Source of the DNA: a virus
Reading direction: 5' to 3' (one strand)
Length of the DNA stretch: 64,000 nt
Virus record (IMG/VR): IMGVR_UViG_3300035204_001665
Location: 18,870-82,869 of that record
A program made the position numbers and the translations under genes. The notes beneath the pieces were generated by a model. The model made no database searches, was not told the origin of the DNA, and saw nothing but the letters and a program-made list of their open reading frames with translations. Each line of letters opens with the position of its first letter. The first letter of the stretch is position 1. Shown in pieces: positions 1-64,000 of the stretch.

Positions 1-894
1 ATTATTTCCTTCCAATTTCACCAAGTCACCCGTGTCTCCAGAATCTGGAATCATATCCGTAATCTCTGCTTCTTCTCCAGCAAACACGCCCATGTTAGCT
101 TGTCCCATTTTAATTTCGGTAGATATAATACCCCCTTCTCCCTCGGATACCGAGATACTTTTGTCTCCTATTTGCGCGTTAAGAATAAAAGACTGCTTTA
201 AATTTCCATTTTTATCATTTAAATTAATTTTATAGTTTTCTCTAATCCCCGTGGCCAACAAGCTTAGGTCATAGTTATATATTACGGCAGAAGCTTCTAT
301 TCTTTCTGGACCAAACACCATATCTGCAGGTGTCTTTTTGTCAACATTGTACGCTGGCTCAAAGCTGGAATTGTAAGTATAATTAAATGACCCTAACTGG
401 CCGGATTTAATATAAATCCCCTCGTCTATTGTGATATCTGAGGCATTCAATGGCTGTATATCATCGGGCAAATCGCTTGTTCCATATGAAATCTCCCCCA
501 GTATGGGTTCATAAAAACTAAAACTTGCCTGCGCGACTAATGAATCATAAGAATTAGTATCTACCTGATAGGAAGAAAGGTAACCGGATTTTACATGAAA
601 CCCACCAAAATATAACTCATGTGGGTTTTTTCTATTCCTAAAGTCTGCCAGAGGATCAACTCCAGTTAAAAGATACTCGATAGACAAGGTGCCCTCGGGG
701 TAATTCTCCCCAGCTAAATTGAAAGAGTGCTGAGAATCAGTGTTAAATGCTGGATTAAAAGAGGCCTGAGTATCCAGACTTGCATCTGTGCAGTATACCC
801 CTGAGTTATTTATCTTAACGTCGAGATCCCTATATGAGATGGGAGGACGGCTCCCGAACCCCAATGCCTGCATTAAATATTGAAATGTACCCAT
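1..894 (-). CDS. Phage virion structural protein, partial (C-terminus beyond window)
   Basis: The minus-strand reading frame is open from an ATG at 894 to the window edge, giving 298 residues that begin MGTFQYLMQALGFGS. No stop is reached, so the C-terminus is missing. I do not recognise the family. The protein is rich in beta-prone segments and seems to repeat a unit: 'VKSGYLSSYQVD' and 'IKSGQLGSFNYT' are each followed by Ser/Asp-rich strands, and 'SFNPAFN' recurs as 'SFEPAYN'. This resembles the multi-beta-domain build of tail tube or baseplate proteins. It diverges from the gpM-like gene across a 78-bp gap holding a perfect palindrome. A structural role is inferred from the context. Confidence 0.6.
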   Translation of the reverse strand, partial: MGTFQYLMQALGFGSRPPISYRDLDVKINNSGVYCTDASLDTQASFNPAFNTDSQHSFNLAGENYPEGTLSIEYLLTGVDPLADFRNRKNPHELYFGGFHVKSGYLSSYQVDTNSYDSLVAQASFSFYEPILGEISYGTSDLPDDIQPLNASDITIDEGIYIKSGQLGSFNYTYNSSFEPAYNVDKKTPADMVFGPERIEASAVIYNYDLSLLATGIRENYKINLNDKNGNLKQSFILNAQIGDKSISVSEGEGGIISTEIKMGQANMGVFAGEEAEITDMIPDSGDTGDLVKLEGNN

Positions 895-928
895 CTATCT
901 AGCTACCTTTTTTTAATTTACATTAGTA

Positions 929-948
929 ATTACACTATTATAGTGTAA
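929..948. promoter_or_regulatory. Palindromic putative bidirectional promoter
   Basis: TTACACTA (930-937), a TTA spacer and TAGTGTAA (941-948) form a perfect 8-bp inverted repeat in the gap between the divergent genes at 894 and 973. Each arm reads TAGTGTAA outward, toward one of the two genes. The same AGTGTAAT element recurs upstream of other genes in the window, so this looks like two back-to-back promoter cores. An operator is an alternative. Confidence 0.5.
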
Positions 949-972
949 ATAAGATGCAAGGGTACAAGGAAT

Positions 973-1503
973 ATGGCTTCAATATATAATATAGCTGGCT
1001 GGGTAGATACTAGTAAAAAATACTATGTAAATGATATCGTCTCTGTGGGTGATAGATTTTGGTACTGCATTAAAGATCACACTAGCTCTGCCGTAAACAC
1101 TCCAGAGATAGGATCAATATATTGGGACGGCAGCGTCAATATTACCATTGCAGGTGCCTCCAAAACTTGGCCCCTGTTTATCTGGAGTCCCTCCTACAAT
1201 CTAGGGATAGCTCATGAACCCAGAGTTCTAACTATTCAGTTTGGGGATGGCTACGAACAAAGGCTAACTGACGGAATAAATAATGATAAGCTAAGCTTTA
1301 CGCTGAACTTCGATAAAAGAAACAAACAAGAAGCCACGGCCATAATCCACTTCCTTGCATCTAAGTCTGGAAGAGACCCGTTCTTCTTTAAAGCTCCAGA
1401 ACCATATGGAGTGATGAAAAAATTTATATGTACACAATGGAGTTCCACGCTACAATTTGATGATAATTATACAGTTTCTGCGACGTTCAGCGAAAGGTCA
1501 TAA
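973..1503 (+). CDS. Lambda gpM-like minor tail protein with N-terminal carbohydrate-binding-like module
   Basis: 176 aa. Residues from about 75 to the end match the phage minor tail protein M family: 'IQFGDGYEQR' followed by 'DGIN', an aromatic strand, and 'FFFKAPEPYG' near the C-terminus. In lambda-type phages gpM acts at the tail tip between tape measure and gpL. The first ~55 residues ('YNIAGWVDTSKKYYVNDIV...YC...YWDG') look like an added chitin-binding (CBM5/12-like) fold, with the usual Y-x-x-x-D-I-V start and terminal Y-W. The Shine-Dalgarno AAGGA lies just before the ATG, and gpL follows after 2 bp. The gpM call is fairly firm; the sugar-binding call is by pattern only. Confidence 0.85.
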   Translation: MASIYNIAGWVDTSKKYYVNDIVSVGDRFWYCIKDHTSSAVNTPEIGSIYWDGSVNITIAGASKTWPLFIWSPSYNLGIAHEPRVLTIQFGDGYEQRLTDGINNDKLSFTLNFDKRNKQEATAIIHFLASKSGRDPFFFKAPEPYGVMKKFICTQWSSTLQFDDNYTVSATFSERS

Positions 1504-1505
1504 AG

Positions 1506-2681
1506 ATGCCAGATAAGATCAAGCCAGATACAGCAAAGACTACGGTGCAGGAAATTTCCAAAGAGGTTCATGCCCTAGAGGCAGATGCAATTATTTCCCT
1601 ATATGAAATTGACATTTCAGAAATCAAAAAAAATCTTATACTAGGAAGCACACTAGTACTCCAAGATAAGCTCCGCTTCCATAACATGGAAGTGTTAAAT
1701 AGAGAAAAAATTTATTTCAAAAATGAAGCCTATCACGCTCTCCCTATACTTACCGAAGGATTTGAAATCAGTTCCAGCAGTGATCTACCAAGACCAACAA
1801 TTACATTCGTCCCGATGAAGGGGATAGATGACAAAGGGGCAGACTACAACTTTACTTCGCTTAAGCAAGCGATCATATCCCTAGATAACATGGCCGGAGC
1901 CAAAGTCACCAGATGCAGAACATTTTTAAAATATCTAGACGCGAGTAACAATATCCCCGGAGCAGGGCAACATACAGGAACCAATCCAGAATTCCCTAGG
2001 GAAATTTATTATATAAATAGAAAAATTTCAGAGAGTAAAAGCTCTATCCAATTAGAACTCTCCTCGGTTTTAGACTTAGAAAATTTTAAAATTCCCAGCA
2101 GGCTTTGCCTTTCTAACCGTTGCCCATTTTCCTACAGGGGAGAGGGCTGTGCATACGAATACAGCGCAAGCGATCCGCCGCCTAATAATAGTTGTGAGAA
2201 TTGTCCTTCAGATATATCGAAACAAAAAGAAAGATTTGGAAATACAGCGATACTCCCCCAATTCGCTCCGCCCATAGCGGGAGACGACGACGTTCAGATA
2301 ACGGGATTCGGAGAGCCAGACGGGGCCTCATGGGTCGGCTACGCGATAGGAGAGGCACACACTAGGATATCTGGAGAATATCAAGGAAACATAAATTATC
2401 CTACGGGAGCAATAGTTTTTGTAGAAAAGAATGATATCAGATATTACTATATGTCCAAAGGTAATTCTGCAGCGAGTTATGGGCCAATAAAAAATATACC
2501 CCCGCCTAACTCAGCCTATTGGTATGCAGACAGATGTTCTAAAAGTATAGCTGGGTGCAAATATCGATGGGGTAAGACCGGCGCGGCAAAGTACCTAGAA
2601 AATAACGAATATAAACAAGCCAACAACTTCTTAATGTTTGGAGGCTTCCCCGGAACCAATAGCAAAACGAGCATACAATAA
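1506..2681 (+). CDS. Lambda gpL-like minor tail protein with split Fe-S motif
   Basis: 391 aa, against about 230 for lambda gpL. The N-terminal half has the gpL beta-rich character. The C-terminal domain shows 'CPFSYRGEGC' (C206-x8-C215) and 'CSKSIAGC' (C344-x6-C351), the two cysteine pairs that in gpL coordinate an iron-sulfur cluster. Here they are about 130 residues apart instead of about 20. The insert (residues ~216-343) carries another Cys pair (C230, C233) and a Tyr-rich CBM-like stretch ('YPTGAIVF...NSAYWY') resembling the gpM N-terminus. AAAGG precedes the ATG, and the stop overlaps the next start as TAATG. Confidence 0.87.
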   Translation: MPDKIKPDTAKTTVQEISKEVHALEADAIISLYEIDISEIKKNLILGSTLVLQDKLRFHNMEVLNREKIYFKNEAYHALPILTEGFEISSSSDLPRPTITFVPMKGIDDKGADYNFTSLKQAIISLDNMAGAKVTRCRTFLKYLDASNNIPGAGQHTGTNPEFPREIYYINRKISESKSSIQLELSSVLDLENFKIPSRLCLSNRCPFSYRGEGCAYEYSASDPPPNNSCENCPSDISKQKERFGNTAILPQFAPPIAGDDDVQITGFGEPDGASWVGYAIGEAHTRISGEYQGNINYPTGAIVFVEKNDIRYYYMSKGNSAASYGPIKNIPPPNSAYWYADRCSKSIAGCKYRWGKTGAAKYLENNEYKQANNFLMFGGFPGTNSKTSIQ

Positions 2682-3019
2682 TGGACCTACTGACAACAAA
2701 AGTAAAATCTAAAATTAAAGAACATTCCCTGTCTGAATTTCCAGATGAATGCTGCGGCCTAATAGTCTTAGATCAAGATAACTCTATCGATTCGATGAAG
2801 TGTAAAAATATAGCAAATAACAAAAGTTCCTTTTTTGAGATTGACCCGCTAGATTACCTAAAAGTATCTGAAAAGGGAGACATAAAGGCATACTATCACT
2901 CGCATACATCAGACAATCATTCTTTTTCTGGAGCAGACAAAGCGATAAGTCAAAGTAGTAATCTTCCGTTAATTATGTACTCGGTAAAAATAAATAAATT
3001 TTCAGAATATCATGGATAA
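2681..3019 (+). CDS. gpK-like tail assembly protein, JAMM (MPN) metallopeptidase domain only
   Basis: 112 aa. The JAMM zinc-peptidase signature is complete: E23 in 'PDECCG', then H73-S-H75-x7-S83-x2-D86 ('HSHTSDNHSFSGAD'). In lambda, gpK fuses such a domain to a C-terminal NlpC/P60 peptidoglycan hydrolase; here the protein ends after the JAMM domain, and the next ORF is gpI, so the NlpC/P60 part is missing. The role is probably tail-tip maturation. It overlaps gpL by one base (TAATG) and gpI by 8 bases, indicating translational coupling. Confidence 0.85.
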   Translation: MDLLTTKVKSKIKEHSLSEFPDECCGLIVLDQDNSIDSMKCKNIANNKSSFFEIDPLDYLKVSEKGDIKAYYHSHTSDNHSFSGADKAISQSSNLPLIMYSVKINKFSEYHG

Positions 3020-3647
3020 GAAACTAACAAAAATAGTATTACATGGTACCCTAGGAAAGGCAGCGGGAAGAGGGGAGTGGGACCTACAAATAGATAGCGC
3101 AAACGAAGCACTGCACGCAATAAATGTCCAAACACATGATTCACTTAGAAGATATTTTTTAAATACCAAAAACGCTTACGGCAGATATAAAGTCCTAGTT
3201 AACGAAAAAGAAATTTCTCCGGGGTCAAAATTTTCAGAGTTAAATGAAATGGCGATCATCAGGGGAGACTTTAAAAGACTAGATATTATACCGGTTCTCG
3301 AAGGATCAGATTGGCTAGACATGGTTGGCACATTCGGCGGATTCTGGATATTCGCTGGAGCTGAGAACCCTTACACAGCGATGATTGGACTTATGCTTAT
3401 GAGTCTCGGCGCTTCGAATCTGCTGGCGCAGCCTCCTGCTATGCCGGATACTAGGCAGATGCTCAATCCTAGTTCAGACCCCCAAGCATTAGCAAACTCT
3501 TATCTTTTTGGCGGGCCGGTTAACGTAATTAACGAGGGCGGACCAGTTCCAGTGGGATATGGAAGATTAATTGTCGGCAGTCAAGTAGTCATGTCTTCGT
3601 ATGATGTGGCATACGCCAAGGTAGACGACGCAGGAAAGGTAGCGTAA
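3012..3647 (+). CDS. Lambda gpI-like tail assembly protein
   Basis: 211 aa. The N-terminal ~90 residues form a ubiquitin-like region ('IVLHGTLGKAAGRGEWDLQI...EAL'). A hydrophobic Gly/Ala/Leu segment follows (about 105-135). The C-terminal signature 'SYLFGGPVNV...GGPVPVGYGRLIVGSQV' is diagnostic of the lambda tail assembly protein I family. gpI acts with gpK to assemble gpJ at the tail tip. It starts inside the end of the gpK-like gene and is followed 5 bp later by gpJ. Confidence 0.9.
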   Translation: MDKKLTKIVLHGTLGKAAGRGEWDLQIDSANEALHAINVQTHDSLRRYFLNTKNAYGRYKVLVNEKEISPGSKFSELNEMAIIRGDFKRLDIIPVLEGSDWLDMVGTFGGFWIFAGAENPYTAMIGLMLMSLGASNLLAQPPAMPDTRQMLNPSSDPQALANSYLFGGPVNVINEGGPVPVGYGRLIVGSQVVMSSYDVAYAKVDDAGKVA

Positions 3648-3652
3648 ATAAA

Positions 3653-6600
3653 ATGTCAATACAAAATGATAATTCATTTATAAAAGGCAGGACGGTTACG
3701 AACACGTCCACCGACCCTTCTTTAGCTGGCACGAACGATCAGGTTTATGGTGTAGATACTGCAGCACAAAACGCAGAAGCATATTCTGATTACGACGGCT
3801 ATCAAGATATCGTCTTTTCTAATAGAACTGGAGAGGGGGTCTTTTCTGGTTACGCTACAGACGGAACAGAAACATGGGTTACCTCCAGAGGAATAATAAA
3901 GACCTTAGATTTAATTTCTGAAGGGGAGATTGATGGAATAGTTAGTGGCGAATGGGTTCCCGGAGGCGACAATTCCGAAGGCCAAGTGGGCTGGAGCGAA
4001 GTTAATTTTCAAGCTCACGGAGATTGGCCAGAGGCTATACTTAGATCAGTTTTTCTTAATGACACGCCAGTAGTAAACGCAAACAGTCAATACAATTTTC
4101 AAAGAGCAGTAGTTTCCTTCTCTAATGGCAGAGCAGAAGGAGTAAGAGAAGGCGATAATTTTTTAAAGGTAGGATCAGATCAGGGGTTAGAAAAGACTAG
4201 AACGATTAATGAAAGGTTGAGGGGTCCAGATGTCAATGATCCAGAAGGAGACGGAACCGATGTCACTGGGGGAACGATCGATAATCCATTCTTTTATCAC
4301 CCCAAGGTCTACAGTATTCTTAATCCTCAATTGGAAAAGGTAAGAATCAACTTAAAAGTAGGCTCACTGACTTATCAAAAAACCATGGACGACTTCGAAG
4401 AAGGTACAGAGGTCGATCAAGCTATACTGGACGATATGGCAAATTTAAGAGGAAGTAAAATTAGTTTTCGATATAGATATAGGCCCATATATGTTGATGA
4501 CGCTGGGTTTATGGACTTAAATACCGCTAGAGATTGGTACCCAGAAGACGGAGCGATTGAAAACGGAGTAGAGGGACTCATTAGGAGCGCATACTTAGCG
4601 AAGCAAGAGATAACGGTAGACGACAGTTTAAAAACGGATCAACTCGCGGGGTGGGAATTTGAAATAACCAGAGTCACGTTGGATTCCATAGAAAGTAATG
4701 TAAATAACGAGACCTACATAGATTCTATTACTGAGGTTTTCGAAGATACGTTCTCCTATCCTACCTCAGCCATGGCGGCCATGAAGTTTAACGCTGAATA
4801 CTTTTCCCAAGTTCCAACTCGAGCCTATGACGTTAGACTGCTTAAAGTTAAGGTACCTGCGGGTAATGGAGGATATGAGCCACTGACAAGAACATATAAC
4901 GAACAACCTTGGGGCGGAACGTTTTCGGAAGAAAAAAAATGGACCGATAACCCAGCTTGGATCTTTTATGATATACTCACCAACGATAGATATGGAGTAG
5001 GCAAGCACATCGACAAGAGCCTCGTAGATAAGTGGTCTCTCTATGAAATAGCTAAATATTGTGACGTATTGGTCGACAATGGAGAAGGTGGATTGGAGCC
5101 CAGATTTACAGCAAACGTATTAATTAACACGAGAGAAGACGCGTATAAAGTCTTAAAAGATTTTGCTAGTGTTTTCAGGTCAATACTTTACTATGGCCTA
5201 GGCAGCATACACACCGTACAAGATAGGCCAAAACCAGAAATAGCCCACTATACTAACGCTAATGTAGAGGGCGGAGACTTTACATATAGTTCGACTAGTA
5301 GCAATATCAGGCCGACCGTATGCTTGGTCAGATATAATGACAGAACGAACTTCTACAAACCGGCGATCGAATACGTAGAGGACACAGAGGGCATAAGAAA
5401 GCATGGAGTTATAGAAAAAGAGATTACTGCATTCGCATGCACTAGCCGGTCACAAGCAGTAAGACTGGGAAGATGGATACTAACCACCGAATCAGCTCAA
5501 GCAGAAACAATTGGCTTTACGATTGGTCCGGAAGGTATGCTCTTGCGCCCGGGAGATATTATTAGAGTCGTAGACGAAAATAGAGACGCCGATAGATACG
5601 GCGGTAGAGTTATTAACTACGATTATTACGATGACGAAAAGCACGTTAAGGCCATAACTCTAGACAGGGTGCCCACAATAAAGGAAGAGACAGAATATAC
5701 CTTATTCTTAAATACCCCATCATACTTTTACGACACATCTTTGGTAGCGGGGGCAGATGAGGTTGATGGCGGATTAGATAGTTCAGACGTGAAGGACATA
5801 AGAAAGCCCCACATACAGTCTTTTGTTTTTAATGAGTCATCATCTAATATCACCATAGATAACACTATCAATATCGGCCCAGAAGGTATTGGTAATAGCA
5901 AGGGGGATATTTTCGGCACAAAAATCGCTCACGCTGGAGACGTTTCGCAAGGAGAATGGATGTTCGAAAGCTCGTTAAATTCGGGCACGATCGTAGATAA
6001 CGCTACTTGGACACTGGTAGACAATGCGTACGCGAGTAACCAATATACTGTCATATCCACAAAGGAAGAAGAAAAGTTCAAATATTCTGTACAGGCCCTA
6101 GTGCACGAGCCACGAAAATATGACTATATAGAGAAGGGGTTAGTATATTCTCCCCCGACGGGGCCTGACAATCCAACGGCGGCTCCACCGGGTCCGGACG
6201 GGGTCTCACTAATTGTCGGTAACTATAATCTCAGCACAAGTAATACGAAGAAAATCAACATCACGGTAGATAAACCCGATGATGATACCATAGGAACGAC
6301 CGTAGGGTACAGAATTTATGTTAAAGAAGGGTCTCAATTTGATTCTGACGATACCGTATCTCCCGGATCATCCATTCCAAAGAAAGAGTTCTTAATGAGA
6401 ACCCTTTTCTTAACGGACCCAACAGATAATAACGATAACCCTATTACCTACTATATCCCACCGAGAAATAATAAAACCTATTATTTTAGAGTATTTGCAG
6501 TTAATGCTGTTTCCGTTTTGTCGAGTGCGCACAAAGACAATAATATTCAAGTAACAGACCACTATCCTATCAAAGATATTAAAGTTCATTCCCTGAGACT

Positions 6601-8806
6601 AGCTACGGACTCTCCGATTCTCAATGAGGAAAAAGACTCCGCCGAAAAACAATTCTATTCAAATTTAGAAGATAAAGACGCGGCAGTGAGTTGGGAGTCG
6701 ACCTTCCTTAACGAAGTAGACATACCCATTATTTTAAAGTATAAAATTACAATCAGAAAAGTTAGCCCGAATTCTAGTCCGGCAGATTTGATAACGTCTT
6801 TTGAAACTAATTCAAGCTACTTCAACTATACCTTTGCCCTTAACGCAGCGACGACCGGAGGACCCAGAAGACACTTTGATTTAGTTGTAGAAGCTTTGGA
6901 CGAAAACGGGCAGAGCTCGGCTGATAATTATGCATCCAATGGAGAAGGGTGGGATATTATTGAGGTAAACAATCCGAGGCCATCGAATTACTGGTTGACT
7001 CCGAGAAAAGACGGTGGGAAAAGACCGGGCGATCACGTATGCAAAACGGTTAATGGCGTGGCCGACGTATGTGAAACGATAACGACGGAACAGTTCATAA
7101 CTGCAGATGGGCATATTAAACTCAACCTTATAAATAATTCGTTTTCAGACCTAGCGGGAGGATTCTTATACTTGTCTAAGCATCCTTTTTCTGGGGCAGA
7201 TTTTACCCCGGATGGCAGACCCAAGGACATAGCCAATAGGCCTAATATAGAATTTGCAGCGCACGAAGTATCTAAAAAGCCAGATTTTAGAATTATTGAA
7301 ATCCCCTTCGAACGAGGAGTAAACGACGCCCAACTTCCTTCACAAATTACCCTCAGTCCTCCAGCTGGGGAAGACGGATCTTCTTACGTCTTTAATTATT
7401 CCAACGCCTACTATATGGCTCTAAAACTATATGATAGCTACGATAAAGAAATTAAAGATAAGAAACTCAATCCGTGCTACGACTCTAACGCGGACCGTAT
7501 AACCGATTGTTGGGAAAGCGGTATGCACATAGGATTTGCTAGGGATCACAGAGTTAACAAAACATCCGATTGCGACCCATGCGGAGAGTCTACCCTCTCT
7601 GGAATGTATAGATTTACCAGTCTATCATCAGGATGGTACGTCGGGGATCACGATCACCCGGATGGTTTTTCGACGATATCTCCCTCACCATCAACGGGAA
7701 CTTTTGCTTGCCCAGTTTATCCCACTCAATATTACAGTGCGAGTGCAGAAAATGGCTTTAAATATTGGTTAAGAATGAACGTAAATGGTCAATGGGAAGG
7801 TAACGGAATATCCCATGTTCGAGTCCTTACTCATCAAGACGTTGAAGAACTATATGATTACCAAGGTTACTACGAATATACATGTAGGATGTCAGAGAAA
7901 GTCACGACAAGTTATTATGTTTACCCTAATGACATGGATTCGATAAGTAGATGTAGATTTAGACAAGGGAAACGCTCATCTTCGGGGGGAATTTATGATG
8001 TAGATAGATCTACGATTTTCGCTGGACCAATCCCTGCGTTAGGAGCACCGAGTGGTCCGTTTACGTGGACCACTGGGGCGACTAGGCCACCCGCTGGTAG
8101 CGATCCAGCAGGTGGAACTTGGGTCCCGTTGCCTAGGGCAGGAATACCTTACGGCGGATGGGGAAGGCAGTACGATGGCCCAGCAGATAATGATACCCTA
8201 GCAAGTCCAGACGTAGACAAAATAGATTCTCATAACTGGAGGGGTCAAAAAATTGAAGGTAAAAGCAGGCCGCTTTACGGTTTCAGAAGATTTAGAGTAT
8301 ACTTCGATCCGAATAATTTACCCCCAGAACAGGAAAAGTCGCAGTTATCTTCTTACGCTATCGTAGGACTTAATTCTTGGAACGGTCCATATGAGGCCTA
8401 TCCCGGCACTACAGATTATTCCAAGAGTCTACTAACTGCGAAAAATGACCTTGGGACATTTCCATATAGTGTAAGACAATGGATGAAAGAGGGCGATGTA
8501 TTTGAAAATATTCCCGGAGTTTGGGACCATCACCCAGCGGGTTTCGGCGCTGGTTACGGAGGGCTCGTAAAAACAGACCGATATTTTGATGTGCACATGG
8601 GCAGGTTAATAGATGATAGTTATTTAAATGAAGGCTTTTTTGGGGTGGTCGCTACGAATGATTACTCTATACTAGATTCCACGGTAAGGACTCCAAGCGC
8701 ATACGACCAAGAAACGAAATTACATGAGTCCACATGGGACACAAACGCGTTCGTTACTTTACCATTTGCCGCCGGGGGAGACGGTACGAACCCATATAAC
8801 GATTAA
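3653..8806 (+). CDS. gpJ-like tail tip / central fibre host-specificity protein
   Basis: 1717 aa. It opens the gpJ way: 'TSRGIIKTLDLISEGEIDGIVSG' around residues 78-100, and 'DNPAWIFYDILTNDRYG...DKWSLYEIAKYCD...EPRFTANVLI' around 430-490 is the conserved tip-hub region. The protein trimerises at the tail tip. Beta-sandwich, fibronectin-III-like segments follow (about 860-1000). The C-terminal ~500 residues are Cys-, Trp-, Tyr- and Gly-rich ('CDPCGESTLSGMY', 'CPVYP') with no recognised family and probably hold the receptor-binding part. Lambda J is about 1130 aa, so the extra length lies C-terminally. Confidence 0.92.
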   Translation: MSIQNDNSFIKGRTVTNTSTDPSLAGTNDQVYGVDTAAQNAEAYSDYDGYQDIVFSNRTGEGVFSGYATDGTETWVTSRGIIKTLDLISEGEIDGIVSGEWVPGGDNSEGQVGWSEVNFQAHGDWPEAILRSVFLNDTPVVNANSQYNFQRAVVSFSNGRAEGVREGDNFLKVGSDQGLEKTRTINERLRGPDVNDPEGDGTDVTGGTIDNPFFYHPKVYSILNPQLEKVRINLKVGSLTYQKTMDDFEEGTEVDQAILDDMANLRGSKISFRYRYRPIYVDDAGFMDLNTARDWYPEDGAIENGVEGLIRSAYLAKQEITVDDSLKTDQLAGWEFEITRVTLDSIESNVNNETYIDSITEVFEDTFSYPTSAMAAMKFNAEYFSQVPTRAYDVRLLKVKVPAGNGGYEPLTRTYNEQPWGGTFSEEKKWTDNPAWIFYDILTNDRYGVGKHIDKSLVDKWSLYEIAKYCDVLVDNGEGGLEPRFTANVLINTREDAYKVLKDFASVFRSILYYGLGSIHTVQDRPKPEIAHYTNANVEGGDFTYSSTSSNIRPTVCLVRYNDRTNFYKPAIEYVEDTEGIRKHGVIEKEITAFACTSRSQAVRLGRWILTTESAQAETIGFTIGPEGMLLRPGDIIRVVDENRDADRYGGRVINYDYYDDEKHVKAITLDRVPTIKEETEYTLFLNTPSYFYDTSLVAGADEVDGGLDSSDVKDIRKPHIQSFVFNESSSNITIDNTINIGPEGIGNSKGDIFGTKIAHAGDVSQGEWMFESSLNSGTIVDNATWTLVDNAYASNQYTVISTKEEEKFKYSVQALVHEPRKYDYIEKGLVYSPPTGPDNPTAAPPGPDGVSLIVGNYNLSTSNTKKINITVDKPDDDTIGTTVGYRIYVKEGSQFDSDDTVSPGSSIPKKEFLMRTLFLTDPTDNNDNPITYYIPPRNNKTYYFRVFAVNAVSVLSSAHKDNNIQVTDHYPIKDIKVHSLRLATDSPILNEEKDSAEKQFYSNLEDKDAAVSWESTFLNEVDIPIILKYKITIRKVSPNSSPADLITSFETNSSYFNYTFALNAATTGGPRRHFDLVVEALDENGQSSADNYASNGEGWDIIEVNNPRPSNYWLTPRKDGGKRPGDHVCKTVNGVADVCETITTEQFITADGHIKLNLINNSFSDLAGGFLYLSKHPFSGADFTPDGRPKDIANRPNIEFAAHEVSKKPDFRIIEIPFERGVNDAQLPSQITLSPPAGEDGSSYVFNYSNAYYMALKLYDSYDKEIKDKKLNPCYDSNADRITDCWESGMHIGFARDHRVNKTSDCDPCGESTLSGMYRFTSLSSGWYVGDHDHPDGFSTISPSPSTGTFACPVYPTQYYSASAENGFKYWLRMNVNGQWEGNGISHVRVLTHQDVEELYDYQGYYEYTCRMSEKVTTSYYVYPNDMDSISRCRFRQGKRSSSGGIYDVDRSTIFAGPIPALGAPSGPFTWTTGATRPPAGSDPAGGTWVPLPRAGIPYGGWGRQYDGPADNDTLASPDVDKIDSHNWRGQKIEGKSRPLYGFRRFRVYFDPNNLPPEQEKSQLSSYAIVGLNSWNGPYEAYPGTTDYSKSLLTAKNDLGTFPYSVRQWMKEGDVFENIPGVWDHHPAGFGAGYGGLVKTDRYFDVHMGRLIDDSYLNEGFFGVVATNDYSILDSTVRTPSAYDQETKLHESTWDTNAFVTLPFAAGGDGTNPYND

Positions 8807-8807
8807 A

Positions 8808-9542
8808 ATGAAAACTGGAATTAATAGAATTTTAATGATCATATTAAAAAATGAGAAAAGATATGTCTACTCCGTTCCGTCAGACCGGTCGCCAGAGGTT
8901 ATGATGAACGATGTTATCATGTCAGATAGGATCGACAGAAATGAAATAAAATCAAATTACTTCTTTCCCAATACTTTATATTCTATTCATGATTATTTGT
9001 ATTACTTTAATGAAGATACTAAAAAAGTTGATGATGTACTCCTTGCTATAGATTTTAAAATAGAGGAAGTGAAAAAGCATAGACAATCATTTTTTTCTGT
9101 GTTAGACTTTGAATTTATGAAGTCCCTAGAGGAAGGGAGCAAGAGTTGGACAGAACATATAACTAAAATTAAGAACTACCTAAGAGATCTCCCTCCTGAA
9201 ATAGAGCCTTACTGCAAAAATATGCCAGTGGACCAAATAGTTAAATTTAATGGCTTTAATAACATTTTTGATATACATATAATAAATGGAGGCAGCGGAT
9301 ATACTAAACCACCGAAGGTTATCATTGAGGATCCGAACGGATTAGATATGTCTGGGTTTAAACTCAAAGCAGTTGCCACCATTAAAGACGGAAAAGTGGT
9401 GGAAATAACGGTAACGCAAGTTGGTAGCGGGTATGACAGGGCTCCGTCGATTAATATATCTCCACCGGATGGAGAAGGTAGCGTAGCTGTAGCAGCAGCT
9501 GCTCTACCAGAAAACGATATTCACTCAATAAAACAAAAATAA
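8808..9542 (+). CDS. Tail-tip-associated structural or assembly protein with GSGY repeats
   Basis: 244 aa from the ATG at 8808, one base after the gpJ stop; a longer reading to 8724 would lie inside gpJ. Residues ~60-135 are helical, with 'FFSVLDFEFMKSLEEG...IKNYLRDLP', which recalls tail-fibre assembly chaperones that end in Arg-Asp-Leu-Pro. The C-terminal ~90 residues hold two beta units, 'NGGSGYTKPPKVII' and 'VGSGYDRAPSINIS', of a type seen in phage baseplate and neck proteins. Its position after gpJ suggests a tip protein or gpJ chaperone. The precise function is unknown. Confidence 0.7.
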   Translation: MKTGINRILMIILKNEKRYVYSVPSDRSPEVMMNDVIMSDRIDRNEIKSNYFFPNTLYSIHDYLYYFNEDTKKVDDVLLAIDFKIEEVKKHRQSFFSVLDFEFMKSLEEGSKSWTEHITKIKNYLRDLPPEIEPYCKNMPVDQIVKFNGFNNIFDIHIINGGSGYTKPPKVIIEDPNGLDMSGFKLKAVATIKDGKVVEITVTQVGSGYDRAPSINISPPDGEGSVAVAAAALPENDIHSIKQK

Positions 9543-9554
9543 AGGTATAAAGAT

Positions 9555-10445
9555 ATGGCAGTAATGATAAGAAAAAAATTCGGATATACAGTATCTGTTG
9601 TAAATGGTTCCAAAAGAATAACGGCTTGTTCCAAAGCTGACTGGATACCAATAAAAGATGGTAGCTTTATAATTATTGACGGAGATAATGAATACTATAG
9701 ATTATCACATAAAAAACAATTCCTTTATGTAAAAGAGGCCCGAGTAGATTCCGCGAATAAATTAGTTATAGATGGGATAGCAGAAAGCGGATCTATATCT
9801 GCTAATGATTCGTTAGAGTTTACAGCAAACGAATATCAGATCACAAAAGTAGACGTGGCTGATGGTGGCACAGATTATGTCGTCGGAGATATTATCTCTT
9901 GCGCTGGACCCCTTAGTAAACTTAATTCAAGCGATGATACTCAAGAGCACGCAAGGGTAGAGGTAAAATCTATTACCGAAAATGGATCCATTGAGTCAAT
10001 AGAGCTGATCTCGAACGGTACATATATTGCTGCTTCCGAAGAGGGTGACATTTTCAATATTAAAGATGGCTCTGGTTCAGGTGCGTCCCTTTCTTCTCGG
10101 TATACTCTGTCAGCTAATAAGCCAATAGAAGAGAGAAGCATTTCTGGAATAGAAAGGAAAGACAATAAAACCATAATCTACTTGTCTTATCCGTTACCGA
10201 TAAGTATGATCTCTGGCAATGTCTCTGTAAAAAAATGGGAAGCCGTTTTGGATTCTCCGTATCTAGGAGTGACTAAGGCTGGCGCATCATACGAAATAAT
10301 AAAAGACTTTACCCCTAATCTAGACCTGCCCCTCATAAAGGGAGAGCTAGCGTCTACTCCCTTGTTGTATAATGAGTCAATGGTACTAATTGATAAAAAA
10401 ATCAAGGAATTAGAAGAGCAGATCGAGTCACTTAAAGGAGAATAA
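9555..10445 (+). CDS. Putative tail-tip structural protein, beta-rich with C-terminal coiled coil
   Basis: 296 aa, unrecognised family. The middle carries 'DGGTDYVVGDIISCAG' and 'ISNGTYIAASEEGDIFNI', degenerate versions of the G-x-x-Y-x-x-G-D beta repeat in the preceding protein, so the two probably share a fold. The last ~25 residues ('LIDKKIKELEEQIESL') form a short amphipathic coiled coil that could trimerise it. It lies 12 bp after the 8808 gene in the same operon. A virion role is inferred from context only. Confidence 0.65.
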   Translation: MAVMIRKKFGYTVSVVNGSKRITACSKADWIPIKDGSFIIIDGDNEYYRLSHKKQFLYVKEARVDSANKLVIDGIAESGSISANDSLEFTANEYQITKVDVADGGTDYVVGDIISCAGPLSKLNSSDDTQEHARVEVKSITENGSIESIELISNGTYIAASEEGDIFNIKDGSGSGASLSSRYTLSANKPIEERSISGIERKDNKTIIYLSYPLPISMISGNVSVKKWEAVLDSPYLGVTKAGASYEIIKDFTPNLDLPLIKGELASTPLLYNESMVLIDKKIKELEEQIESLKGE

Positions 10446-10456
10446 ATCCACTTATC

Positions 10457-10468
10457 AAGTGTAATAAG
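10457..10468 (+). promoter_or_regulatory. AAGTGTAATA promoter-like element before the tubulin-like gene
   Basis: AAGTGTAATAAG sits in the 27-bp gap ahead of the GTPase ATG at 10473 and lies within a small inverted repeat (CTTAT...ATAAG). It matches the recurring GTGTAAT element. If it is a -10 element the transcript would start about at the ATG, so either the mRNA is leaderless or translation begins at an internal Met such as codon 40, which has AAGGAAG upstream. Confidence 0.35.
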
Positions 10469-10472
10469 TAGT

Positions 10473-11630
10473 ATGCAAGACCCGGTAGACGTAAACGCTT
10501 ATAATAACCCAGATATTCCTGATATTTCCTTGCCAGACATTCCAATGCCTGAGCCAGAAGAGGTAGTCGTAAAGGAAGTGAAAGACGAAATGGACGCAGC
10601 CTTCAAATTTGCTTTTGTAGGGGCTGGCCAAGGCGGATCGAGAATCGCAGAGACATTCCACAAATTGGGGTACAGAAAAATTGCGGTTCTCAACACTGCT
10701 CAACAAGACTTAAACACTGTTAACTTGCAAAATAAACTTCTAATTGGAGAAGGCGGTGCCGGGAAAGATCCCGCATATGCAAAAAAAGTATTCGCCGAAA
10801 AGAAAGAGGAAGTAGTAGATTTCATGAGATATTCGTTCGGCGAAGAACTGGATAAAATCATGGTGTGCGCAGGTGCGGGTGGAGGAACAGGGTCAGGTAC
10901 AGTGACTTCCTTAGTCCTCGCTGCGAAAGAATTACAGGATACACTCGGAGCAAAGACTCCGAAGGTCGGTGTCATTTTAGCCTTACCCAAACATTCCGAA
11001 GGAAAAAAGGTTAATGCAAATGCCCACAAATGTTTAAATGACGTTTATAAGTTGGTGGAAGAAGGTATAGTATCTCCTTTCGTCATCATTGATAATGAAA
11101 GGATCGGTAAGCTGTATCCCAACTTGGTTGTTTCTAAATTTTGGGATACCGCTAACATGAGCATGGCTGGTCTGTTTCACTTATTTAACTTAACTGCTTC
11201 TAGAGACAGCTCTTATACGGCTTTCGATTCTAGTGATTATAAGTCTGTACTAGATTCTGGATTAATGATGTTCGGTGCTGCCCCAGTGAAAGACTGGGAA
11301 GATCCGGTTAGTATTTCCAGAGCGATAAGAGACAATTTCAAAAAAGGTTTACTTTCGGGAGGTATCGATGTTTCTACGGGTAATTGCGCCGGAGCAATTG
11401 TCGTAGGAGGGAAAGAACAACTCGACAATATACCTCAATCCAGCCTCGATCAAGCATTTGACCAATTATGTAGGATGCTTAAGCCGGGGAACGTCGTCCA
11501 CAGGGGCATTTACAGCGGCGACAAGCCCTCTCTGACGGTTTATACGGCCGTTGGGGGTCTAGGTAAGCCTGTAGACAAACTGAGCGAATTAATGAAGCTC
11601 GGAGACATGGTTCCCCTCGAAGAGGACTAA
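10473..11630 (+). CDS. Tubulin/FtsZ-superfamily GTPase, phage-encoded
   Basis: 385 aa. Residues 1-40 form an acidic Pro-rich extension. The GTPase fold follows: 'GAGQGGSR' (50-57) is the nucleotide-binding first loop, and 'AGAGGGTGSG' (133-142) holds the tubulin signature GGGTGSG. The region 'FDSSDYKSVLDSGLMMFG' (251-268) aligns with the FtsZ T7 loop, keeping D252 and D255 as catalytic Asp candidates while Ala replaces the usual Asn. The C-terminus is acidic (LEED). Such proteins form GTP-dependent filaments; phage relatives (PhuZ, TubZ) position DNA or capsids. No DNA-binding adaptor is adjacent. It is the last gene of the tail-tip operon and meets the tape-measure gene head-on 6 bp away. 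Confidence 0.9.
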   Translation: MQDPVDVNAYNNPDIPDISLPDIPMPEPEEVVVKEVKDEMDAAFKFAFVGAGQGGSRIAETFHKLGYRKIAVLNTAQQDLNTVNLQNKLLIGEGGAGKDPAYAKKVFAEKKEEVVDFMRYSFGEELDKIMVCAGAGGGTGSGTVTSLVLAAKELQDTLGAKTPKVGVILALPKHSEGKKVNANAHKCLNDVYKLVEEGIVSPFVIIDNERIGKLYPNLVVSKFWDTANMSMAGLFHLFNLTASRDSSYTAFDSSDYKSVLDSGLMMFGAAPVKDWEDPVSISRAIRDNFKKGLLSGGIDVSTGNCAGAIVVGGKEQLDNIPQSSLDQAFDQLCRMLKPGNVVHRGIYSGDKPSLTVYTAVGGLGKPVDKLSELMKLGDMVPLEED

Positions 11631-11636
11631 AGAGCC

Positions 11637-14600
11637 TTACCCCCTATTTTGTGTGGATTGATGGAGTATTCCTCCCTGTCTTTTCTGCTGTACGATAGTC
11701 TCTACTACGGTTTGTTTGATAAGTGTTCCAAGCGATCTGGCCTTTTCGAGAGATATCCCTTCTCCTCCAGTATTTACGTCGGTCGTTATCCCTCCGTTTT
11801 CGTTTAGATTTACGTTAATTGTAATATTGTTTGTTGTATCCCCATCAGCGACAGAGGGCTCAGACATTATTCCTTTGGCATTTTTCTCTGATCCCTTGCT
11901 TGATCGTAGACCATTTCCGCCCACGTACCCGCCCGAAGCAAACGCAGGGACATTCCCCTTGTTCAGTTGGGTAAAGAAATCTGAACCGTATTTTTGTACT
12001 GCACTTCTATTGACTACGTATTCTCCGCCCATTAACATGGCTGGGATAGCGTCGCCGATTAGTCCGCCCGTGGCCTTCCCGATACCTCTACTGGTTACCG
12101 CTCCTCCCGAAGCTCCACCTAGCCAGCTAAAGAAGTTGCCGCCGACGGTGCCTTGCGCTCCGGGCATGCCTAGCCCAGCGCCACCTGTTAATGCACTTAT
12201 GCCTAATGATGCCGCAGCAGCGATCATGGAGTACTTCATTCTCTTCTTCTTCGCGGCCTTCCATTTTGCTACTGCTTCTGCATGGGCAATTAGATCACTT
12301 GCTCTATCTTCGTAGTAGCTATAAAGTTTGGACACCTTGTCTTGTCTAATTTTGTTCCTTGGATTGTCACTGTCGGCAAGTGCTTGTCTAGTTAATCTAG
12401 GATCTATTGAAAAGTAACTATGATCAAGCGACGGGAACTTATCACTATCGTAAACAAATGCATTTCTTAAATTATAATCTACCCATCTTCCCTCTCTCCC
12501 ATGTTTTATATTCGAGACCAGTCCTTCTTGCGGATCGGCGAATGCGTTTGCCTCCCATTGCGCTTTTAACTTAGCTATGTCTTTGGTAGACATTCCTAGT
12601 CCACCGTGCGTCGTGGGCTCAGACAAGTGCGTCCAGTAATCTACCTTATAGTTCTTTTTTCCAAAGAAGCTGGGGTCTGGATCTGTGTGTTCATATTGAG
12701 GTAGACCTCTTTGTCTTCTTAAGGCGGTCATTTCTGACACTAAAGTTTTGCTGCCGTCAGGATATAGAATATATGCCGGCTGGCCTAATTTTGGATCTCC
12801 GACAATCTTTCCGGGGCCTCTTCCTGCACGGACGCCTGCACCGACTCTGCCTCCGGTGGCATATTTATTTACCGCCCCAAATCCCTCATTATTAATGAGA
12901 TCAATTAGAGAAACTCCATACTTTTTAACCGCCGCTTTTCTTAGTACATATTCCCCTTGTTGTAAAAATGCAGGCACATCGTCTTTGGTTCCTGACCCTC
13001 CTACAACTGGTCCACCTCTAGCAAATTTTTGAACACCATTATTAGTAATCAAGCCACCCGTTGCTGCTGGAGCAGCCTGCGCGAACGAGCCTATTACTCT
13101 ATTTACTGTCATCTGGAGTACTTGATCTAGAGCATAATCGGCCAACTTTAGGAACATGTCACTGAAAGCTTCCTCCAAAGTCTTAGTTCCCTTAATCGCT
13201 TCGCCAAACGCAGAAGCTATTCCGCTTCTGAACTCCATGCCAAATGTAAATAATGCTTCATCAGCATCGATCATCATTTCTTTGGTTCCGTAGTGCCAAG
13301 CGGCGAAGAGATCCTTGAAGGTCTGCTTCATTTGATAACTTCCGTCCTTAATAGACTTTCTAGTTTCTTCCCTTCGAGCTTCTATTGTTTCCCGACTTAG
13401 TGTTCCCGGGTCGAGCATGTCTAAATTAATTTGTTCTCTTAGGTCGGTTAAATCATTTTTTAGTTTCTTTATTTTTATATTTTTCCATGCTTCCTCTAGA
13501 CTCTTTCCATCTTTCGCCATTTGTTCCAGCAATTTTGCTTGGTGTTCATATTTCTTGGCCTCCTCAGAGGCCGCTAGGGCTCCTTCCACATCTTCGCCTA
13601 ACATCAAGGTATCGTGTTTAGCCCAAGCTCGCTTTGCTGCCACTTTCATATTTTCGATTACTGGAGCTATGGGAGTAGTAATACCCGGTTGGATTTTGCC
13701 CGGCATTAGATCTGGATGATCCTTAAGAAGAGACGCGGTACCCACTTGCCACGCTGCCCTTCCTGCTTGCCAAGTTTTTTCCTCTTGTGCAGAAATAGCT
13801 GAAGGCATTGCCCCAGAAGCCTTCATCAAATAAAGAGTTCTTCTTTCTAGTTGGAACCGATTATCGTGAGCCTCCTTGGACATTTTGAGACTATTCTCGT
13901 GAAAGTTCTTCTGAGCCTTTGTCATCGCTAAGTAAAACTCTCTTATCTGCTTAGGCGTTAGCTTCTGACCGCCAAGGTCTAGTTGGGTTAGCTCGTCAAA
14001 GAGCCGCTTTTGTACTTCCGGGCTTTGCCCGGGACCAAATACATCCTCCGAGGTACCAAGGCTACCCTGAAGATATCCATGAAGCACTCGGCCACCTTGC
14101 TTATTTAAGCCAAATTTCTTTTCTAAATCTGTTATCCATTTTGGGCGTTCCCCCTTTCCTTGTATGCCCAAAGACGCAAGCAGCCCTCCCAGCTTTTTCT
14201 TAAGGGGGCTTTTACTATCTGACCAGTAAGGTACTCCCGGAGCCTCGCCGCCCAAGGGCCTAGCATCTATACCGGCTCTACGGGCCGCCTCAGGGGTTTG
14301 GTTCCACCCTATGTTCAAGCTCCTCCAAGAATTAGCCGGGGCCTGTCCGGCTTGGATAAGCCTAGATTGACTAGGAAACAGCCCAAGCGGCGCATACCCG
14401 GGCCTTTTGCCCCCTGAAGAAGTATCAAGTCCCAAGCGTTTTTTGATCGTATCAATGAGGTTCTGGTCCTTGCCGCCTCCTCCAGTTCCAAACATAAACT
14501 GCTCTAAACTTTTTTCTATTCTCTTCTCAAGGCCGCTGGCCAATTGTTGCAAGTTGTCAGATGTCGCTGGGCCACTTCTCAATTGCAGGATTGAACGATC

Positions 14601-17600
14601 TAGTTCTTTTATCTCCGCGTCCAATTGTTGAAGCTGTAGGTTAAAGCCTTCTTTTAATAATTTTTGTAGCTCTTTAAGTGTGTCTCTCTGTGCGTCTGTA
14701 GCGTCCTCCATCACTGACCTAATATCTTCCATCACTAACTGGGTACCTAATTGTTCATTCGGGGCAAGTATTTTTCTTATTTGTTCATCTAATTTCTTCT
14801 TCTTGGCGGGCATCCTTTGAATTGCATATAAAGTGGGGTCGAGACCTTCCAGCCTTATCTGGTCTGTTAGACCACCAATCAAATCATCAAGATTGTCTAC
14901 TTGGTCCTCGACATATTGTTTTAATATTTTATCTACTTCCTTTTGGGCAATCTGGATATCGAGATATCTCTCACGAATTACAGAGTCTGACTGCATTGCT
15001 GCTTGCCTTAATGCGTTAGCTTGCGTTTTGTAATGTTCGTATTTGGCCCTTAGTTGTGCTATTTTTTTCGGGTCCTCTTCCTGCGCCTCCATAATCTCTA
15101 GCTCTAGTCGCATTTCCTCTGCCATGACCTTGGTTTGATCAGATTCCTTCAATCGCGCATTTCTCCAAGCGGTCGCAGTTGGTCGGGTAGCCTGCGCTGC
15201 ACTCGCTGCACTAGGATCTCTTGTCGCCGCTCCCCAGAAATCGAAACCGGTCGATTGACCTCCTTGGTATGCCATACTCGCATAATTTTTCCTCCAAGCG
15301 TCCATGGATAAACCTATTCGCCCACTACGCATTTCTCTTTGTCCGGCTCTATTAGCGGTTGGTGTAAGTGACGCCTCGAAAATTCTTCTATTTAATTGAC
15401 TTAAGTCTTCATTAGCTTGATCTGCATTCTTTAATTGCATTTCAAATAATATTCTTCGACGTTCTGTCTTGGCTGCTTCGTCTTTAATTTCGTTGTCGTA
15501 AATTTTAGCAAATTGGCTTTCGTATTTTCTTACTCTTAGTTCATTTAAATTAGCGAGTGAGGTTATTTTTTCCTGAACCGTTTTCATTGGGGATAATTGA
15601 GTATCCAAGTTATCTAACATGGCATTTTCTAAAGCATCATTGAGATCAATCATTTGATCCTTTATATACGTTTTCATCTCTTCGCCCAGTGGGCCCTGTT
15701 GGGCTTTAGCTAAGTGTCTCCATCCGCCAACGCCGAACATCTGACCTCCCACGCCAGAGAGTCTTCCCGCCTGATCCCAATTTGATCCGAGTTCAGGTTG
15801 CCCAAATAATCTGCCTATGCCGGGTTGATGCACGGAAGTTCTAAGCATGGAGCCTCTATCTCCTATTGGAATACCGGCAGCAGTAAATTTTTCTTCTGTA
15901 GCTTTTCTTCCTCGTCTCCAATCCCCCACAGCCGAAGCGTGCTCTGTTGCCATTTGTTTTTTCCATTCTACATGTTTTTCCGCTGGAGTCAACCCGGCCC
16001 ATTTTGCCTTGGCATTGTCGCCGTATTTTTTAACGTAGTGTGCTGGTGGAACTGTCTGAGTGTCAGCTGGCATCGCCCCCCTTCTCGGCGCGGGAGCGTC
16101 ATAGCCTTTAACCTCTTCAGCTGTGATGCCATATCTAGCCGCCTGTAAACTCACGTTGGGAGTATAACCCCCGAATTGGAGCCTTTCCATACTCGCACTA
16201 TGACGCGTGGCTCGTGCAGCAGAAAAAGCTGCCCGATTGTCCCTAGTCGCAGGAAGTCTTTCGAGCTTCATCAATTTTTGTACGTTATCGTCTAGCGTGC
16301 CTTGTAGTTTTCTGAAGAAGTTCTCATGATCTTCGTCGAAAAGAACTTCTAGTCTGTCGACTAAAGTTTTTTGGAAATCTGTTAAGGCGAAGTCACCACC
16401 GAGAATCTTATCGAAATCTTGATCTCTTCCCCAGTCCGCAAATACTTCTTTAAATTTATAGCCAAGCGAAGTGTCTTTTAATTGACCCAATTCAGTCCTA
16501 GATTCAAGACCTGTAAACTTTGCGCGTTTAAAGGCCGTGTCTGCCGCATAGCCTTTTTCCATAAATTTTTGTATATCTATATCCCTCAAGATTTGAAGGG
16601 CCTTTATTTGATCTTGAAGGCTTCCGGCTTGGACGTTCGCTATGGCTTTTTCAATTCTTAGCCTGTACTCTTGGAGCTTTACGACATCTCCATGCTCCTC
16701 CCCAATCTTCTTGATTGCTTCCAAGACTCCCATCAGCTGCGCCTGTTCCAATGCGTCCTGTCGGTCGAAATTATCAATGTCATTATCAAACTTGTCTTGC
16801 AGCTGCTCGAGTCTCGATCTTATAGAACCCTCTATTTTGCTTTCCTTAATGCCTGTCTCCAATGCCATTTGTACTTCATTGAGGACGGATTGAGGGCTAC
16901 TTTCTGCCACCGCAGTCAATCCCAGACGTGTCCCAGTTCCGAAGCCCGCCCATTCCTTAGCAGTTCCGCCTCTGAAGAGCCACTCTGCCTCTTTTTGTAT
17001 TCTTTTAAAGTCTGGTAATATAGCATCCATTTGCGACATGCGCTCTTGCTGCTGGTTCCACCAAAACTCTTTACCCCAATCTGTAAATAAGGACGGTCCG
17101 GCTGTCATAGGCCTTAAGTTAGGGTCACGGCCTTCATTTAGGCGTTCCCTCTCCTCGTTGTAGTATTCTTGATCTCTCAATGCTGCCAGCCTTTTTAGTC
17201 CGGTAGCTAAATCTCTTAACTCAGCATCAGTCATATCTATAGACTTCTTGCCTCCCTTACCGCCTTTGGTCCATCCGCCAACAAGTGAAGCTTTATATCT
17301 CTCGGCATCCTCTTGATCTTTGAGATTCTCAGATGCCTGCAGCCTGAAATAAGCGTCGATCGCAAGAGCACCTTGCCAGAATCTATTCTTTTTCATTCCA
17401 GACTCTCCGTACGAGCCGGCCTTCGGAACCTCTTTCCTTGCTGTCTCTTTATCTACTGCGAGCTCTATCCTCGCATCTCTCACTTTTAGTGCTTGGTTGC
17501 GCACAGCTCTTTCTCTAAAATCCCTTGCTAAATCCGCCGGCGGCGGCGGATTTAAAGGCCCGGCCCCGGAAACTTCAAAAACTTGACCACCTTGGTCGAT

Positions 17601-20600
17601 GGCACGTTCCTTAGCCTTAAGATTCAGAACCGCCTCTTGCCTGTCAATCCTTTCGTCGAGGAGTCTAATTCGTCTCCTTTCCCATTCTAGTGCATCTTTA
17701 AAATACTGTTCCTGCTTGTCGTTCGGCGCTAGATCCCATTCCTCACTCATGCCAAGTGCTTCTTTACTTAGCTTAATAGACAGTTTCTTATGACGCTCCG
17801 CTTCTGAATACGCCTTTTTGCGCTGTATTTCTAACTCGCGCTTTTCATGTTTATCGATATTGTCACGGCGCGAAAACTCCGTTATATTATCCCCTTTCAA
17901 TGTCCATATATCGCCTCGCTGTCTATGAGCCTCCGCGAGCCTTTCCTTTTCAGCGATCTGAGCCCTGCGGGAGATATTAGGAAGGTCTTCGCCGTATTTC
18001 ATGTATTTTTGATATGCATGTTTATAGCTTGCCAGCCAATCTTCATCGCCCCTATCTCCGGTCCTATCATTGGGCTCTACTCCCGTGTACCCCAGCTTTT
18101 TCGCCATAAACCATGCGCCTTGTTGATTTATGACCCTATCGCCACCAGTGGTTCCGCCGAGGAGGCTGGTAAACATCTTCACCCACTGAGTTCCGGTGCC
18201 CACGTTCCTGTCAATTATTTGAGAAAGGGCTCCATACAGAGTAGCTTCCTCTCCCTTTTTATATTTCACGAAGAAGTCACCCTCGTCTGATACCCCATTC
18301 TCGAAAAAGTCGTCCCCAATGGCTGGCAGAGCGCCGCCGCCGAGTGGCACGATTCTACCCGCATCGAGCTCCTTCTGCGTATATGTTCCTCGTTTCCTAT
18401 ACATGCCATCCTGACTCCAAACCGTATTGCCGGCTGCATCTTTTTCCCATGGTTGCCAATTGCCCGCTTTTGCTACAGCTAAATTTGCCTGAAAGTCTGG
18501 TCCCATGTTCGCGAGCACGCCTGAATCAAATCTTACATCTGATGGTATTTGTCCACGTGCTATTTGCTTAAGTGCTTCTACTCGTCCAGCATGACTGAGA
18601 TTCGGATCATCAAATAGAGCTTGCCCGACTGACATGAAAGCTTTAGCTTGCGCCGTCCTTGCCTCCCTTTGCGCTTTCTCAGCCGTACCCCCGGAACCAT
18701 CAGCGAGCAAGTTTCCCTGATCCCACTTCATCCAACCCATCTGCATAGCTAGATATTTTGACCGCAGATCTTTAAATTGTACATCCATCTTGCCTTGTTG
18801 GCTCAATCTTTCCTGTTCTGCGTCACTCGTGCTATTCATTAGCTGCATCGCTCTTTTTTCGTTCTTGTTAATCTCTTGGAGATTCTTCATGTACGTTTGA
18901 ATTCCGAAACCAACGTTAAAAGCAGTGATGAGACGTGACAGGCTATCATCTATTGACTGGAATCCCGCTTCATTTGTCGCCGTTATCACTGTCCCGATAT
19001 TGTCTATTCCGGTTTCTTTTATTGCTCGAGTAAAGGCACTTTGGTTTGCCTCCTCCAAGAATCTCCACTGATCCCCAAACATCTCCCTCAACAACTCCAT
19101 ATCATTTCTAATTTTGATCACATCTTCAGGCAAGGCTTTCAATTTCAACGCAGCGCTGACTTGCTGCATCGCGTCGTCTATTGCTCCTTCGCTCATTGAT
19201 TTAAAGACGCCCTGCCTCCACAATTCATCGTCTGGTTTAGCGCCCCCCCAAGACCTCAGGTTTTTATCCTTAATTTTGAGCTGTTTTTGTACGTCTAAAG
19301 TCAGGCCCAGTACGGCACTAGCAATCATCTTGTCGTAAGTCGGGTCGGAAAGCTGTCCCGCGTCCATACTGAAATTTTTTGTTAGATCCTGTAAAGACTT
19401 AAAGTCCGCCCTTCCTCTATTCATAAGTCGCTGCGGTATAGTCGGGCTAAATTCCGCCTCCGCCCTTTCCTCTCGCAGACTTCTAGTCTTTTTCCATCTT
19501 TCTCCTCCAGCAAAGCTAGCTATCCCTCCTCCAAATTTTAACTGTTGTTGAAGTTCGATTAGTCTTTCTTGATTCTTTGTTTGTATTTTTTGAATCATTA
19601 TCTCTTCTTGTTGTTGCTGTAGCAACTTCATTAAGCTTTGTTCGGCCGATTCTTTCAGAGAGCCTATCTCATTCACTACGGAATCTATCTCGGTAGAACT
19701 CAATCCTACGGTATTAAGCTCCCGACGAAGATTTTTCACTATGTTCGGCATCATTTGTTCCGGGGCAGCGGCTGATTGGTGCAGGGCTTTTCCCAGTATT
19801 TCAGAGAACGCCTGTTGAGCTCTCTCTCTTTTCTTTAATTCAGTTTTTTCAGTGATCGATAAGGGCTGGCCTTCTTTATATTGTTTTAGTTGTAGTCTTT
19901 GTACTGTCTTAGCATTTTCGTCCAGCTTTTTATCAAGAACACCAATTATGCTGCGCTGAGTTTTTGCAACCAATAACTGCCCTGACGCTAAATATTTCTC
20001 CATAGTGGCCATCTCTGCTATCTGTTGCTTCCGCTGCATTTGATCCCATTTTCCCTCGAAAGGATCAATCAATTTCGAGTGACCCCTCGCGTTTGTTAGG
20101 ACGGCCTTCCTAGAATAAGATTCTCTCATTCTTCTTCTTTCATTATGCCCTTCTACTCTTTTTCTTGCAATGTCAGTAATTGATTTAAGATTAAAATTAA
20201 AATGATCAAGCTGTTCTCCAGCTCTCTTCATTGCTACGTTAAATACGCCAGATATCTCTTTATTTTTTCTTATTACTTCCGCCAGCTTATCTAACTCGTC
20301 TGCGGCCTCGCTTTCAGCCTTTAGGCGATGCAGAATCGCCCCGTTGAGAGCGGTCATATCATGTATTCCTTTAACTAATACCTGCTCTATCGCCTCCATC
20401 AGTTCGGGGTTTAGGCCAACCTCCGCGAACCACTGCATATTATTTTTTACTCTCTCGTTATGCTTTATCCCGGGTCGGGTACCGGCCATCAATTTTCTTC
20501 TGAGCTCTTTGCCCGCAAAACCCTGAACGTCTTCCTTCTCTAACCTCCTCATGACAGAATCCACCACCGCATCTCTCGCAGCAGCTGCATTAAATCTCTG

Positions 20601-23600
20601 TTTTCTTGCCTGTTCAGCGCCACCCGCTGCAGCGGCTCCTCCACCGAATCCACCTTCTACACCTGTTTTGTCACCGCCCTGATGGCCCCAGAACCACCAC
20701 CCAATTTCGTCACGCTCCTTCCTGCCTTTTTCTATAGTTCCCGCAGCTTCAATGTCTTTAGCAACATCCTTCAGGGATTTTTCGATTCTTTCGAAGGTCT
20801 TTTTGAGTTCGTCGCCGCTATGAGCAGCCGCCCTAACATCCGCAGCAAATTCTCTCGGTACATTTCTTACGGACTCGAACATCGCGTCCGTTCTCTTTTT
20901 TAATTGTTCGGGGCTGATATCTGGATCAGTTAAAGCCTGCTGGTATTCAGCTTGATTCTTAAGATACTCTTGGGAAAGATTTTGAAACTCTTGCAGTTTT
21001 TCATTTGCCCCCTCTAGGGCCTCCTTCCATTTTTTGGTTTGGTCTCTAGAAGCTTCTCCCCACTTTTCAATTCCATCCAACACAGCGAATGTTGCAGCGC
21101 CAGCCATCACCCATGGATTGCCGCTCATTGCTCCCATCAAGCCAATGCTCATGCTATCTTGGACGACCTTGGACTTCTGCTCATCCATTCCGAGCCCGGC
21201 CATTGCTCCGCCGACCATAGGCATCGCCATCATTCCCATCATTGCCCCCTGTTGACCCCACTGTCCAACCATTCCTCCGCCGCGCTTCAACGAACCCATC
21301 ATACCGCCCCCCGCCGCTCCAGCGGCGGCACCGCCTACCATTTGCCCTGACGACATTGCATTTCTATTGTGCGCAGCAGCTTCTCTCGTGAGAGCTGCAG
21401 AATTTTTGTCATGTGCAGCGCGCTCTTCTTGAAGATCTATTTCTAGTTGCTTTCTTGTTGCTACTTCCTTATCGAGAGCTGCTCCTTCTTTTGTTCTTGA
21501 AACTTTATTCTTTTTTCTTTGTTGGACGCTGGCCCTTATTTCGTCCGCTTCTTTTTTTCGGTCTTTATTAGATTGGGTTAAAATTTTGTTTTCTTCCTTT
21601 TCCAGCTTTTCCTTTTCCTCATCAGTCATCGAGCTAGTCTTCCTTCCTTTAAGTCCAGCCTTTTCTCTAGCTTCCGATTTTTCTTTTCCGGTTAAATCGT
21701 CCCTTCCTCTTTCCTTATCTAACTTGTCGGCCTTGGCTAAATCTTTATCGTCTTTCTTTGTATTTTTTAAGTTTTTGGCAAACTCTTCTAGCGCTTGTTC
21801 TGCTTGCTCTGCGCCGTCGCCCAATTCTCTCTGCCGTTCCTTAAGATCCTCGCCCTCTGCCTGCATTGCTTCGAACCTAGTTCTAAGCTCTATGGCGGCT
21901 GAGCCTGTCTCTTTAAATTTATCTGCCAAGTCTTTGGCTCCCATAGCCATAAAGGCCAGAGCCATCGTATTTATGCCGGTGTCTACGCCGGTCATTCCTC
22001 CCCCCTCATCCTCCGCAAAGTTGGGAACAAACCCGCTTGAAGACAAAACCTTTTGAGCAGCCTTGGAGTTTTGCACTGCCCTACCTATACCTTCTGGATG
22101 ATCCCTTACTACATCAGCGAAACTACTTTGAGTTTTAGCGTCTCTTACATAAACTCCCACCCTAGGATTATAATCTAACGTCGGCTTTCCACCGAGCGCC
22201 TGCTCTGTCTCGATTGCTTCCATCACTCCGAAATTAGGAATGAAGCCCCCAGATTTTCCTTTGCCCTTTGTTCCCTTTTTACTACTTACTTCCGAACGTA
22301 TTCTCCTAAATTCATTGGCTATTTTTTCAGCCATACTTTTTCGAAGGGTCGGTGAATTCTGGGCCTTGTAATCTGCATGACCAACAAAGGGTACACCAAA
22401 TAAGTTTCTAACTTTTCCTGATCCTTTTGTACCCGATCTAACATCAAATCGTGCAGTTTCTACATCTTTAGCTCTAGCGAACGCTGCGTCTAATCCTGCT
22501 TCAAATACGTTGCCAACCGCAGATTTGAGAGCGCCAGTATTAAAATATTTCCCCGGCTCAGGAGTTAAAGCAGGCTTAATTGGGTCTGGACTGAATTCCC
22601 TTGCATACGCTGTCGCTGTTTTTGTCAAAGATTTTTCTACCTTTTTATGTAAAGAGTCCCTCCTGTTCTTGGGTATGTCTGGGTCATAAATATTAAATTT
22701 TATTCTCGTACTTTTCTTTCCTCTACCTGTTCCCGGAACTGACGCTATTGCTGAGGTCCCACGCCCAGCCCCGAGTCCCATCTCTGGCACTAACATCGCA
22801 GCCGACCGAGTAGCATCCCAAACTCCCCCAACTCTTCTCGGCTCAGCGACAGCGAAATTAGGAATAAATCCTCCAGAGAATAGTTTTTCTTTTCTTGCCG
22901 CTAAAGCGTTTTTGGTATCAAACCCCATTATCCTATTCATTTCGCCAAGGCTTCCTATGGCGGGAGTGCCAGAGGGAGACATCGTCCAAGTAGAAAGTTC
23001 ATTACCTCTATTTTTCGTTTCTATACCTATACGATTTTCTAGAGTACGTAAATGGGCAGCAGCCATTTGATCACCGCCCTTTATTTTTGATTGCAGCCTT
23101 CTCTTTAGGTGGCGCAAGCTAGAACTATTTGTTTCATATAAAGTTTTTTTAAAAATTTGAGCGACATATCTGGCTCTAAAAGATGGCTTAGATTCAACCG
23201 CAAAGTTTCTTCCTCCCACTCTTTCTCCCGAATCATAAGGTAACTTGAGTTTCTGTGGGTCCATGTCTTTTGCCGCTTGACTCTTGCCTCTAAATCGACC
23301 CATTCCAAATCCTCCGTATCTTGCGGCAAGTGCGGCTTCCTGTTGTCCTCCTTTTTTCGCCGCTCTCCTTCCTGTTCCTTTCGTAAATCCGGCCCTTTCT
23401 TTTTCGGTTATTGGTTTTTGTTGACCCAGCGTATTGATGGTTACATATTCACTTCCGGGAATAACATATTTAATGACTTTGCCTAGTTCTGGGCCGACCT
23501 CTTTAGCTAGCACGTCTCCCCTAATTTTTAATCTGCCACTAGACCCCTGTCTTCCCTGCTTGTCTACGCCAAGGCGTAGGGACGTAAGAAATTGCAAAAG

Positions 23601-25556
23601 GTTTGGAACAAATCCAAATGCGCTAGGTCCAGACGAATCCGGACTAAACCCCCATTGAGATTCGAATGCTTTCCCGTAAGATTTTCCCGCCTTGCCGGGG
23701 GGGATAATCGCTGGCTGTTTTATTCCGGGAAATCTTTTTACTTTTTCTGCGCCGTTATAAGTCACCCTTCCTTCTCCCGGAATACTCATTGTTTTAATCC
23801 GTCCGGGTTTATAACCTGCCTGCAGAGCACCAATGTATTCGCTCATTCCGGCGTTAAAGCTAGGAACATGACCTGAACTTTTTCTGATGAGTGTAGTCGT
23901 TCCTGTAGATTTATCAATTCTCGCGCCGACTTGCGAGCCCACCGCCGGAGTCATTTGTCTTGAAAGGGACAAGAGCTTTTCTCTTGCGATAATTTCTGAC
24001 TTCAAGGCTTCTAAAATCAAGTTTTCAGCTTTGAGTACGGACATCTCTCCGGTTTCTATCTTTTTAATTAAAGCTGGGTTAGACGAAAGGATACCGTGAA
24101 TTTGTTGCTGAACCGCTGCCTGTTGCTGGGCAGCTTTATTCAGCCCCATCATATCTTTCGTAGACTTAGCAAGGAAAGTTACAAAGTTATAAAATAATTT
24201 ACCCGCTATCGCTGTTAGCGCTATCAATCCCGGTCCAGATAAAAAGTTCCCGATAGACTGCATTACGCCCTTTGCCATCCTCCCCCCGAAATCGTTAGCT
24301 TCTTTATCGTTGAAACCGAAGAACCCTGCGATGTCTCCAAAAAAACTAGTTTTCTCAGTCAATTTATTAAAACCGTCCAATAGAGCCCTAAACGCTGGCT
24401 CAAATGACAGTGCCCCTATCTCTGCGCCCATCTTGGTAAGATTTTGCACAGACTCATTTGTTAGTGCCGCTAAGGTTTTATTTAGTTCTTGATTTCTACG
24501 TATGGCTTCATCAGTAGTATTAAGCGAAGTCTTAAGTGCTTGTTCATATATAGACGTTCCCTTTTTTAAATCTCCTAAAATCGCCTTTAAAATATTCATC
24601 TGATAAACACCACCGACCAGCTCTGCGGTTTGAGCCTTGGCTGCAGAACCCAAGCCATCATACGCCTTCGCGAAATCTTTCATGATTGCCATGGCTGGGC
24701 GTAAGTCTCCGTTCATCTTCTTTACTTGAACGCCCAAAGCTTCTAACTGTTGCTGGACACCTGTCCTCTGGACTCTTGTAAAAATTGTTTTTAGGGAGTT
24801 ACCAATAATATTACCGCCTCTGGCAGTTGTTTGTTGGGCTGAAGTAACCACCGCTATCAGTTCATCAAAACTTACATTTGCTCCTTCAGCGGTTGATGCG
24901 ACTCTTTTTATAGCCTCAGCTAAATCATTAGTACTAACCGCGAAAGCTGCATCCACATTTGCCATTTTATTAATAATTTCCGTAGAGGTAATTGCCGTTC
25001 TATTGAAACTGTTAATAGCGGCCGTTAGAGAATTCACGGCGGCGGTGGCATCCATACCCGATAGTCTCATTAATATCAGAGCGTCTCTTGTTCGAGTAAT
25101 GGTTTTTTCCATTCCCAGACCCTGCCTAGCAAATTCTTGAGCGGCCTCACCGACCTGTTGAAAAGATTGCCCTGTATTTTTTGCTACGTCGAAGAGGTTA
25201 TTACTGAATTTTTTTAAATTTGAACTTGAAGCATTGAGAATTACATTGATGCCAGCTAGAGTTTTTTCAACCTCTATTGTAGCTTTAGCCATTTCCTTAA
25301 AAGCACTAGTAACTCCATATAAAATTCCTGCCGAAGCGGTAAAGGCAATAACGCGGGCGTTAGAAGCATCTAAACTTTTTTGGAATTCGGCGATTGAACC
25401 AGTAATTTTACCAAGTGGTTGGGTGAATTTTTTAGAGTCTATGCCCTGTAGTTTTATTTGGGTACGCTCAGCCTTTCTGGCAAAATTAGCCAGATCCTTC
25501 TCCGCTCGACTAGTATCTAACCTAGCCTCTCCTTCAATTCTAAAGTCTACAGCCAT
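11637..25556 (-). CDS. Giant tail tape measure protein (4639 aa) with embedded nuclease-like domains
   Basis: Residues ~60-340 are a TP901-type tape-measure domain ('TLAGINVILNAS', 'VGEAAQEFARQG', 'AFAVSTNDLAEAI'). Residues ~560-1181 contain five G-(F/H)-(I/V)-P-(N/S) linker motifs (562, 648, 896, 1104, 1175) bounding two segments with PD-(D/E)XK-like residues: E740/D775/E788-S-K790 and E1019/D1038/D1062-Y-K1064. A Gly/Ala/Met-rich hydrophobic stretch (~1390-1480) could insert in membrane. Long charged helical repeats follow to ~4250. The C-terminus has two copies of a 'P-A-x-L-x-x-G-E-Y-V...A-V-x-K-Y-G' unit. Tape measures set tail length and assist DNA entry; at about 0.15 nm per residue the tail would be near 0.7 micrometre. 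The start at 25556 follows an AGTGTAAT element. Confidence 0.93.
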   Translation of the reverse strand: MAVDFRIEGEARLDTSRAEKDLANFARKAERTQIKLQGIDSKKFTQPLGKITGSIAEFQKSLDASNARVIAFTASAGILYGVTSAFKEMAKATIEVEKTLAGINVILNASSSNLKKFSNNLFDVAKNTGQSFQQVGEAAQEFARQGLGMEKTITRTRDALILMRLSGMDATAAVNSLTAAINSFNRTAITSTEIINKMANVDAAFAVSTNDLAEAIKRVASTAEGANVSFDELIAVVTSAQQTTARGGNIIGNSLKTIFTRVQRTGVQQQLEALGVQVKKMNGDLRPAMAIMKDFAKAYDGLGSAAKAQTAELVGGVYQMNILKAILGDLKKGTSIYEQALKTSLNTTDEAIRRNQELNKTLAALTNESVQNLTKMGAEIGALSFEPAFRALLDGFNKLTEKTSFFGDIAGFFGFNDKEANDFGGRMAKGVMQSIGNFLSGPGLIALTAIAGKLFYNFVTFLAKSTKDMMGLNKAAQQQAAVQQQIHGILSSNPALIKKIETGEMSVLKAENLILEALKSEIIAREKLLSLSRQMTPAVGSQVGARIDKSTGTTTLIRKSSGHVPSFNAGMSEYIGALQAGYKPGRIKTMSIPGEGRVTYNGAEKVKRFPGIKQPAIIPPGKAGKSYGKAFESQWGFSPDSSGPSAFGFVPNLLQFLTSLRLGVDKQGRQGSSGRLKIRGDVLAKEVGPELGKVIKYVIPGSEYVTINTLGQQKPITEKERAGFTKGTGRRAAKKGGQQEAALAARYGGFGMGRFRGKSQAAKDMDPQKLKLPYDSGERVGGRNFAVESKPSFRARYVAQIFKKTLYETNSSSLRHLKRRLQSKIKGGDQMAAAHLRTLENRIGIETKNRGNELSTWTMSPSGTPAIGSLGEMNRIMGFDTKNALAARKEKLFSGGFIPNFAVAEPRRVGGVWDATRSAAMLVPEMGLGAGRGTSAIASVPGTGRGKKSTRIKFNIYDPDIPKNRRDSLHKKVEKSLTKTATAYAREFSPDPIKPALTPEPGKYFNTGALKSAVGNVFEAGLDAAFARAKDVETARFDVRSGTKGSGKVRNLFGVPFVGHADYKAQNSPTLRKSMAEKIANEFRRIRSEVSSKKGTKGKGKSGGFIPNFGVMEAIETEQALGGKPTLDYNPRVGVYVRDAKTQSSFADVVRDHPEGIGRAVQNSKAAQKVLSSSGFVPNFAEDEGGGMTGVDTGINTMALAFMAMGAKDLADKFKETGSAAIELRTRFEAMQAEGEDLKERQRELGDGAEQAEQALEEFAKNLKNTKKDDKDLAKADKLDKERGRDDLTGKEKSEAREKAGLKGRKTSSMTDEEKEKLEKEENKILTQSNKDRKKEADEIRASVQQRKKNKVSRTKEGAALDKEVATRKQLEIDLQEERAAHDKNSAALTREAAAHNRNAMSSGQMVGGAAAGAAGGGMMGSLKRGGGMVGQWGQQGAMMGMMAMPMVGGAMAGLGMDEQKSKVVQDSMSIGLMGAMSGNPWVMAGAATFAVLDGIEKWGEASRDQTKKWKEALEGANEKLQEFQNLSQEYLKNQAEYQQALTDPDISPEQLKKRTDAMFESVRNVPREFAADVRAAAHSGDELKKTFERIEKSLKDVAKDIEAAGTIEKGRKERDEIGWWFWGHQGGDKTGVEGGFGGGAAAAGGAEQARKQRFNAAAARDAVVDSVMRRLEKEDVQGFAGKELRRKLMAGTRPGIKHNERVKNNMQWFAEVGLNPELMEAIEQVLVKGIHDMTALNGAILHRLKAESEAADELDKLAEVIRKNKEISGVFNVAMKRAGEQLDHFNFNLKSITDIARKRVEGHNERRRMRESYSRKAVLTNARGHSKLIDPFEGKWDQMQRKQQIAEMATMEKYLASGQLLVAKTQRSIIGVLDKKLDENAKTVQRLQLKQYKEGQPLSITEKTELKKRERAQQAFSEILGKALHQSAAAPEQMMPNIVKNLRRELNTVGLSSTEIDSVVNEIGSLKESAEQSLMKLLQQQQEEIMIQKIQTKNQERLIELQQQLKFGGGIASFAGGERWKKTRSLREERAEAEFSPTIPQRLMNRGRADFKSLQDLTKNFSMDAGQLSDPTYDKMIASAVLGLTLDVQKQLKIKDKNLRSWGGAKPDDELWRQGVFKSMSEGAIDDAMQQVSAALKLKALPEDVIKIRNDMELLREMFGDQWRFLEEANQSAFTRAIKETGIDNIGTVITATNEAGFQSIDDSLSRLITAFNVGFGIQTYMKNLQEINKNEKRAMQLMNSTSDAEQERLSQQGKMDVQFKDLRSKYLAMQMGWMKWDQGNLLADGSGGTAEKAQREARTAQAKAFMSVGQALFDDPNLSHAGRVEALKQIARGQIPSDVRFDSGVLANMGPDFQANLAVAKAGNWQPWEKDAAGNTVWSQDGMYRKRGTYTQKELDAGRIVPLGGGALPAIGDDFFENGVSDEGDFFVKYKKGEEATLYGALSQIIDRNVGTGTQWVKMFTSLLGGTTGGDRVINQQGAWFMAKKLGYTGVEPNDRTGDRGDEDWLASYKHAYQKYMKYGEDLPNISRRAQIAEKERLAEAHRQRGDIWTLKGDNITEFSRRDNIDKHEKRELEIQRKKAYSEAERHKKLSIKLSKEALGMSEEWDLAPNDKQEQYFKDALEWERRRIRLLDERIDRQEAVLNLKAKERAIDQGGQVFEVSGAGPLNPPPPADLARDFRERAVRNQALKVRDARIELAVDKETARKEVPKAGSYGESGMKKNRFWQGALAIDAYFRLQASENLKDQEDAERYKASLVGGWTKGGKGGKKSIDMTDAELRDLATGLKRLAALRDQEYYNEERERLNEGRDPNLRPMTAGPSLFTDWGKEFWWNQQQERMSQMDAILPDFKRIQKEAEWLFRGGTAKEWAGFGTGTRLGLTAVAESSPQSVLNEVQMALETGIKESKIEGSIRSRLEQLQDKFDNDIDNFDRQDALEQAQLMGVLEAIKKIGEEHGDVVKLQEYRLRIEKAIANVQAGSLQDQIKALQILRDIDIQKFMEKGYAADTAFKRAKFTGLESRTELGQLKDTSLGYKFKEVFADWGRDQDFDKILGGDFALTDFQKTLVDRLEVLFDEDHENFFRKLQGTLDDNVQKLMKLERLPATRDNRAAFSAARATRHSASMERLQFGGYTPNVSLQAARYGITAEEVKGYDAPAPRRGAMPADTQTVPPAHYVKKYGDNAKAKWAGLTPAEKHVEWKKQMATEHASAVGDWRRGRKATEEKFTAAGIPIGDRGSMLRTSVHQPGIGRLFGQPELGSNWDQAGRLSGVGGQMFGVGGWRHLAKAQQGPLGEEMKTYIKDQMIDLNDALENAMLDNLDTQLSPMKTVQEKITSLANLNELRVRKYESQFAKIYDNEIKDEAAKTERRRILFEMQLKNADQANEDLSQLNRRIFEASLTPTANRAGQREMRSGRIGLSMDAWRKNYASMAYQGGQSTGFDFWGAATRDPSAASAAQATRPTATAWRNARLKESDQTKVMAEEMRLELEIMEAQEEDPKKIAQLRAKYEHYKTQANALRQAAMQSDSVIRERYLDIQIAQKEVDKILKQYVEDQVDNLDDLIGGLTDQIRLEGLDPTLYAIQRMPAKKKKLDEQIRKILAPNEQLGTQLVMEDIRSVMEDATDAQRDTLKELQKLLKEGFNLQLQQLDAEIKELDRSILQLRSGPATSDNLQQLASGLEKRIEKSLEQFMFGTGGGGKDQNLIDTIKKRLGLDTSSGGKRPGYAPLGLFPSQSRLIQAGQAPANSWRSLNIGWNQTPEAARRAGIDARPLGGEAPGVPYWSDSKSPLKKKLGGLLASLGIQGKGERPKWITDLEKKFGLNKQGGRVLHGYLQGSLGTSEDVFGPGQSPEVQKRLFDELTQLDLGGQKLTPKQIREFYLAMTKAQKNFHENSLKMSKEAHDNRFQLERRTLYLMKASGAMPSAISAQEEKTWQAGRAAWQVGTASLLKDHPDLMPGKIQPGITTPIAPVIENMKVAAKRAWAKHDTLMLGEDVEGALAASEEAKKYEHQAKLLEQMAKDGKSLEEAWKNIKIKKLKNDLTDLREQINLDMLDPGTLSRETIEARREETRKSIKDGSYQMKQTFKDLFAAWHYGTKEMMIDADEALFTFGMEFRSGIASAFGEAIKGTKTLEEAFSDMFLKLADYALDQVLQMTVNRVIGSFAQAAPAATGGLITNNGVQKFARGGPVVGGSGTKDDVPAFLQQGEYVLRKAAVKKYGVSLIDLINNEGFGAVNKYATGGRVGAGVRAGRGPGKIVGDPKLGQPAYILYPDGSKTLVSEMTALRRQRGLPQYEHTDPDPSFFGKKNYKVDYWTHLSEPTTHGGLGMSTKDIAKLKAQWEANAFADPQEGLVSNIKHGREGRWVDYNLRNAFVYDSDKFPSLDHSYFSIDPRLTRQALADSDNPRNKIRQDKVSKLYSYYEDRASDLIAHAEAVAKWKAAKKKRMKYSMIAAAASLGISALTGGAGLGMPGAQGTVGGNFFSWLGGASGGAVTSRGIGKATGGLIGDAIPAMLMGGEYVVNRSAVQKYGSDFFTQLNKGNVPAFASGGYVGGNGLRSSKGSEKNAKGIMSEPSVADGDTTNNITINVNLNENGGITTDVNTGGEGISLEKARSLGTLIKQTVVETIVQQKRQGGILHQSTQNRG

Positions 25557-25578
25557 GTCCCTTAAACCTTAATTATTA

Positions 25579-25587
25579 ATTACACTG
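25579..25587 (-). promoter_or_regulatory. CAGTGTAAT promoter-like element upstream of the tape measure gene
   Basis: On the minus strand CAGTGTAAT lies 22 bp before the tape-measure ATG, in the 42-bp gap after the preceding gene. It is one of seven exact GTGTAAT copies placed just upstream of genes in this window. Confidence 0.4.
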
Positions 25588-25598
25588 GTTTAATGGGA

Positions 25599-26627
25599 TT
25601 ATTGATGATGAATCTCAATAAAATCATCCATATCCATAGTTCCCCCTCTTTTGGCTGCTTCATCAGCTAAGTTTATAGTTTGACTACTATTTTGCTTGTA
25701 TCCTAGTTTTTCTAGGTCCTTTTTGGTCGCACCGACAATTGTAGACGCGCCTTGCCCTTGCGCCCCCTTACCTTTGCTCATTTTCTCCATAGCTTCTTCT
25801 GCGTTTTTAGACCCCTCATAGAATTCAATCAGCGCGTCAGGGTCTTTTCTGATTTGCATTGGGGCTGGCGTCTTGGCGTCTTGAGCTAAATTTTTAAAAT
25901 ATCTACCATAAGTATATAGTTCATTTTGATTGTGGGTAAGTTGAACGACTGGTCTGCCATAAAAGTTGTATATATTATCATCACACAAATAAAAGAAATT
26001 TGTAAAAAATGTACATAACGATATTCTTTTTATGTTTAAGTGATTAAGTAACTTACTTCTTGAACTATACGCTTGATATATAGAGGTCAGTTCCTGATCA
26101 TTTAGTTCATCGAATTCCTCGGGAGAATAGAGTAGCTTTTTATATTCCTTATCCTTAAAGAGTACTTGGTGCATAAAATATTCGTTGCTTCTTTTTTCTG
26201 CGTATGCTTCTGCCACGAAACCTACTAGCTGATTTCTTCTGTTTATTATCTCATTAAGTTTTTTAGAGTTTTCTTCAATTAATTTTCTAACCCTTTGGAT
26301 TTCGGAGTCTAGAAATAACTTGCTTTTAGTTGCTTGAAGATTGTCGGTATAAGTTTTGAGCTGGGCCATTTCTGTCTCTTGTGACCTATCCCAAAGACCT
26401 TCCGAAGCTAGATAGTCTAATTGCTCTCTTCTAGTGGGTAGCCCCATACCCCTAGCTTTATCAAAAGAATTTTTGTAACATTTGTCCGTATCTATGGAGT
26501 CATAGACATTTAGATGCTTTATATACCCCTCGTTATAATCGGTTTTTATGGGGGTATAGCCATTTAGAATATCTAGATATACTATTTTTAACTCTTCCTC
26601 AGAGGGCGCTGCTTCCTTTTTGGCCAT
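25599..26627 (-). CDS. Putative tail assembly protein upstream of tape measure
   Basis: 342 aa, unrecognised. It is helical and charged, with a likely coiled coil at ~85-135, a Cys/Phe/Tyr-rich segment ('CTFFTNFFYLCDDNIYNFYG', ~205-225), and a Gly/Lys-rich low-complexity stretch near 280-300. It lies between the tube gene and the tape measure, where siphophages keep the tail-assembly chaperones G and T. I saw no frame-shift fusion with the 26638-27621 gene: the frame that would join them has a stop just before this ATG. Chaperone is therefore a positional guess. Confidence 0.6.
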   Translation of the reverse strand: MAKKEAAPSEEELKIVYLDILNGYTPIKTDYNEGYIKHLNVYDSIDTDKCYKNSFDKARGMGLPTRREQLDYLASEGLWDRSQETEMAQLKTYTDNLQATKSKLFLDSEIQRVRKLIEENSKKLNEIINRRNQLVGFVAEAYAEKRSNEYFMHQVLFKDKEYKKLLYSPEEFDELNDQELTSIYQAYSSRSKLLNHLNIKRISLCTFFTNFFYLCDDNIYNFYGRPVVQLTHNQNELYTYGRYFKNLAQDAKTPAPMQIRKDPDALIEFYEGSKNAEEAMEKMSKGKGAQGQGASTIVGATKKDLEKLGYKQNSSQTINLADEAAKRGGTMDMDDFIEIHHQ

Positions 26628-26637
26628 GATAAAAGTT

Positions 26638-27621
26638 TTAAGTTAGGTTCACATCTTGATTTTCTTTTTCGACTTTGGCTTCGCTTTCCGTTTTTTCTTT
26701 GTCCGCAGCTTCGCTTTTAACTTTAGCTTTTGTTTTGACCCTTTTCTTTTTTTCTTTTGCACTAGACTCTTTAGCCACAGCCACAGTTTCTTCAACTTGT
26801 ATTTCATTTTCTGCTCCTTCTTCTCCCTCTTTTCCTTGTTCGAATTCTACCTCGTATTTAGAGTCATCCTCTCCTAGGTCTGCTTGCTCTGCGAATTTAA
26901 TTAGTTCCTTAAACTGATCGGGATCGCTAGTCTTACTTACGTACCAGAAACTTACATAATAAAAAAACTTATTAAGTGTGCCCAGTACCCAATCATCATC
27001 GTTTTCTTCCATCTCATCATATCTAGCCAGCTTTTCTTCATAAGTGCCCTCTCCAAAATAGCTAGACTCTTTTTCTTTTTCGTCGACCTGATAACCAAGG
27101 TGGAGAACCCACCAAAGAATAGTCTTGTTTCTTGCCCTATTTTCTGCAGTTTGATCATAAAGACTAGACTGATTCGATTCAAATTCCTGTATCCTTTCTC
27201 TAGCGTTAGAAAGAAATTCCGAAATCTCTGTGAATTTTTCCTTTTCTTCTGCGGATCTTTCTTCTGTAGTTTTTAGGGCAATCTTTTGTAATTCTACTTG
27301 CTTGTCGAATACGTCGTTATATAACGCGCCGAACTCGTCTTTTTCCTTGTCACTTAAGATGCCCCCATCGTTACTAAATCTTTTTGCCAACAACGCCCTA
27401 GTTAAAAGGCCGGCCTTAATACCTTCTGATAGCTTGACCCCATAGAATAGCTCCGCATCATCATATAGTTTTCTAGTGGGCCTTCTAATGAAAAACTTCT
27501 TGTCTACAGATTTAATTACATCTTTACTGACTGTAATATCTGCACCGTCATCGCCCTTTCCCTGAGATACCTCCTTTACCGTCTCCTCTTTAGGGAGAAC
27601 AAATTCATATATTCTTTTCAT
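26638..27621 (-). CDS. Putative tail assembly chaperone (gpG-position protein)
   Basis: 327 aa. It starts MKRIYEFVLPKEETV after an AAGGA ribosome site. The core has 'LLTRALLAKRFSNDGG' and Glu/Lys-rich helices. The last ~70 residues are low-complexity Lys/Glu/Ala ('KEKKKRVKTKAKVKSEAADK'), suggesting a disordered tail. Its placement between tube and tape measure is that of lambda gpG-like chaperones, which bind the tape measure during assembly, but I see no sequence motif that proves it. It ends 10 bp before the next gene. Confidence 0.6.
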   Translation of the reverse strand: MKRIYEFVLPKEETVKEVSQGKGDDGADITVSKDVIKSVDKKFFIRRPTRKLYDDAELFYGVKLSEGIKAGLLTRALLAKRFSNDGGILSDKEKDEFGALYNDVFDKQVELQKIALKTTEERSAEEKEKFTEISEFLSNARERIQEFESNQSSLYDQTAENRARNKTILWWVLHLGYQVDEKEKESSYFGEGTYEEKLARYDEMEENDDDWVLGTLNKFFYYVSFWYVSKTSDPDQFKELIKFAEQADLGEDDSKYEVEFEQGKEGEEGAENEIQVEETVAVAKESSAKEKKKRVKTKAKVKSEAADKEKTESEAKVEKENQDVNLT

Positions 27622-27645
27622 ACCTTTTTCCTTATTATTATATTT

Positions 27646-27870
27646 TTATTTGAACTTAATATCAAAATTTTCCAGACTTTCCTCGAGCTCTCTTATGGCG
27701 TCATTACCATAATCTAGTACTCTTTTCCTAATTTTTTGATAATCTTCGGGGGGAATAGATTGATCGTGGACCTTTAAGTCTTCAATAAGAATCAGAAAGT
27801 TTTTACACAAATTGATTACTTTCCTCCTATTGTGGAATGCAATAAATTCCCTACCTTTTTTTCCGTCCAT
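27646..27870 (-). CDS. Small conserved-looking protein in the tail gene cluster
   Basis: 74 aa, all-helical by composition, with a basic N-terminus ('MDGKKGREFIAFHNRRKVI') and an acidic C-terminus ('IRELEESLENFD'). A strong ribosome site, AAGGAG, precedes the ATG. It lies between the tube gene terminator and the putative chaperone. Function unknown; a small assembly factor is possible from position. Confidence 0.6.
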   Translation of the reverse strand: MDGKKGREFIAFHNRRKVINLCKNFLILIEDLKVHDQSIPPEDYQKIRKRVLDYGNDAIRELEESLENFDIKFK

Positions 27871-27922
27871 TAATCCTTACTCCTTACCTATATTATACAG
27901 TTCAAAAAGCCTTAATTAATAT

Positions 27923-27954
27923 AAAAAAACCCCCCATTTTTCAATGGGAGGTTT
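27923..27954 (-). terminator. Rho-independent terminator after the major tail protein gene
   Basis: On the minus strand AAACCTCCCATT, a GAAA loop and AATGGGGGGTTT form a strong hairpin running into a T-tract, 22 bp after the tube gene stop. It would separate the abundant tube message from the downstream tail-assembly genes. Confidence 0.85.
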
Positions 27955-27975
27955 CTGTTTGTGTTAACTAAGGAA

Positions 27976-29085
27976 TTAGCTTACCGAACCACTCATGAAC
28001 AATCCTCTATCAGTTTGAGAGGATGAACCGATTTGAGTACTAAACGTTAGCGTTACGGACTCGTTATCTCCAATCGAGCTAGTAAAGGACTGGCTGTCCA
28101 ATTTAGCCTTCTTAAGGAGGAACGCGATGTGTGCGTTTGCGCCATCGTTCAGGTGAACCGTCACGTCGTGGCTACGGTCCAAATCAATGATATCCGCTAG
28201 GTTACCAGTGGTTAAGTCTCCGACCAGTGCGTCTACGGTCATGGTTACTGTCACCGGGAAGGTAATCTCTCTAGCGAATGCAAAACGGCTGCCTAACTTA
28301 TTCAGCGGCTCTCTTGCGAGGTCGAAACTAAGGTTATAGTTTTGAACCTTGGCATCACTAATCGCACCTTCCACGAATGGGAGGTCAAGAGTGATGTCAC
28401 CGGGTTTGATCGCGTTAACGATACTCGAACCGGTTTGAGAGGTAGCTTCAGCAAGGCTGAACTTATATTTTGTGTTCTTCAAGCCGTCTGATGGGTTAAC
28501 ATGAGGTGAATATCCACCCGTACCTTGAATAAAGGCCATGTTAAGGGCTTCCACAGTAGATGAAGCCGTCGGGAATCCACCGACTGCTGCTTCAGATGTG
28601 TACGAAGCCATAAATCCATTACCAACGCCGATCACGCGACTAAGATTAGTTGGGTTGCCGCCGTCTTCGGCTTCTGCGAATCCGACTGCGTCACTACCTT
28701 CAGATACAATCCGAATGTAGTAGTTTCTCTCGTCAGCGTCGTTATCCAAAATGTCAGTCAAACAGGACTCTGTCCCGCCTCCGATTTTGAATCCCATTTT
28801 ATCTTCGTTATGGAAGCTGCAGAGATACCAAGAAAAGTCCAGACTTACAGTCGGCTGTTCCAAGATAACTCTATCGATGGCGGCGAGATCGCCGTATTGG
28901 TTTACGTCTTGTCTAGCGATGTCAAAACTATAGTTAGCGCTTTGAATTCGCTTGAGCTGGTTAGGTGCATGTGTTCCAGACTCGTGATCCCAATCTCTTG
29001 TATCAACATGATTCGCGGAGTACCGCTTATCCGGTCCGGCGTACACTGCTTGACTTTGATAAATTACTCTATTTCTAGTGGCCAT
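27976..29085 (-). CDS. Major tail (tube) protein
   Basis: 369 aa. The protein is beta-rich with few charged repeats and falls into two similar halves: 'SANYSFDIARQDVNQYGDL...LEQPTVSLDFSWYL' and 'VQNYNLSFDLAREPLNKLG...ITFPVTVTMTVDALV', as in tube proteins with duplicated folds. The gene has its own upstream AT-rich promoter-like region (AAATGTAAT at 29111-29119), an AAGGAA ribosome site and a strong terminator, as expected for a very abundant virion protein. The location between connector genes and tape measure fits. The assignment rests on these features, not on a database match. Confidence 0.75.
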   Translation of the reverse strand: MATRNRVIYQSQAVYAGPDKRYSANHVDTRDWDHESGTHAPNQLKRIQSANYSFDIARQDVNQYGDLAAIDRVILEQPTVSLDFSWYLCSFHNEDKMGFKIGGGTESCLTDILDNDADERNYYIRIVSEGSDAVGFAEAEDGGNPTNLSRVIGVGNGFMASYTSEAAVGGFPTASSTVEALNMAFIQGTGGYSPHVNPSDGLKNTKYKFSLAEATSQTGSSIVNAIKPGDITLDLPFVEGAISDAKVQNYNLSFDLAREPLNKLGSRFAFAREITFPVTVTMTVDALVGDLTTGNLADIIDLDRSHDVTVHLNDGANAHIAFLLKKAKLDSQSFTSSIGDNESVTLTFSTQIGSSSQTDRGLFMSGSVS

Positions 29086-29144
29086 AATAAATATTCCTTA
29101 TTTGTTATAAATTACATTTTATTTTAATTGTTGGGAACTATTGG

Positions 29145-29999
29145 TTACCCTTCTCGAGGATATCTTTCCAGCCCCAGTTCAAAATCTATGATTGCCTTAA
29201 ATACCTCAGGGTTGGCGTTCTTTAGATTTTCCATATATCCCAAGCTAAATCTAGAAACATTTACTTCATCTATATGCAATTGATTATTATTGCCAATATC
29301 TCTAGTCAAGTTGTTATAATTATATACACCAGTTTTTAGTCCCCCAAGCACATTAAATGGATAATTTTGATCGGACAATATCGGGACCATAGTTCGAGCC
29401 TGATCCTTAAAAATAGAGCACGCTGCATCTAGGTTATATTGGGAATCAGCTAATATGACACCCCGAATGCTAATCTGAGTCCTGTCCAACCCGCCGAACG
29501 CCATCGGTTGGTTAGATCCACCGTTATTTTTAATAAAAATAGCAGGGTATGTAGTTACGGACGTGGGCAAACCCTCTACTGTTTGAGAGGTACTGGGTCT
29601 TAAGTCTATTTTATTCTCGAAAAGCAGTTCCTGTTCTGCCTTTGCAGTTAAATATACATTAAAATCTTTGACAGCATAATTTCCGCTAATTGTGCTGCTC
29701 GTGGTCGAATCGAAATAGACCTGCCCTTGGTTATAGTTAATATCTACCAACGGAGACTGGCCCGTGCTTTTAAAATTATTATCAACATATACTCCACTCA
29801 ATATTTTAGCGTCTGTGATTGATTCGTCCGCCACCATTTGTTTGAACGGAGCTCCGTATGCATTGTAATTATAATATAACCCATCGACAGAATAGAAATT
29901 AGATCCGTAATTAGTATAGGCGTCTCCTTTGTCCAGCAAAGTATGATCTAACCATAATAGAAAGCTAGACATTACTCTATTTTCAAATTGAGTTTTCAT
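29145..29999 (-). CDS. Putative tail terminator or neck protein
   Basis: 284 aa, unrecognised. The N-terminus 'FENRVMSSFLLWLDHTLLDKG' is helical and amphipathic; the rest is beta-rich, Asn/Tyr-rich and ends 'FKAIIDFELGLERYPREG'. It overlaps the upstream gene by 4 bp (ATGA) and precedes the tube gene. In siphophage order this is where the tail terminator (gpU-type) or completion protein lies, and a C-terminal 'AIIDFEL' strand is common in such proteins. The assignment is mainly positional. Confidence 0.55.
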   Translation of the reverse strand: MKTQFENRVMSSFLLWLDHTLLDKGDAYTNYGSNFYSVDGLYYNYNAYGAPFKQMVADESITDAKILSGVYVDNNFKSTGQSPLVDINYNQGQVYFDSTTSSTISGNYAVKDFNVYLTAKAEQELLFENKIDLRPSTSQTVEGLPTSVTTYPAIFIKNNGGSNQPMAFGGLDRTQISIRGVILADSQYNLDAACSIFKDQARTMVPILSDQNYPFNVLGGLKTGVYNYNNLTRDIGNNNQLHIDEVNVSRFSLGYMENLKNANPEVFKAIIDFELGLERYPREG

Positions 30000-30628
30000 A
30001 ATCTACCCCATCCCGTTTTAAAAGTTTTCAATATAGCTGACATATAGATAGTTCTTGTATACATTGCTGTACGCATTTCTCTGCTGGATTGTGTGCCCTT
30101 TCCGGACCGACTAGTCGGCACTATGTAAGTATGATATATATAATTTCCTAACCCAGAGATCCCCTTTTCTATTCTCCGCAGCCAACTTCCCGGCTCCCAA
30201 GGCATAGGGGACGCAGAGTCCAGCTGTTTCATATCTGGAGATTTTATACGGTAAGAATAGCTCACGCTTTTTTTTCTTACGGTCACGGTCGGCTTTCTTA
30301 TTAATCTTGTATTAAATTCCAACATACTTCTTACTATACTAACCGGGCTGCTCCCAGCGTCAAAACCTATAAAAGTAAATAAGTTTCCATATCCGCCCAA
30401 CGTTCCGCTTATATTCGCTGCAGATGCACCAGCTTCAATTTCTTTGGTGACTGGATGGTTATTAAAATTAGAAATTAATTCATTTCTTTTTCTAATAAAT
30501 GCAGCGTTTACTCTTTGATGGACCTTGCGCTCTGGCTCGGAAGAAATTTGCCTTCCTTTTTTCTTCATACCGCTGTGCATCTTCGTTCTAACAGCGGTCT
30601 TGTTAATTTTAGCTTTAAATTTTCCCAT
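29996..30628 (-). CDS. Putative neck / tail completion protein (gp10-like position)
   Basis: 210 aa, strongly basic. The N-terminal ~45 residues are Lys/Arg-rich ('KFKAKINKTAVRTKMHSGMKKKG') and probably contact DNA or an acidic partner surface. The middle 'GGYGNLFTFIGFDAG' and the C-terminal 'AMYTRTIYMSAILKTFKTGWGRL' are hydrophobic. Size and gene order match HK97-gp10-type head-tail closure proteins, but no firm motif is seen. It is coupled by overlap to both neighbours. Confidence 0.55.
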   Translation of the reverse strand: MGKFKAKINKTAVRTKMHSGMKKKGRQISSEPERKVHQRVNAAFIRKRNELISNFNNHPVTKEIEAGASAANISGTLGGYGNLFTFIGFDAGSSPVSIVRSMLEFNTRLIRKPTVTVRKKSVSYSYRIKSPDMKQLDSASPMPWEPGSWLRRIEKGISGLGNYIYHTYIVPTSRSGKGTQSSREMRTAMYTRTIYMSAILKTFKTGWGRL

Positions 30629-31068
30629 TAAAATACCTCCTCGACAAAATATACATACATTTTCATACCGAAGTAGTCTTTAACTGAAGCACTGCTAACT
30701 AATTTGAAACTTTTTTCATCTATCTCTATTTTTATGGTTTTGCCAGTGTCTATGTAGTCCTTGGTGGCCTCCCTGACCTTAATCGCCACCTCTCCTTGGG
30801 GAATATTGATACCTGCCCAAGCTTCGGTCTCTTGTCCTTGTTTTCTATTGTACTGTATGATCGCCTTGTGCTTTTCACTTCTAGGCAAGTATTCTATGTT
30901 GGCGGGGGCAGAGGTCTCATCATATCCGGGTAATAGGTGAGCATCTACAGCCACCACTTTTTTCTGTGGTTCTTTATGAACAGTTATATCCCTAGAAAAT
31001 GTATCAAACAAATCCAAAACTGAATTTTGGAAAGATACCTTATCTGTATTTGACAGTAGATCAGCCAT
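30628..31068 (-). CDS. Putative head-tail connector protein
   Basis: 146 aa, mixed alpha/beta, ending in aromatic strands ('YFGMKMYVYFVEEVF'). Its stop overlaps the next start by one base. Sited between the 31071 connector-like gene and the basic neck protein, it fits a head-tail joining stopper protein by order and size. No specific family was recognised. Confidence 0.5.
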   Translation of the reverse strand: MADLLSNTDKVSFQNSVLDLFDTFSRDITVHKEPQKKVVAVDAHLLPGYDETSAPANIEYLPRSEKHKAIIQYNRKQGQETEAWAGINIPQGEVAIKVREATKDYIDTGKTIKIEIDEKSFKLVSSASVKDYFGMKMYVYFVEEVF

Positions 31069-31070
31069 AT

Positions 31071-31589
31071 TTAACTAGGATTCGTAGTGGGGCGGTTGAA
31101 ATCTGTTCCAGCTCCATAGTCTCCAGCCGTAGTATCGTCCCCAGCGACCTGAAGGGGCGCAGAAGCCCTACGTTGATAAGCTGCAATTAGCTTGTCTAAG
31201 TCTTCCATCTCCGTTTTCTTGGCCGTTTGATAGGTTTGGCTTTGCTGTATTTTGTTAACTCTTCTTACCGATGTGCCGTCGGTTGATATTTCGACCCAAG
31301 TGTCTGTAGAAGCCGCGCCAAGAGACTCTCTCAATTTGACGTCGTAATGATAAATCATATACATTTTCTTGAGAATATTAGCTTCATCTACACATATTTC
31401 TAATATAGCCCCAGATTTATCTACCGTTTTTATTTCAAAATCAGTACTATCTATGTAAAAATCGGTATTAATTCTAGAATTTAATAATCCGATGTTTGTT
31501 CTTAACCAAAAAGTTATGGGAGGGATTGATAAAGTGGATGGTTCTCCTAATTCTACATATATCTCATTTGCAACGTCAACTACTTTCAT
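31071..31589 (-). CDS. Putative head-tail adaptor (gp6-like)
   Basis: 172 aa. The start 'MKVVDVANEIYVELGEPSTLSIPPITFWLRTNIGLLNSRI' has the helical pattern of phage adaptor proteins that dock on the portal: helix, 'PS-x-L-S-I-P', then 'W-x-R-x-N-I-G-x-L-N'. The C-terminal ~35 residues are Ala/Thr/Gly-rich and probably flexible. An AAGTGTAAT element lies 10 bp upstream, so this may be the first gene of the connector-tube transcript. Confidence 0.6.
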   Translation of the reverse strand: MKVVDVANEIYVELGEPSTLSIPPITFWLRTNIGLLNSRINTDFYIDSTDFEIKTVDKSGAILEICVDEANILKKMYMIYHYDVKLRESLGAASTDTWVEISTDGTSVRRVNKIQQSQTYQTAKKTEMEDLDKLIAAYQRRASAPLQVAGDDTTAGDYGAGTDFNRPTTNPS

Positions 31590-31599
31590 ATCTCTTTAT

Positions 31600-31608
31600 A
31601 TTACACTT
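31600..31608 (-). promoter_or_regulatory. AAGTGTAAT promoter-like element upstream of the connector genes
   Basis: Minus-strand AAGTGTAAT followed by ATAAAGAGAT, ending 10 bp before the ATG at 31589. It is the same element as at 53134-53142 and 10457-10465. The short distance to the start codon is shared by several copies. Confidence 0.4.
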
Positions 31609-31625
31609 AATAATTTCTTCTTCTA

Positions 31626-34226
31626 TTAGGGAAATTCATTTAGGTCGTCTGCGCTTTTGACTCTGCCAAGCGCATTGCAAGAATGAGGAGGCTGATTAGT
31701 AATGCCCCAGCCATTTTTTTGTGTACAAGCATTTCCCGCATTAGACCAACATTTAGAATAAAACTTATCTTCATCGAATTTAAGTCTATTATCTAATAAG
31801 CAAACGGGCGTAGGCAAAACTGCCCAAGTAAAGTCTTTCCACGCAGACACTAACTTACAACACCCTCTTCCGCTATCAATTTTCGTGTATTTTCCCAAGG
31901 CGTCTTCTACATCGCCATTATCGACATCGTCTAGGAGGTCCCATTTGTCTACGGTAGTTCCGCCCCCATTCGCATAGCGACATTCAAATTTATATCTCAT
32001 AATCTTTGTTGCTACACCATTAGGAAGCATTGATTGTACGTCGCGGCAACTGGTAGCGGTACGATTGCAGTATACTTTATCGGGATTTGCATTCTTATCA
32101 GCCTTATTTGTAGCACATTGTTTGCCCGCGCTAAATGCCCACCCATCATTTGTGAAATTCTGTTTCCCCCCAGCTTGCCTATAGCAGTCGGAAAGTGTTA
32201 TGTCATTTATACAGCCTCCCCCTATGGTCAGTCTGCCGAGACGTTCGGTATTCGTTCCTCCTCCGCACCTTCCTATTCTACGACACTTCGGATCGCAGCA
32301 CGCCCCCTTTTCGTCTGGAGGAGCGGGGCAATTACAATTAACCATGGGCTTGCCCTCTTTATCGCTTGGGTCTGTTATTCCAGCGGGGACAACTCCTGCG
32401 CCATTTTGGCAATCACATATAGGTTTCTTCTTACATTCAGATTTTCCTACGCCATTGGCGTCATGCCATGTAAAACAGCAGTTGTAATCCGGTTGAGGGC
32501 ACCCCTTAACTCCCTTGGGTATGCCGCCGAGACCGAGTATCCCTAAAAGCGCTGCCCACGCGCCGCCTAATCCGCAGTCTTGCTTCACCCCGCATGCACT
32601 TCCACCGGTCCATGAGGATTTTTTCTTTTCGGGTCCCTTCTTTATTTTTTCGCAAGAATCTTTATCCATGTTGTCAGTGCACGTTCCATCTCCATGGCAG
32701 CATTTGCCCTTTTTGAGATTGCACTTTATTTTTCCAGTATAGCAACCCCCCGCTTCTCCCGAGACCCCGTCATCTCTTTTCCCTCCTAATTGTTCATCTA
32801 ATCCGCAACAGTCCTTTAAAGAAGCGTATCTTTTTATCCAAGCCCAGTCTCCCGACCCCACGTACAAAGGATCTTTTACGTATACCGATTGTTTTCCACT
32901 TCCACTAATGTTATACCATCTACATAAATTAAGCTGCCAGTTGCTAGGGCTCGTGATTAAGTGAGCTTTGTAGCAAAATCCATCTCTGCCGAGAAAAGTA
33001 AAACCATGTGTCCCGCCCGCCGTGAACCCTTCGAATATAACCCTCGTGGTTGGATCGGTCTCATCACCTATTCTTCTGAAAAGTATCTTACCTTTTTTTA
33101 CGGCGTTCCATATTTCTGCGCAATTTGACCCGCCGGGTAGAGGATCTACGTTGTCGTCGTCTCCGCACCTTTGTATCGATATTAGCATATCATAAGCACA
33201 AGTAAGGCAGTCTTTTTTATAGCTCCAACTACCCCTAGGCTCATCAAGATGTAAAGCATCCTGTGCATTTGATACCCCGAGGGAAACATTCCAACAGCTC
33301 CAAGTATCTTCTCCTGCCCAGAATACGCTACCGGCGGTCTGGTAGTGATTTCTCTGTCTATCCCAAATGTTTCCGTCTTGTTGTCTTAATATCTTAGTCG
33401 TATCTAACCTGTATTTCGCAGGTAAACATATTTCCATTTTATAGTCTAGGCCTCCCGGTGTGCATGCAGGCTTTCCTCCGGGATCAAAAAGTCCCCCCGC
33501 AATATGATGAATAATTGTATCCTTCCATCCGCAGGCCCCCTGAATATGTGCATGACATGGACAAAAAGTATAGCAATTCGGACATTGTACCCCTAGCGCT
33601 GCCCATTCAGCTAGAGTCGGTGGAGCGCTAGGCCCAGCGGAAGGGTCCATTACATTATTCGGGTCAGGGGGCGCGGGCGGATTAGGGCATTGCCATCCAT
33701 CACCCAGCTCAGATGTTTTAACTTTGTGAGTAACCAATCTAAAATATTGCGCATAGAAGTCTCGGCCTTTCCTAGCGGTATCCTCTACGTCCCACTCCTG
33801 CCAGTATCCACATATTCCATTAACCAAAACTCCCCCCATATCGCCACAATTAAAATTGCTCGGAGGAAGGGGGATGAATCTTTTTAATCTCTTCATTGTC
33901 GCACATGGATTACATCCCTTACTAACGCTTCCCTCTGGACTACATAAATACCACTTACCGCATAGTCCCTTAATTCTAGTAAACTCTGCCTGAGTTGTAG
34001 CCTGCCAACTTAGAGCACATTCATACCATGGCCCATGGATAGGGGCCTGTATTTGTATTTGTACCCCGTCCGGGCGCGTATGATTAATAGTTTGTTGTGG
34101 TTGCCCATTATAGTCACAATTATATTTTGCCCTATATTCATATAGGCACCAAACGTCAACCGTTTGATCTGGATCTTCCGGTTTACCGATCTCTTCACAT
34201 AATTTATTTGTTTGTGCGTCAGGCAT
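31626..34226 (-). CDS. Large cysteine-rich surface protein
   Basis: 866 aa with very many Cys plus Trp, Gly and Pro, which suggests a disulfide- or metal-stabilised extracellular protein. Two segments fit a repeated Cys module: 'KGKCCHGDGTCTDNMDKDSC...W-T-G-G-S-A-C' (~485-535) and 'KGACCDPKCRRIGRC...GGGC' (~625-690), resembling the G-A-C-C-x-x-D-G-x-C repeats of bacterial secreted proteins. There is no signal peptide, as expected if it is assembled into virions. The start MPDAQTNKLCEEIG has no clear ribosome site. It heads the accessory surface block next to the Ser/Thr-rich proteins. Function unknown; fibre or adhesin is likely. Confidence 0.65.
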   Translation of the reverse strand: MPDAQTNKLCEEIGKPEDPDQTVDVWCLYEYRAKYNCDYNGQPQQTINHTRPDGVQIQIQAPIHGPWYECALSWQATTQAEFTRIKGLCGKWYLCSPEGSVSKGCNPCATMKRLKRFIPLPPSNFNCGDMGGVLVNGICGYWQEWDVEDTARKGRDFYAQYFRLVTHKVKTSELGDGWQCPNPPAPPDPNNVMDPSAGPSAPPTLAEWAALGVQCPNCYTFCPCHAHIQGACGWKDTIIHHIAGGLFDPGGKPACTPGGLDYKMEICLPAKYRLDTTKILRQQDGNIWDRQRNHYQTAGSVFWAGEDTWSCWNVSLGVSNAQDALHLDEPRGSWSYKKDCLTCAYDMLISIQRCGDDDNVDPLPGGSNCAEIWNAVKKGKILFRRIGDETDPTTRVIFEGFTAGGTHGFTFLGRDGFCYKAHLITSPSNWQLNLCRWYNISGSGKQSVYVKDPLYVGSGDWAWIKRYASLKDCCGLDEQLGGKRDDGVSGEAGGCYTGKIKCNLKKGKCCHGDGTCTDNMDKDSCEKIKKGPEKKKSSWTGGSACGVKQDCGLGGAWAALLGILGLGGIPKGVKGCPQPDYNCCFTWHDANGVGKSECKKKPICDCQNGAGVVPAGITDPSDKEGKPMVNCNCPAPPDEKGACCDPKCRRIGRCGGGTNTERLGRLTIGGGCINDITLSDCYRQAGGKQNFTNDGWAFSAGKQCATNKADKNANPDKVYCNRTATSCRDVQSMLPNGVATKIMRYKFECRYANGGGTTVDKWDLLDDVDNGDVEDALGKYTKIDSGRGCCKLVSAWKDFTWAVLPTPVCLLDNRLKFDEDKFYSKCWSNAGNACTQKNGWGITNQPPHSCNALGRVKSADDLNEFP

Positions 34227-34267
34227 TCTTTTAATTATATCATATTTTTGTCTCTATGTCTTACGGT

Positions 34268-37200
34268 TTAATTGCCGTCAATTACCCAAACTGCGCAAGT
34301 ATCATCTGCGGGACTGCCACAGACCGCGGGGCAGCCACTCATGTCGTCGCAAAGGTAACAAACATCCTGATAGCATACTAAATCACCCAGAGTATAGTCG
34401 GATCCGGATGACCACGCAGGCCCGCAACTAGAATCACATCCTCCCCCGTCGCCGCAACTATCACAATCTCCATTTGCATCTACTTGCCCCGTGAACACCC
34501 ATTCTGCGTCGTGAGTCGCCGAGTAATCAGTATCATCTTCGACCCACATGCATTCATATTCTTCCGTCTCACAATTCTGAACGGTAAAGTATCCACCCTC
34601 GTTACTCGTCACAAAATTATCAGCTAGCCCATTAATAATACATATATAATGCGTGCCCCCTGTTGGATTATTACCCGCACCGCTATCTTCACATAATTCT
34701 CCTGCGTATACCTTGGTGTTGCCTGTTTTACATTGGCATAATTGAGATTGCGCCCCCGAATAAACGTCCGTAGCCGATGCTGTACCGGTTTTCCAATCGC
34801 GGGAGGCAGAGGGAGTTGCGCTTATCGTGGCAGTCGGTGTCGGCGTTTCCGTTATCGAAGCGGTTGCCGTATCCGTTGGGCAACTTTGACAAGAAGAGAT
34901 TATATACCTGTCTCCCGCGGCATAACTATCCTGCGCGCCATTATCGTATCCGGCCCAAGCAATACTACTGACCTCATACGTTCCCCCATTCGCGGATATT
35001 ACAATATTACCATTGACTAGAATATCATTTGTGGGATGATGGTTAGTTATCTTAAATAATTGCGTAATCGTCGAAAGGTCCACCTCATCACTACAGTTAC
35101 TATGTTGATTGAACCATACTCTAAATTTTCTATTATCGTTAAAATGTTTACATGAGGTCGAAGTGACCTTCTCTGGGCTCTCTGGAGTATTACTACACCC
35201 AGCGTGCGCATCATGATTTAACTTTATTTCCCACTGCCCGCCACCGATCTTATTGCCCTGAGCACTCGTATTTCCATACCATACCGTTTTAGTTGCTTCA
35301 TCACAGCCGTCGTAAGTCTTTAAATATATGTCTAAGTCTGATATTCCGCTCCAACCAAGGGAGGCTTCTACAGAGTAGTCACAAGTATCGTCTATAGCAC
35401 AAGCGGTCTCTGATGCCGTATGAGTTACCGTATACGGATTAGAGGCAGTGTGGCTTGCAGTTTGCGTTTGAGATGGAGTGGGGGTAATATCACTGGATTC
35501 CGTGGCAGATGCAGTAAACGATGCGGTGATGAAGCCAGTAGCGCTTGAGGTAGGAGATTCAGTTATTGATGCGGTTGGGGTAAACGACGCGGTTTGTGAC
35601 AGCGTAGCTGTCGCCGACAAAGTAGCAGACTCGGTAGCCGTAGCACTAGCGGTTCCAGTTTTTGTTGCCGTTTCTGTGAGTTCGGAGGCTGTGGCTGAGA
35701 TTGTGTGCGAAACCGATGCGCTCGGACTTGCAGAAGCAGTTCTGGTAAATGATGCACTCGGAGTGACAGATTCCGATGCAGACGGTGTAATGCTTTCAGT
35801 TGCGGATGCAGTAACGGTTCGGTGAGCGCTTGCACTTGCGGTTGCGCTGGCCGTCTCTGTCGAAGTTCCACTAGCTGTTTCTGATGGAGTTGCAGAACCT
35901 GTCCCCGTAACCGAAGGGGAAGCAGTTATAGATAAAGTTGGCGTTACCGAGACAAGGGTCGCCGATGGGGTTGCGGTTGCGGAGACCGTAGGGCCAGTAG
36001 CACTTGGAGTAGGAGATTTACTTATTGAGACGGTTGGTGTTACGCTATCGGTTGCAGACAAAGTAGCCGAAATAGTTGCACTGGCCGTGGCTGTATCTGT
36101 TTGGCAACAGTAACATTCAACCCAATAGTCACTTGAGGCCGGCAAGAAATTCTGCCCTCCACCGATCATATTATACGGATGGGGCGGATTACCAGTATCC
36201 ATAATGGAAGACCAAACCAATTGTGCCTTTTTCCATGGAGACAAAGGCGCTACTGCTTGGAACTCAAATGTTTGATCTAACCAGCCCCAGTCCCCGTTCC
36301 CAGCTTGGGTTATCAACGCACTAAAATCAAGATTTTGCTTAAGCGTCCAGCATCTCTCTAGGTGGAAAGAGGCCTTCAGAACTTGCCCTGTGCCCATCGG
36401 AGAAGCCGGAGGCACGGAGCCTTCCTGATAGTCCCCAGTAAGAGGATCACGTGGAAAAGAAAACTGATTCGTATCAAAATCGTCGAAAAGCACCGGCTCG
36501 CAACAACCCTCTGACGCGGATGGTGTTGGCGAGATGGTCGCGGTAGCAGTACCGGGTGAGGGCGTGGCGCCCTCGCAGTCTTCGCAATCATCATGAGTCG
36601 TCAAATTTGGATCGACCTCGCTTAGATCATTATGAGTAGTATGATTATTTAAAGTATCCCATATATATTGATGGAAAGGAATCAGCCCCGCAGAGTTACG
36701 ACCCATATCTCTTTCTACTGAATTATTCGGTGCGCTATCTGCATACTGAGGAGAACTGGGACTGTTCTGATTATAAGTTATAAGCGGAAAATCCGTCCAA
36801 GGTTCATCTACGTGGAACTGTCCATCGTAACAGTCTCCCGATATTTTTATTACATTATTTCCTATTGTGTCAACGAAGTTATCAGTAGCATAAGTTCCGT
36901 TTAGTAGAAAAGAAATATTTCCAACGTTACTCACCGGACAAGCTTTTAAACCTACTAAGGCCACCTGATTGTCTGGGGCAGTGAGAGAAACTGTGGCCGT
37001 CGCAGTTTCCGTAACTCCATGAAGACATTCGTGACAGTCTGTGTAAGATTGAAAGGTAGAATCATAATCAGCTAAATCGTCAAATATAGATTTTGAACCG
37101 ACGCTTCTGACTTGATCATACATCTGTTGGTGTATGGGAAGCAATCCGACACGATTTACCCCTCGGTCTCTTAAGAAGTCATTATTTATTGAATCATCGC

Positions 37201-38545
37201 AGTATTGTGGCTGATTACTATCATCTATAAAAATTAATGGGACTTCCGTAATCCCGCCATGATAATAAGTTTCCCCGTTATAGCAGCCTGAGCCTTCAGA
37301 TGAGCTTCCTATTTCTAAAGTAGTATTTCCGACCAAGCTCGTATATGAAGTATTTGCGTTTGCCTTATCTAGCAACAAAGCAAAATGATTAATAGTATAT
37401 GGATCTTCGTGAGGACACACCGGCAGACCGAACAGAGCAATACATTCTTCTTCCACCGCTTCGCTGGCGCTAGCCGACGGGGTAAGCGTTGCAGACTTAG
37501 TCGCAGACGCCGTTGCTGACGCAGTCCTAGATGCGCTAGCTGTCGCCGTTATTGTGCACGTCGGCATGGCCGTAGGCGTATCAAAAATACATTCTGAGTT
37601 AGTAAGATTACCGTCGCAGCCTTCAAAACCGACCGCGCATTCGCCGCTAACGCCTACTATTTGTGCATCTCCATCCGAGCCAACGGCACAAGTTGAATTT
37701 AAGTTATCAATAGCCTTATCGGTTAGCTGAGTCATGGGATCCCCAACCAAATACTCTGCATAAAAAAGGTTACCAAATTCATGACTATCTCCCGCATCAT
37801 AAGCGGCTTTAAATATAAAAGCACCCGTATATCTACATGTTTGAGGGGGAGTACAATCATCCTTCTGTATATCAAATTCGTAATCTGGATCAAATTTTAA
37901 TTCTGCCCATAGTTTCGCGTGGTGAACTGAGTTCGTGACATTTGGTCCGGCACATTCACAACTCCCGCCGTTCGTGGCATTTTCATCTGCCGAAAAGTCT
38001 CTTTGGTAATAGACTCCATAGTCGCAGTCTTGATAAACCCACTTAATCCAATCTTCGCCCGACCCCGCCTGATGCAATACAAAGTTATTATTTAAAACGC
38101 CATTAAGCGGAGCGTTTGGGTTTGTAAGCTCTTCTATTTTTCTATAAGCGTCATCTTGCACGCATCCCCCCGTGCACAAAATAATATTCGTAAAGTCAAG
38201 AAAGATATCTTCCGTATGTGCCTTAATGAGATCTATAACATTTTCTGTAACTTCGAAATCCCAAGTTAAATTTGATCCCGCGCTCCATTCTGCGGCAGCA
38301 GTTGTCGTAGCCCTTCCCGGCCTTAGTGAGTTCTCTTCTATGTAGGCCGTAACGTTATAGCTGATTTGATATTTCCCTTTTGGAGTGTCTTTCGTAATCC
38401 AGACTTCCCCAGTGTCTTCATCATAGCCTGCGCCTTCCGGTAGGTTAAATACCTTATACTTATAAGACAAACCGGAACTATGATCCTCGTCACCGAGAAC
38501 CTGTATCGTGTAAATCACTTTTTTTGGTATGTCGCAACAACTCAT
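34268..38545 (-). CDS. Large mucin-like Ser/Thr-rich surface protein
   Basis: 1425 aa. It starts MSCCDIPKKVIYTIQVLG with an Ig-like unit ('GAGYDEDTGEVWITKDTPKGKYQISYNVTAYI'). Two ~150-residue paralogous domains follow ('ALFGLPVCPHED...GLLPIHQQMYDQ' and 'ALVGLKACPVSN...GLIPFHQYIWDT'). A Thr/Ser/Ala-rich tract spans ~815-1048, then more Cys-containing beta domains joined by short T-A-S-x-T linkers. The four-base overlap with the upstream 2152-aa gene indicates coupled translation, and the two share linker style, so they probably form one surface structure. The tract resembles mucin-type O-glycosylated stalks. Function is inferred from composition. Confidence 0.65.
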   Translation of the reverse strand: MSCCDIPKKVIYTIQVLGDEDHSSGLSYKYKVFNLPEGAGYDEDTGEVWITKDTPKGKYQISYNVTAYIEENSLRPGRATTTAAAEWSAGSNLTWDFEVTENVIDLIKAHTEDIFLDFTNIILCTGGCVQDDAYRKIEELTNPNAPLNGVLNNNFVLHQAGSGEDWIKWVYQDCDYGVYYQRDFSADENATNGGSCECAGPNVTNSVHHAKLWAELKFDPDYEFDIQKDDCTPPQTCRYTGAFIFKAAYDAGDSHEFGNLFYAEYLVGDPMTQLTDKAIDNLNSTCAVGSDGDAQIVGVSGECAVGFEGCDGNLTNSECIFDTPTAMPTCTITATASASRTASATASATKSATLTPSASASEAVEEECIALFGLPVCPHEDPYTINHFALLLDKANANTSYTSLVGNTTLEIGSSSEGSGCYNGETYYHGGITEVPLIFIDDSNQPQYCDDSINNDFLRDRGVNRVGLLPIHQQMYDQVRSVGSKSIFDDLADYDSTFQSYTDCHECLHGVTETATATVSLTAPDNQVALVGLKACPVSNVGNISFLLNGTYATDNFVDTIGNNVIKISGDCYDGQFHVDEPWTDFPLITYNQNSPSSPQYADSAPNNSVERDMGRNSAGLIPFHQYIWDTLNNHTTHNDLSEVDPNLTTHDDCEDCEGATPSPGTATATISPTPSASEGCCEPVLFDDFDTNQFSFPRDPLTGDYQEGSVPPASPMGTGQVLKASFHLERCWTLKQNLDFSALITQAGNGDWGWLDQTFEFQAVAPLSPWKKAQLVWSSIMDTGNPPHPYNMIGGGQNFLPASSDYWVECYCCQTDTATASATISATLSATDSVTPTVSISKSPTPSATGPTVSATATPSATLVSVTPTLSITASPSVTGTGSATPSETASGTSTETASATASASAHRTVTASATESITPSASESVTPSASFTRTASASPSASVSHTISATASELTETATKTGTASATATESATLSATATLSQTASFTPTASITESPTSSATGFITASFTASATESSDITPTPSQTQTASHTASNPYTVTHTASETACAIDDTCDYSVEASLGWSGISDLDIYLKTYDGCDEATKTVWYGNTSAQGNKIGGGQWEIKLNHDAHAGCSNTPESPEKVTSTSCKHFNDNRKFRVWFNQHSNCSDEVDLSTITQLFKITNHHPTNDILVNGNIVISANGGTYEVSSIAWAGYDNGAQDSYAAGDRYIISSCQSCPTDTATASITETPTPTATISATPSASRDWKTGTASATDVYSGAQSQLCQCKTGNTKVYAGELCEDSGAGNNPTGGTHYICIINGLADNFVTSNEGGYFTVQNCETEEYECMWVEDDTDYSATHDAEWVFTGQVDANGDCDSCGDGGGCDSSCGPAWSSGSDYTLGDLVCYQDVCYLCDDMSGCPAVCGSPADDTCAVWVIDGN
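35400..36100 (-). repeat. Degenerate Thr/Ser/Ala codon repeat tract (mucin-like stalk)
   Basis: About 230 codons of the 1425-aa gene are a degenerate repeat built on T-A-S-A-T-x-S-x-T-P-S, with roughly every second residue Ser or Thr. The antisense strand stays open and reads Val/Asp/Ala-rich, which produces shadow ORFs. Confidence 0.85.
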
Positions 38546-41500
38546 CTAAGATTTATCCTCGCATTATAAACCGGATAGTAATAAGGTCTATACCATCTAT
38601 ATTGATACCAGTACCATTGGTAATAGTACCAATTCCAATACCAATTACCCCACCAATACCAAGGGTAATAAGGATACCCATACCACCCATAGCAATCATT
38701 CTGCCCCGGCATGTGTGTATTAAAAACAGACCAAGGGCTCATTATCTGAGGTACGTCAGCAAAGACTACAGAATAGGTTACTGAAGTCTTTTTTGCTCCG
38801 GCAAAGTTATTCGGGCCCGGTAGATTACTGTAAATCTCTATCGTTATGTTATGATTCTTATTCGGAAAAGCATTCCTATCGGCCATAATTCTAATGGTAT
38901 TGTAATAAATAGTAAAACCTGCTCCTTGATAATAAATGTATCCCGAATAAGGAGTATACCCAGTTAGCGGTTGACCGTCTTTAAGTATTCGATAATACGA
39001 ACAAGATGTACCCCAAAAAGGATAGATACTAAAATATCCAGACCAATAAGTGGGACTATAATAATAGTATGACTCAACCTGCCCAGTCCACCAATTCCAA
39101 TAACACTGCCTATACCTCCAGAATGCTGCGGTTGTTCCTCCCCAGCCAGATGATATGGTTACTGCTCGATTGTTTCTTACGTGGATGGTTGTAGATAGAC
39201 GGGACGTGCCGCATTCGCTTTTGAAGTCTACAGTAATTACGTCTCCATGCTGAGGGGTATATATATCTTTTGTTATAATTAATTTATCTGGCTTGTACCA
39301 GTAGTTAGTAGAGTATTCATATCTCGCAGATTTATAGCTTCCACTAATGGTTATATTATCTGTATACCCTCTACGATACCTTGACATCATGGCTGCTCCC
39401 GGAGGGGTATTTCTATTTCCATAGAATTGATAAACTAATTGGTAATCGTTATGGCAACCATTGGTCGTAACTATAGAACTTGTGCAGTAATTTCCTCTGC
39501 GTTGTGCTTGCCAATCTGGGCACCCATAAGAGACAGTCGGAGCTTGACAAGCGGGGTAATTAATATAAAATATTACATAAGTATATTTTGTTTCTGAACA
39601 TCGTTTCGCGTCTTTTCCATTGCCATAATTTTTATAACTTATCCTACAATAAATATAAGTATTTGTGCTATGAGTTAAAGTAAATGTTCTACTTGGCCCT
39701 CCCGAGTGCCACACTTCTCCCAAGCTCGGGGTATACCAGTGGTATTCCAAGCCTCCTGTATTTTTTATGAAAGGATTTCGATCCAATGCGGTCACCGAAA
39801 ATACTTGAGTTATACTGGGCTGAGAACTTCTGACGGTATAGTGGGCCGTCCATTGGTCATATTCACTCCACCAGCCAGTGTACTGCCTTCTTAACCATCG
39901 GGTCATAGTTAAATTACTGTTAGAAGAGGGGGTTACCCTAGTTATCCACGGAGCAAGTAGTTTTGGCGAATCCACGCACAGGCCCTTCGTAGCTGTACTA
40001 GTACCTGTCGGGCCATAAGGACTTGTCGCACTAGGCGTAAAAGTAAGTGGAGCAGTCTTTGTCGCTGATGCCGTTACTGTCTCGGTCGCTGTGACCGTTA
40101 GTGTTCCTGTCCCCCCGCAATAACAGTCGGGGTGGAATGTGGGTGGATTGAACTCCGTGAAGGTATCTAGAGCCGTCTGCTCAATGGTACCTCCCCCATT
40201 TGGATTAGCATCCCCCCCATTGACTTCAGAAATAATTTTCATACAATTTAACATCCCGCCCATGCCTCCATATGCGGCGAGAATAGTATATTGACCTATC
40301 GGTAACTCTATGTAGCTACCAACATATACATAATCTGTAGGGCTACTAGAGCAATCCCCATTGAGCTGAACGTTTACTGGGATACGATTCGGATCAATAC
40401 TTACGCACGGACAGAGTTTCCAGTAACGAGTATAAGTGGTAGGTGTCGCAGAAGCTGTACCAGTGTAAGTATGAGTAGATAAGGTCTGTGTTGGAGTCGC
40501 CGAAACTGTCCCCGTCTTCGTCGCGGTCGCAGTTAATGAACTAGTTACCGTCGGAGTTAGTGAGACAGTCGCGGTCGATGTCCTCGTAAACGTTGCTGTG
40601 TGAGTCGCTGTCCCCGAGGGAGTGTCGGTAGCCGATGCAGTAACAGATCCGGTTGCTGTGTGAGTGAACTCACAGAAACACATGTAAGACCAAGCGCTAA
40701 GAACGGTGAGGTTCTCGTTAAAATATACTCTTACGAGCTCGCCCTGATGGAACCAATTTTCGACGGCACCGAAAGACGTGATTTCATAATAATAACGAGT
40801 TCCGCCAACAATAAAATAAACACAATCTCCTGTTTTATACTTGCTTACTTGATCTGCATAAACGTATATCCAATTTTTAACGCCCCGCCATCCGAGGTGC
40901 TGTGAATTTGGGTCACTCCAAGTATATTTACCCCACCAATTTCCCGAACAATCCGGGCAACTAACGACCTTGGAACAAGAGGGCACGGTATGGGTGGCAG
41001 TGATAGTATGCGTACTCGTTCCAGATCGAGTTGCCGTATGCGTTCCCGTTTTTGTTAGAGATATGGTCGGTGTGGGAGTAGCCGTAATGGTAGGCGTGGT
41101 TGTGGCAGAAACGGTATGCGTATGAGTAAATTCGCAGAAACACATTTCTGTAAATCGGGGCATGTAGGCAGTAGTATTAGATACTAGGTTCAAGGGAACC
41201 ACAGACACCGTTCCGATGGTAGGCACGGTCGCATTAAAAGGAGCCCCTATAGAATGAACTTGATGATAGTAACGTACTCCGTTTACGGTAAAATGAATAC
41301 ATGATCCGTCGGGATATCTATGGGCCTCACTTTCTCGGATAATAACAGAATTTTGAGGGTTATTATTATTGTGAGCAGAAAATAATATTTCCGAACACGG
41401 AGGTACAGAATGAGTTGGAGTCGGCGAAATCGTAGGAGTTGAAGTCAGTGAAATCGTTGGGGTCACAGTAGCTGTCTTAGACAACGAAGAAGTGATACTA

Positions 41501-44500
41501 GCTGTTGGGGTTGGTAGATAACAGATTTTATACCCAGAGTAAAGATTACCTTGATACGCTGGAGTGACCTCTACCCACGGCCTACAGAGAGAAGCGTCCA
41601 AACAGTCACTTCCTGTCGGTTCACAATGTTTTTCTACGACGGTAAATCTGGTCCCCCCATCCACATTTTGCACTAAATTTCCACTGTTATCTATAATCTC
41701 TACGATGTCTGGAGGATCAACCCCTTTGCATTCACTAGAGCAATCATTATTCGGTAATGGATACCCAACCCATATTCTCTTTCTCTCCCATTGAGTATAA
41801 GGTCTACCTTCTTCCAAGTATCCATCTGGAGAAGTATAAGGGATATTGCAGCAGTCTCCATATGTAGCAGTTGCCGTTACTGTCGGCGTGTCGGAAATCG
41901 TTGCCGTTACTGTCGGCGACGCGGATACAGACGCGCTTACTGTAGCAGTTTCTGTAGGTGGACATTCACAAGCCTGTTGACATTCTTGTTGGGATTGGTG
42001 TGCCCCCATTACTATCGCGTGTACTCCGAGTAGTCCATTTTGGACCGTCGGATACTCGGTACTTTGCATACAAAAAGTGGCTTGAGATGGGTTATTAATT
42101 TGATTCCATCTATCACATATGCAATACCAAGGTCCAGCTAAAGTAATCGTTGCGGTTGCCGTTGGAGTTAAGCTTACCGTAACGGTCGAGGTCACCGTCG
42201 AAGATGGGGTGACCGTAGGTGTAACGGTTTCTGTTATTGTCGCCGTAGGCGTGACTGTTAAAGTTTCTGTCTGGGTCGAAGATGGGGTAGTCGTAGCTGT
42301 AACGGTTTCTGTTATTGTCGCCGTAGGCGTGACTGTTAAAGTCCCTGTCGGGGTGGCAGTCAATGTATCCGTAAATGTCGCCGTTACGGTTGGAGTTTTG
42401 GTAATGGTTTGCGTTTGAGTAATTGTGGGAGTGAGAGTAACCGTTTTGGTTGCGGTCGGCGTAAAGGTTTCCGTTGACGTCGGGGTCGCAGTGATGGTCG
42501 GTGTAGAGCTTTCCGTTGGGGTTACGGTCACAGTAAGCGTAAGAGGTCTCGTAGCCGTAATTGTCGGAGTATATGTAATTGTTGGAGTAACTGTAGCGCT
42601 TACGGTAGCTGTGGCGGGACAATCATAAACTATAACGTCGCAATCTGCTGAAAAGTATGCATTTCCATCTGCATCTATAGCTTCGACATTAATATCTAAT
42701 ATATCCTTTTTTAAATCAAGAATCGTTAATCTAGAATAATGATAGTCTACAGTGCTACCCTCTTCTATTGTGTACCCGTTCCCCTGTAGACTAAAAGCAC
42801 TTAGGGAATCTAGTATGCGGCGATTCCATTTCCATATAATTGGTTCCGAAGCGCACCAAGACGGCGTTAACCTTGCTTCGACTACGGGAGAACTGGAGTA
42901 GCAGTGAGCTCCGCAGTTTTCTATCGTTAATACTGGTTCACATCTAGTTTTATTATGAACCAAAGCCCCTTCGGCGAAGTAGTTCTCTGTGTTTTCCACA
43001 GACAAGTTATAAACGGGTATTTCTTTTTCTATTAACCTCTTTCTCTTAACTTCGCTAAGAAGAATCTTATCCCTGTAAGGACACTCAGTACAGTCTCTTG
43101 TCCATAAATGTATGTGTAATAAATCTCCTTCAGAAATGTCCTTGACTGGCACATATTTGCCCTCACTAACATGTTCGTTGTCTTTGCAAACGAAGAACGG
43201 ATGATCCTCAGTTACCTTTAAGGTTTTGGTTAATTGAACGATTTTAGAAACAATTGTATTGTATTGAATTTCATAATATCTACTTGCTGTATGTTCATGA
43301 AGCTCTTTTACTTTATTTTGTACGGCTTTGAATTTGTTATTGTGTTCAATTCCTAAGACCTTTTCGCCTACCTCTATGTCCTCTATTCGCTTTACTCTAT
43401 TTTCTTTTAGCAGGACTTGGGTCCCCTTGGCAAAACAGGGCTCGCAATAATGAGTTAAATTAACTGACCTAACAGATGGTCCCTCGACTATGCTTATTGG
43501 TCTCAACGGATCCGGACCAAACAGTACCTTAGCCGTATACCAGCCCTCGTCCGCTTCTCCAAAATCTCTAATCTTTAATTCGCCCAATCCATATTGGCCA
43601 ACTATATATTTTTTATTAGCATATTCTGTATCGGTTCCCACTTTACCGTCTTTACTTGTGGCGATATACTTCCCGTCTTTAAACCATCTAATTTCATATG
43701 GAAGTGGTATTTTTTCATGATATCTAGGATCAATAGGCGGACAAACCTTGACGAACAAGATGGGACTTTCATGACACTTAATTGGCATTTGCTCGCTCCA
43801 ACAGTCATTTTCGTTTTCTATTAGAAGCTCTCTATTTCTTTGGTCGTCGAATCGTGTATCATTTTTAAATACGCAAACCCCCGAGGCTATTGGCCCATGA
43901 CAATAAGGCTTTAAGCAGTGAAAAGGCTCTGGCCCATAAATGGCTTCACACCAGACCTTGAATTCATCTACCCAACCAGTGAAAAAGTTTGTTCCGCTTA
44001 TTGTAGATCCAATTGTTCTAACATTCCTATACGGTATATCAGCCTTACCCGTAATCTTCTCTGAGCAATATGTCTCTGCCGAATTAATTCCATTAACAAA
44101 AAAGTTGAGTTGCCTATTTCTTCTCACTACGGCGTAGTGATTAAATTTTCCCTCCATTCCCCACTCTAGGTAACCGTTCAGAGTTCTTTCATTGTCGTCA
44201 TATGTGAACTCTTCATCGTAATAACTTAAAACTACCGGGTCGTATGATTCTTCGCCTGCTTCCCTATGTACTTCTACATCAAAACGACCCTCTCTATTAA
44301 ATAATTTTAAATTACCCCAATCGACCATACACTCTCCGCTTGCGCCGCTAGGGATTCCATCAAATAACGCATTAAATTCTATAGTAAAATCTTCATCAAA
44401 ATTGAGTGATTCAGGATCTGCCGTTAAGCCTGTACCAGATACTGCTAGTGAATCGTATCCAATTCCCGTAGCGGTTACCAAATCCGCCTTTTCTCCGGCG

Positions 44501-45000
44501 GCATGATTATAGTATAGATTTTCGTTTACCGTTATACTTCCGTTATCTGGAGCCGGCAAGGTTATTGCATTTACTGTACCAACCTCTTCATTAGATAATC
44601 CAGATGCCAACAGGACCCTATCTCCTTCATTAAAGGCACTTGGATCCCCAACATAAATTCTGTCGTTACCAGCACTAGCCCCGTACATCGGTCCAACAAC
44701 TGTAGCGGGACTAGCACCAGTAACAACAAGATGTTCACCTCTAAAACGCGCGGAAGCGGGAGGGGATACATATTTAGAGGTATCAAAAATAGGATAAGTA
44801 ATTATGCGTTGACTGATAGGTACAACGTCTGGGTTTAACCCGGTTATTTGCTGAAGAGGCTGGGTTCCGGGTCTACCCAATTTAATTAAAGTTCTAGATG
44901 AATCTATGAAATTGTTTTCAAATTTTAGCCACAAAGGGAAACAGGCAAGACGCCAATGAGCATTATTCCTCCTTAATGGTTGGACCGTGGACCGATTCAT
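38542..45000 (-). CDS. Giant modular surface protein: LamG, intein-like Hint, Ser/Thr stalks, aromatic C-terminus
   Basis: 2152 aa. In order: a beta unit with 'IYVGDPSAFNEGD...NLYYNH' (~115-165); a LamG/concanavalin-like domain (~185-345, 'EDFTIEFNALFDG', 'FTGWVDEFKVW'); an Ig-like domain (~400-515, 'ADEGWYTAKV'); a Hint domain from C522 to H682-N683; a second Ig-like domain (~690-785); a ~160-residue Thr/Pro-rich stalk; Cys-rich modules joined by T-x-T linkers, including two paralogues ending 'MCFCEFTHT'; C-terminal beta domains; and a last ~45 residues almost wholly Trp/Tyr ('YWWGNWYWNWYYYQWYW'). Probably a fibre or adhesin that binds glycans and may be processed at the Hint domain. The start at 45000 lacks a strong ribosome site. 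Confidence 0.7.
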   Translation of the reverse strand: MNRSTVQPLRRNNAHWRLACFPLWLKFENNFIDSSRTLIKLGRPGTQPLQQITGLNPDVVPISQRIITYPIFDTSKYVSPPASARFRGEHLVVTGASPATVVGPMYGASAGNDRIYVGDPSAFNEGDRVLLASGLSNEEVGTVNAITLPAPDNGSITVNENLYYNHAAGEKADLVTATGIGYDSLAVSGTGLTADPESLNFDEDFTIEFNALFDGIPSGASGECMVDWGNLKLFNREGRFDVEVHREAGEESYDPVVLSYYDEEFTYDDNERTLNGYLEWGMEGKFNHYAVVRRNRQLNFFVNGINSAETYCSEKITGKADIPYRNVRTIGSTISGTNFFTGWVDEFKVWCEAIYGPEPFHCLKPYCHGPIASGVCVFKNDTRFDDQRNRELLIENENDCWSEQMPIKCHESPILFVKVCPPIDPRYHEKIPLPYEIRWFKDGKYIATSKDGKVGTDTEYANKKYIVGQYGLGELKIRDFGEADEGWYTAKVLFGPDPLRPISIVEGPSVRSVNLTHYCEPCFAKGTQVLLKENRVKRIEDIEVGEKVLGIEHNNKFKAVQNKVKELHEHTASRYYEIQYNTIVSKIVQLTKTLKVTEDHPFFVCKDNEHVSEGKYVPVKDISEGDLLHIHLWTRDCTECPYRDKILLSEVKRKRLIEKEIPVYNLSVENTENYFAEGALVHNKTRCEPVLTIENCGAHCYSSSPVVEARLTPSWCASEPIIWKWNRRILDSLSAFSLQGNGYTIEEGSTVDYHYSRLTILDLKKDILDINVEAIDADGNAYFSADCDVIVYDCPATATVSATVTPTITYTPTITATRPLTLTVTVTPTESSTPTITATPTSTETFTPTATKTVTLTPTITQTQTITKTPTVTATFTDTLTATPTGTLTVTPTATITETVTATTTPSSTQTETLTVTPTATITETVTPTVTPSSTVTSTVTVSLTPTATATITLAGPWYCICDRWNQINNPSQATFCMQSTEYPTVQNGLLGVHAIVMGAHQSQQECQQACECPPTETATVSASVSASPTVTATISDTPTVTATATYGDCCNIPYTSPDGYLEEGRPYTQWERKRIWVGYPLPNNDCSSECKGVDPPDIVEIIDNSGNLVQNVDGGTRFTVVEKHCEPTGSDCLDASLCRPWVEVTPAYQGNLYSGYKICYLPTPTASITSSLSKTATVTPTISLTSTPTISPTPTHSVPPCSEILFSAHNNNNPQNSVIIRESEAHRYPDGSCIHFTVNGVRYYHQVHSIGAPFNATVPTIGTVSVVPLNLVSNTTAYMPRFTEMCFCEFTHTHTVSATTTPTITATPTPTISLTKTGTHTATRSGTSTHTITATHTVPSCSKVVSCPDCSGNWWGKYTWSDPNSQHLGWRGVKNWIYVYADQVSKYKTGDCVYFIVGGTRYYYEITSFGAVENWFHQGELVRVYFNENLTVLSAWSYMCFCEFTHTATGSVTASATDTPSGTATHTATFTRTSTATVSLTPTVTSSLTATATKTGTVSATPTQTLSTHTYTGTASATPTTYTRYWKLCPCVSIDPNRIPVNVQLNGDCSSSPTDYVYVGSYIELPIGQYTILAAYGGMGGMLNCMKIISEVNGGDANPNGGGTIEQTALDTFTEFNPPTFHPDCYCGGTGTLTVTATETVTASATKTAPLTFTPSATSPYGPTGTSTATKGLCVDSPKLLAPWITRVTPSSNSNLTMTRWLRRQYTGWWSEYDQWTAHYTVRSSQPSITQVFSVTALDRNPFIKNTGGLEYHWYTPSLGEVWHSGGPSRTFTLTHSTNTYIYCRISYKNYGNGKDAKRCSETKYTYVIFYINYPACQAPTVSYGCPDWQAQRRGNYCTSSIVTTNGCHNDYQLVYQFYGNRNTPPGAAMMSRYRRGYTDNITISGSYKSARYEYSTNYWYKPDKLIITKDIYTPQHGDVITVDFKSECGTSRLSTTIHVRNNRAVTISSGWGGTTAAFWRYRQCYWNWWTGQVESYYYYSPTYWSGYFSIYPFWGTSCSYYRILKDGQPLTGYTPYSGYIYYQGAGFTIYYNTIRIMADRNAFPNKNHNITIEIYSNLPGPNNFAGAKKTSVTYSVVFADVPQIMSPWSVFNTHMPGQNDCYGWYGYPYYPWYWWGNWYWNWYYYQWYWYQYRWYRPYYYPVYNARINLR
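42197..42342 (-). repeat. Near-identical 78-bp tandem repeat in the Thr/Pro stalk
   Basis: Two copies (42197-42264 and 42275-42342) of a 68-bp segment, offset by exactly 78 bp (26 codons) and differing at only a few positions. The repeat is in frame and encodes T-V-T-P-T-A-T-I-T-E-T-V-T. The DNA-level identity implies recent duplication or slippage. Confidence 0.8.
42952..43437 (-). other. Hint (intein-like) domain inside the 2152-aa protein
   Basis: Residues 522-683. It begins 'CFAKGTQVLL' followed by 'IEDIEVGEKVLG' (block A), has 'VTEDHPFFV' (block B, T-x-x-H type), and ends 'YFAEGALVHN' (blocks F/G). Only about 162 residues, so no homing endonuclease. The residue after Asn683 is Lys, not Cys/Ser/Thr, as in bacterial intein-like (BIL) domains, which usually cleave rather than splice cleanly. 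The DNA encoding it is not obviously different from its flanks. Confidence 0.85.
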
Positions 45001-45024
45001 TTTATATTTTTTTTAGTATGTGTT

Positions 45025-45648
45025 TTAAATTGTAATCACAGAAGTACTTAATAAACTTTGGTCTTGGCTTAGACCTGTTTTAATATCATTAGCCATAGTA
45101 CAAAAATAAAAATCATTTATCCTTGTTGCCACCATTACATCTTTACTTCCAGAGGTCAGTGTAATGTTATCCCATCCTCCATCAAATTCATAAACTGGAC
45201 TAAAAGTCACACTGTTATTCCCTTGTCCAGCCTGCCTTAGAGCGACGCTAATGGTCCTGCCATTTTGCATATTTGTTGGCTCAGCGAGGATACAGCTCCC
45301 GCTGTGAGTTATGTCAAAAATATTGTATTCATTCGCGTCAGGGGTAAACGTCTCATTAGTAATATTTTGCGTCCATATTTTAGCGTAATATCTATCCGAA
45401 GCACACTTCCACCCTGATGGATCTACATAAGTTGGGGGATTTACCCCATTCGTACCCTCTAAAACCTCTGTGCAAGAAGCAGGGACATCGACCCCTCCCC
45501 CATGTATTCCAGAGGGCCCTATGGGGCCCGTGGGGCCAGTACCACCCACTGCTTCGGGTACATGACATATCGCGTCTTTTACATTTTCTGGGAAAGATTT
45601 TCCCTGCTTAAACCAACCTTTACATGAGTCTGCGTCTGATGGATGCAT
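45025..45648 (-). CDS. Short collagen-like virion protein with globular head
   Basis: 207 aa from the ATG at 45648, which has AGAGG eight bases upstream. A longer reading from 45711 adds 21 residues and nearly reaches the divergent gene, so I prefer the internal start. '[13 protein letters not shown]' (residues ~35-48) is a short collagen-like Gly-x-y segment. The C-terminal ~140 residues are beta-rich ('NNSVTFSPVYEFDGGWDNITLTSGS'), typical of trimeric fibre knobs. It precedes the 2152-aa gene by 24 bp and may be its partner. Confidence 0.65.
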   Translation of the reverse strand: MHPSDADSCKGWFKQGKSFPENVKDAICHVPEAVGGTGPTGPIGPSGIHGGGVDVPASCTEVLEGTNGVNPPTYVDPSGWKCASDRYYAKIWTQNITNETFTPDANEYNIFDITHSGSCILAEPTNMQNGRTISVALRQAGQGNNSVTFSPVYEFDGGWDNITLTSGSKDVMVATRINDFYFCTMANDIKTGLSQDQSLLSTSVITI

Positions 45649-45702
45649 TTTTGGACCTCTTCTAATATTATATTGAAAAAATGCCCAAGATATGATATTT
45701 TT

Positions 45703-45711
45703 ATTACACAA
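45703..45711 (-). promoter_or_regulatory. TTGTGTAAT promoter-like element in divergent gap
   Basis: Minus-strand TTGTGTAAT within the 64-bp gap between the collagen-like gene (start 45648) and the glycosyltransferase (start 45713). It could serve the minus-strand surface operon. The match to the recurring element is weaker at its first bases. Confidence 0.3.
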
Positions 45712-45712
45712 T

Positions 45713-46837
45713 ATGAAACTGCATGCACTAGCGATTCCTCACACCGTTACCTCAAAAGAGTATCTTTCTTGTGCTTTTACCCAAAAAGTATTGAAATTTT
45801 GTCAAATGATGCACCCTCACTATGAAATTATACATTATGGTCATGAAGAGTCTGAAGTTTTATGTAGCGAGCACGTCACAGTCACAACAAATGAAACCCT
45901 AAAAGAGGCATACGGATCCTATGATTGGAAAAAGGAATTTTTTAAACATAACACTGGCGATCACGCACACCAGACTTTTTATCACAAAGGTAAACACGAA
46001 CTAGAGAAACGGCTAGAAGAGGGGGACGCAATCCTATGTTTTTGGGGGTACGGGCACCAACCGATTGCTTCAAGTTTTAGCGACAAGGCTTTCGTCATAG
46101 AACCGGGTATAGGGTATAATGCCGGTGGCGTGTTTGCCCCCCATAAGGTTTTCGAATCTTACGCAGTCATGCATGCTATATATGGTGATCTTAAAAAGGC
46201 TCATCCATCATGGTACGATGCGGTCATACCAAACTATTTTGATCTTGACGATTTTGAATATTGCGACGATAAAGATGATTACTATCTATACCTAGGCAGG
46301 ATCACGGAAATAAAAGGGGTTAATATAATCGTAGACGCGATGCAAAGAACAGGTAAAACACTTTTGGTCGCGGGTCAGGGGGATTTAAAAGATATCGGTT
46401 ACGATGAAGTTCCAGATAATGTAGTAGATGTTGGGTTCGCAGACGTAGAGAAAAGGAAAAAGCTACTCAAGAAAGCAAAGGCATTAATCTTACCTACGTA
46501 TTATATTGAGCCTTTCGGTGGGGTAACCGTAGAAGCCATGTTGAGCGGTACGCCTATCATTACGAGTGACTGGGGATGCTTCGCAGAAAATAACTTACAT
46601 GGAACAACGGGGTATAGATGTAGAAACATGGATCACTTCATCTGGGCGATAGAAAATATAGATAAAATAAAACACGAAGACTGTAGAAAATGGGCAGAAA
46701 AAAACTTTTCCCTAGAGAGAGTCTCTAAGATGTATAAAGAGTATTTATACGGAATAGAAAACCTTAAAGGAGAAGGATTTTACCATACAAACAAAGGTAG
46801 AGATAATTTAGACTGGATTAAGAGGTATTATCCTTAA
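45713..46837 (+). CDS. GT4-type (GT-B fold) glycosyltransferase
   Basis: 374 aa from the ATG at 45713 (MKLHALAIPHTVT); the longer reading from 45692 adds seven unlikely residues. The N-terminal Rossmann half includes 'PGIGYNAGGVFAPHKVFESYAVMHAIYG'. The C-terminal donor-binding half has 'YLYLGRITEIKGV', 'LLVAGQGD' and 'EPFGGVTVEAMLSGTPII', an E-x7-E motif typical of retaining GT4 enzymes. No membrane segment, so it is cytoplasmic. It is the only plus-strand gene between 11631 and the end of the window and is surrounded by collagen-like and Ser/Thr-rich virion proteins. Donor and acceptor are unknown; virion protein glycosylation is a reasonable inference. Its stop overlaps the convergent gene's stop. 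Confidence 0.85.
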   Translation: MKLHALAIPHTVTSKEYLSCAFTQKVLKFCQMMHPHYEIIHYGHEESEVLCSEHVTVTTNETLKEAYGSYDWKKEFFKHNTGDHAHQTFYHKGKHELEKRLEEGDAILCFWGYGHQPIASSFSDKAFVIEPGIGYNAGGVFAPHKVFESYAVMHAIYGDLKKAHPSWYDAVIPNYFDLDDFEYCDDKDDYYLYLGRITEIKGVNIIVDAMQRTGKTLLVAGQGDLKDIGYDEVPDNVVDVGFADVEKRKKLLKKAKALILPTYYIEPFGGVTVEAMLSGTPIITSDWGCFAENNLHGTTGYRCRNMDHFIWAIENIDKIKHEDCRKWAEKNFSLERVSKMYKEYLYGIENLKGEGFYHTNKGRDNLDWIKRYYP

Positions 46838-47946
46838 ACAGAATAGTTTCCGAAAGCTGTGCCCAAATATATACCATCTGTATGGACTTTTACTATCTTG
46901 TAAAGGGTACTTTTCCCTGTCGTAGAAGACTGAGTGGGGACCGTATCGTTTTCCCAATAGATATTTCCATCAGAAGGGTTAGCCCAACTTAGGCTATAGT
47001 TGCCGTCTTGCTTAACCCTAATATAAAGAACTTGGCCAGCGCTTACATTACTCGGCTGAATGGTAGAATTGTCGCCTAAAACGCAATTAAACAAGTCAGT
47101 GCTCATTGCATTCAATGCTATTGTCCCCCCGCTTAAGGTTATACTTGTATCTGCTGCGCCCCTTAAGGTCCTCGGTCCAGTGGGCCCCAGCGGACCTGTG
47201 GGCCCCGAAGGTCCCGAAGGACCGCTTGGTCCAGTTGGCCCCGAGCTACCTAGATCTCCGCTGACATTTATATTCCAAGATGAAGTTTCTACACTACCCA
47301 CCCTCTTTATAACTTTGAACGACAGAACAGTACCATTAGGGTCATATTCTGTCACCGTTCCGACAAGATAATCTGTAGTCGTCGTCGGATAAGACAGTAT
47401 AATTATCTGACCAACTGTCCAGCATTTTAAAGACTGAGTTGTAACTGATACGATCGCGCCTTCCTGAGTAGTATTAGAAATTAAACTAAGTGATGTTCCA
47501 TTTACTGTACCTGAACAATCTGGCCCCGTGGGCCCTGTTCCGCCTATCGGTCCCGTCGGTCCCGTGGGTCCCGTAGGCCCCTGAGAAGGCCCTGTTGGTC
47601 CGACGTTGTGACCGTGGCATAATGTAATCTCATAATCCGTATCATAGACGTGCAAGGTTTGAACCGTTACGACCTCATTGGTTGTAGTATCTATCGCGTC
47701 AATTGTACTCTCTTCTGAGATCGGATTATTATTAGAGTCCCTGCCACTAATTGTTATTAATTCTCCCACCGTCCAGCAGCTAGCGCTATGTCCAGTTAGA
47801 TTTTCAAGAGTTCTAACTTTTCCGTCAGACTCCAGCCTTGTCCAAGTCGCATTCGGCAACAACAGACATGACGGACACCCTATAGGCCCCGTCGGCCCAG
47901 TCGGGCCCGTTCCTCCCAATATATTACCTAAATAAAATGTCGACAT
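46834..47946 (-). CDS. Collagen-like fibre protein with repeated beta modules
   Basis: 370 aa. It starts [12 protein letters not shown], shared with the 48647-49588 protein, then '[11 protein letters not shown]'. Three Gly-Pro-Thr/Ser collagen-like segments alternate with two ~80-residue beta modules ('WTVGQIIIL...SSWNINVSG'), then a C-terminal beta knob ('ILYIRVKQDGNYSLSW'). Collagen-like triplets form trimeric stalks in phage fibres. GAGGG precedes the ATG. It probably trimerises on the virion surface. Confidence 0.75.
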   Translation of the reverse strand: MSTFYLGNILGGTGPTGPTGPIGCPSCLLLPNATWTRLESDGKVRTLENLTGHSASCWTVGELITISGRDSNNNPISEESTIDAIDTTTNEVVTVQTLHVYDTDYEITLCHGHNVGPTGPSQGPTGPTGPTGPIGGTGPTGPDCSGTVNGTSLSLISNTTQEGAIVSVTTQSLKCWTVGQIIILSYPTTTTDYLVGTVTEYDPNGTVLSFKVIKRVGSVETSSWNINVSGDLGSSGPTGPSGPSGPSGPTGPLGPTGPRTLRGAADTSITLSGGTIALNAMSTDLFNCVLGDNSTIQPSNVSAGQVLYIRVKQDGNYSLSWANPSDGNIYWENDTVPTQSSTTGKSTLYKIVKVHTDGIYLGTAFGNYSV

Positions 47947-47966
47947 GTTCCCTCTTTATTTTATAC

Positions 47967-48644
47967 TTATTCGTCTGGATATATAAAAGTTAAAAGTCCA
48001 AATATATCTAATCCAGTGACATGGGCCTGAATTCCAGAAAATCCTATAAAATGTTCTCTATATCCTGTAACATACCAAGTCATGTCTCCCCCCAAATGCT
48101 GCATTCCCGTTCCGACTTCCATATATAAATGTGCTGCATCATAACACGTTTCTGTACATCCTGTGACCCCGGAAACTCCCGTATAATTATGCTCCCTAAA
48201 CGTTCCGAATTTGTTACAGACTTGAGCTCCTATATTATGATTATAATATAAATTTTCGCCGCTTAATCCAACGAAATCCCGACTCCCGTCATTCGCTATT
48301 CCTGAGACTGTCCTAGTCTCCTCCCCACTCGCACCACAGTCTACAATCATATGGTCTCCGCTTGCAAAAAGATGCGGGTTTGTGACGTAAACGCCAGTAT
48401 CCCCGGCAGATGCATTATAATAGTCTAGTTCCGTACATCCCCCTCCGAATCTAAAAGCATATACAAAATTAATTTTTGGTATATGTTTAACACCAGCCAC
48501 ATATAGTTCTTCATAATTACCAGTTTTTCCATCAACCAAGTCTCCACTAATTACAGGCGAAGATAACAACTCTAGCCCGCAAATCTGCTGAGTACGTATT
48601 TGATCTGCACGAAAAGTTTTTGAGTTTGGGTTACAAGATGCCAT
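47967..48644 (-). CDS. Virion-associated beta protein sharing a module with the 2152-aa protein
   Basis: 225 aa, Cys- and Gly-containing, beta-rich. 'VYVTNPHLFASGDHMIV...SGENLYYNHNIG' matches the 'IYVGDPSAFNEGDRVLL...NENLYYNHAAG' unit near the N-terminus of the 2152-aa protein, so the two share a domain. It lies between two collagen-like fibre genes. No ribosome site stands out. Function is unknown; a fibre-tip or adaptor domain is plausible. Confidence 0.6.
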   Translation of the reverse strand: MASCNPNSKTFRADQIRTQQICGLELLSSPVISGDLVDGKTGNYEELYVAGVKHIPKINFVYAFRFGGGCTELDYYNASAGDTGVYVTNPHLFASGDHMIVDCGASGEETRTVSGIANDGSRDFVGLSGENLYYNHNIGAQVCNKFGTFREHNYTGVSGVTGCTETCYDAAHLYMEVGTGMQHLGGDMTWYVTGYREHFIGFSGIQAHVTGLDIFGLLTFIYPDE

Positions 48645-48646
48645 TT

Positions 48647-49588
48647 TTATATAATAATATTTCTTATGTCTATAGTCCCGTTGGGCGGATCATTAGGAAA
48701 AGATAACGTAGTTCCATTTAAATTATAAGTACTGGGGTCCCTTATTAGGCCATCGACAGCGATAATTAAATATTCTTTACTTACTGGGGCATGTGCGAGC
48801 TGGTATACGCTAGCGCTTCCATTTCCATTAAATGATTCGTGTACTAATTCTAATTTTGGTTTCCATTTTAATTCGTTTCCTAACCCATCTACGACAACTG
48901 GATATATGTCTAACGCTCCGGCTTGGTCCATCGTTTTAATCTTTGCTTTTCCGCTCACTTCTAGCTCCACCGTTGGTACAGATTCATTTATCCCAAGCGA
49001 AGCGAAAGCTTCTCCGTCTTCATTTATTCCACCAATATAATATAAATTTGTTCCATTGATTGCCCCATCATCATTAAATAATATTTGCCCGTCATTTCCG
49101 CCCGGCAAAACAGAAGGCCCTGTCGCTCCCTCTGGCCCTGTTGCTCCCACGACTCCAGCTATGTTTACATTCCAATTAGAACTAGAGGCAGATCCCATGA
49201 CTCTGTAGTCTACGGTAAAAGTTAGAGATGTATTACTGTACTGAATCACTCTTCCCTCTAAATGGGCATCAGAGCCAGCTGTCCTATCAAATATTCTAAC
49301 TCGAGAGCCTTCTGCATAAGCTAAATCTGCGGGTACGGTTATCGTAACATTTTGCCCCGGTGCGTTCGCTGGAAGACTTAAGTCTAAGTTCGTCGTGGAT
49401 ATCGCTGTATAACTAGGGCCAGTCGGTCCAGATGGGCCCACCTCTCCCGCTGGGCCCGTGGGTCCAGTAGGCCCTCCAGCTGGACCCGTAGCCCCAGATG
49501 GTCCCGTACTCCCAATTGGTCCTATTGGCCCAGTCGGTCCTGTACCGCCTAATATGTTACCTAAATATATATTTTTAGATTGAGACAT
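48647..49588 (-). CDS. Collagen-like fibre protein
   Basis: 313 aa from the ATG at 49588 ([15 protein letters not shown]). A longer frame to 49666 would run through the upstream terminator hairpin and is rejected. Two Gly-Pro-rich collagen-like segments ('[16 protein letters not shown]', '[12 protein letters not shown]') flank a beta module ('SNWNVNIAG') homologous to those of the 46834-47946 protein. The C-terminal half has '[22 protein letters not shown]', common in phage fibre shafts. It ends 2 bp before the next gene. Confidence 0.75.
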
Positions 49589-49644
49589 AAAACCTATCGC
49601 TATAATATAGCATACTATTATACTTTTCGGGAGTAAAGTAATAC

Positions 49645-49681
49645 AAAAAAACCCGCCCTCATACAAAATAAAGGGCGGGTT
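49645..49681 (-). terminator. Rho-independent terminator after the 647-aa fibre gene
   Basis: Minus-strand AACCCGCCCT, a 12-nt loop and AGGGCGGGTT followed by a T-tract. It lies 20 bp after the stop at 49702. Confidence 0.85.
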
Positions 49682-49701
49682 ATATGGTTATAGCGTGAGA
49701 A

Positions 49702-51645
49702 TTACACTGTAGATACCCAAGCCTTTAGATGATAATCAGAAAGAACCTGATTAGTAACTGTCGACTCTGGAATAGCTGAAGAAAAATCTACATTAAATCC
49801 TGTAGTATTAACCTTGGTTACAATTGTTGCAAGTAAGTCTGCATTTGTGTCTACCGTATTTTGCAGAGTTACCACCACAGTGGGTGTACTCTTTAGTTCT
49901 ACGTTTGAAGCAATATCGTTATGTAAAGAGAACAAGAAGCTCTCTCTAGTTACGGTATCGGGAAGCTGCTTCGAAATCATAAATGATCCGACCATGTCTG
50001 TGGTATTTAATGGGTCAGTTGATGTCCGAGGCGCCGTCAAGATTTCTCCTTCTGAGCCCTTCTTACCAGCTTTCCATACGTCATCCGTATCGTCAAAAAT
50101 AAGAGTACCGTTATGGAGTGATCCCCGCTCGACTTCAATACCCGCATCGGGAGGAGATCCCATGGTGTAATAAGCGTTCAGAACGATAACGGAGTCACCG
50201 ATATTTACTTCACTGTTTTGAGTTACTAAGGTCTGACCCCGAACTTCAAGGTCTCCCGCGACTGTGATTCCTGACAAGAAATCAACGATCTTGGTGAAAG
50301 ACTTGTTGCCATCGATTTCTTGGGTTCCAGTAGTTCTGACAACGTCTGCCGCTACGGCCATATTATCAGCATAGGCGATCATACCATCGCCCGCTCCGAC
50401 GTCTATGGTGTTACCATTTGTGTCACCAGCGTTGAAAAGCAAACCTGCGCCTGCGACCATGTTTGTCCTATTGACATTGATTTTGTTACTGGTGTCAATG
50501 TGCGCGTTTCCTACCACTCCGTCTGCAATCATGGAAGCGACGATTCCGTCTTCCTTTATGTTTACATAATCGCCTTCTACGTGAAGACCTGAGCCCCCAC
50601 CGACAGAAATCATAGAACTTGTATCTCCGCTACAGCCTGCTCCCGCAACTGCGTCAGCATTTAATTCTGCTGCAGCAATGGCGTTGTCTGCGATGTACAA
50701 CCCACCATTACTCGTGGCTGTGGAGCCACCGGCAAGTCCACCATTTAAAAGAACCTGAACAGCTGTACCGGCGACTTTGTCATTAGTAGAAAGCTGTTCG
50801 AGTTTGGTTTGCTTAATACTTCCGTCCTTAATAAAGTCTTCATGGGAACCTGCACCACCAGCAATCACGCGAGCTGAATCGCTAGTTTTGCTATTAGAGA
50901 TATTTACGAAGTCGCCCTCTACGTGAATACCTGAACCATCACCGACGTAAAGGCCTAGTGCGTCGGTAAGTTTAATACCTGCACCCGCGACTTCAGCGTC
51001 TAGCCTGACATTCGTAATAGCATCATTTGCAATGTTTAGACCTTGATTGTTTACGTGCTCAAGACCTCCTTGGCTATGTAATCTAACTGAACCATCAACC
51101 AAATTAGTTTCAGAAATTGTCTTTAGGGAGCGGTTGGAAATCGTATCGTCTTTGATCATTCGGCCTTCTATTCCGCGAAGACTGTCATTTCCTTCTGAAT
51201 CATTAGCAACACTAAGAATATTTAAGTAGTCTCCTTCCACATAAAGGCCAGATCCATCACCTACGTGTACGGAGTCAGTTCCTGCGGCGCCCGCTGTATT
51301 TCCCAAACGAAGGCCAAGTCCCGGAACGTCAGCATGAAGGTTGCCGCCCGTGATTCCTTGGTACTTTACGTAGATCTCGTCCCAACTGTTTACGCCGATA
51401 GTACTATCGTCATACTCGACGTTCATTGTTCGATCAGAGGTTAAGTTAACCGTGTCATACGGGTAGTCTGTCCATTTTAGTCCTAACCCAGCAGTGATTT
51501 CTCTATCTGTTGGTACAGCTTGACCACCTTGAGCCAGTCTCTCACCTACACCGTTATCGTCTGCGTCATAAAAGAGGCCTTCTGCACTACCTGTGAGAAG
51601 ATGTCCTCCGATTCTCAGTTGTTCTACATTAAATACTTTAGCCAT
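49702..51645 (-). CDS. Long fibre shaft protein with repeated GDGSGLYVEGDY units
   Basis: 647 aa. At least three copies of 'V-G-x-G-S-G-(L/I)-(Y/H)-V-E-G-D-(Y/F)-(L/V)-N-I' (about residues 125, 235, 355) are spaced by ~110 residues with 'N-x-x-L-x-A-x-A-V-A-G-A-G' segments, a beta-helical shaft pattern. A later part ('FLSGITVAGDLEVRG...VNIGDSVIVLNAYY') resembles fibre collar regions. AAGGAA precedes the ATG and a strong terminator follows, suggesting its own abundant message. Likely a trimeric tail or capsid fibre. Confidence 0.75.
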   Translation of the reverse strand: MAKVFNVEQLRIGGHLLTGSAEGLFYDADDNGVGERLAQGGQAVPTDREITAGLGLKWTDYPYDTVNLTSDRTMNVEYDDSTIGVNSWDEIYVKYQGITGGNLHADVPGLGLRLGNTAGAAGTDSVHVGDGSGLYVEGDYLNILSVANDSEGNDSLRGIEGRMIKDDTISNRSLKTISETNLVDGSVRLHSQGGLEHVNNQGLNIANDAITNVRLDAEVAGAGIKLTDALGLYVGDGSGIHVEGDFVNISNSKTSDSARVIAGGAGSHEDFIKDGSIKQTKLEQLSTNDKVAGTAVQVLLNGGLAGGSTATSNGGLYIADNAIAAAELNADAVAGAGCSGDTSSMISVGGGSGLHVEGDYVNIKEDGIVASMIADGVVGNAHIDTSNKINVNRTNMVAGAGLLFNAGDTNGNTIDVGAGDGMIAYADNMAVAADVVRTTGTQEIDGNKSFTKIVDFLSGITVAGDLEVRGQTLVTQNSEVNIGDSVIVLNAYYTMGSPPDAGIEVERGSLHNGTLIFDDTDDVWKAGKKGSEGEILTAPRTSTDPLNTTDMVGSFMISKQLPDTVTRESFLFSLHNDIASNVELKSTPTVVVTLQNTVDTNADLLATIVTKVNTTGFNVDFSSAIPESTVTNQVLSDYHLKAWVSTV

Positions 51646-51729
51646 TTTGTTTATTCCTTAAGAAAGTGTTTCCCTGAATAAAAATACACGGGAATACGAC
51701 GTAGAGAAATTAATGTTAAAATGTGATAT

Positions 51730-52755
51730 TTAGATGTCGTGAGGGGAAATAAAACAATTTAATTTGTATCCATTTTGTATTATTTTACTACTAAATACAG
51801 CTTTGCAACTAGATTTAGTTATATCCTCTACAAACGTAAAATATAATTCATCTGACCCTTCAGCAGGGACCATACTACAAAGAACCTTGGGAGTATAAGA
51901 TAACGTTTCTCCGAAATCTACAGTTACTTCATTAGAATTCTGAGGAATATCTTGTTCGATATATATACCGTTATCTGTAATTCCCGTATAGGGCATGTTA
52001 GTGACTTTGGATCCGTCCATTTTGAATCCATCAATAAATTCAGCTATACCTGATATTTTGCTTCCTCCAATGCCAGTTAATACGGTAAATATATTTTTTA
52101 CTTCAGCTCTTCCTTCTGCGTCGACCTCTTCAACAAAGAAATTAAATCCACCTTTATTTGCTTTAATTTGAGCATTGGCATCAACGAAATTGACACTGTT
52201 CCCCTGAAGGTATAATTCCCCGAAAGGTTTCGAATGTGACCCAAGGTCTGAAATTCCGCTTTGCGCAGGTAAGATGTCTCCAGTAAGGTACAGATTAGAA
52301 GTAGCGGATATGTTTCCATATTCATCTACTTTAAATATTTCGTTTGCTGCGTTCTTAATTAAAAATTCGCTAGTATCTATATGGCTGTTGTCTATTTTAA
52401 AAACAGAATTCTTTACAGTAAATATTCCCCCATCAACTACTGCGTTATTTGTGTCTGGATAATAAAGAAACGCCTTGGAGCCAGAAACCAAGCCTAGTCT
52501 ATTGTATTGAAATTGCCCATCGCTTCCTCGGGCGGCCAATGATGATCCCGCAGCCCCTTGTATGCCAGCCATGCCTACATTGACATTTTGGCTTTGGGCA
52601 GAAACGGTCGCACTTGGGGAAGATCCTTGCGTGACAGTAACGTTCGGATTGCTATACCCGACGCTCACTTGGTTATTACCCGCGAGAGACCTAACGCTAG
52701 TATTACTCGCTCCAGAAAGAACTACGTCTACCTGTATGTCATTTGATATAGGCAT
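51730..52755 (-). CDS. Fibre protein with C-terminal lectin-like domain
   Basis: 341 aa. N-terminal beta/Ser-rich region ('VRSLAGNNQVSVGYSN'), a 'GIQGAAGSS' collar, and a shaft with 'GDILPAQSGISDLGSHSKPFGELYLQG', common in phage tail fibres that present predicted objects by repeated strands. The last ~85 residues ('VDFGETLSYTPKVLCSMVP...YKLNCFISP') have the strand pattern of the H-type lectin-like fold on some fibre tips. The lectin reading is by eye. It is adjacent to the small Ig-like protein upstream. Confidence 0.65.
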   Translation of the reverse strand: MPISNDIQVDVVLSGASNTSVRSLAGNNQVSVGYSNPNVTVTQGSSPSATVSAQSQNVNVGMAGIQGAAGSSLAARGSDGQFQYNRLGLVSGSKAFLYYPDTNNAVVDGGIFTVKNSVFKIDNSHIDTSEFLIKNAANEIFKVDEYGNISATSNLYLTGDILPAQSGISDLGSHSKPFGELYLQGNSVNFVDANAQIKANKGGFNFFVEEVDAEGRAEVKNIFTVLTGIGGSKISGIAEFIDGFKMDGSKVTNMPYTGITDNGIYIEQDIPQNSNEVTVDFGETLSYTPKVLCSMVPAEGSDELYFTFVEDITKSSCKAVFSSKIIQNGYKLNCFISPHDI

Positions 52756-52761
52756 TCAATT

Positions 52762-53121
52762 TTATTGAGGTTTAGTTACTTCTGGGTGAACTCTAACCTT
52801 ACCATCCAATACCTTGTTTACTTCTTCGTCGTTTACTGTATAAGTTTCTATATCATAGACGCCCATGACAACCGGTAAAGCTTGCGTTTGTGTTGGTGTG
52901 AGCTTAACGCTAATTACCCCACTGGCTGGAGTTAGTGAGCCCTCGGTATTAACTTGTGGACCAAGATCAACTAAATATGCCCCTGTTCCATAGTTATATT
53001 TAAGATGACCACGGACACTGTAGCCGTTTAAATCGACAGCTGTCCCATCTGAATTCTTAATGGATAGTTGGGCGGAAAATGACGACCCCTGAATAACGTC
53101 TAAATTGTAGTAGATAAGCAT
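52762..53121 (-). CDS. Small Ig-like virion protein (fibre or baseplate associated)
   Basis: 119 aa. The pattern 'QGSSFSAQLSIKNSDGTAVDLNGYSVRGHLK' and the C-terminal 'LDGKVRVHPEVTK' define a common phage family with a BppU-N-like Ig fold found next to fibre genes. It probably anchors fibres. An AAGTGTAAT element lies 12 bp upstream of the start. Confidence 0.75.
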   Translation of the reverse strand: MLIYYNLDVIQGSSFSAQLSIKNSDGTAVDLNGYSVRGHLKYNYGTGAYLVDLGPQVNTEGSLTPASGVISVKLTPTQTQALPVVMGVYDIETYTVNDEEVNKVLDGKVRVHPEVTKPQ

Positions 53122-53133
53122 AATATAATTAAT

Positions 53134-53142
53134 ATTACACTT
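53134..53142 (-). promoter_or_regulatory. AAGTGTAAT promoter-like element upstream of the fibre operon
   Basis: Minus-strand AAGTGTAAT followed by ATTAATTATATT, 12 bp before the ATG at 53121. It is the same nine bases as at 31600-31608. Confidence 0.4.
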
Positions 53143-53165
53143 AAATTTATCCTAGCTAAACCAAA

Positions 53166-53543
53166 TTATCTTCCCTCTTCAAGAATTTTTCTTACGTCAG
53201 CATTCAAATCTGGATCTTTAGTTGGATCAGAAGCTGGTTTGTTAAACGTAGATGCGTAACGATTAAACTCGGTAAGCAGTCTTTCCTTTAACATTTTTGT
53301 ATTATCTATGGGGATCAGTCCCATTTTTTGGGCGTGCGCCATGAGGTCAGTTTTGCCATAGGCGTCCAGTCTTGTTTCGTACTCTTTTGCGTCGAGTGTC
53401 CCGTACCTAGCTAGCCCATCATCACCCCAAATTTGAGCTAATGTAGTCGGCTCGGTTTGTCTCTTTTCCACCATACCATGAGTCTGTGAAAGAGATTCCA
53501 TTTTCGTGCTCTTTTTCTTACTTGTTTTCTTTTTCGCTGTCAT
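53166..53543 (-). CDS. Small basic-to-acidic protein of unknown function
   Basis: 125 aa. The N-terminus is Lys/Ser/Thr-rich and unstructured ('TAKKKTSKKKSTKM'). The remainder is helical, with 'YGKTDLMAHAQKMGLIP...KERLLTEFNRY', which resembles a SAP-like helix-extended-helix unit (DNA or protein binding), then an acidic end. It sits downstream of the intron-containing small gene, whose 3' end overlaps its first 26 bases. Function unknown; association with packaged DNA is conceivable. Confidence 0.6.
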   Translation of the reverse strand: MTAKKKTSKKKSTKMESLSQTHGMVEKRQTEPTTLAQIWGDDGLARYGTLDAKEYETRLDAYGKTDLMAHAQKMGLIPIDNTKMLKERLLTEFNRYASTFNKPASDPTKDPDLNADVRKILEEGR

Positions 53544-53880
53544 AATATTTTTTTTGGATTAGCCGACACGTAGTTTCGTAAACTTCATTGACATTCGCAT
53601 TAATGCCAATTAGCACTCTGCACGAACCACGTAGTCCAATTGTGTTATCGCCGCTTTTTTAATTACGACTTCTGCATGTCGCCATGCAGTTCGGACTATA
53701 TCTTCACTTTTTACAGTGTTGGGCGCTCGTGGAGGGGTTATTGCTGGGACTCACCCTCTAGTCTCTACACCTTCCGGAAGCACTAAGCCCACTTCCGACT
53801 TGGCTCGGTATTGTCTCAGAGAGAGTTCTACCGAATTCACCCAATAAGGCCAATTTTCAAATAACTATATTATTATACAT
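53518..53880 (-). CDS. Small ORF apparently split by a group I intron (~50 aa after splicing)
   Basis: The ATG at 53880 has AAGGG eight bases upstream, but the frame stops after seven codons. Beyond the intron core, a frame open from about 53654 to the stop at 53518 reads 'GDNTIGLRGSCRVLIGINANV...', which looks like a real coding end. Joining the T at 53864 to the C at 53653 (preceded by a G, as group I 3' sites require) restores one frame of 50 codons starting MYNNIVGDNTIGLRG. This is the simplest frame-consistent junction, but exact splice sites are unproven. The product is unrecognised. The 3' end overlaps the next gene. Confidence 0.45.
53654..53863 (-). ncRNA. Group I intron (IA-like), no homing endonuclease
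   Basis: The minus strand holds the conserved core. P3 pairs TTGGGTG (53838-53844) with CGCCCAA (53719-53725). P4 pairs TCGGTA (53829-53834) with TACCGA (53805-53810). P6a is CGGAAG/CTTCCG. P7 pairs GACTA (53759-53763) with TAGTC (53694-53698) inside AAGATATAGTCC (53693-53704), the classic S element. An extra GAGGG/CCCTC stem between P7 and P3 is a group IA trait. P8 is CACT/AGTG, and P9 is CTGCATG-GCGA-CATGCAG (53672-53689). Boundaries are approximate. It fills most of the otherwise gene-free 53544-53900 gap. Confidence 0.85.
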
Positions 53881-53900
53881 TAACTTAACCCTTAATGCAA

Positions 53901-55289
53901 TTAAAAATCAATAACTTGTCCATCGCACTCTTTCTTTAAGAACATTATTCCTCCCAAGCCTGATTTGTCTGAAGAATAATACGTCATATACATGTCTTTT
54001 TGTTGATTTAATGTTATTCTCACTGTTTCGCCGGGCTTATCTCCATTAGCTGCCGTAGGATCAGAGAGATTTAGTTTACCTCCCATATATTGATGGTTTT
54101 GGCACTGGTAATATAAAGTGTCTGGAGCATCATAAGGGACATTAAATATCAATCTCCCCTCTCCGTTACCTGTGTCTCTTACTAGCACTCCCGATGGGAA
54201 TATGTTTGTATTTGCTCCGCCCGAGTCAGTACTGATGTATAATGGGTGCCCGTCGTTTGAACTGCCGGTTTGACTAAAGCTGTAGGTATGACCCCTAGTT
54301 AAAGAAAGATCTAAGGACTGGTTTGATTCACCACTGACGACATAACCATTAGAACTCCCTGCGGTGGGATATGGGTGAGTATTGTCTTTTGCCGCAACGG
54401 TAATATACCATGGAAGATGGACCTGCGGAGATACGAATCTTTGCACATTAGTTGTGTATTCGTCAAACCCTTCCCAAGTTCCATCGCTACCGGTACTAAA
54501 TGTAAATTTATATCCGCTCCAATTAGCGTAAGAACCCCCACTCGGCCAAATTTGGTATGAGCCGCCGTCTCCACTTTGCAAATGAAAATTATACGAAGAG
54601 CCAGAGCTATTTAAAGTGAGGGGGTATCTATAAAATCCGTCAATATAAAATGCAGTATCTCCATTATCGTCTTGAACGTATACGTTTATATCTTCCTCAT
54701 GACAAGAATAGGCGGTAGGCTCTACGTAATATGTTGATGACGCGCTATATTCCGAGTACTGACTCGTCGTAGAATCAAGAGGCGGGACGGTTCCCTTGGG
54801 AAACTTTACCCTTACCAATTCATTAATTTCGAATTCTATATACGGATAAGCATGACCTTGATCATAGGATCCATCAGCTTGCAATATTGGTTTTTTTTGT
54901 AGACTAGTATGCTTTTCCCAGTAGTTACGGTAATGTGCTTGGAACGCTTCATCTTGTTTCACATCAAGTATATACTTCAGATAAGAAGGCATATCGTTTT
55001 CCTTATATCCATATGGGTAACTAGTCTTAATATTCTCCCATATCTCTTCAGCTTTTGTGTCCGTAAGCTCATCTGCTTTTTTGTATTTCCAAAACCTGTT
55101 TCCCTTTTCTTGGTATCCGTGATTTCTAGACTCTTTTGTGAACCCTACCTTTTCTACCCGAAGAAGCTTAATAGGCTTTAAAAAATATCTTGGGGTTGTA
55201 TCTCCATCTCTGTTTTCAGAATTAACATTAAAACATAATTGCACTTTGATTCTAAAAGCATAATTAACCCTATTGATAGATAAACTCAT
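53901..55289 (-). CDS. Virion protein with cupredoxin-like C-terminal domain
   Basis: 462 aa. The N-terminal ~190 residues are mixed and unrecognised. The middle is Tyr/Ser/Gly-rich beta ('SGSSYNFHLQSGDGGSYQIWPSGGS'). Residues ~310-415 look like a cupredoxin: 'RGHTYSF', H348 in 'DGHPLYIS', then 'YYQCQNHQYMGGKL' with C396-x2-H399-x2-M402. The order and the ~48-residue His-to-Cys spacing match type 1 copper sites. Many marine phage structural proteins carry such domains; metal binding here is unproven. The ATG overlaps the upstream stop as TAATG. Confidence 0.65.
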   Translation of the reverse strand: MSLSINRVNYAFRIKVQLCFNVNSENRDGDTTPRYFLKPIKLLRVEKVGFTKESRNHGYQEKGNRFWKYKKADELTDTKAEEIWENIKTSYPYGYKENDMPSYLKYILDVKQDEAFQAHYRNYWEKHTSLQKKPILQADGSYDQGHAYPYIEFEINELVRVKFPKGTVPPLDSTTSQYSEYSASSTYYVEPTAYSCHEEDINVYVQDDNGDTAFYIDGFYRYPLTLNSSGSSYNFHLQSGDGGSYQIWPSGGSYANWSGYKFTFSTGSDGTWEGFDEYTTNVQRFVSPQVHLPWYITVAAKDNTHPYPTAGSSNGYVVSGESNQSLDLSLTRGHTYSFSQTGSSNDGHPLYISTDSGGANTNIFPSGVLVRDTGNGEGRLIFNVPYDAPDTLYYQCQNHQYMGGKLNLSDPTAANGDKPGETVRITLNQQKDMYMTYYSSDKSGLGGIMFLKKECDGQVIDF

Positions 55290-56812
55290 TAGTAAGAACT
55301 CCCTCCCGTTGATGACGATGACGATGATGTTGTTGTCGTCGCATCAGTCGTAGATAAATCTGTATATTGTCTAGCCTTAGACGTATAAAGTGCATCATAA
55401 GCAGAATGTTCTAATGATCCCCCGTACAATTCAGAAGACCCATCGTAGTACATTGGGCTATCTGATGGATCCGTAGGAGTAACCTGTAACTTAGCCACCT
55501 GTTCGTTTCTTACGATTCCCAATCCGTCATATACATCTTGAGCAACTTTTTCTAACATTTTTTCATAACGAACGAACCCCTTGCTCTTATATTTATGCCC
55601 CTTATCTACTAAAATTTTATTTAATTTTTTATAAAAACGAGACTTAGCCTTATTTACTGCTATCCTTACTGAAGCTTGATAATCTGAGCTTACGCCCTCA
55701 CCTTCTTCGGTAAAGGATATATCAATGTCTTCGGCTTTGGAGGCATCTACAGGCACTACAGATATACCTCCATCAAAACCTATATATCTTGGGTTAGTTG
55801 ACCAAGTCTCTATGCTAAACGACGCACCGGAGGGTATAGTTCCGTCCCACATTCCGGTAAGCGCTTTATCTTTGTATTCCGGATAAGCATAATAAAACAC
55901 AGAATTTTCTATCCCCCAATCTTGTTGCTTCTTAATGAGTTCGGAAGAGTTAATTAAATTGTAGTTTATTTGAGTCTTAATTTGTTCGTTCTCAAGTATC
56001 TTAATAAATCTTGAAGAGATTGCATAGACCCCCGTGTTATTAACCAAGCCGATATTTCTATCGAAAAATGATACACCGGACGAATGAGACCCACTATGAC
56101 CGAGGCTCTCTACTAAGGCTGTACCAGTGACAACATAATTTCCCGCGCCTGAATAGTTCAAAACCTCATGAGGAGAAACCCATACTATGGTGCTGCCAGA
56201 GGGGGAAACGATAAAACTATTAGATGACTTATCGTATATTGTATGGGTTTCCCCGGTGCGTATAACAATTAAGTCATTAATAAAATCTAATTCTCTTGAA
56301 ACGAGTAATTTAGTATCGTGATTGTAAGGACCGAACTGAGTAGAGTCTACATAAATTTTATTCCAGAGACTTCCATAACGAGTGTTTGTAAAGATGAATT
56401 CATTTTTTGTTTTTAATATTTTATCTACTTGCTTCTTCCATGATTTTCTTAGGCTTTTATATCTATCTAATTCTTTTACTACAAACTTCCTAACTTCTCC
56501 CTCATATACGGCAAAGGCCTGTTTGATCTGAAATGACCTCGATACCTTCGTCCTATATTGTTTGGTTATATCATGGGGGACGTATTCCTCTGAGGTGTTT
56601 TCATCTAGCTCCTTGCTAAAATAGTACTTTTTACCCTTTTCAGTAAAATTTAAACTTAGTTGCTTACTATCCCTTTCTCTTATGTTCTCAGCCTCCAGAG
56701 TTCCGTCATTGTAAATTTTTACCCTCTTTCCGTCAGGAAGGTTGGTTGGCCCCAGAACCACAGGTTCCCTGTTATCTTCTGGAAGCGGGGATTGTTGGTA
56801 TTTCGTTGGCAT
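55289..56812 (-). CDS. Putative large virion structural protein
   Basis: 507 aa, unrecognised. The N-terminal ~190 residues are highly charged, helical and Lys/Tyr-rich. The middle is beta-rich with 'SPSGSTIVWVSPHEVLNYSGAGNYVVTG'. A helical basic segment follows ('VRIAVNKAKSRFYKKLNKIL'), ending in a Ser/Thr-rich low-complexity tail. AAGGAA precedes the ATG. It lies just downstream of the capsid terminator and is coupled to the cupredoxin-like protein, so the pair may form a virion appendage. Confidence 0.6.
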   Translation of the reverse strand: MPTKYQQSPLPEDNREPVVLGPTNLPDGKRVKIYNDGTLEAENIRERDSKQLSLNFTEKGKKYYFSKELDENTSEEYVPHDITKQYRTKVSRSFQIKQAFAVYEGEVRKFVVKELDRYKSLRKSWKKQVDKILKTKNEFIFTNTRYGSLWNKIYVDSTQFGPYNHDTKLLVSRELDFINDLIVIRTGETHTIYDKSSNSFIVSPSGSTIVWVSPHEVLNYSGAGNYVVTGTALVESLGHSGSHSSGVSFFDRNIGLVNNTGVYAISSRFIKILENEQIKTQINYNLINSSELIKKQQDWGIENSVFYYAYPEYKDKALTGMWDGTIPSGASFSIETWSTNPRYIGFDGGISVVPVDASKAEDIDISFTEEGEGVSSDYQASVRIAVNKAKSRFYKKLNKILVDKGHKYKSKGFVRYEKMLEKVAQDVYDGLGIVRNEQVAKLQVTPTDPSDSPMYYDGSSELYGGSLEHSAYDALYTSKARQYTDLSTTDATTTTSSSSSSTGGSSY

Positions 56813-56852
56813 TATTATTCCTTATATTATAACAGCCGAAGAATATAAAAGC

Positions 56853-56883
56853 AAAAAAAAACTCGGGGGAAACCCCCCGAGTT
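56853..56883 (-). terminator. Rho-independent terminator after the major capsid gene
   Basis: Minus-strand AACTCGGGGG, a short loop and CCCCCGAGTT followed by eight Ts; it starts about 20 bp after the capsid stop. It is the strongest hairpin in the window. Confidence 0.9.
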
Positions 56884-56902
56884 GTGTGAATATGAAGCTT
56901 GG

Positions 56903-58060
56903 TTAAACAACCATGCCGACGATTGCTCTCGCATCGATACAAACGCGACCCTCTTCTAGGAAACCGTAGAAGCCGGTCTTATCTGCTCTGGCAACCCACT
57001 GGTCGTCAGGCAGAACGGTGAACGTGCCACCGCTGTCCATTTGTTGAGCGACAGGCCTGATGAAGGCATCGCGCGAAGCGTCAAGACCGATGATCAGCTG
57101 ATCATCAGCATTTGCCCAAGTTCCGCCTTGAAGACCCGCAGTAGCACTGTGGGCGATATCAGCAGGAGCAGCACCGTTAGGTCCGAGCTTGTCGAACAAC
57201 TTGGTGTACTTCTGACCAACACCGAGCTCAAGAAGGTCGGTAAGTCTTACTCCCCAAAGCTCTTGCGTACCAGCAGCACGGAAGATATCTTCACGTACAG
57301 CGTCGGGCAAAGCGATACTGGACACCGTATTTGCACCGCTAGGTGAATCTTGGGTGTTCATTGGGTTATAAGCGAAACCGCGAACTTGCTCTTTGATCTC
57401 AGGGCTAACGAAAAGGTCAGTAAGACCATAAGCGTCAGCACCAGCAGGAGTGCCGTCCACCCAAGAAGCACTCAGTCTTCTCATGAGGGTAAGCATTCTG
57501 CTTAAGTCATCAACGATGAACTCAGTAGGATTACGACTGGACAAAATGTGTCCATTGTTTTTACCACTAGAGTTGCTAGATTCAGCATTCGCTAAGGCAC
57601 GAACAACAACTGCCCATGCGTTTCTTTCTTGTTTAACTAGAACCTCTTGAGCCATTCTCTCGAGGGTCTTGCTAACTACGTCCAAACGAGACTTGCGGGC
57701 CCACTTCTTCAACCAGCTAACAGCTGTGTCGATTCTGTAAGTCGCAATTTTCATTTCGGCTACGCCCTCGACTTGCGAGGTGGGCATGCCGCCAGCAATG
57801 TTTTGAGACCAAATGGTCACATAACCTTGGTTGTCATCGTAATAAAGGTCAAGCGGATAGCTCGGGGAATCATCCTCATCGAACAAGGTATCCGTATAGA
57901 ACATACCGGCAGTACCAGCATGAGCAATAACCTTTTGAATTACAGGACCAATAAATGCAGCGAACGCGGAAGCAGCCTCAGCGGACACGTTCTGATCTCT
58001 CGATCCGAGTGCCTTGATAAGCTCTACTTGTTCTGGAGTATTTTTTAATTTTAATTTCAT
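56903..58060 (-). CDS. Major capsid protein (HK97-like fold expected)
   Basis: 385 aa. Long N-terminal helix, then 'FYTDTLFDEDDSPSYPLDLYYDD' and 'YRIDTAVSWLKKWARKSRLDVVSKTLERMAQEVLVKQERNAWAVVV', the spine-helix arrangement of phage capsid proteins. A P-domain-like end is 'QWVARADKTGFYGFLEEGRVCIDARAIVGMVV'. Size, strong GGAG ribosome site, dedicated terminator and position after protease/scaffold and decoration genes all support it. The N-terminal ~30 residues may be a cleaved segment. No sequence search was possible. Confidence 0.82.
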   Translation of the reverse strand: MKLKLKNTPEQVELIKALGSRDQNVSAEAASAFAAFIGPVIQKVIAHAGTAGMFYTDTLFDEDDSPSYPLDLYYDDNQGYVTIWSQNIAGGMPTSQVEGVAEMKIATYRIDTAVSWLKKWARKSRLDVVSKTLERMAQEVLVKQERNAWAVVVRALANAESSNSSGKNNGHILSSRNPTEFIVDDLSRMLTLMRRLSASWVDGTPAGADAYGLTDLFVSPEIKEQVRGFAYNPMNTQDSPSGANTVSSIALPDAVREDIFRAAGTQELWGVRLTDLLELGVGQKYTKLFDKLGPNGAAPADIAHSATAGLQGGTWANADDQLIIGLDASRDAFIRPVAQQMDSGGTFTVLPDDQWVARADKTGFYGFLEEGRVCIDARAIVGMVV

Positions 58061-58083
58061 ACTTTTATTCTCCTATTAAATGT

Positions 58084-58704
58084 TTACAGACCTACTGTGT
58101 CCGATCCGTTATGGAATCCTCCATCGCAGTCGAGCTTGATAAGTACGTCTTTGTTAGTTGCGTCGTCCGCTGCGCCACCAATACAATAACCAACGTAACT
58201 TGGCTTTAGTGTACCGGGCACTTGTGCGTCCGTGTGAGTCATAATCGAGCCGTTGTCGCCAGCGTATAGCTTGACGCCCGGGCCTACGGCTACGCCGTGA
58301 CCTTGAGCAGTGTCGATTCCGTTTACGAGAACAATGCCTCTAGTCAATACGGGTACAGCTTGTCCGCTAAGAGATACTTGCATCTCATGAGCCTTCCGAG
58401 GATGCCAGATCAGCTTTTCGCCGTTCTCGTCATACTCTTTGACGTCATGCATAAGCATACCAAAGGCTGCGTCACCAGAACTGGTGAGTGCAACACGGGC
58501 TGTAACGGCGTAACGATCGGAAGTTGTATTCGCGTAACTATTATTAATAGATACAGCGTCTAGTTCCCAATCTGCCTTCCAGTCTTTCTTGGATGCAGTA
58601 CTTAGCTTGACCATAGCGCCCCTAGTTGCGTCTGAACCATCATACGCGAACATGTTGACTACGTCGTTCTCACTATATTGTCTAAATGGTTTTAATAATG
58701 CCAT
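58084..58704 (-). CDS. Putative capsid decoration or minor head protein
   Basis: 206 aa, beta-rich and Gly/Ala/Asp-rich ('GAMVKLSTASKKDWKADWELD', 'TRGIVLVNGIDTAQGHGVAVGPGVKLYAGDNG'). It sits between the protease/scaffold gene and the major capsid gene with a strong AGGAG ribosome site, the place of head-decoration proteins such as lambda gpD. No specific family was recognised. Confidence 0.6.
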   Translation of the reverse strand: MALLKPFRQYSENDVVNMFAYDGSDATRGAMVKLSTASKKDWKADWELDAVSINNSYANTTSDRYAVTARVALTSSGDAAFGMLMHDVKEYDENGEKLIWHPRKAHEMQVSLSGQAVPVLTRGIVLVNGIDTAQGHGVAVGPGVKLYAGDNGSIMTHTDAQVPGTLKPSYVGYCIGGAADDATNKDVLIKLDCDGGFHNGSDTVGL

Positions 58705-58738
58705 AATTTTTTTCTCCTATATAATGAATTGTTAAATT

Positions 58739-60268
58739 TTACTTTCTGTTAGTGTTAATATCGAATCCTTCGAGACTAAATGCAGAAGCGTACTTTTGGT
58801 ACAGCGTTTGCTCTGCTTCAGAACTTACAGGAATTTCTTCGCTGGTTTCTTCAGCATTGTCTACGACCTCGTCGACAACTTCTTTTGCTTCCTCTGAGGA
58901 TGCGATGACTTCTTCAGTCTTTTCCTCTACCTTTTCAGCAACAGGCTCTTCAACCTCTTCTGTCTTGGCTTCGGCTTCGACTTCAGCACTCTTTTGGGCA
59001 AGCGACTCTTTGTCCTTGTCTTTAAGAAGTACAGCCATCTTCTCCTGATAGGAAGAAAATGCTTCTTCGTCTAGTTCCTTAACGTCAGAGGCAATAAACT
59101 GACGATCTTCATCGGTCAGTTCGTATTTCTCATCCATTAGGGACATACGATTGTTAAATTTCTCTTCGGCTTCTTTTTCCGCCTTGGCTTTTTCAAGCGT
59201 TTCAAGGTTTGACTTAATCTCCGCCAACTCTTTAGCCATCTCGGACTGTTCCTTCGTAAGATCATCTGACTTTTCGTTAGCGGCTTTTAGAGCCTCTTCC
59301 GCCTCAGTCATCTCTTTCTGGTACTGCTCGGATGCCTTTTCGAGTTCACTTTGGATAAAGTCGGAAATCGAGGAAGCTGAAAGTTCCTGCAACGTCTCGT
59401 CGTTGATATCTTTAATGCTTTCGATCTTTTTCATAACTTTATTAATTTTTACATTGTTTTTGTTGTTTTGTGAACTATTATTTTGGTCTGATTGTTCTGT
59501 TTCATCAGGCTGTGTCGTCGTTCCCTTGTCCTCTTTAGCTAAAATGCCTTTGACATCCGCTGCAGGGGACTCTGTGAGACCAATCCCCAGAGGAACAACC
59601 CCTGCCACTACTTGACGGTAAATGTATTTGCCGTTGTCCAGCTTGCCAGTACCACCAAAAGACTTAAGATGCTCTTCCATTTCTTCTATTTTCGTTGCAT
59701 CTGTAATAAATTGTCCGTTTTCTATGTTCTTCTCTCCCTCGGGAAGAACTACTAAATTATAATCTGAGAACCCTAATTCCCAGCTAGCAGAAATTTTTCT
59801 ATAGCTGGAGCTAGTAGGGTCAGCCGCTTCTTCAATCAATTCCGCCAATCCGCTATTAGTCACCTTCCAAATAACTCCGCCCAAAGTCACATTAAACGGC
59901 TCGCTACCTTCTTTAACCTGTTCTTCCGTTAAAGGTCGATCTGTCCCGAAAGCACTAAATCCAGCGGTCAAGATTACACCGACCACTCTCTCTCTATTAT
60001 GTTCGACATTGATAGGTTTGTTAATAAAATTTTTATGCACTGCCACCGCCGTATCAGTATCAATTACATCGCCGTTTTTGTTTACTCTATTTGCTACAAA
60101 GGCATTAAATGCGACGGGAAGTAGATCAACGTCCTTCTCTATGTCGATATCTGGAACGAAATCGGCCAGATTCATCAACGTGGCCATGGCCAAATACTTA
60201 TCCTTTTCCTCAGCGATAAGGGGCTTTAAGGTAGAACTAAAAGCGGATGTATATTTGGAATCTTTCAT
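58739..60268 (-). CDS. Prohead protease fused to scaffold-like coiled coil
   Basis: 509 aa from the ATG at 60268, which overlaps the upstream stop as TAATG with GGAGG upstream; the longer reading from 60286 is less likely. The N-terminal ~235 residues match herpesvirus-type phage prohead proteases, with H90 in 'NVEHNRERVVGVI' and Ser160 or Ser162 in 'RKISASWELGF' as catalytic candidates. From ~260 on it is Gln/Asn- then Glu/Lys/Ala-rich coiled coil, typical of assembly scaffold. The enzyme would trim scaffold and capsid during head maturation. An internal in-frame start after the linker (Met near 59434, 'MKKIESIKDIND') could make scaffold alone, as in lambda C/Nu3. Confidence 0.82.
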   Translation of the reverse strand: MKDSKYTSAFSSTLKPLIAEEKDKYLAMATLMNLADFVPDIDIEKDVDLLPVAFNAFVANRVNKNGDVIDTDTAVAVHKNFINKPINVEHNRERVVGVILTAGFSAFGTDRPLTEEQVKEGSEPFNVTLGGVIWKVTNSGLAELIEEAADPTSSSYRKISASWELGFSDYNLVVLPEGEKNIENGQFITDATKIEEMEEHLKSFGGTGKLDNGKYIYRQVVAGVVPLGIGLTESPAADVKGILAKEDKGTTTQPDETEQSDQNNSSQNNKNNVKINKVMKKIESIKDINDETLQELSASSISDFIQSELEKASEQYQKEMTEAEEALKAANEKSDDLTKEQSEMAKELAEIKSNLETLEKAKAEKEAEEKFNNRMSLMDEKYELTDEDRQFIASDVKELDEEAFSSYQEKMAVLLKDKDKESLAQKSAEVEAEAKTEEVEEPVAEKVEEKTEEVIASSEEAKEVVDEVVDNAEETSEEIPVSSEAEQTLYQKYASAFSLEGFDINTNRK

Positions 60269-60561
60269 TATGCTTCGTCCCTCCAAATTACAGTGAGGTT
60301 AGCGTGGCTGATATGCATCTTGTGGCACTTTATTGGTACAGTTAAAGCAAGCGTGCTCTCTTTCGGAATAATTAGATCTCCGCCTAGTCCCGGATCAACG
60401 TTAGTGTCGAAACCTATACTTCGTGCTGAGTCGTCTGAGTTCATAACGGCCCATATATAAATTGTATTTCCATCGGGAGACGTATACTGCCCACCAGCGT
60501 TAGTTATCCCACTAGTAACTTTATTTGGGTAAAAATGTGAATTATTTGATCTTGTTGACAT
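60268..60561 (-). CDS. Small putative head or virion protein
   Basis: 97 aa from the ATG at 60561, chosen because AAGGAGG lies nine bases upstream; the longer frame to 60627 lies in the previous gene. Beta-rich ('GGQYTSPDGNTIYIWAVMNSDD', 'IIPKESTLALTVPIKCHKMHISHANLTVIW'). Coupled to the protease gene by TAATG. The small beta fold suggests a capsid accessory protein, but I do not recognise it. Confidence 0.6.
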   Translation of the reverse strand: MSTRSNNSHFYPNKVTSGITNAGGQYTSPDGNTIYIWAVMNSDDSARSIGFDTNVDPGLGGDLIIPKESTLALTVPIKCHKMHISHANLTVIWRDEA

Positions 60562-60949
60562 TATTTTCCTCCTTATTAGCGTACATGTTGTCTCGAAGTG
60601 GGTATAGTTTCGCAGCAATATTACCACAATTAGAACAAACGATATCTTGACTATGGTTTACTTCAGGAAAATACTTTGGCAAATCCCTTTGGTATTCGTT
60701 TGGGTCCCTAAGTTTGTGGTTATTCTGGTTAAATCGATTCGCACTGGCTCGAAATTCTTTTTTCTTTTCTTTTTCTGGGGTGCCTTTGTATTTTAGCGGC
60801 TCTTCATAATTGTCTCCGCACGATTCATGTACTAATTTCGCTGCGGTTGAGCCACAATGACCACATACGACATCGTAAGTCGCTCCTGCGCCCGCTTTTG
60901 CTTGATTGATCTTTTTACTAAAGTCTACGCTATAACTTGCATTTTCCAT
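60542..60949 (-). CDS. Double zinc-ribbon-like small protein
   Basis: 135 aa. Two near-identical motifs, 'VVCGHCGSTAAKLV' (~27) and 'IVCSNCGNIAAKLY' (~104), supply C-x2-C knuckles that could together bind one zinc. The middle is charged and helical. It overlaps the next gene by 20 bases. Zn-ribbon proteins of this size often contact nucleic acid or virion partners; function unknown. Confidence 0.65.
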   Translation of the reverse strand: MENASYSVDFSKKINQAKAGAGATYDVVCGHCGSTAAKLVHESCGDNYEEPLKYKGTPEKEKKKEFRASANRFNQNNHKLRDPNEYQRDLPKYFPEVNHSQDIVCSNCGNIAAKLYPLRDNMYANKEENNVNKIK

Positions 60950-60950
60950 T

Positions 60951-61454
60951 TTATACCCAAGTTTGCCAGTTTTCTATCTTTTTATATTCTTCCAAATATA
61001 GTTCATTTATGTTATTAAAGTTAGAGAGCTTGTATATCTCTAGATCTCTGGAGGCTAAGTCGAAATCCTCCTCTAAAGGCTCCCAACTAGCACTAATATC
61101 AATAAAATTATCTACCTTAATGACTTTTCCCTTTTTGGCTGTAGCCAAGTCGTCGCTTTTCATTCTTAAAAACATATTGACTCTAGCCATTGCCCAAAGA
61201 GACTTGTCGTCTTCCGGTACTTCTGCCCCTCGGTGATATACCTTTTTTAACTGAGCGAGAGTCACCTTTTTACGGGGGTACAATTTGTTGTGAGCTTTAG
61301 CCTTCTCTGCTAGGGCTTTAATTATACTATTAGACAATTCGATTGCCTCCTCTTCGCTCATTCGCTTTTCTGCCTGCTGATCCGCAGGAGACCTGTCTTC
61401 GTGAGGGGCTACGCCATCGCTAAATTCGAAGTTCTCAAATTCTAGTTTGTCCAT
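60951..61454 (-). CDS. Hypothetical protein, head gene cluster
   Basis: 167 aa from the ATG at 61454 (MDKLEFENFEF). A longer frame to 61502 would add a hydrophobic 16-residue stretch that overlaps a TATAAT-like sequence, so the shorter start is preferred, though its ribosome site is weak. Charged and helical, with 'MSEEEAIELSNSIIKALAEKAKAHNKL' and a Glu/Tyr-rich C-terminus. No family recognised. Confidence 0.55.
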   Translation of the reverse strand: MDKLEFENFEFSDGVAPHEDRSPADQQAEKRMSEEEAIELSNSIIKALAEKAKAHNKLYPRKKVTLAQLKKVYHRGAEVPEDDKSLWAMARVNMFLRMKSDDLATAKKGKVIKVDNFIDISASWEPLEEDFDLASRDLEIYKLSNFNNINELYLEEYKKIENWQTWV

Positions 61455-61546
61455 TTTTGCATCTACCGTAATTATTATAGTTCCTACCAATGAAAAATAC
61501 ACCTATTTTATTGATTTTAATTATTTAATTTATAAAAATTATACCT

Positions 61547-62086
61547 TTAGCTGTTCTTCCACTTTAAGAGATACACTAGATCTATTATAGTTTTATCTCC
61601 ATAGTAATTTTTTATATCGTCGACAGGGAAAACGAGCCAATGATATTGCTTCGTAAAATACTCACCATGGACCAAAACTATAGCTATGTCTACAGTTGCG
61701 TCCAGCTTTTCTATGTCATTTAGTTTAACTAACTCGAACCCATATTTTTCAATAATGTATCTTATCTCACTGGTCCAAGTTATAGCAATTGCTTCTGGGT
61801 CAAAGAAGGTTAATAGCCCCTTTAACTTCATTCCTCTTTTTTGGATCTGCTGAGAAATTTCTTTTCTTGGAGCGGGGTTCTTCGCGAAGACTACCCCTTC
61901 TCTTTTGTAAAATTCGTTGATGGCCTTTTCTAAAGCTATTGGTCCGCAGGCATAGTAATGTCTTTCATAAAAACCTTTCGAATTTTTTTGATATTGATTT
62001 TTGAAGACGCCACACCCGCTCAACAATAACGGAACCACACAAAGTACTAAAGATAGAGAGTAGGAAATAGTTCGCAGGATCTTCAC
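61547..62086 (-). CDS. Lipoprotein with C39-like cysteine peptidase fold
   Basis: 179 aa. A signal sequence with lipobox LLSGC places lipidated Cys25 at the mature end. 'YYACGPIALEKAI' (C47) and 'YHWLVFPVDD' (H149, D156) form a Cys-His-Asp set in the arrangement of C39/papain-like peptidases. Such a phage lipoprotein would sit in the host envelope. Possible roles are superinfection exclusion, envelope cleavage at lysis, or peptide processing; the sequence does not decide. A GGTGTACTATAGTATG stretch lies just upstream. Confidence 0.7.
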   Translation of the reverse strand: MKILRTISYSLSLVLCVVPLLLSGCGVFKNQYQKNSKGFYERHYYACGPIALEKAINEFYKREGVVFAKNPAPRKEISQQIQKRGMKLKGLLTFFDPEAIAITWTSEIRYIIEKYGFELVKLNDIEKLDATVDIAIVLVHGEYFTKQYHWLVFPVDDIKNYYGDKTIIDLVYLLKWKNS

Positions 62087-62089
62087 ATA

Positions 62090-62380
62090 CTATAGTACAC
62101 CTAAAAAATATAACAAATTTACTGCTAAACTTATTCCAAGTATGCTAGAGATAAAAATCCACAAATAAAAATAGACACTGAAAACGTGAGACCTTTGTTT
62201 CATTCTTTTTTTGTTGACTCTCACTTTGTCTTCGTTGGATATTTTTTGTTCTGAGAATTCTGAGCCGGGGATAATCCACCACACACCCTTTTTATCTTGA
62301 ATCGCCCAATCGACCTTTTGCTTTTCCCAATAGTATGCGTTCGGATCATCTAACATGACAAGTTTTTTTTTGTGATTCAT
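62090..62380 (-). CDS. Small single-span membrane protein
   Basis: 96 aa. Charged N-terminal ~60 residues including 'DPNAYYWEKQKVDWAIQDKKGVWWIIPG', a basic patch ('RVNKKRMKQRSH'), then a C-terminal hydrophobic segment (~66-96). Positive-inside rules put the N-terminus in the cytoplasm. It overlaps the upstream gene by 4 bp. No family recognised; near the lipoprotein and the membrane coiled-coil gene it could belong to a lysis or exclusion set. Confidence 0.6.
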   Translation of the reverse strand: MNHKKKLVMLDDPNAYYWEKQKVDWAIQDKKGVWWIIPGSEFSEQKISNEDKVRVNKKRMKQRSHVFSVYFYLWIFISSILGISLAVNLLYFLGVL

Positions 62381-62790
62381 GATCCAATAATTATTTTATC
62401 TACTTGTATTTCTGAGACCTCAGGTCCAGATTCGAGCTCCTTTTCTAATTGTTCTATGTCTTCTATCTCTGCTTCTAGCAACGCAACAACTTCGTCAGGA
62501 TCTGATCCATCTTTTAATAAGTTTATGCATTTTTCTAGTACCTGTGTATCAGCCAAAATTATCGATGTGTTTTTGTTGCCCATTGAAAGGTACTCTCCAT
62601 TAAAATTTTTGTCTTTTTCCTGATCTCTTTTTCTATACCCTTTGTCAAAACCTTTTTCTTTCCTATAACCTATTTCTCCTTGTATAAAAATTTTTTGTAT
62701 TTCCGGCTTATTCATTAGCCGAGTAAATAACATATTGTCCCAAAGCGGATTCGGGTTTTTATATAGATCCGCTGCCTTCTGTAGGTCCAT
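62377..62790 (-). CDS. Hypothetical acidic coiled-coil protein
   Basis: 137 aa from the ATG at 62790, preceded by GGAGG; the longer frame to 62862 lies inside the upstream gene. Early Lys/Arg-rich segment ('RKEKGFDKGYRKRDQEKD'), then an acidic helical C-terminus ('DEVVALLEAEIEDIEQLEKELE'). Starts 32 bp inside the upstream gene. Function unknown. Confidence 0.55.
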   Translation of the reverse strand: MDLQKAADLYKNPNPLWDNMLFTRLMNKPEIQKIFIQGEIGYRKEKGFDKGYRKRDQEKDKNFNGEYLSMGNKNTSIILADTQVLEKCINLLKDGSDPDEVVALLEAEIEDIEQLEKELESGPEVSEIQVDKIIIGS

Positions 62791-63235
62791 TGTATTTAGC
62801 CTCCGAACGTGTAATCTTATCGGGGTCAGAAAATGGTGGCTCCTCTTTTGGGGGCCATTCATCTATCTTTTTCATGTATTCAATTAGTGTGTCATAGTAA
62901 AGTTTTAAATTATATAATGTGCTTTTTAATTCTCGCATTTGATCTTCTTGGTTTCTTATCTCCATCCCTTGTTCTGTGGCGAGGTTAAATACTTCCGTTA
63001 GGTGCCTATTTTGCTCCTTTATCAAAAAGGACTGTTCTTTAATCACTACCTGTAACTCTAAACTATCTTTTAGGAGACCGAATTCCCTTTCAGCGTGCTC
63101 CGCATTCTTAACGATAGTTAAAGAAAAGTACACGCAAGTTAATACTAGACCAACACATACTGCGTTATAGTTCTTCAATACAATTTCCCATGATTTACCA
63201 TACGCGAACTTAATCCAATTCCATATTTTTTTCAT
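62759..63235 (-). CDS. Membrane-anchored coiled-coil protein (possible i-spanin)
   Basis: 158 aa. Basic N-terminus, one transmembrane helix (~24-42, 'AVCVGLVLTCVYFSLTIV'), then a long coiled coil (~45-120) and a Pro-rich end ('EWPPKEEPPFSDP'). This N-in, periplasm-out plan with coiled coil and Pro-rich tail is that of inner-membrane spanins such as lambda Rz. No Rz1-type lipoprotein is nested inside it; the C39-like lipoprotein is the only lipobox partner nearby. AAGGAG precedes the ATG. Confidence 0.6.
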   Translation of the reverse strand: MKKIWNWIKFAYGKSWEIVLKNYNAVCVGLVLTCVYFSLTIVKNAEHAEREFGLLKDSLELQVVIKEQSFLIKEQNRHLTEVFNLATEQGMEIRNQEDQMRELKSTLYNLKLYYDTLIEYMKKIDEWPPKEEPPFSDPDKITRSEAKYNGPTEGSGSI

Positions 63236-63244
63236 GTTCTCTCC

Positions 63245-63412
63245 TTATTCTTTAGAATACTTTTTTAATATTTTTGCTTTAAATTCGGCGCGAGCCTTCC
63301 TAATAAAAAATATTCCCATAGTCCCAGCTAGGGAATTCCCTGATTTTTTTAGCTCTATATATTCTTTTTCAAGTTTATCTAGAACCTCTACTATTTCCTT
63401 GTAGTTGAGCAT
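63245..63412 (-). CDS. Small basic protein, 55 aa
   Basis: Minus-strand ORF from the ATG at 63412 to TAA at 63245, starting MLNYKEIVEVLDKLEKEY. An amphipathic helix is followed by 'GTMGIFFIRKARAEFKAKILKKYSKE'. It ends 9 bp before the next ATG; the ribosome site of that gene overlaps its end. A GGTGTAATT element lies about 20 bp upstream. Function unknown. Confidence 0.55.
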   Translation of the reverse strand: MLNYKEIVEVLDKLEKEYIELKKSGNSLAGTMGIFFIRKARAEFKAKILKKYSKE

Positions 63413-63431
63413 TCATAAATTCCTATATAAA

Positions 63432-63440
63432 ATTACACCC
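63432..63440 (-). promoter_or_regulatory. GGGTGTAAT promoter-like element
   Basis: Minus-strand GGGTGTAAT followed by TTTATATAGG, just after a terminator and 19 bp before the ATG at 63412. A terminator followed by this element supports a new transcript start here. Confidence 0.4.
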
Positions 63441-63445
63441 CAAAA

Positions 63446-63473
63446 CAGAAAAAGCCCCTCAAATCTGAGGGGC
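63446..63473 (-). terminator. Rho-independent terminator after the 65-aa gene
   Basis: Minus-strand GCCCCTCA, a short loop and TGAGGGGC followed by TTTTTCTGTTTT. Located 34 bp after the stop of the 63507-63704 gene. Confidence 0.85.
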
Positions 63474-63506
63474 ATAACCAGTAACATTATAAATGTAAAC
63501 GGTTAA

Positions 63507-63704
63507 TTATTTACTTTCACTGTTATCGCCTTGTTCTTCTTTGTTAGAGTTCAATGCCTCGTGGACCATCTTAATGGCATTGTCGACTAAAGAATGTTCT
63601 TGATAATTTAACCTAGTATTTCTAGCTAAATTTACCAAAAGGTTAAAGGCTCCCTCTAGATCCATCTCTTTTAATTGCTCTTCTGTTTGGTTTTCTTGTT
63701 CCAT
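63507..63704 (-). CDS. Small acidic protein, 65 aa
   Basis: Starts MEQENQTEEQLKEMDLEG and has one central helix pair ('AFNLLVNLARNTRLNYQEHSLVDNAIKMVHEAL') with Glu/Gln/Asn-rich ends. The helical core resembles small accessory proteins found in many phages. Terminator immediately downstream. Function unknown. Confidence 0.55.
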   Translation of the reverse strand: MEQENQTEEQLKEMDLEGAFNLLVNLARNTRLNYQEHSLVDNAIKMVHEALNSNKEEQGDNSESK

Positions 63705-63733
63705 ATTCTACTTTACCACTTTTAAAATAAATG

Positions 63734-63994
63734 TCAATCAGATAATGCTCCGTGAACTTGCAGTACATCTAGCTGCCCCGAGTCAGTAAGTGTCAGCTCG
63801 TCTGTACAGCTGGCGTCCGCTGACGTATGTTTTGCCCACAGGACGAAATTAATACAATTTCTAGAGGCATTTACGTCACTTGCAGTCACTTTGTACATCG
63901 CGCTCATCTGCTGTTCTTGTGGAAAAATTGTCCCCGAGGTCACAGATCCGATTTCGAACATTTCTATTTCATACATTGAAGTATAAACTGACAT
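63734..63994 (-). CDS. Hypothetical small beta protein, 86 aa
   Basis: Starts MSVYTSMYEIEMFEIG at 63994, six bases from the window edge, so upstream signals and an earlier start cannot be judged. Contains 'CINFVLWAKHTSADASCTDEL' and ends 'VLQVHGALSD'. Small beta composition like minor head proteins. Function unknown. Confidence 0.5.
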   Translation of the reverse strand: MSVYTSMYEIEMFEIGSVTSGTIFPQEQQMSAMYKVTASDVNASRNCINFVLWAKHTSADASCTDELTLTDSGQLDVLQVHGALSD

Positions 63995-64000
63995 GTGACT

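What the first reader, a model, noticed from the sequence alone, without database searches (positions are those of the whole stretch)
10473..11630. Tubulin/FtsZ-like GTPase embedded in the tail module
The protein has a G-A-G-Q-G-G nucleotide loop, GGGTGSG, and a T7-like F-D-S-S-D segment with both Asp present. It ends a lambda-type tip operon and abuts a giant tape measure. Known phage tubulins (PhuZ, TubZ) position DNA or capsids and are not tail-operon genes. A link to assembling or moving a very long-tailed virion is possible. The gene differs from PhuZ by a Pro-rich acidic N-terminus.
Basis: partly seen in the sequence, partly recalled or inferred. Interest (0 to 1): 0.82.

Follow-up and report, generated by a model that had tools for sequence, protein, structure and literature searches.

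The report
Portal-linked phage tubulin-like GTPase family
An uncultured tailed phage carries a real tubulin-like protein of an uncharacterised family; in 80 of 81 relatives its gene sits beside the gene for the DNA-packaging portal, so the tail-gene position seen here is an exception, and a role in late virus assembly or positioning is the likeliest reading.

Summary
The ORF at 10473-11630 (385 aa) is a genuine tubulin/FtsZ-superfamily protein: Pfam Tubulin in 81/81 homologues, an AlphaFold model matching TubZ, CetZ and FtsZ, and nucleotide-loop residues and both T7 aspartates invariant in 81/81. It is under very strong purifying selection (median dN/dS 0.02). In 80 of 81 homologous loci the gene lies 0-2 genes (64 directly, typically a few nt) downstream of the portal gene. 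The window is the only locus found with it between a tip operon and a tape measure; the closest relative of that junction (L131) lacks it there. It is absent beside the portal in most of the wider portal/terminase family, yet kept at the same slot in divergent clades.

It is neither FtsZ (64 bits against a cut-off of 295), nor TubZ/PhuZ by the tests run (short C-terminal helix, no iterons found). Its nearest cellular relatives (37-42% identity) are sporadic chromosomal genes of Phycisphaerae and Omnitrophota, lineages in which canonical FtsZ was not detected. Those carry basic N-terminal tails; the phage proteins carry a conserved acidic PDIPxP tail. Best reading: a late-expressed, probably polymerising tubulin acting on capsids or packaging sites. 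A long-tail link is only suggestive.

The parts
10473..11630 (+). tubulin/FtsZ-superfamily GTPase gene (385 aa), here called T
   Evidence: Pfam Tubulin, PDB profile hits, AlphaFold/Foldseek, 81-member family
10533..10550 (+). conserved PDIPMP motif (residues 21-26) in the acidic, Pro-rich N-terminal tail
   Evidence: P-[DE]-I-P-x-P in 74/81; tail charge -6 to -14 in 81/81; tail of low model confidence
10620..10637 (+). GAGQGG nucleotide loop (residues 50-55)
   Evidence: G50, G52, Q53 and G55 invariant in 81/81
10872..10898 (+). tubulin signature GAGGGTGSG (residues 134-142)
   Evidence: G134, G136-138, G140 and G142 invariant in 81/81
11223..11237 (+). T7-like loop FDSSD (D252, D255), equivalent to FtsZ DFAD
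   Evidence: both Asp invariant in 81/81; aligned with the T7 loop of MjFtsZ
973..10445 (+). lambda-type tail-tip operon (M, L, K, I, J homologues and two downstream genes) upstream of T
   Evidence: orthologous block in G004, G005, L131
11637..25556 (-). 4639-aa tape measure gene, convergent with T
   Evidence: PHROG tape-measure hits
63507..64000 (-). small gene and truncated gene at the contig end, where the portal-side slot for T would be approached; portal and terminase lie beyond the contig
   Evidence: order compared with G008 and G024; the truncated gene has no detectable homologue

Best explanation
T is a phage-encoded, GTP-dependent, probably filament-forming tubulin-like protein that in most carriers is made late from the terminase-portal operon, coupled to portal translation. 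SHOWN here: superfamily membership, invariant nucleotide and T7-loop residues, strong purifying selection, portal linkage. INFERRED: filaments assemble head to tail with the T7 aspartates acting on the neighbouring subunit's GTP; the acidic PDIPxP N-terminal tail, rather than the C-terminal tail used by TubZ, recruits a partner; and the filaments position or carry procapsids or packaging complexes, or the replicating DNA pool, during late infection. It would work like PhuZ while being a separate family. In the window's phage the gene has been relocated to, or re-acquired at, the end of the tip operon, another late transcription unit.
For: Fold and catalytic residues. Portal 0-2 genes upstream in 80/81, 64 directly, most gaps between -28 and +11 nt; portal identity backed by a Foldseek list made up of portal or portal-neck structures and phrog_16240. 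Median dN/dS of T 0.020 against TerL 0.031, portal 0.029 and the 385-aa head-module gene 0.075. Conserved acidic N-tail contrasts with basic tails in chromosomal relatives (+4 to +85). The PhuZ precedent for capsid trafficking and DNA-compartment positioning is reviewed in PMC13282480.
Against: No experiment. Polymerisation, cargo and timing are inferred. T is absent beside the portal in 78 of 102 informative loci of the wider portal/terminase sets, so it is not needed by the portal itself. Late-module genes are often accessory, so neighbourhood is weak evidence of cargo. The model has only a 10-residue last helix (367-376), unlike the H11 described for TubZ. No chimallin search was made.
Confidence: 0.42

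Rival explanations
1. T targets the host: it co-assembles with, caps or competes with host FtsZ or a host tubulin-like protein to block division and enlarge the cell, as other phage FtsZ inhibitors do by other means.
For: Homologous to FtsZ over the GTPase domain; PDIPxP contains DIP, which from memory resembles the FtsZ C-terminal peptide; cellular relatives exist in bacteria.
Against: Host takeover genes are usually early, whereas T lies in the portal operon; both catalytic Asp are kept in 81/81, which a decoy would not need. The DIP resemblance is only three residues.
Confidence: 0.17
2. T is a tail or virion assembly factor needed for extremely long tails.
For: Sits beside the tape measure in the window; carriers measured have longer tape measures (p=0.006; lengths).
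Against: Position is unique to the window; carrier G357 has a 2902-aa tape measure; non-carriers reach 3371 aa, and a 5143-aa one occurs in a contig lacking T and portal; lineages not independent.
Confidence: 0.12
3. T is a TubZ-type partition motor keeping an extrachromosomal phage genome in dividing cells.
For: Best structural and sequence match is TubZ.
Against: No iterons near T in the window, L015 or L004; neighbours are portal, head-module and small unassigned genes rather than a recognised DNA-binding TubR partner; TubZ-like_C below cut-off.
Confidence: 0.1
4. T positions the phage DNA pool or replication site only, with the portal linkage being incidental late expression.
For: DNA centring is the best-known phage tubulin role (PMC13282480).
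Against: Strict linkage to portal over divergent clades rather than to replication genes.
Confidence: 0.15

Closest known systems
TubZ/RepX (plasmids and a clostridial phage)
   Same: Best PDB sequence hit (E=2e-20 with the family profile) and best fold match (TM 0.70-0.76); T7 aspartates kept
   Different: About 23% identity or less; short last helix (367-376) and short C-tail; no iterons found near T; portal operon context
PhuZ (Chimalliviridae jumbo phages)
   Same: Phage-encoded tubulin-like GTPase; matched by Foldseek at low TM (Noxifer PhuZ TM 0.53-0.58)
   Different: Only 12-15% identical to the PhuZ-type hits; contigs here are 82-162 kb; portal-linked
FtsZ
   Same: GTPase domain, TIGR00065 hit at 64 bits
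   Different: Far below the 295-bit cut-off; no FtsZ_C match reported in 81 members; tail at the N-terminus instead of the C-terminus
Chromosomal T-like proteins of Phycisphaerae, Sedimentisphaerales, Omnitrophota and an Anaerolineae MAG
   Same: Nearest cellular relatives, 37-42% over nearly the full length
   Different: Basic Lys/Arg-rich N-tails in most; chromosomal housekeeping neighbours
A0A6J5RW92, FtsZ of an uncultured Caudovirales phage
   Same: Best BFVD fold match, TM 0.82, 28% identity
   Different: 452 aa; context not examined; uncharacterised

Membership tests
Tubulin/FtsZ superfamily | Pfam Tubulin GTPase domain above curated cut-off | tested here: met
   48.9 bits against 33 for the window protein; 81/81 members match at E<=0.01
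Tubulin/FtsZ superfamily | tubulin signature and catalytic T7 acidic residues | tested here: met
   invariant glycines, D252 and D255 in 81/81
Tubulin/FtsZ superfamily | tubulin fold | tested here: met
   AlphaFold pLDDT 83.4; Foldseek hits TubZ, FtsZ, CetZ with probability 1.00
Tubulin/FtsZ superfamily | GTP hydrolysis and polymerisation | not testable with these tools
   needs purified protein
FtsZ | passes NCBIfam TIGR00065 cut-off | tested here: not met
   63.9 bits against 295.2
TubZ | TubZ-like C-terminal domain above cut-off | tested here: not met
   15.3 bits against 26; weak in 22/81
TubZ | iteron centromere next to the gene | tested here: not met
   no repeat array in three loci; only local regions searched
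TubZ | adjacent TubR DNA-binding protein | tested here: inconclusive
   neighbour families largely unannotated; no TubR-specific search
PhuZ | chimallin-encoding jumbo phage | not tested
   contigs 82-162 kb and not known to be complete; chimallin not searched
PhuZ | sequence similarity to PhuZ | tested here: not met
   no tblastn match in 50,697 phage records even at E=10; 13% identity in fold match
PhuZ | late capsid and DNA positioning by filaments | not testable with these tools
   needs imaging

The most novel reading that the evidence does not exclude
A third class of phage tubulin, separate from PhuZ and TubZ, is encoded in the portal operon of a large uncultured group of tailed phages outside the known nucleus-forming jumbo phages, uses an N-terminal acidic PDIPxP tail to engage capsids or the packaging complex, and descends from, or shares an ancestor with, chromosomal tubulins of bacteria in which FtsZ is not detected.
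Probability: 0.3. Interest if true: 0.85.

Novelty: new variant of a known kind. Interest (0 to 1): 0.62.

Why it matters
Characterised phage tubulins come mainly from nucleus-forming jumbo phages and TubZ-type plasmids or phages. This family shows a tubulin fixed beside the portal in divergent smaller phages, under stronger constraint than terminase, which makes the question of whether ordinary-sized phages use their own cytoskeleton for capsid or DNA positioning directly testable. Its chromosomal relatives in bacteria lacking detectable FtsZ are a second lead.

Tried and rejected
Tail-operon linkage as a conserved feature: rejected by the survey and L131. Horizontal gain of T by the window lineage: T identity to the G003/G004/L016 clade is 77-79% while head-module genes are 48-57%, against T 62-68% for other pairs of like head-gene distance, which favours transfer; but in the head-gene tree the window groups with G024 and then beside that clade, and in the T tree its sister position to the clade is not rejected (p-AU 0.143), so vertical descent with relocation is also open. 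Partition iterons: none. No match among INPHARED phages. Portal AlphaFold model is poor (pLDDT 62.7), so its Foldseek TM-scores are low although the listed hits are all portals or necks. Two family-search calls failed on coordinates. PMC12625630 on PhuZ diversity is not held.

Full report
OBSERVATION. The ORF 10473-11630 + encodes 385 aa starting at ATG. Pfam Tubulin matches residues 48-211 at E=1.2e-12. The best solved relative is RepX/TubZ 4ei7 (E=8.5e-16), followed by archaeal CetZ and FtsZ; with the family profile E falls to 2.4e-20. The window is the 3' part of an 82,869-base IMG/VR virus record.

FAMILY. IMG/VR scans gave 80 further loci, 58-79% identical to the window protein in alignment A2. 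81/81 match Pfam Tubulin. The nucleotide loop, tubulin signature, N74/T75, D207-E209 and both T7 aspartates are invariant. AlphaFold with this alignment gives pLDDT 83.4 and pTM 0.84; Foldseek returns TubZ (TM 0.70-0.76), CetZ (0.65-0.72) and FtsZ (about 0.62). The last helix is short (367-376), followed by a short low-confidence tail, whereas residues 1-18 are of low confidence (pLDDT below 50) and the N-terminal tail is acidic with a conserved PDIPxP motif. Median pairwise dN/dS is 0.020, below TerL, portal and the 385-aa head-module gene.

CONTEXT. In the window T ends the tip operon and converges on a 4639-aa tape measure. This arrangement was not found elsewhere. In 80 of 81 loci the portal gene is upstream of T: 64 directly, 14 with one gene between, 2 with two; typical gap 2-7 nt or a short overlap. 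Terminase lies just upstream of the portal. Portal identity rests on phrog_16240 in 14/41 members and a Foldseek list of portals and necks. Head-module genes follow. G004 and G005 show the full order: terminase, portal, T, head, tail, tape measure (6037 and 6429 aa), then a gene orthologous to the window's 9555-10445 and the inverted tip operon. L131 carries the same tip operon and junction as the window without T. The window's contig ends before portal and terminase, so a second copy there cannot be excluded; the neighbouring small gene is matched in G024, where the portal-side slot has no T.

DISTRIBUTION. Of 102 informative portal loci, 24 have T and 78 do not. On a portal tree of 120 sequences the label needs about 6 changes against 40 in shuffles: T is clade-clustered, with ancient presence and several losses or several gains both possible. 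Twelve large relatives were searched and only one had T.

TAPE MEASURE. Complete tape measures: carriers 2902, 4639, 6037 and 6429 aa; 13 relatives with portal and without T 1831-3371 aa, median 2193. Exact Mann-Whitney p=0.006. This is uncorrected for ancestry and rests on four carriers, two of them near relatives. At about 0.15 nm per residue (general knowledge) 6429 aa would be near 1 micrometre, comparable with the longest tail known, P74-26 (PMC10034513).

CELLULAR RELATIVES. A GTDB scan found 18 loci at 37-47% identity. One (L113, 47%) has a DNA polymerase III alpha-like gene and an AAA+ gene nearby and may be another phage. The other loci examined in detail have chromosomal housekeeping neighbours such as ilvC, pgk and gap homologues, named from reading the translations. 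TIGR00065 has no above-cut-off match in 150 Phycisphaerae-class genomes or 193 Omnitrophota genomes; weak hits occur in 7 and 1, those in the known carriers being the T-like genes. In a sample of 294 genomes of the phylum 6 have a match to the T-like profile, 3 of them strong. Their N-tails are basic, against acidic in phages.

MECHANISM. Linkage to the portal operon, strong constraint and intact catalytic residues make an active, probably polymerising GTPase expressed with head genes the best reading; action on capsids, packaging or DNA positioning is inferred from PhuZ (reviewed in PMC13282480). Alternatives are ranked in the rival list. The novelty claim rests on the collections and open papers searched; a 2025 survey of chimallin and PhuZ phages (PMC12625630) could not be read.

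Noticed in passing
L114, L116, L117, L120, L122, L124, L125: Sporadic chromosomal T-like tubulins in Phycisphaerae and Omnitrophota, groups where canonical FtsZ was not detected above cut-off in 150 and 193 sampled genomes; they bear basic histone-like N-tails.
   Followed up: partly
L097-L098 (G004), L101-L102 (G005): Tape measure genes of 6037 and 6429 aa, among the largest, next to inverted lambda-type tip operons.
   Followed up: partly
window 9555-10445: The gene before T is on the tip-operon strand in the window and L131 but on the tape-measure strand in G004 and G005, so a local inversion occurred at this junction.
   Followed up: no
L004 8634-9938; window 27976-29085: Paralogues of one family occur both between portal and T and in the tail module just before the tape measure, a possible tail-tube-like family.
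   Followed up: no
L113 8870-10087: A 47% identical T with a PDIPLP motif in a MAG contig with DNA polymerase III alpha-like and ClpA-like genes, away from any recognised portal; possibly a different large phage.
   Followed up: partly
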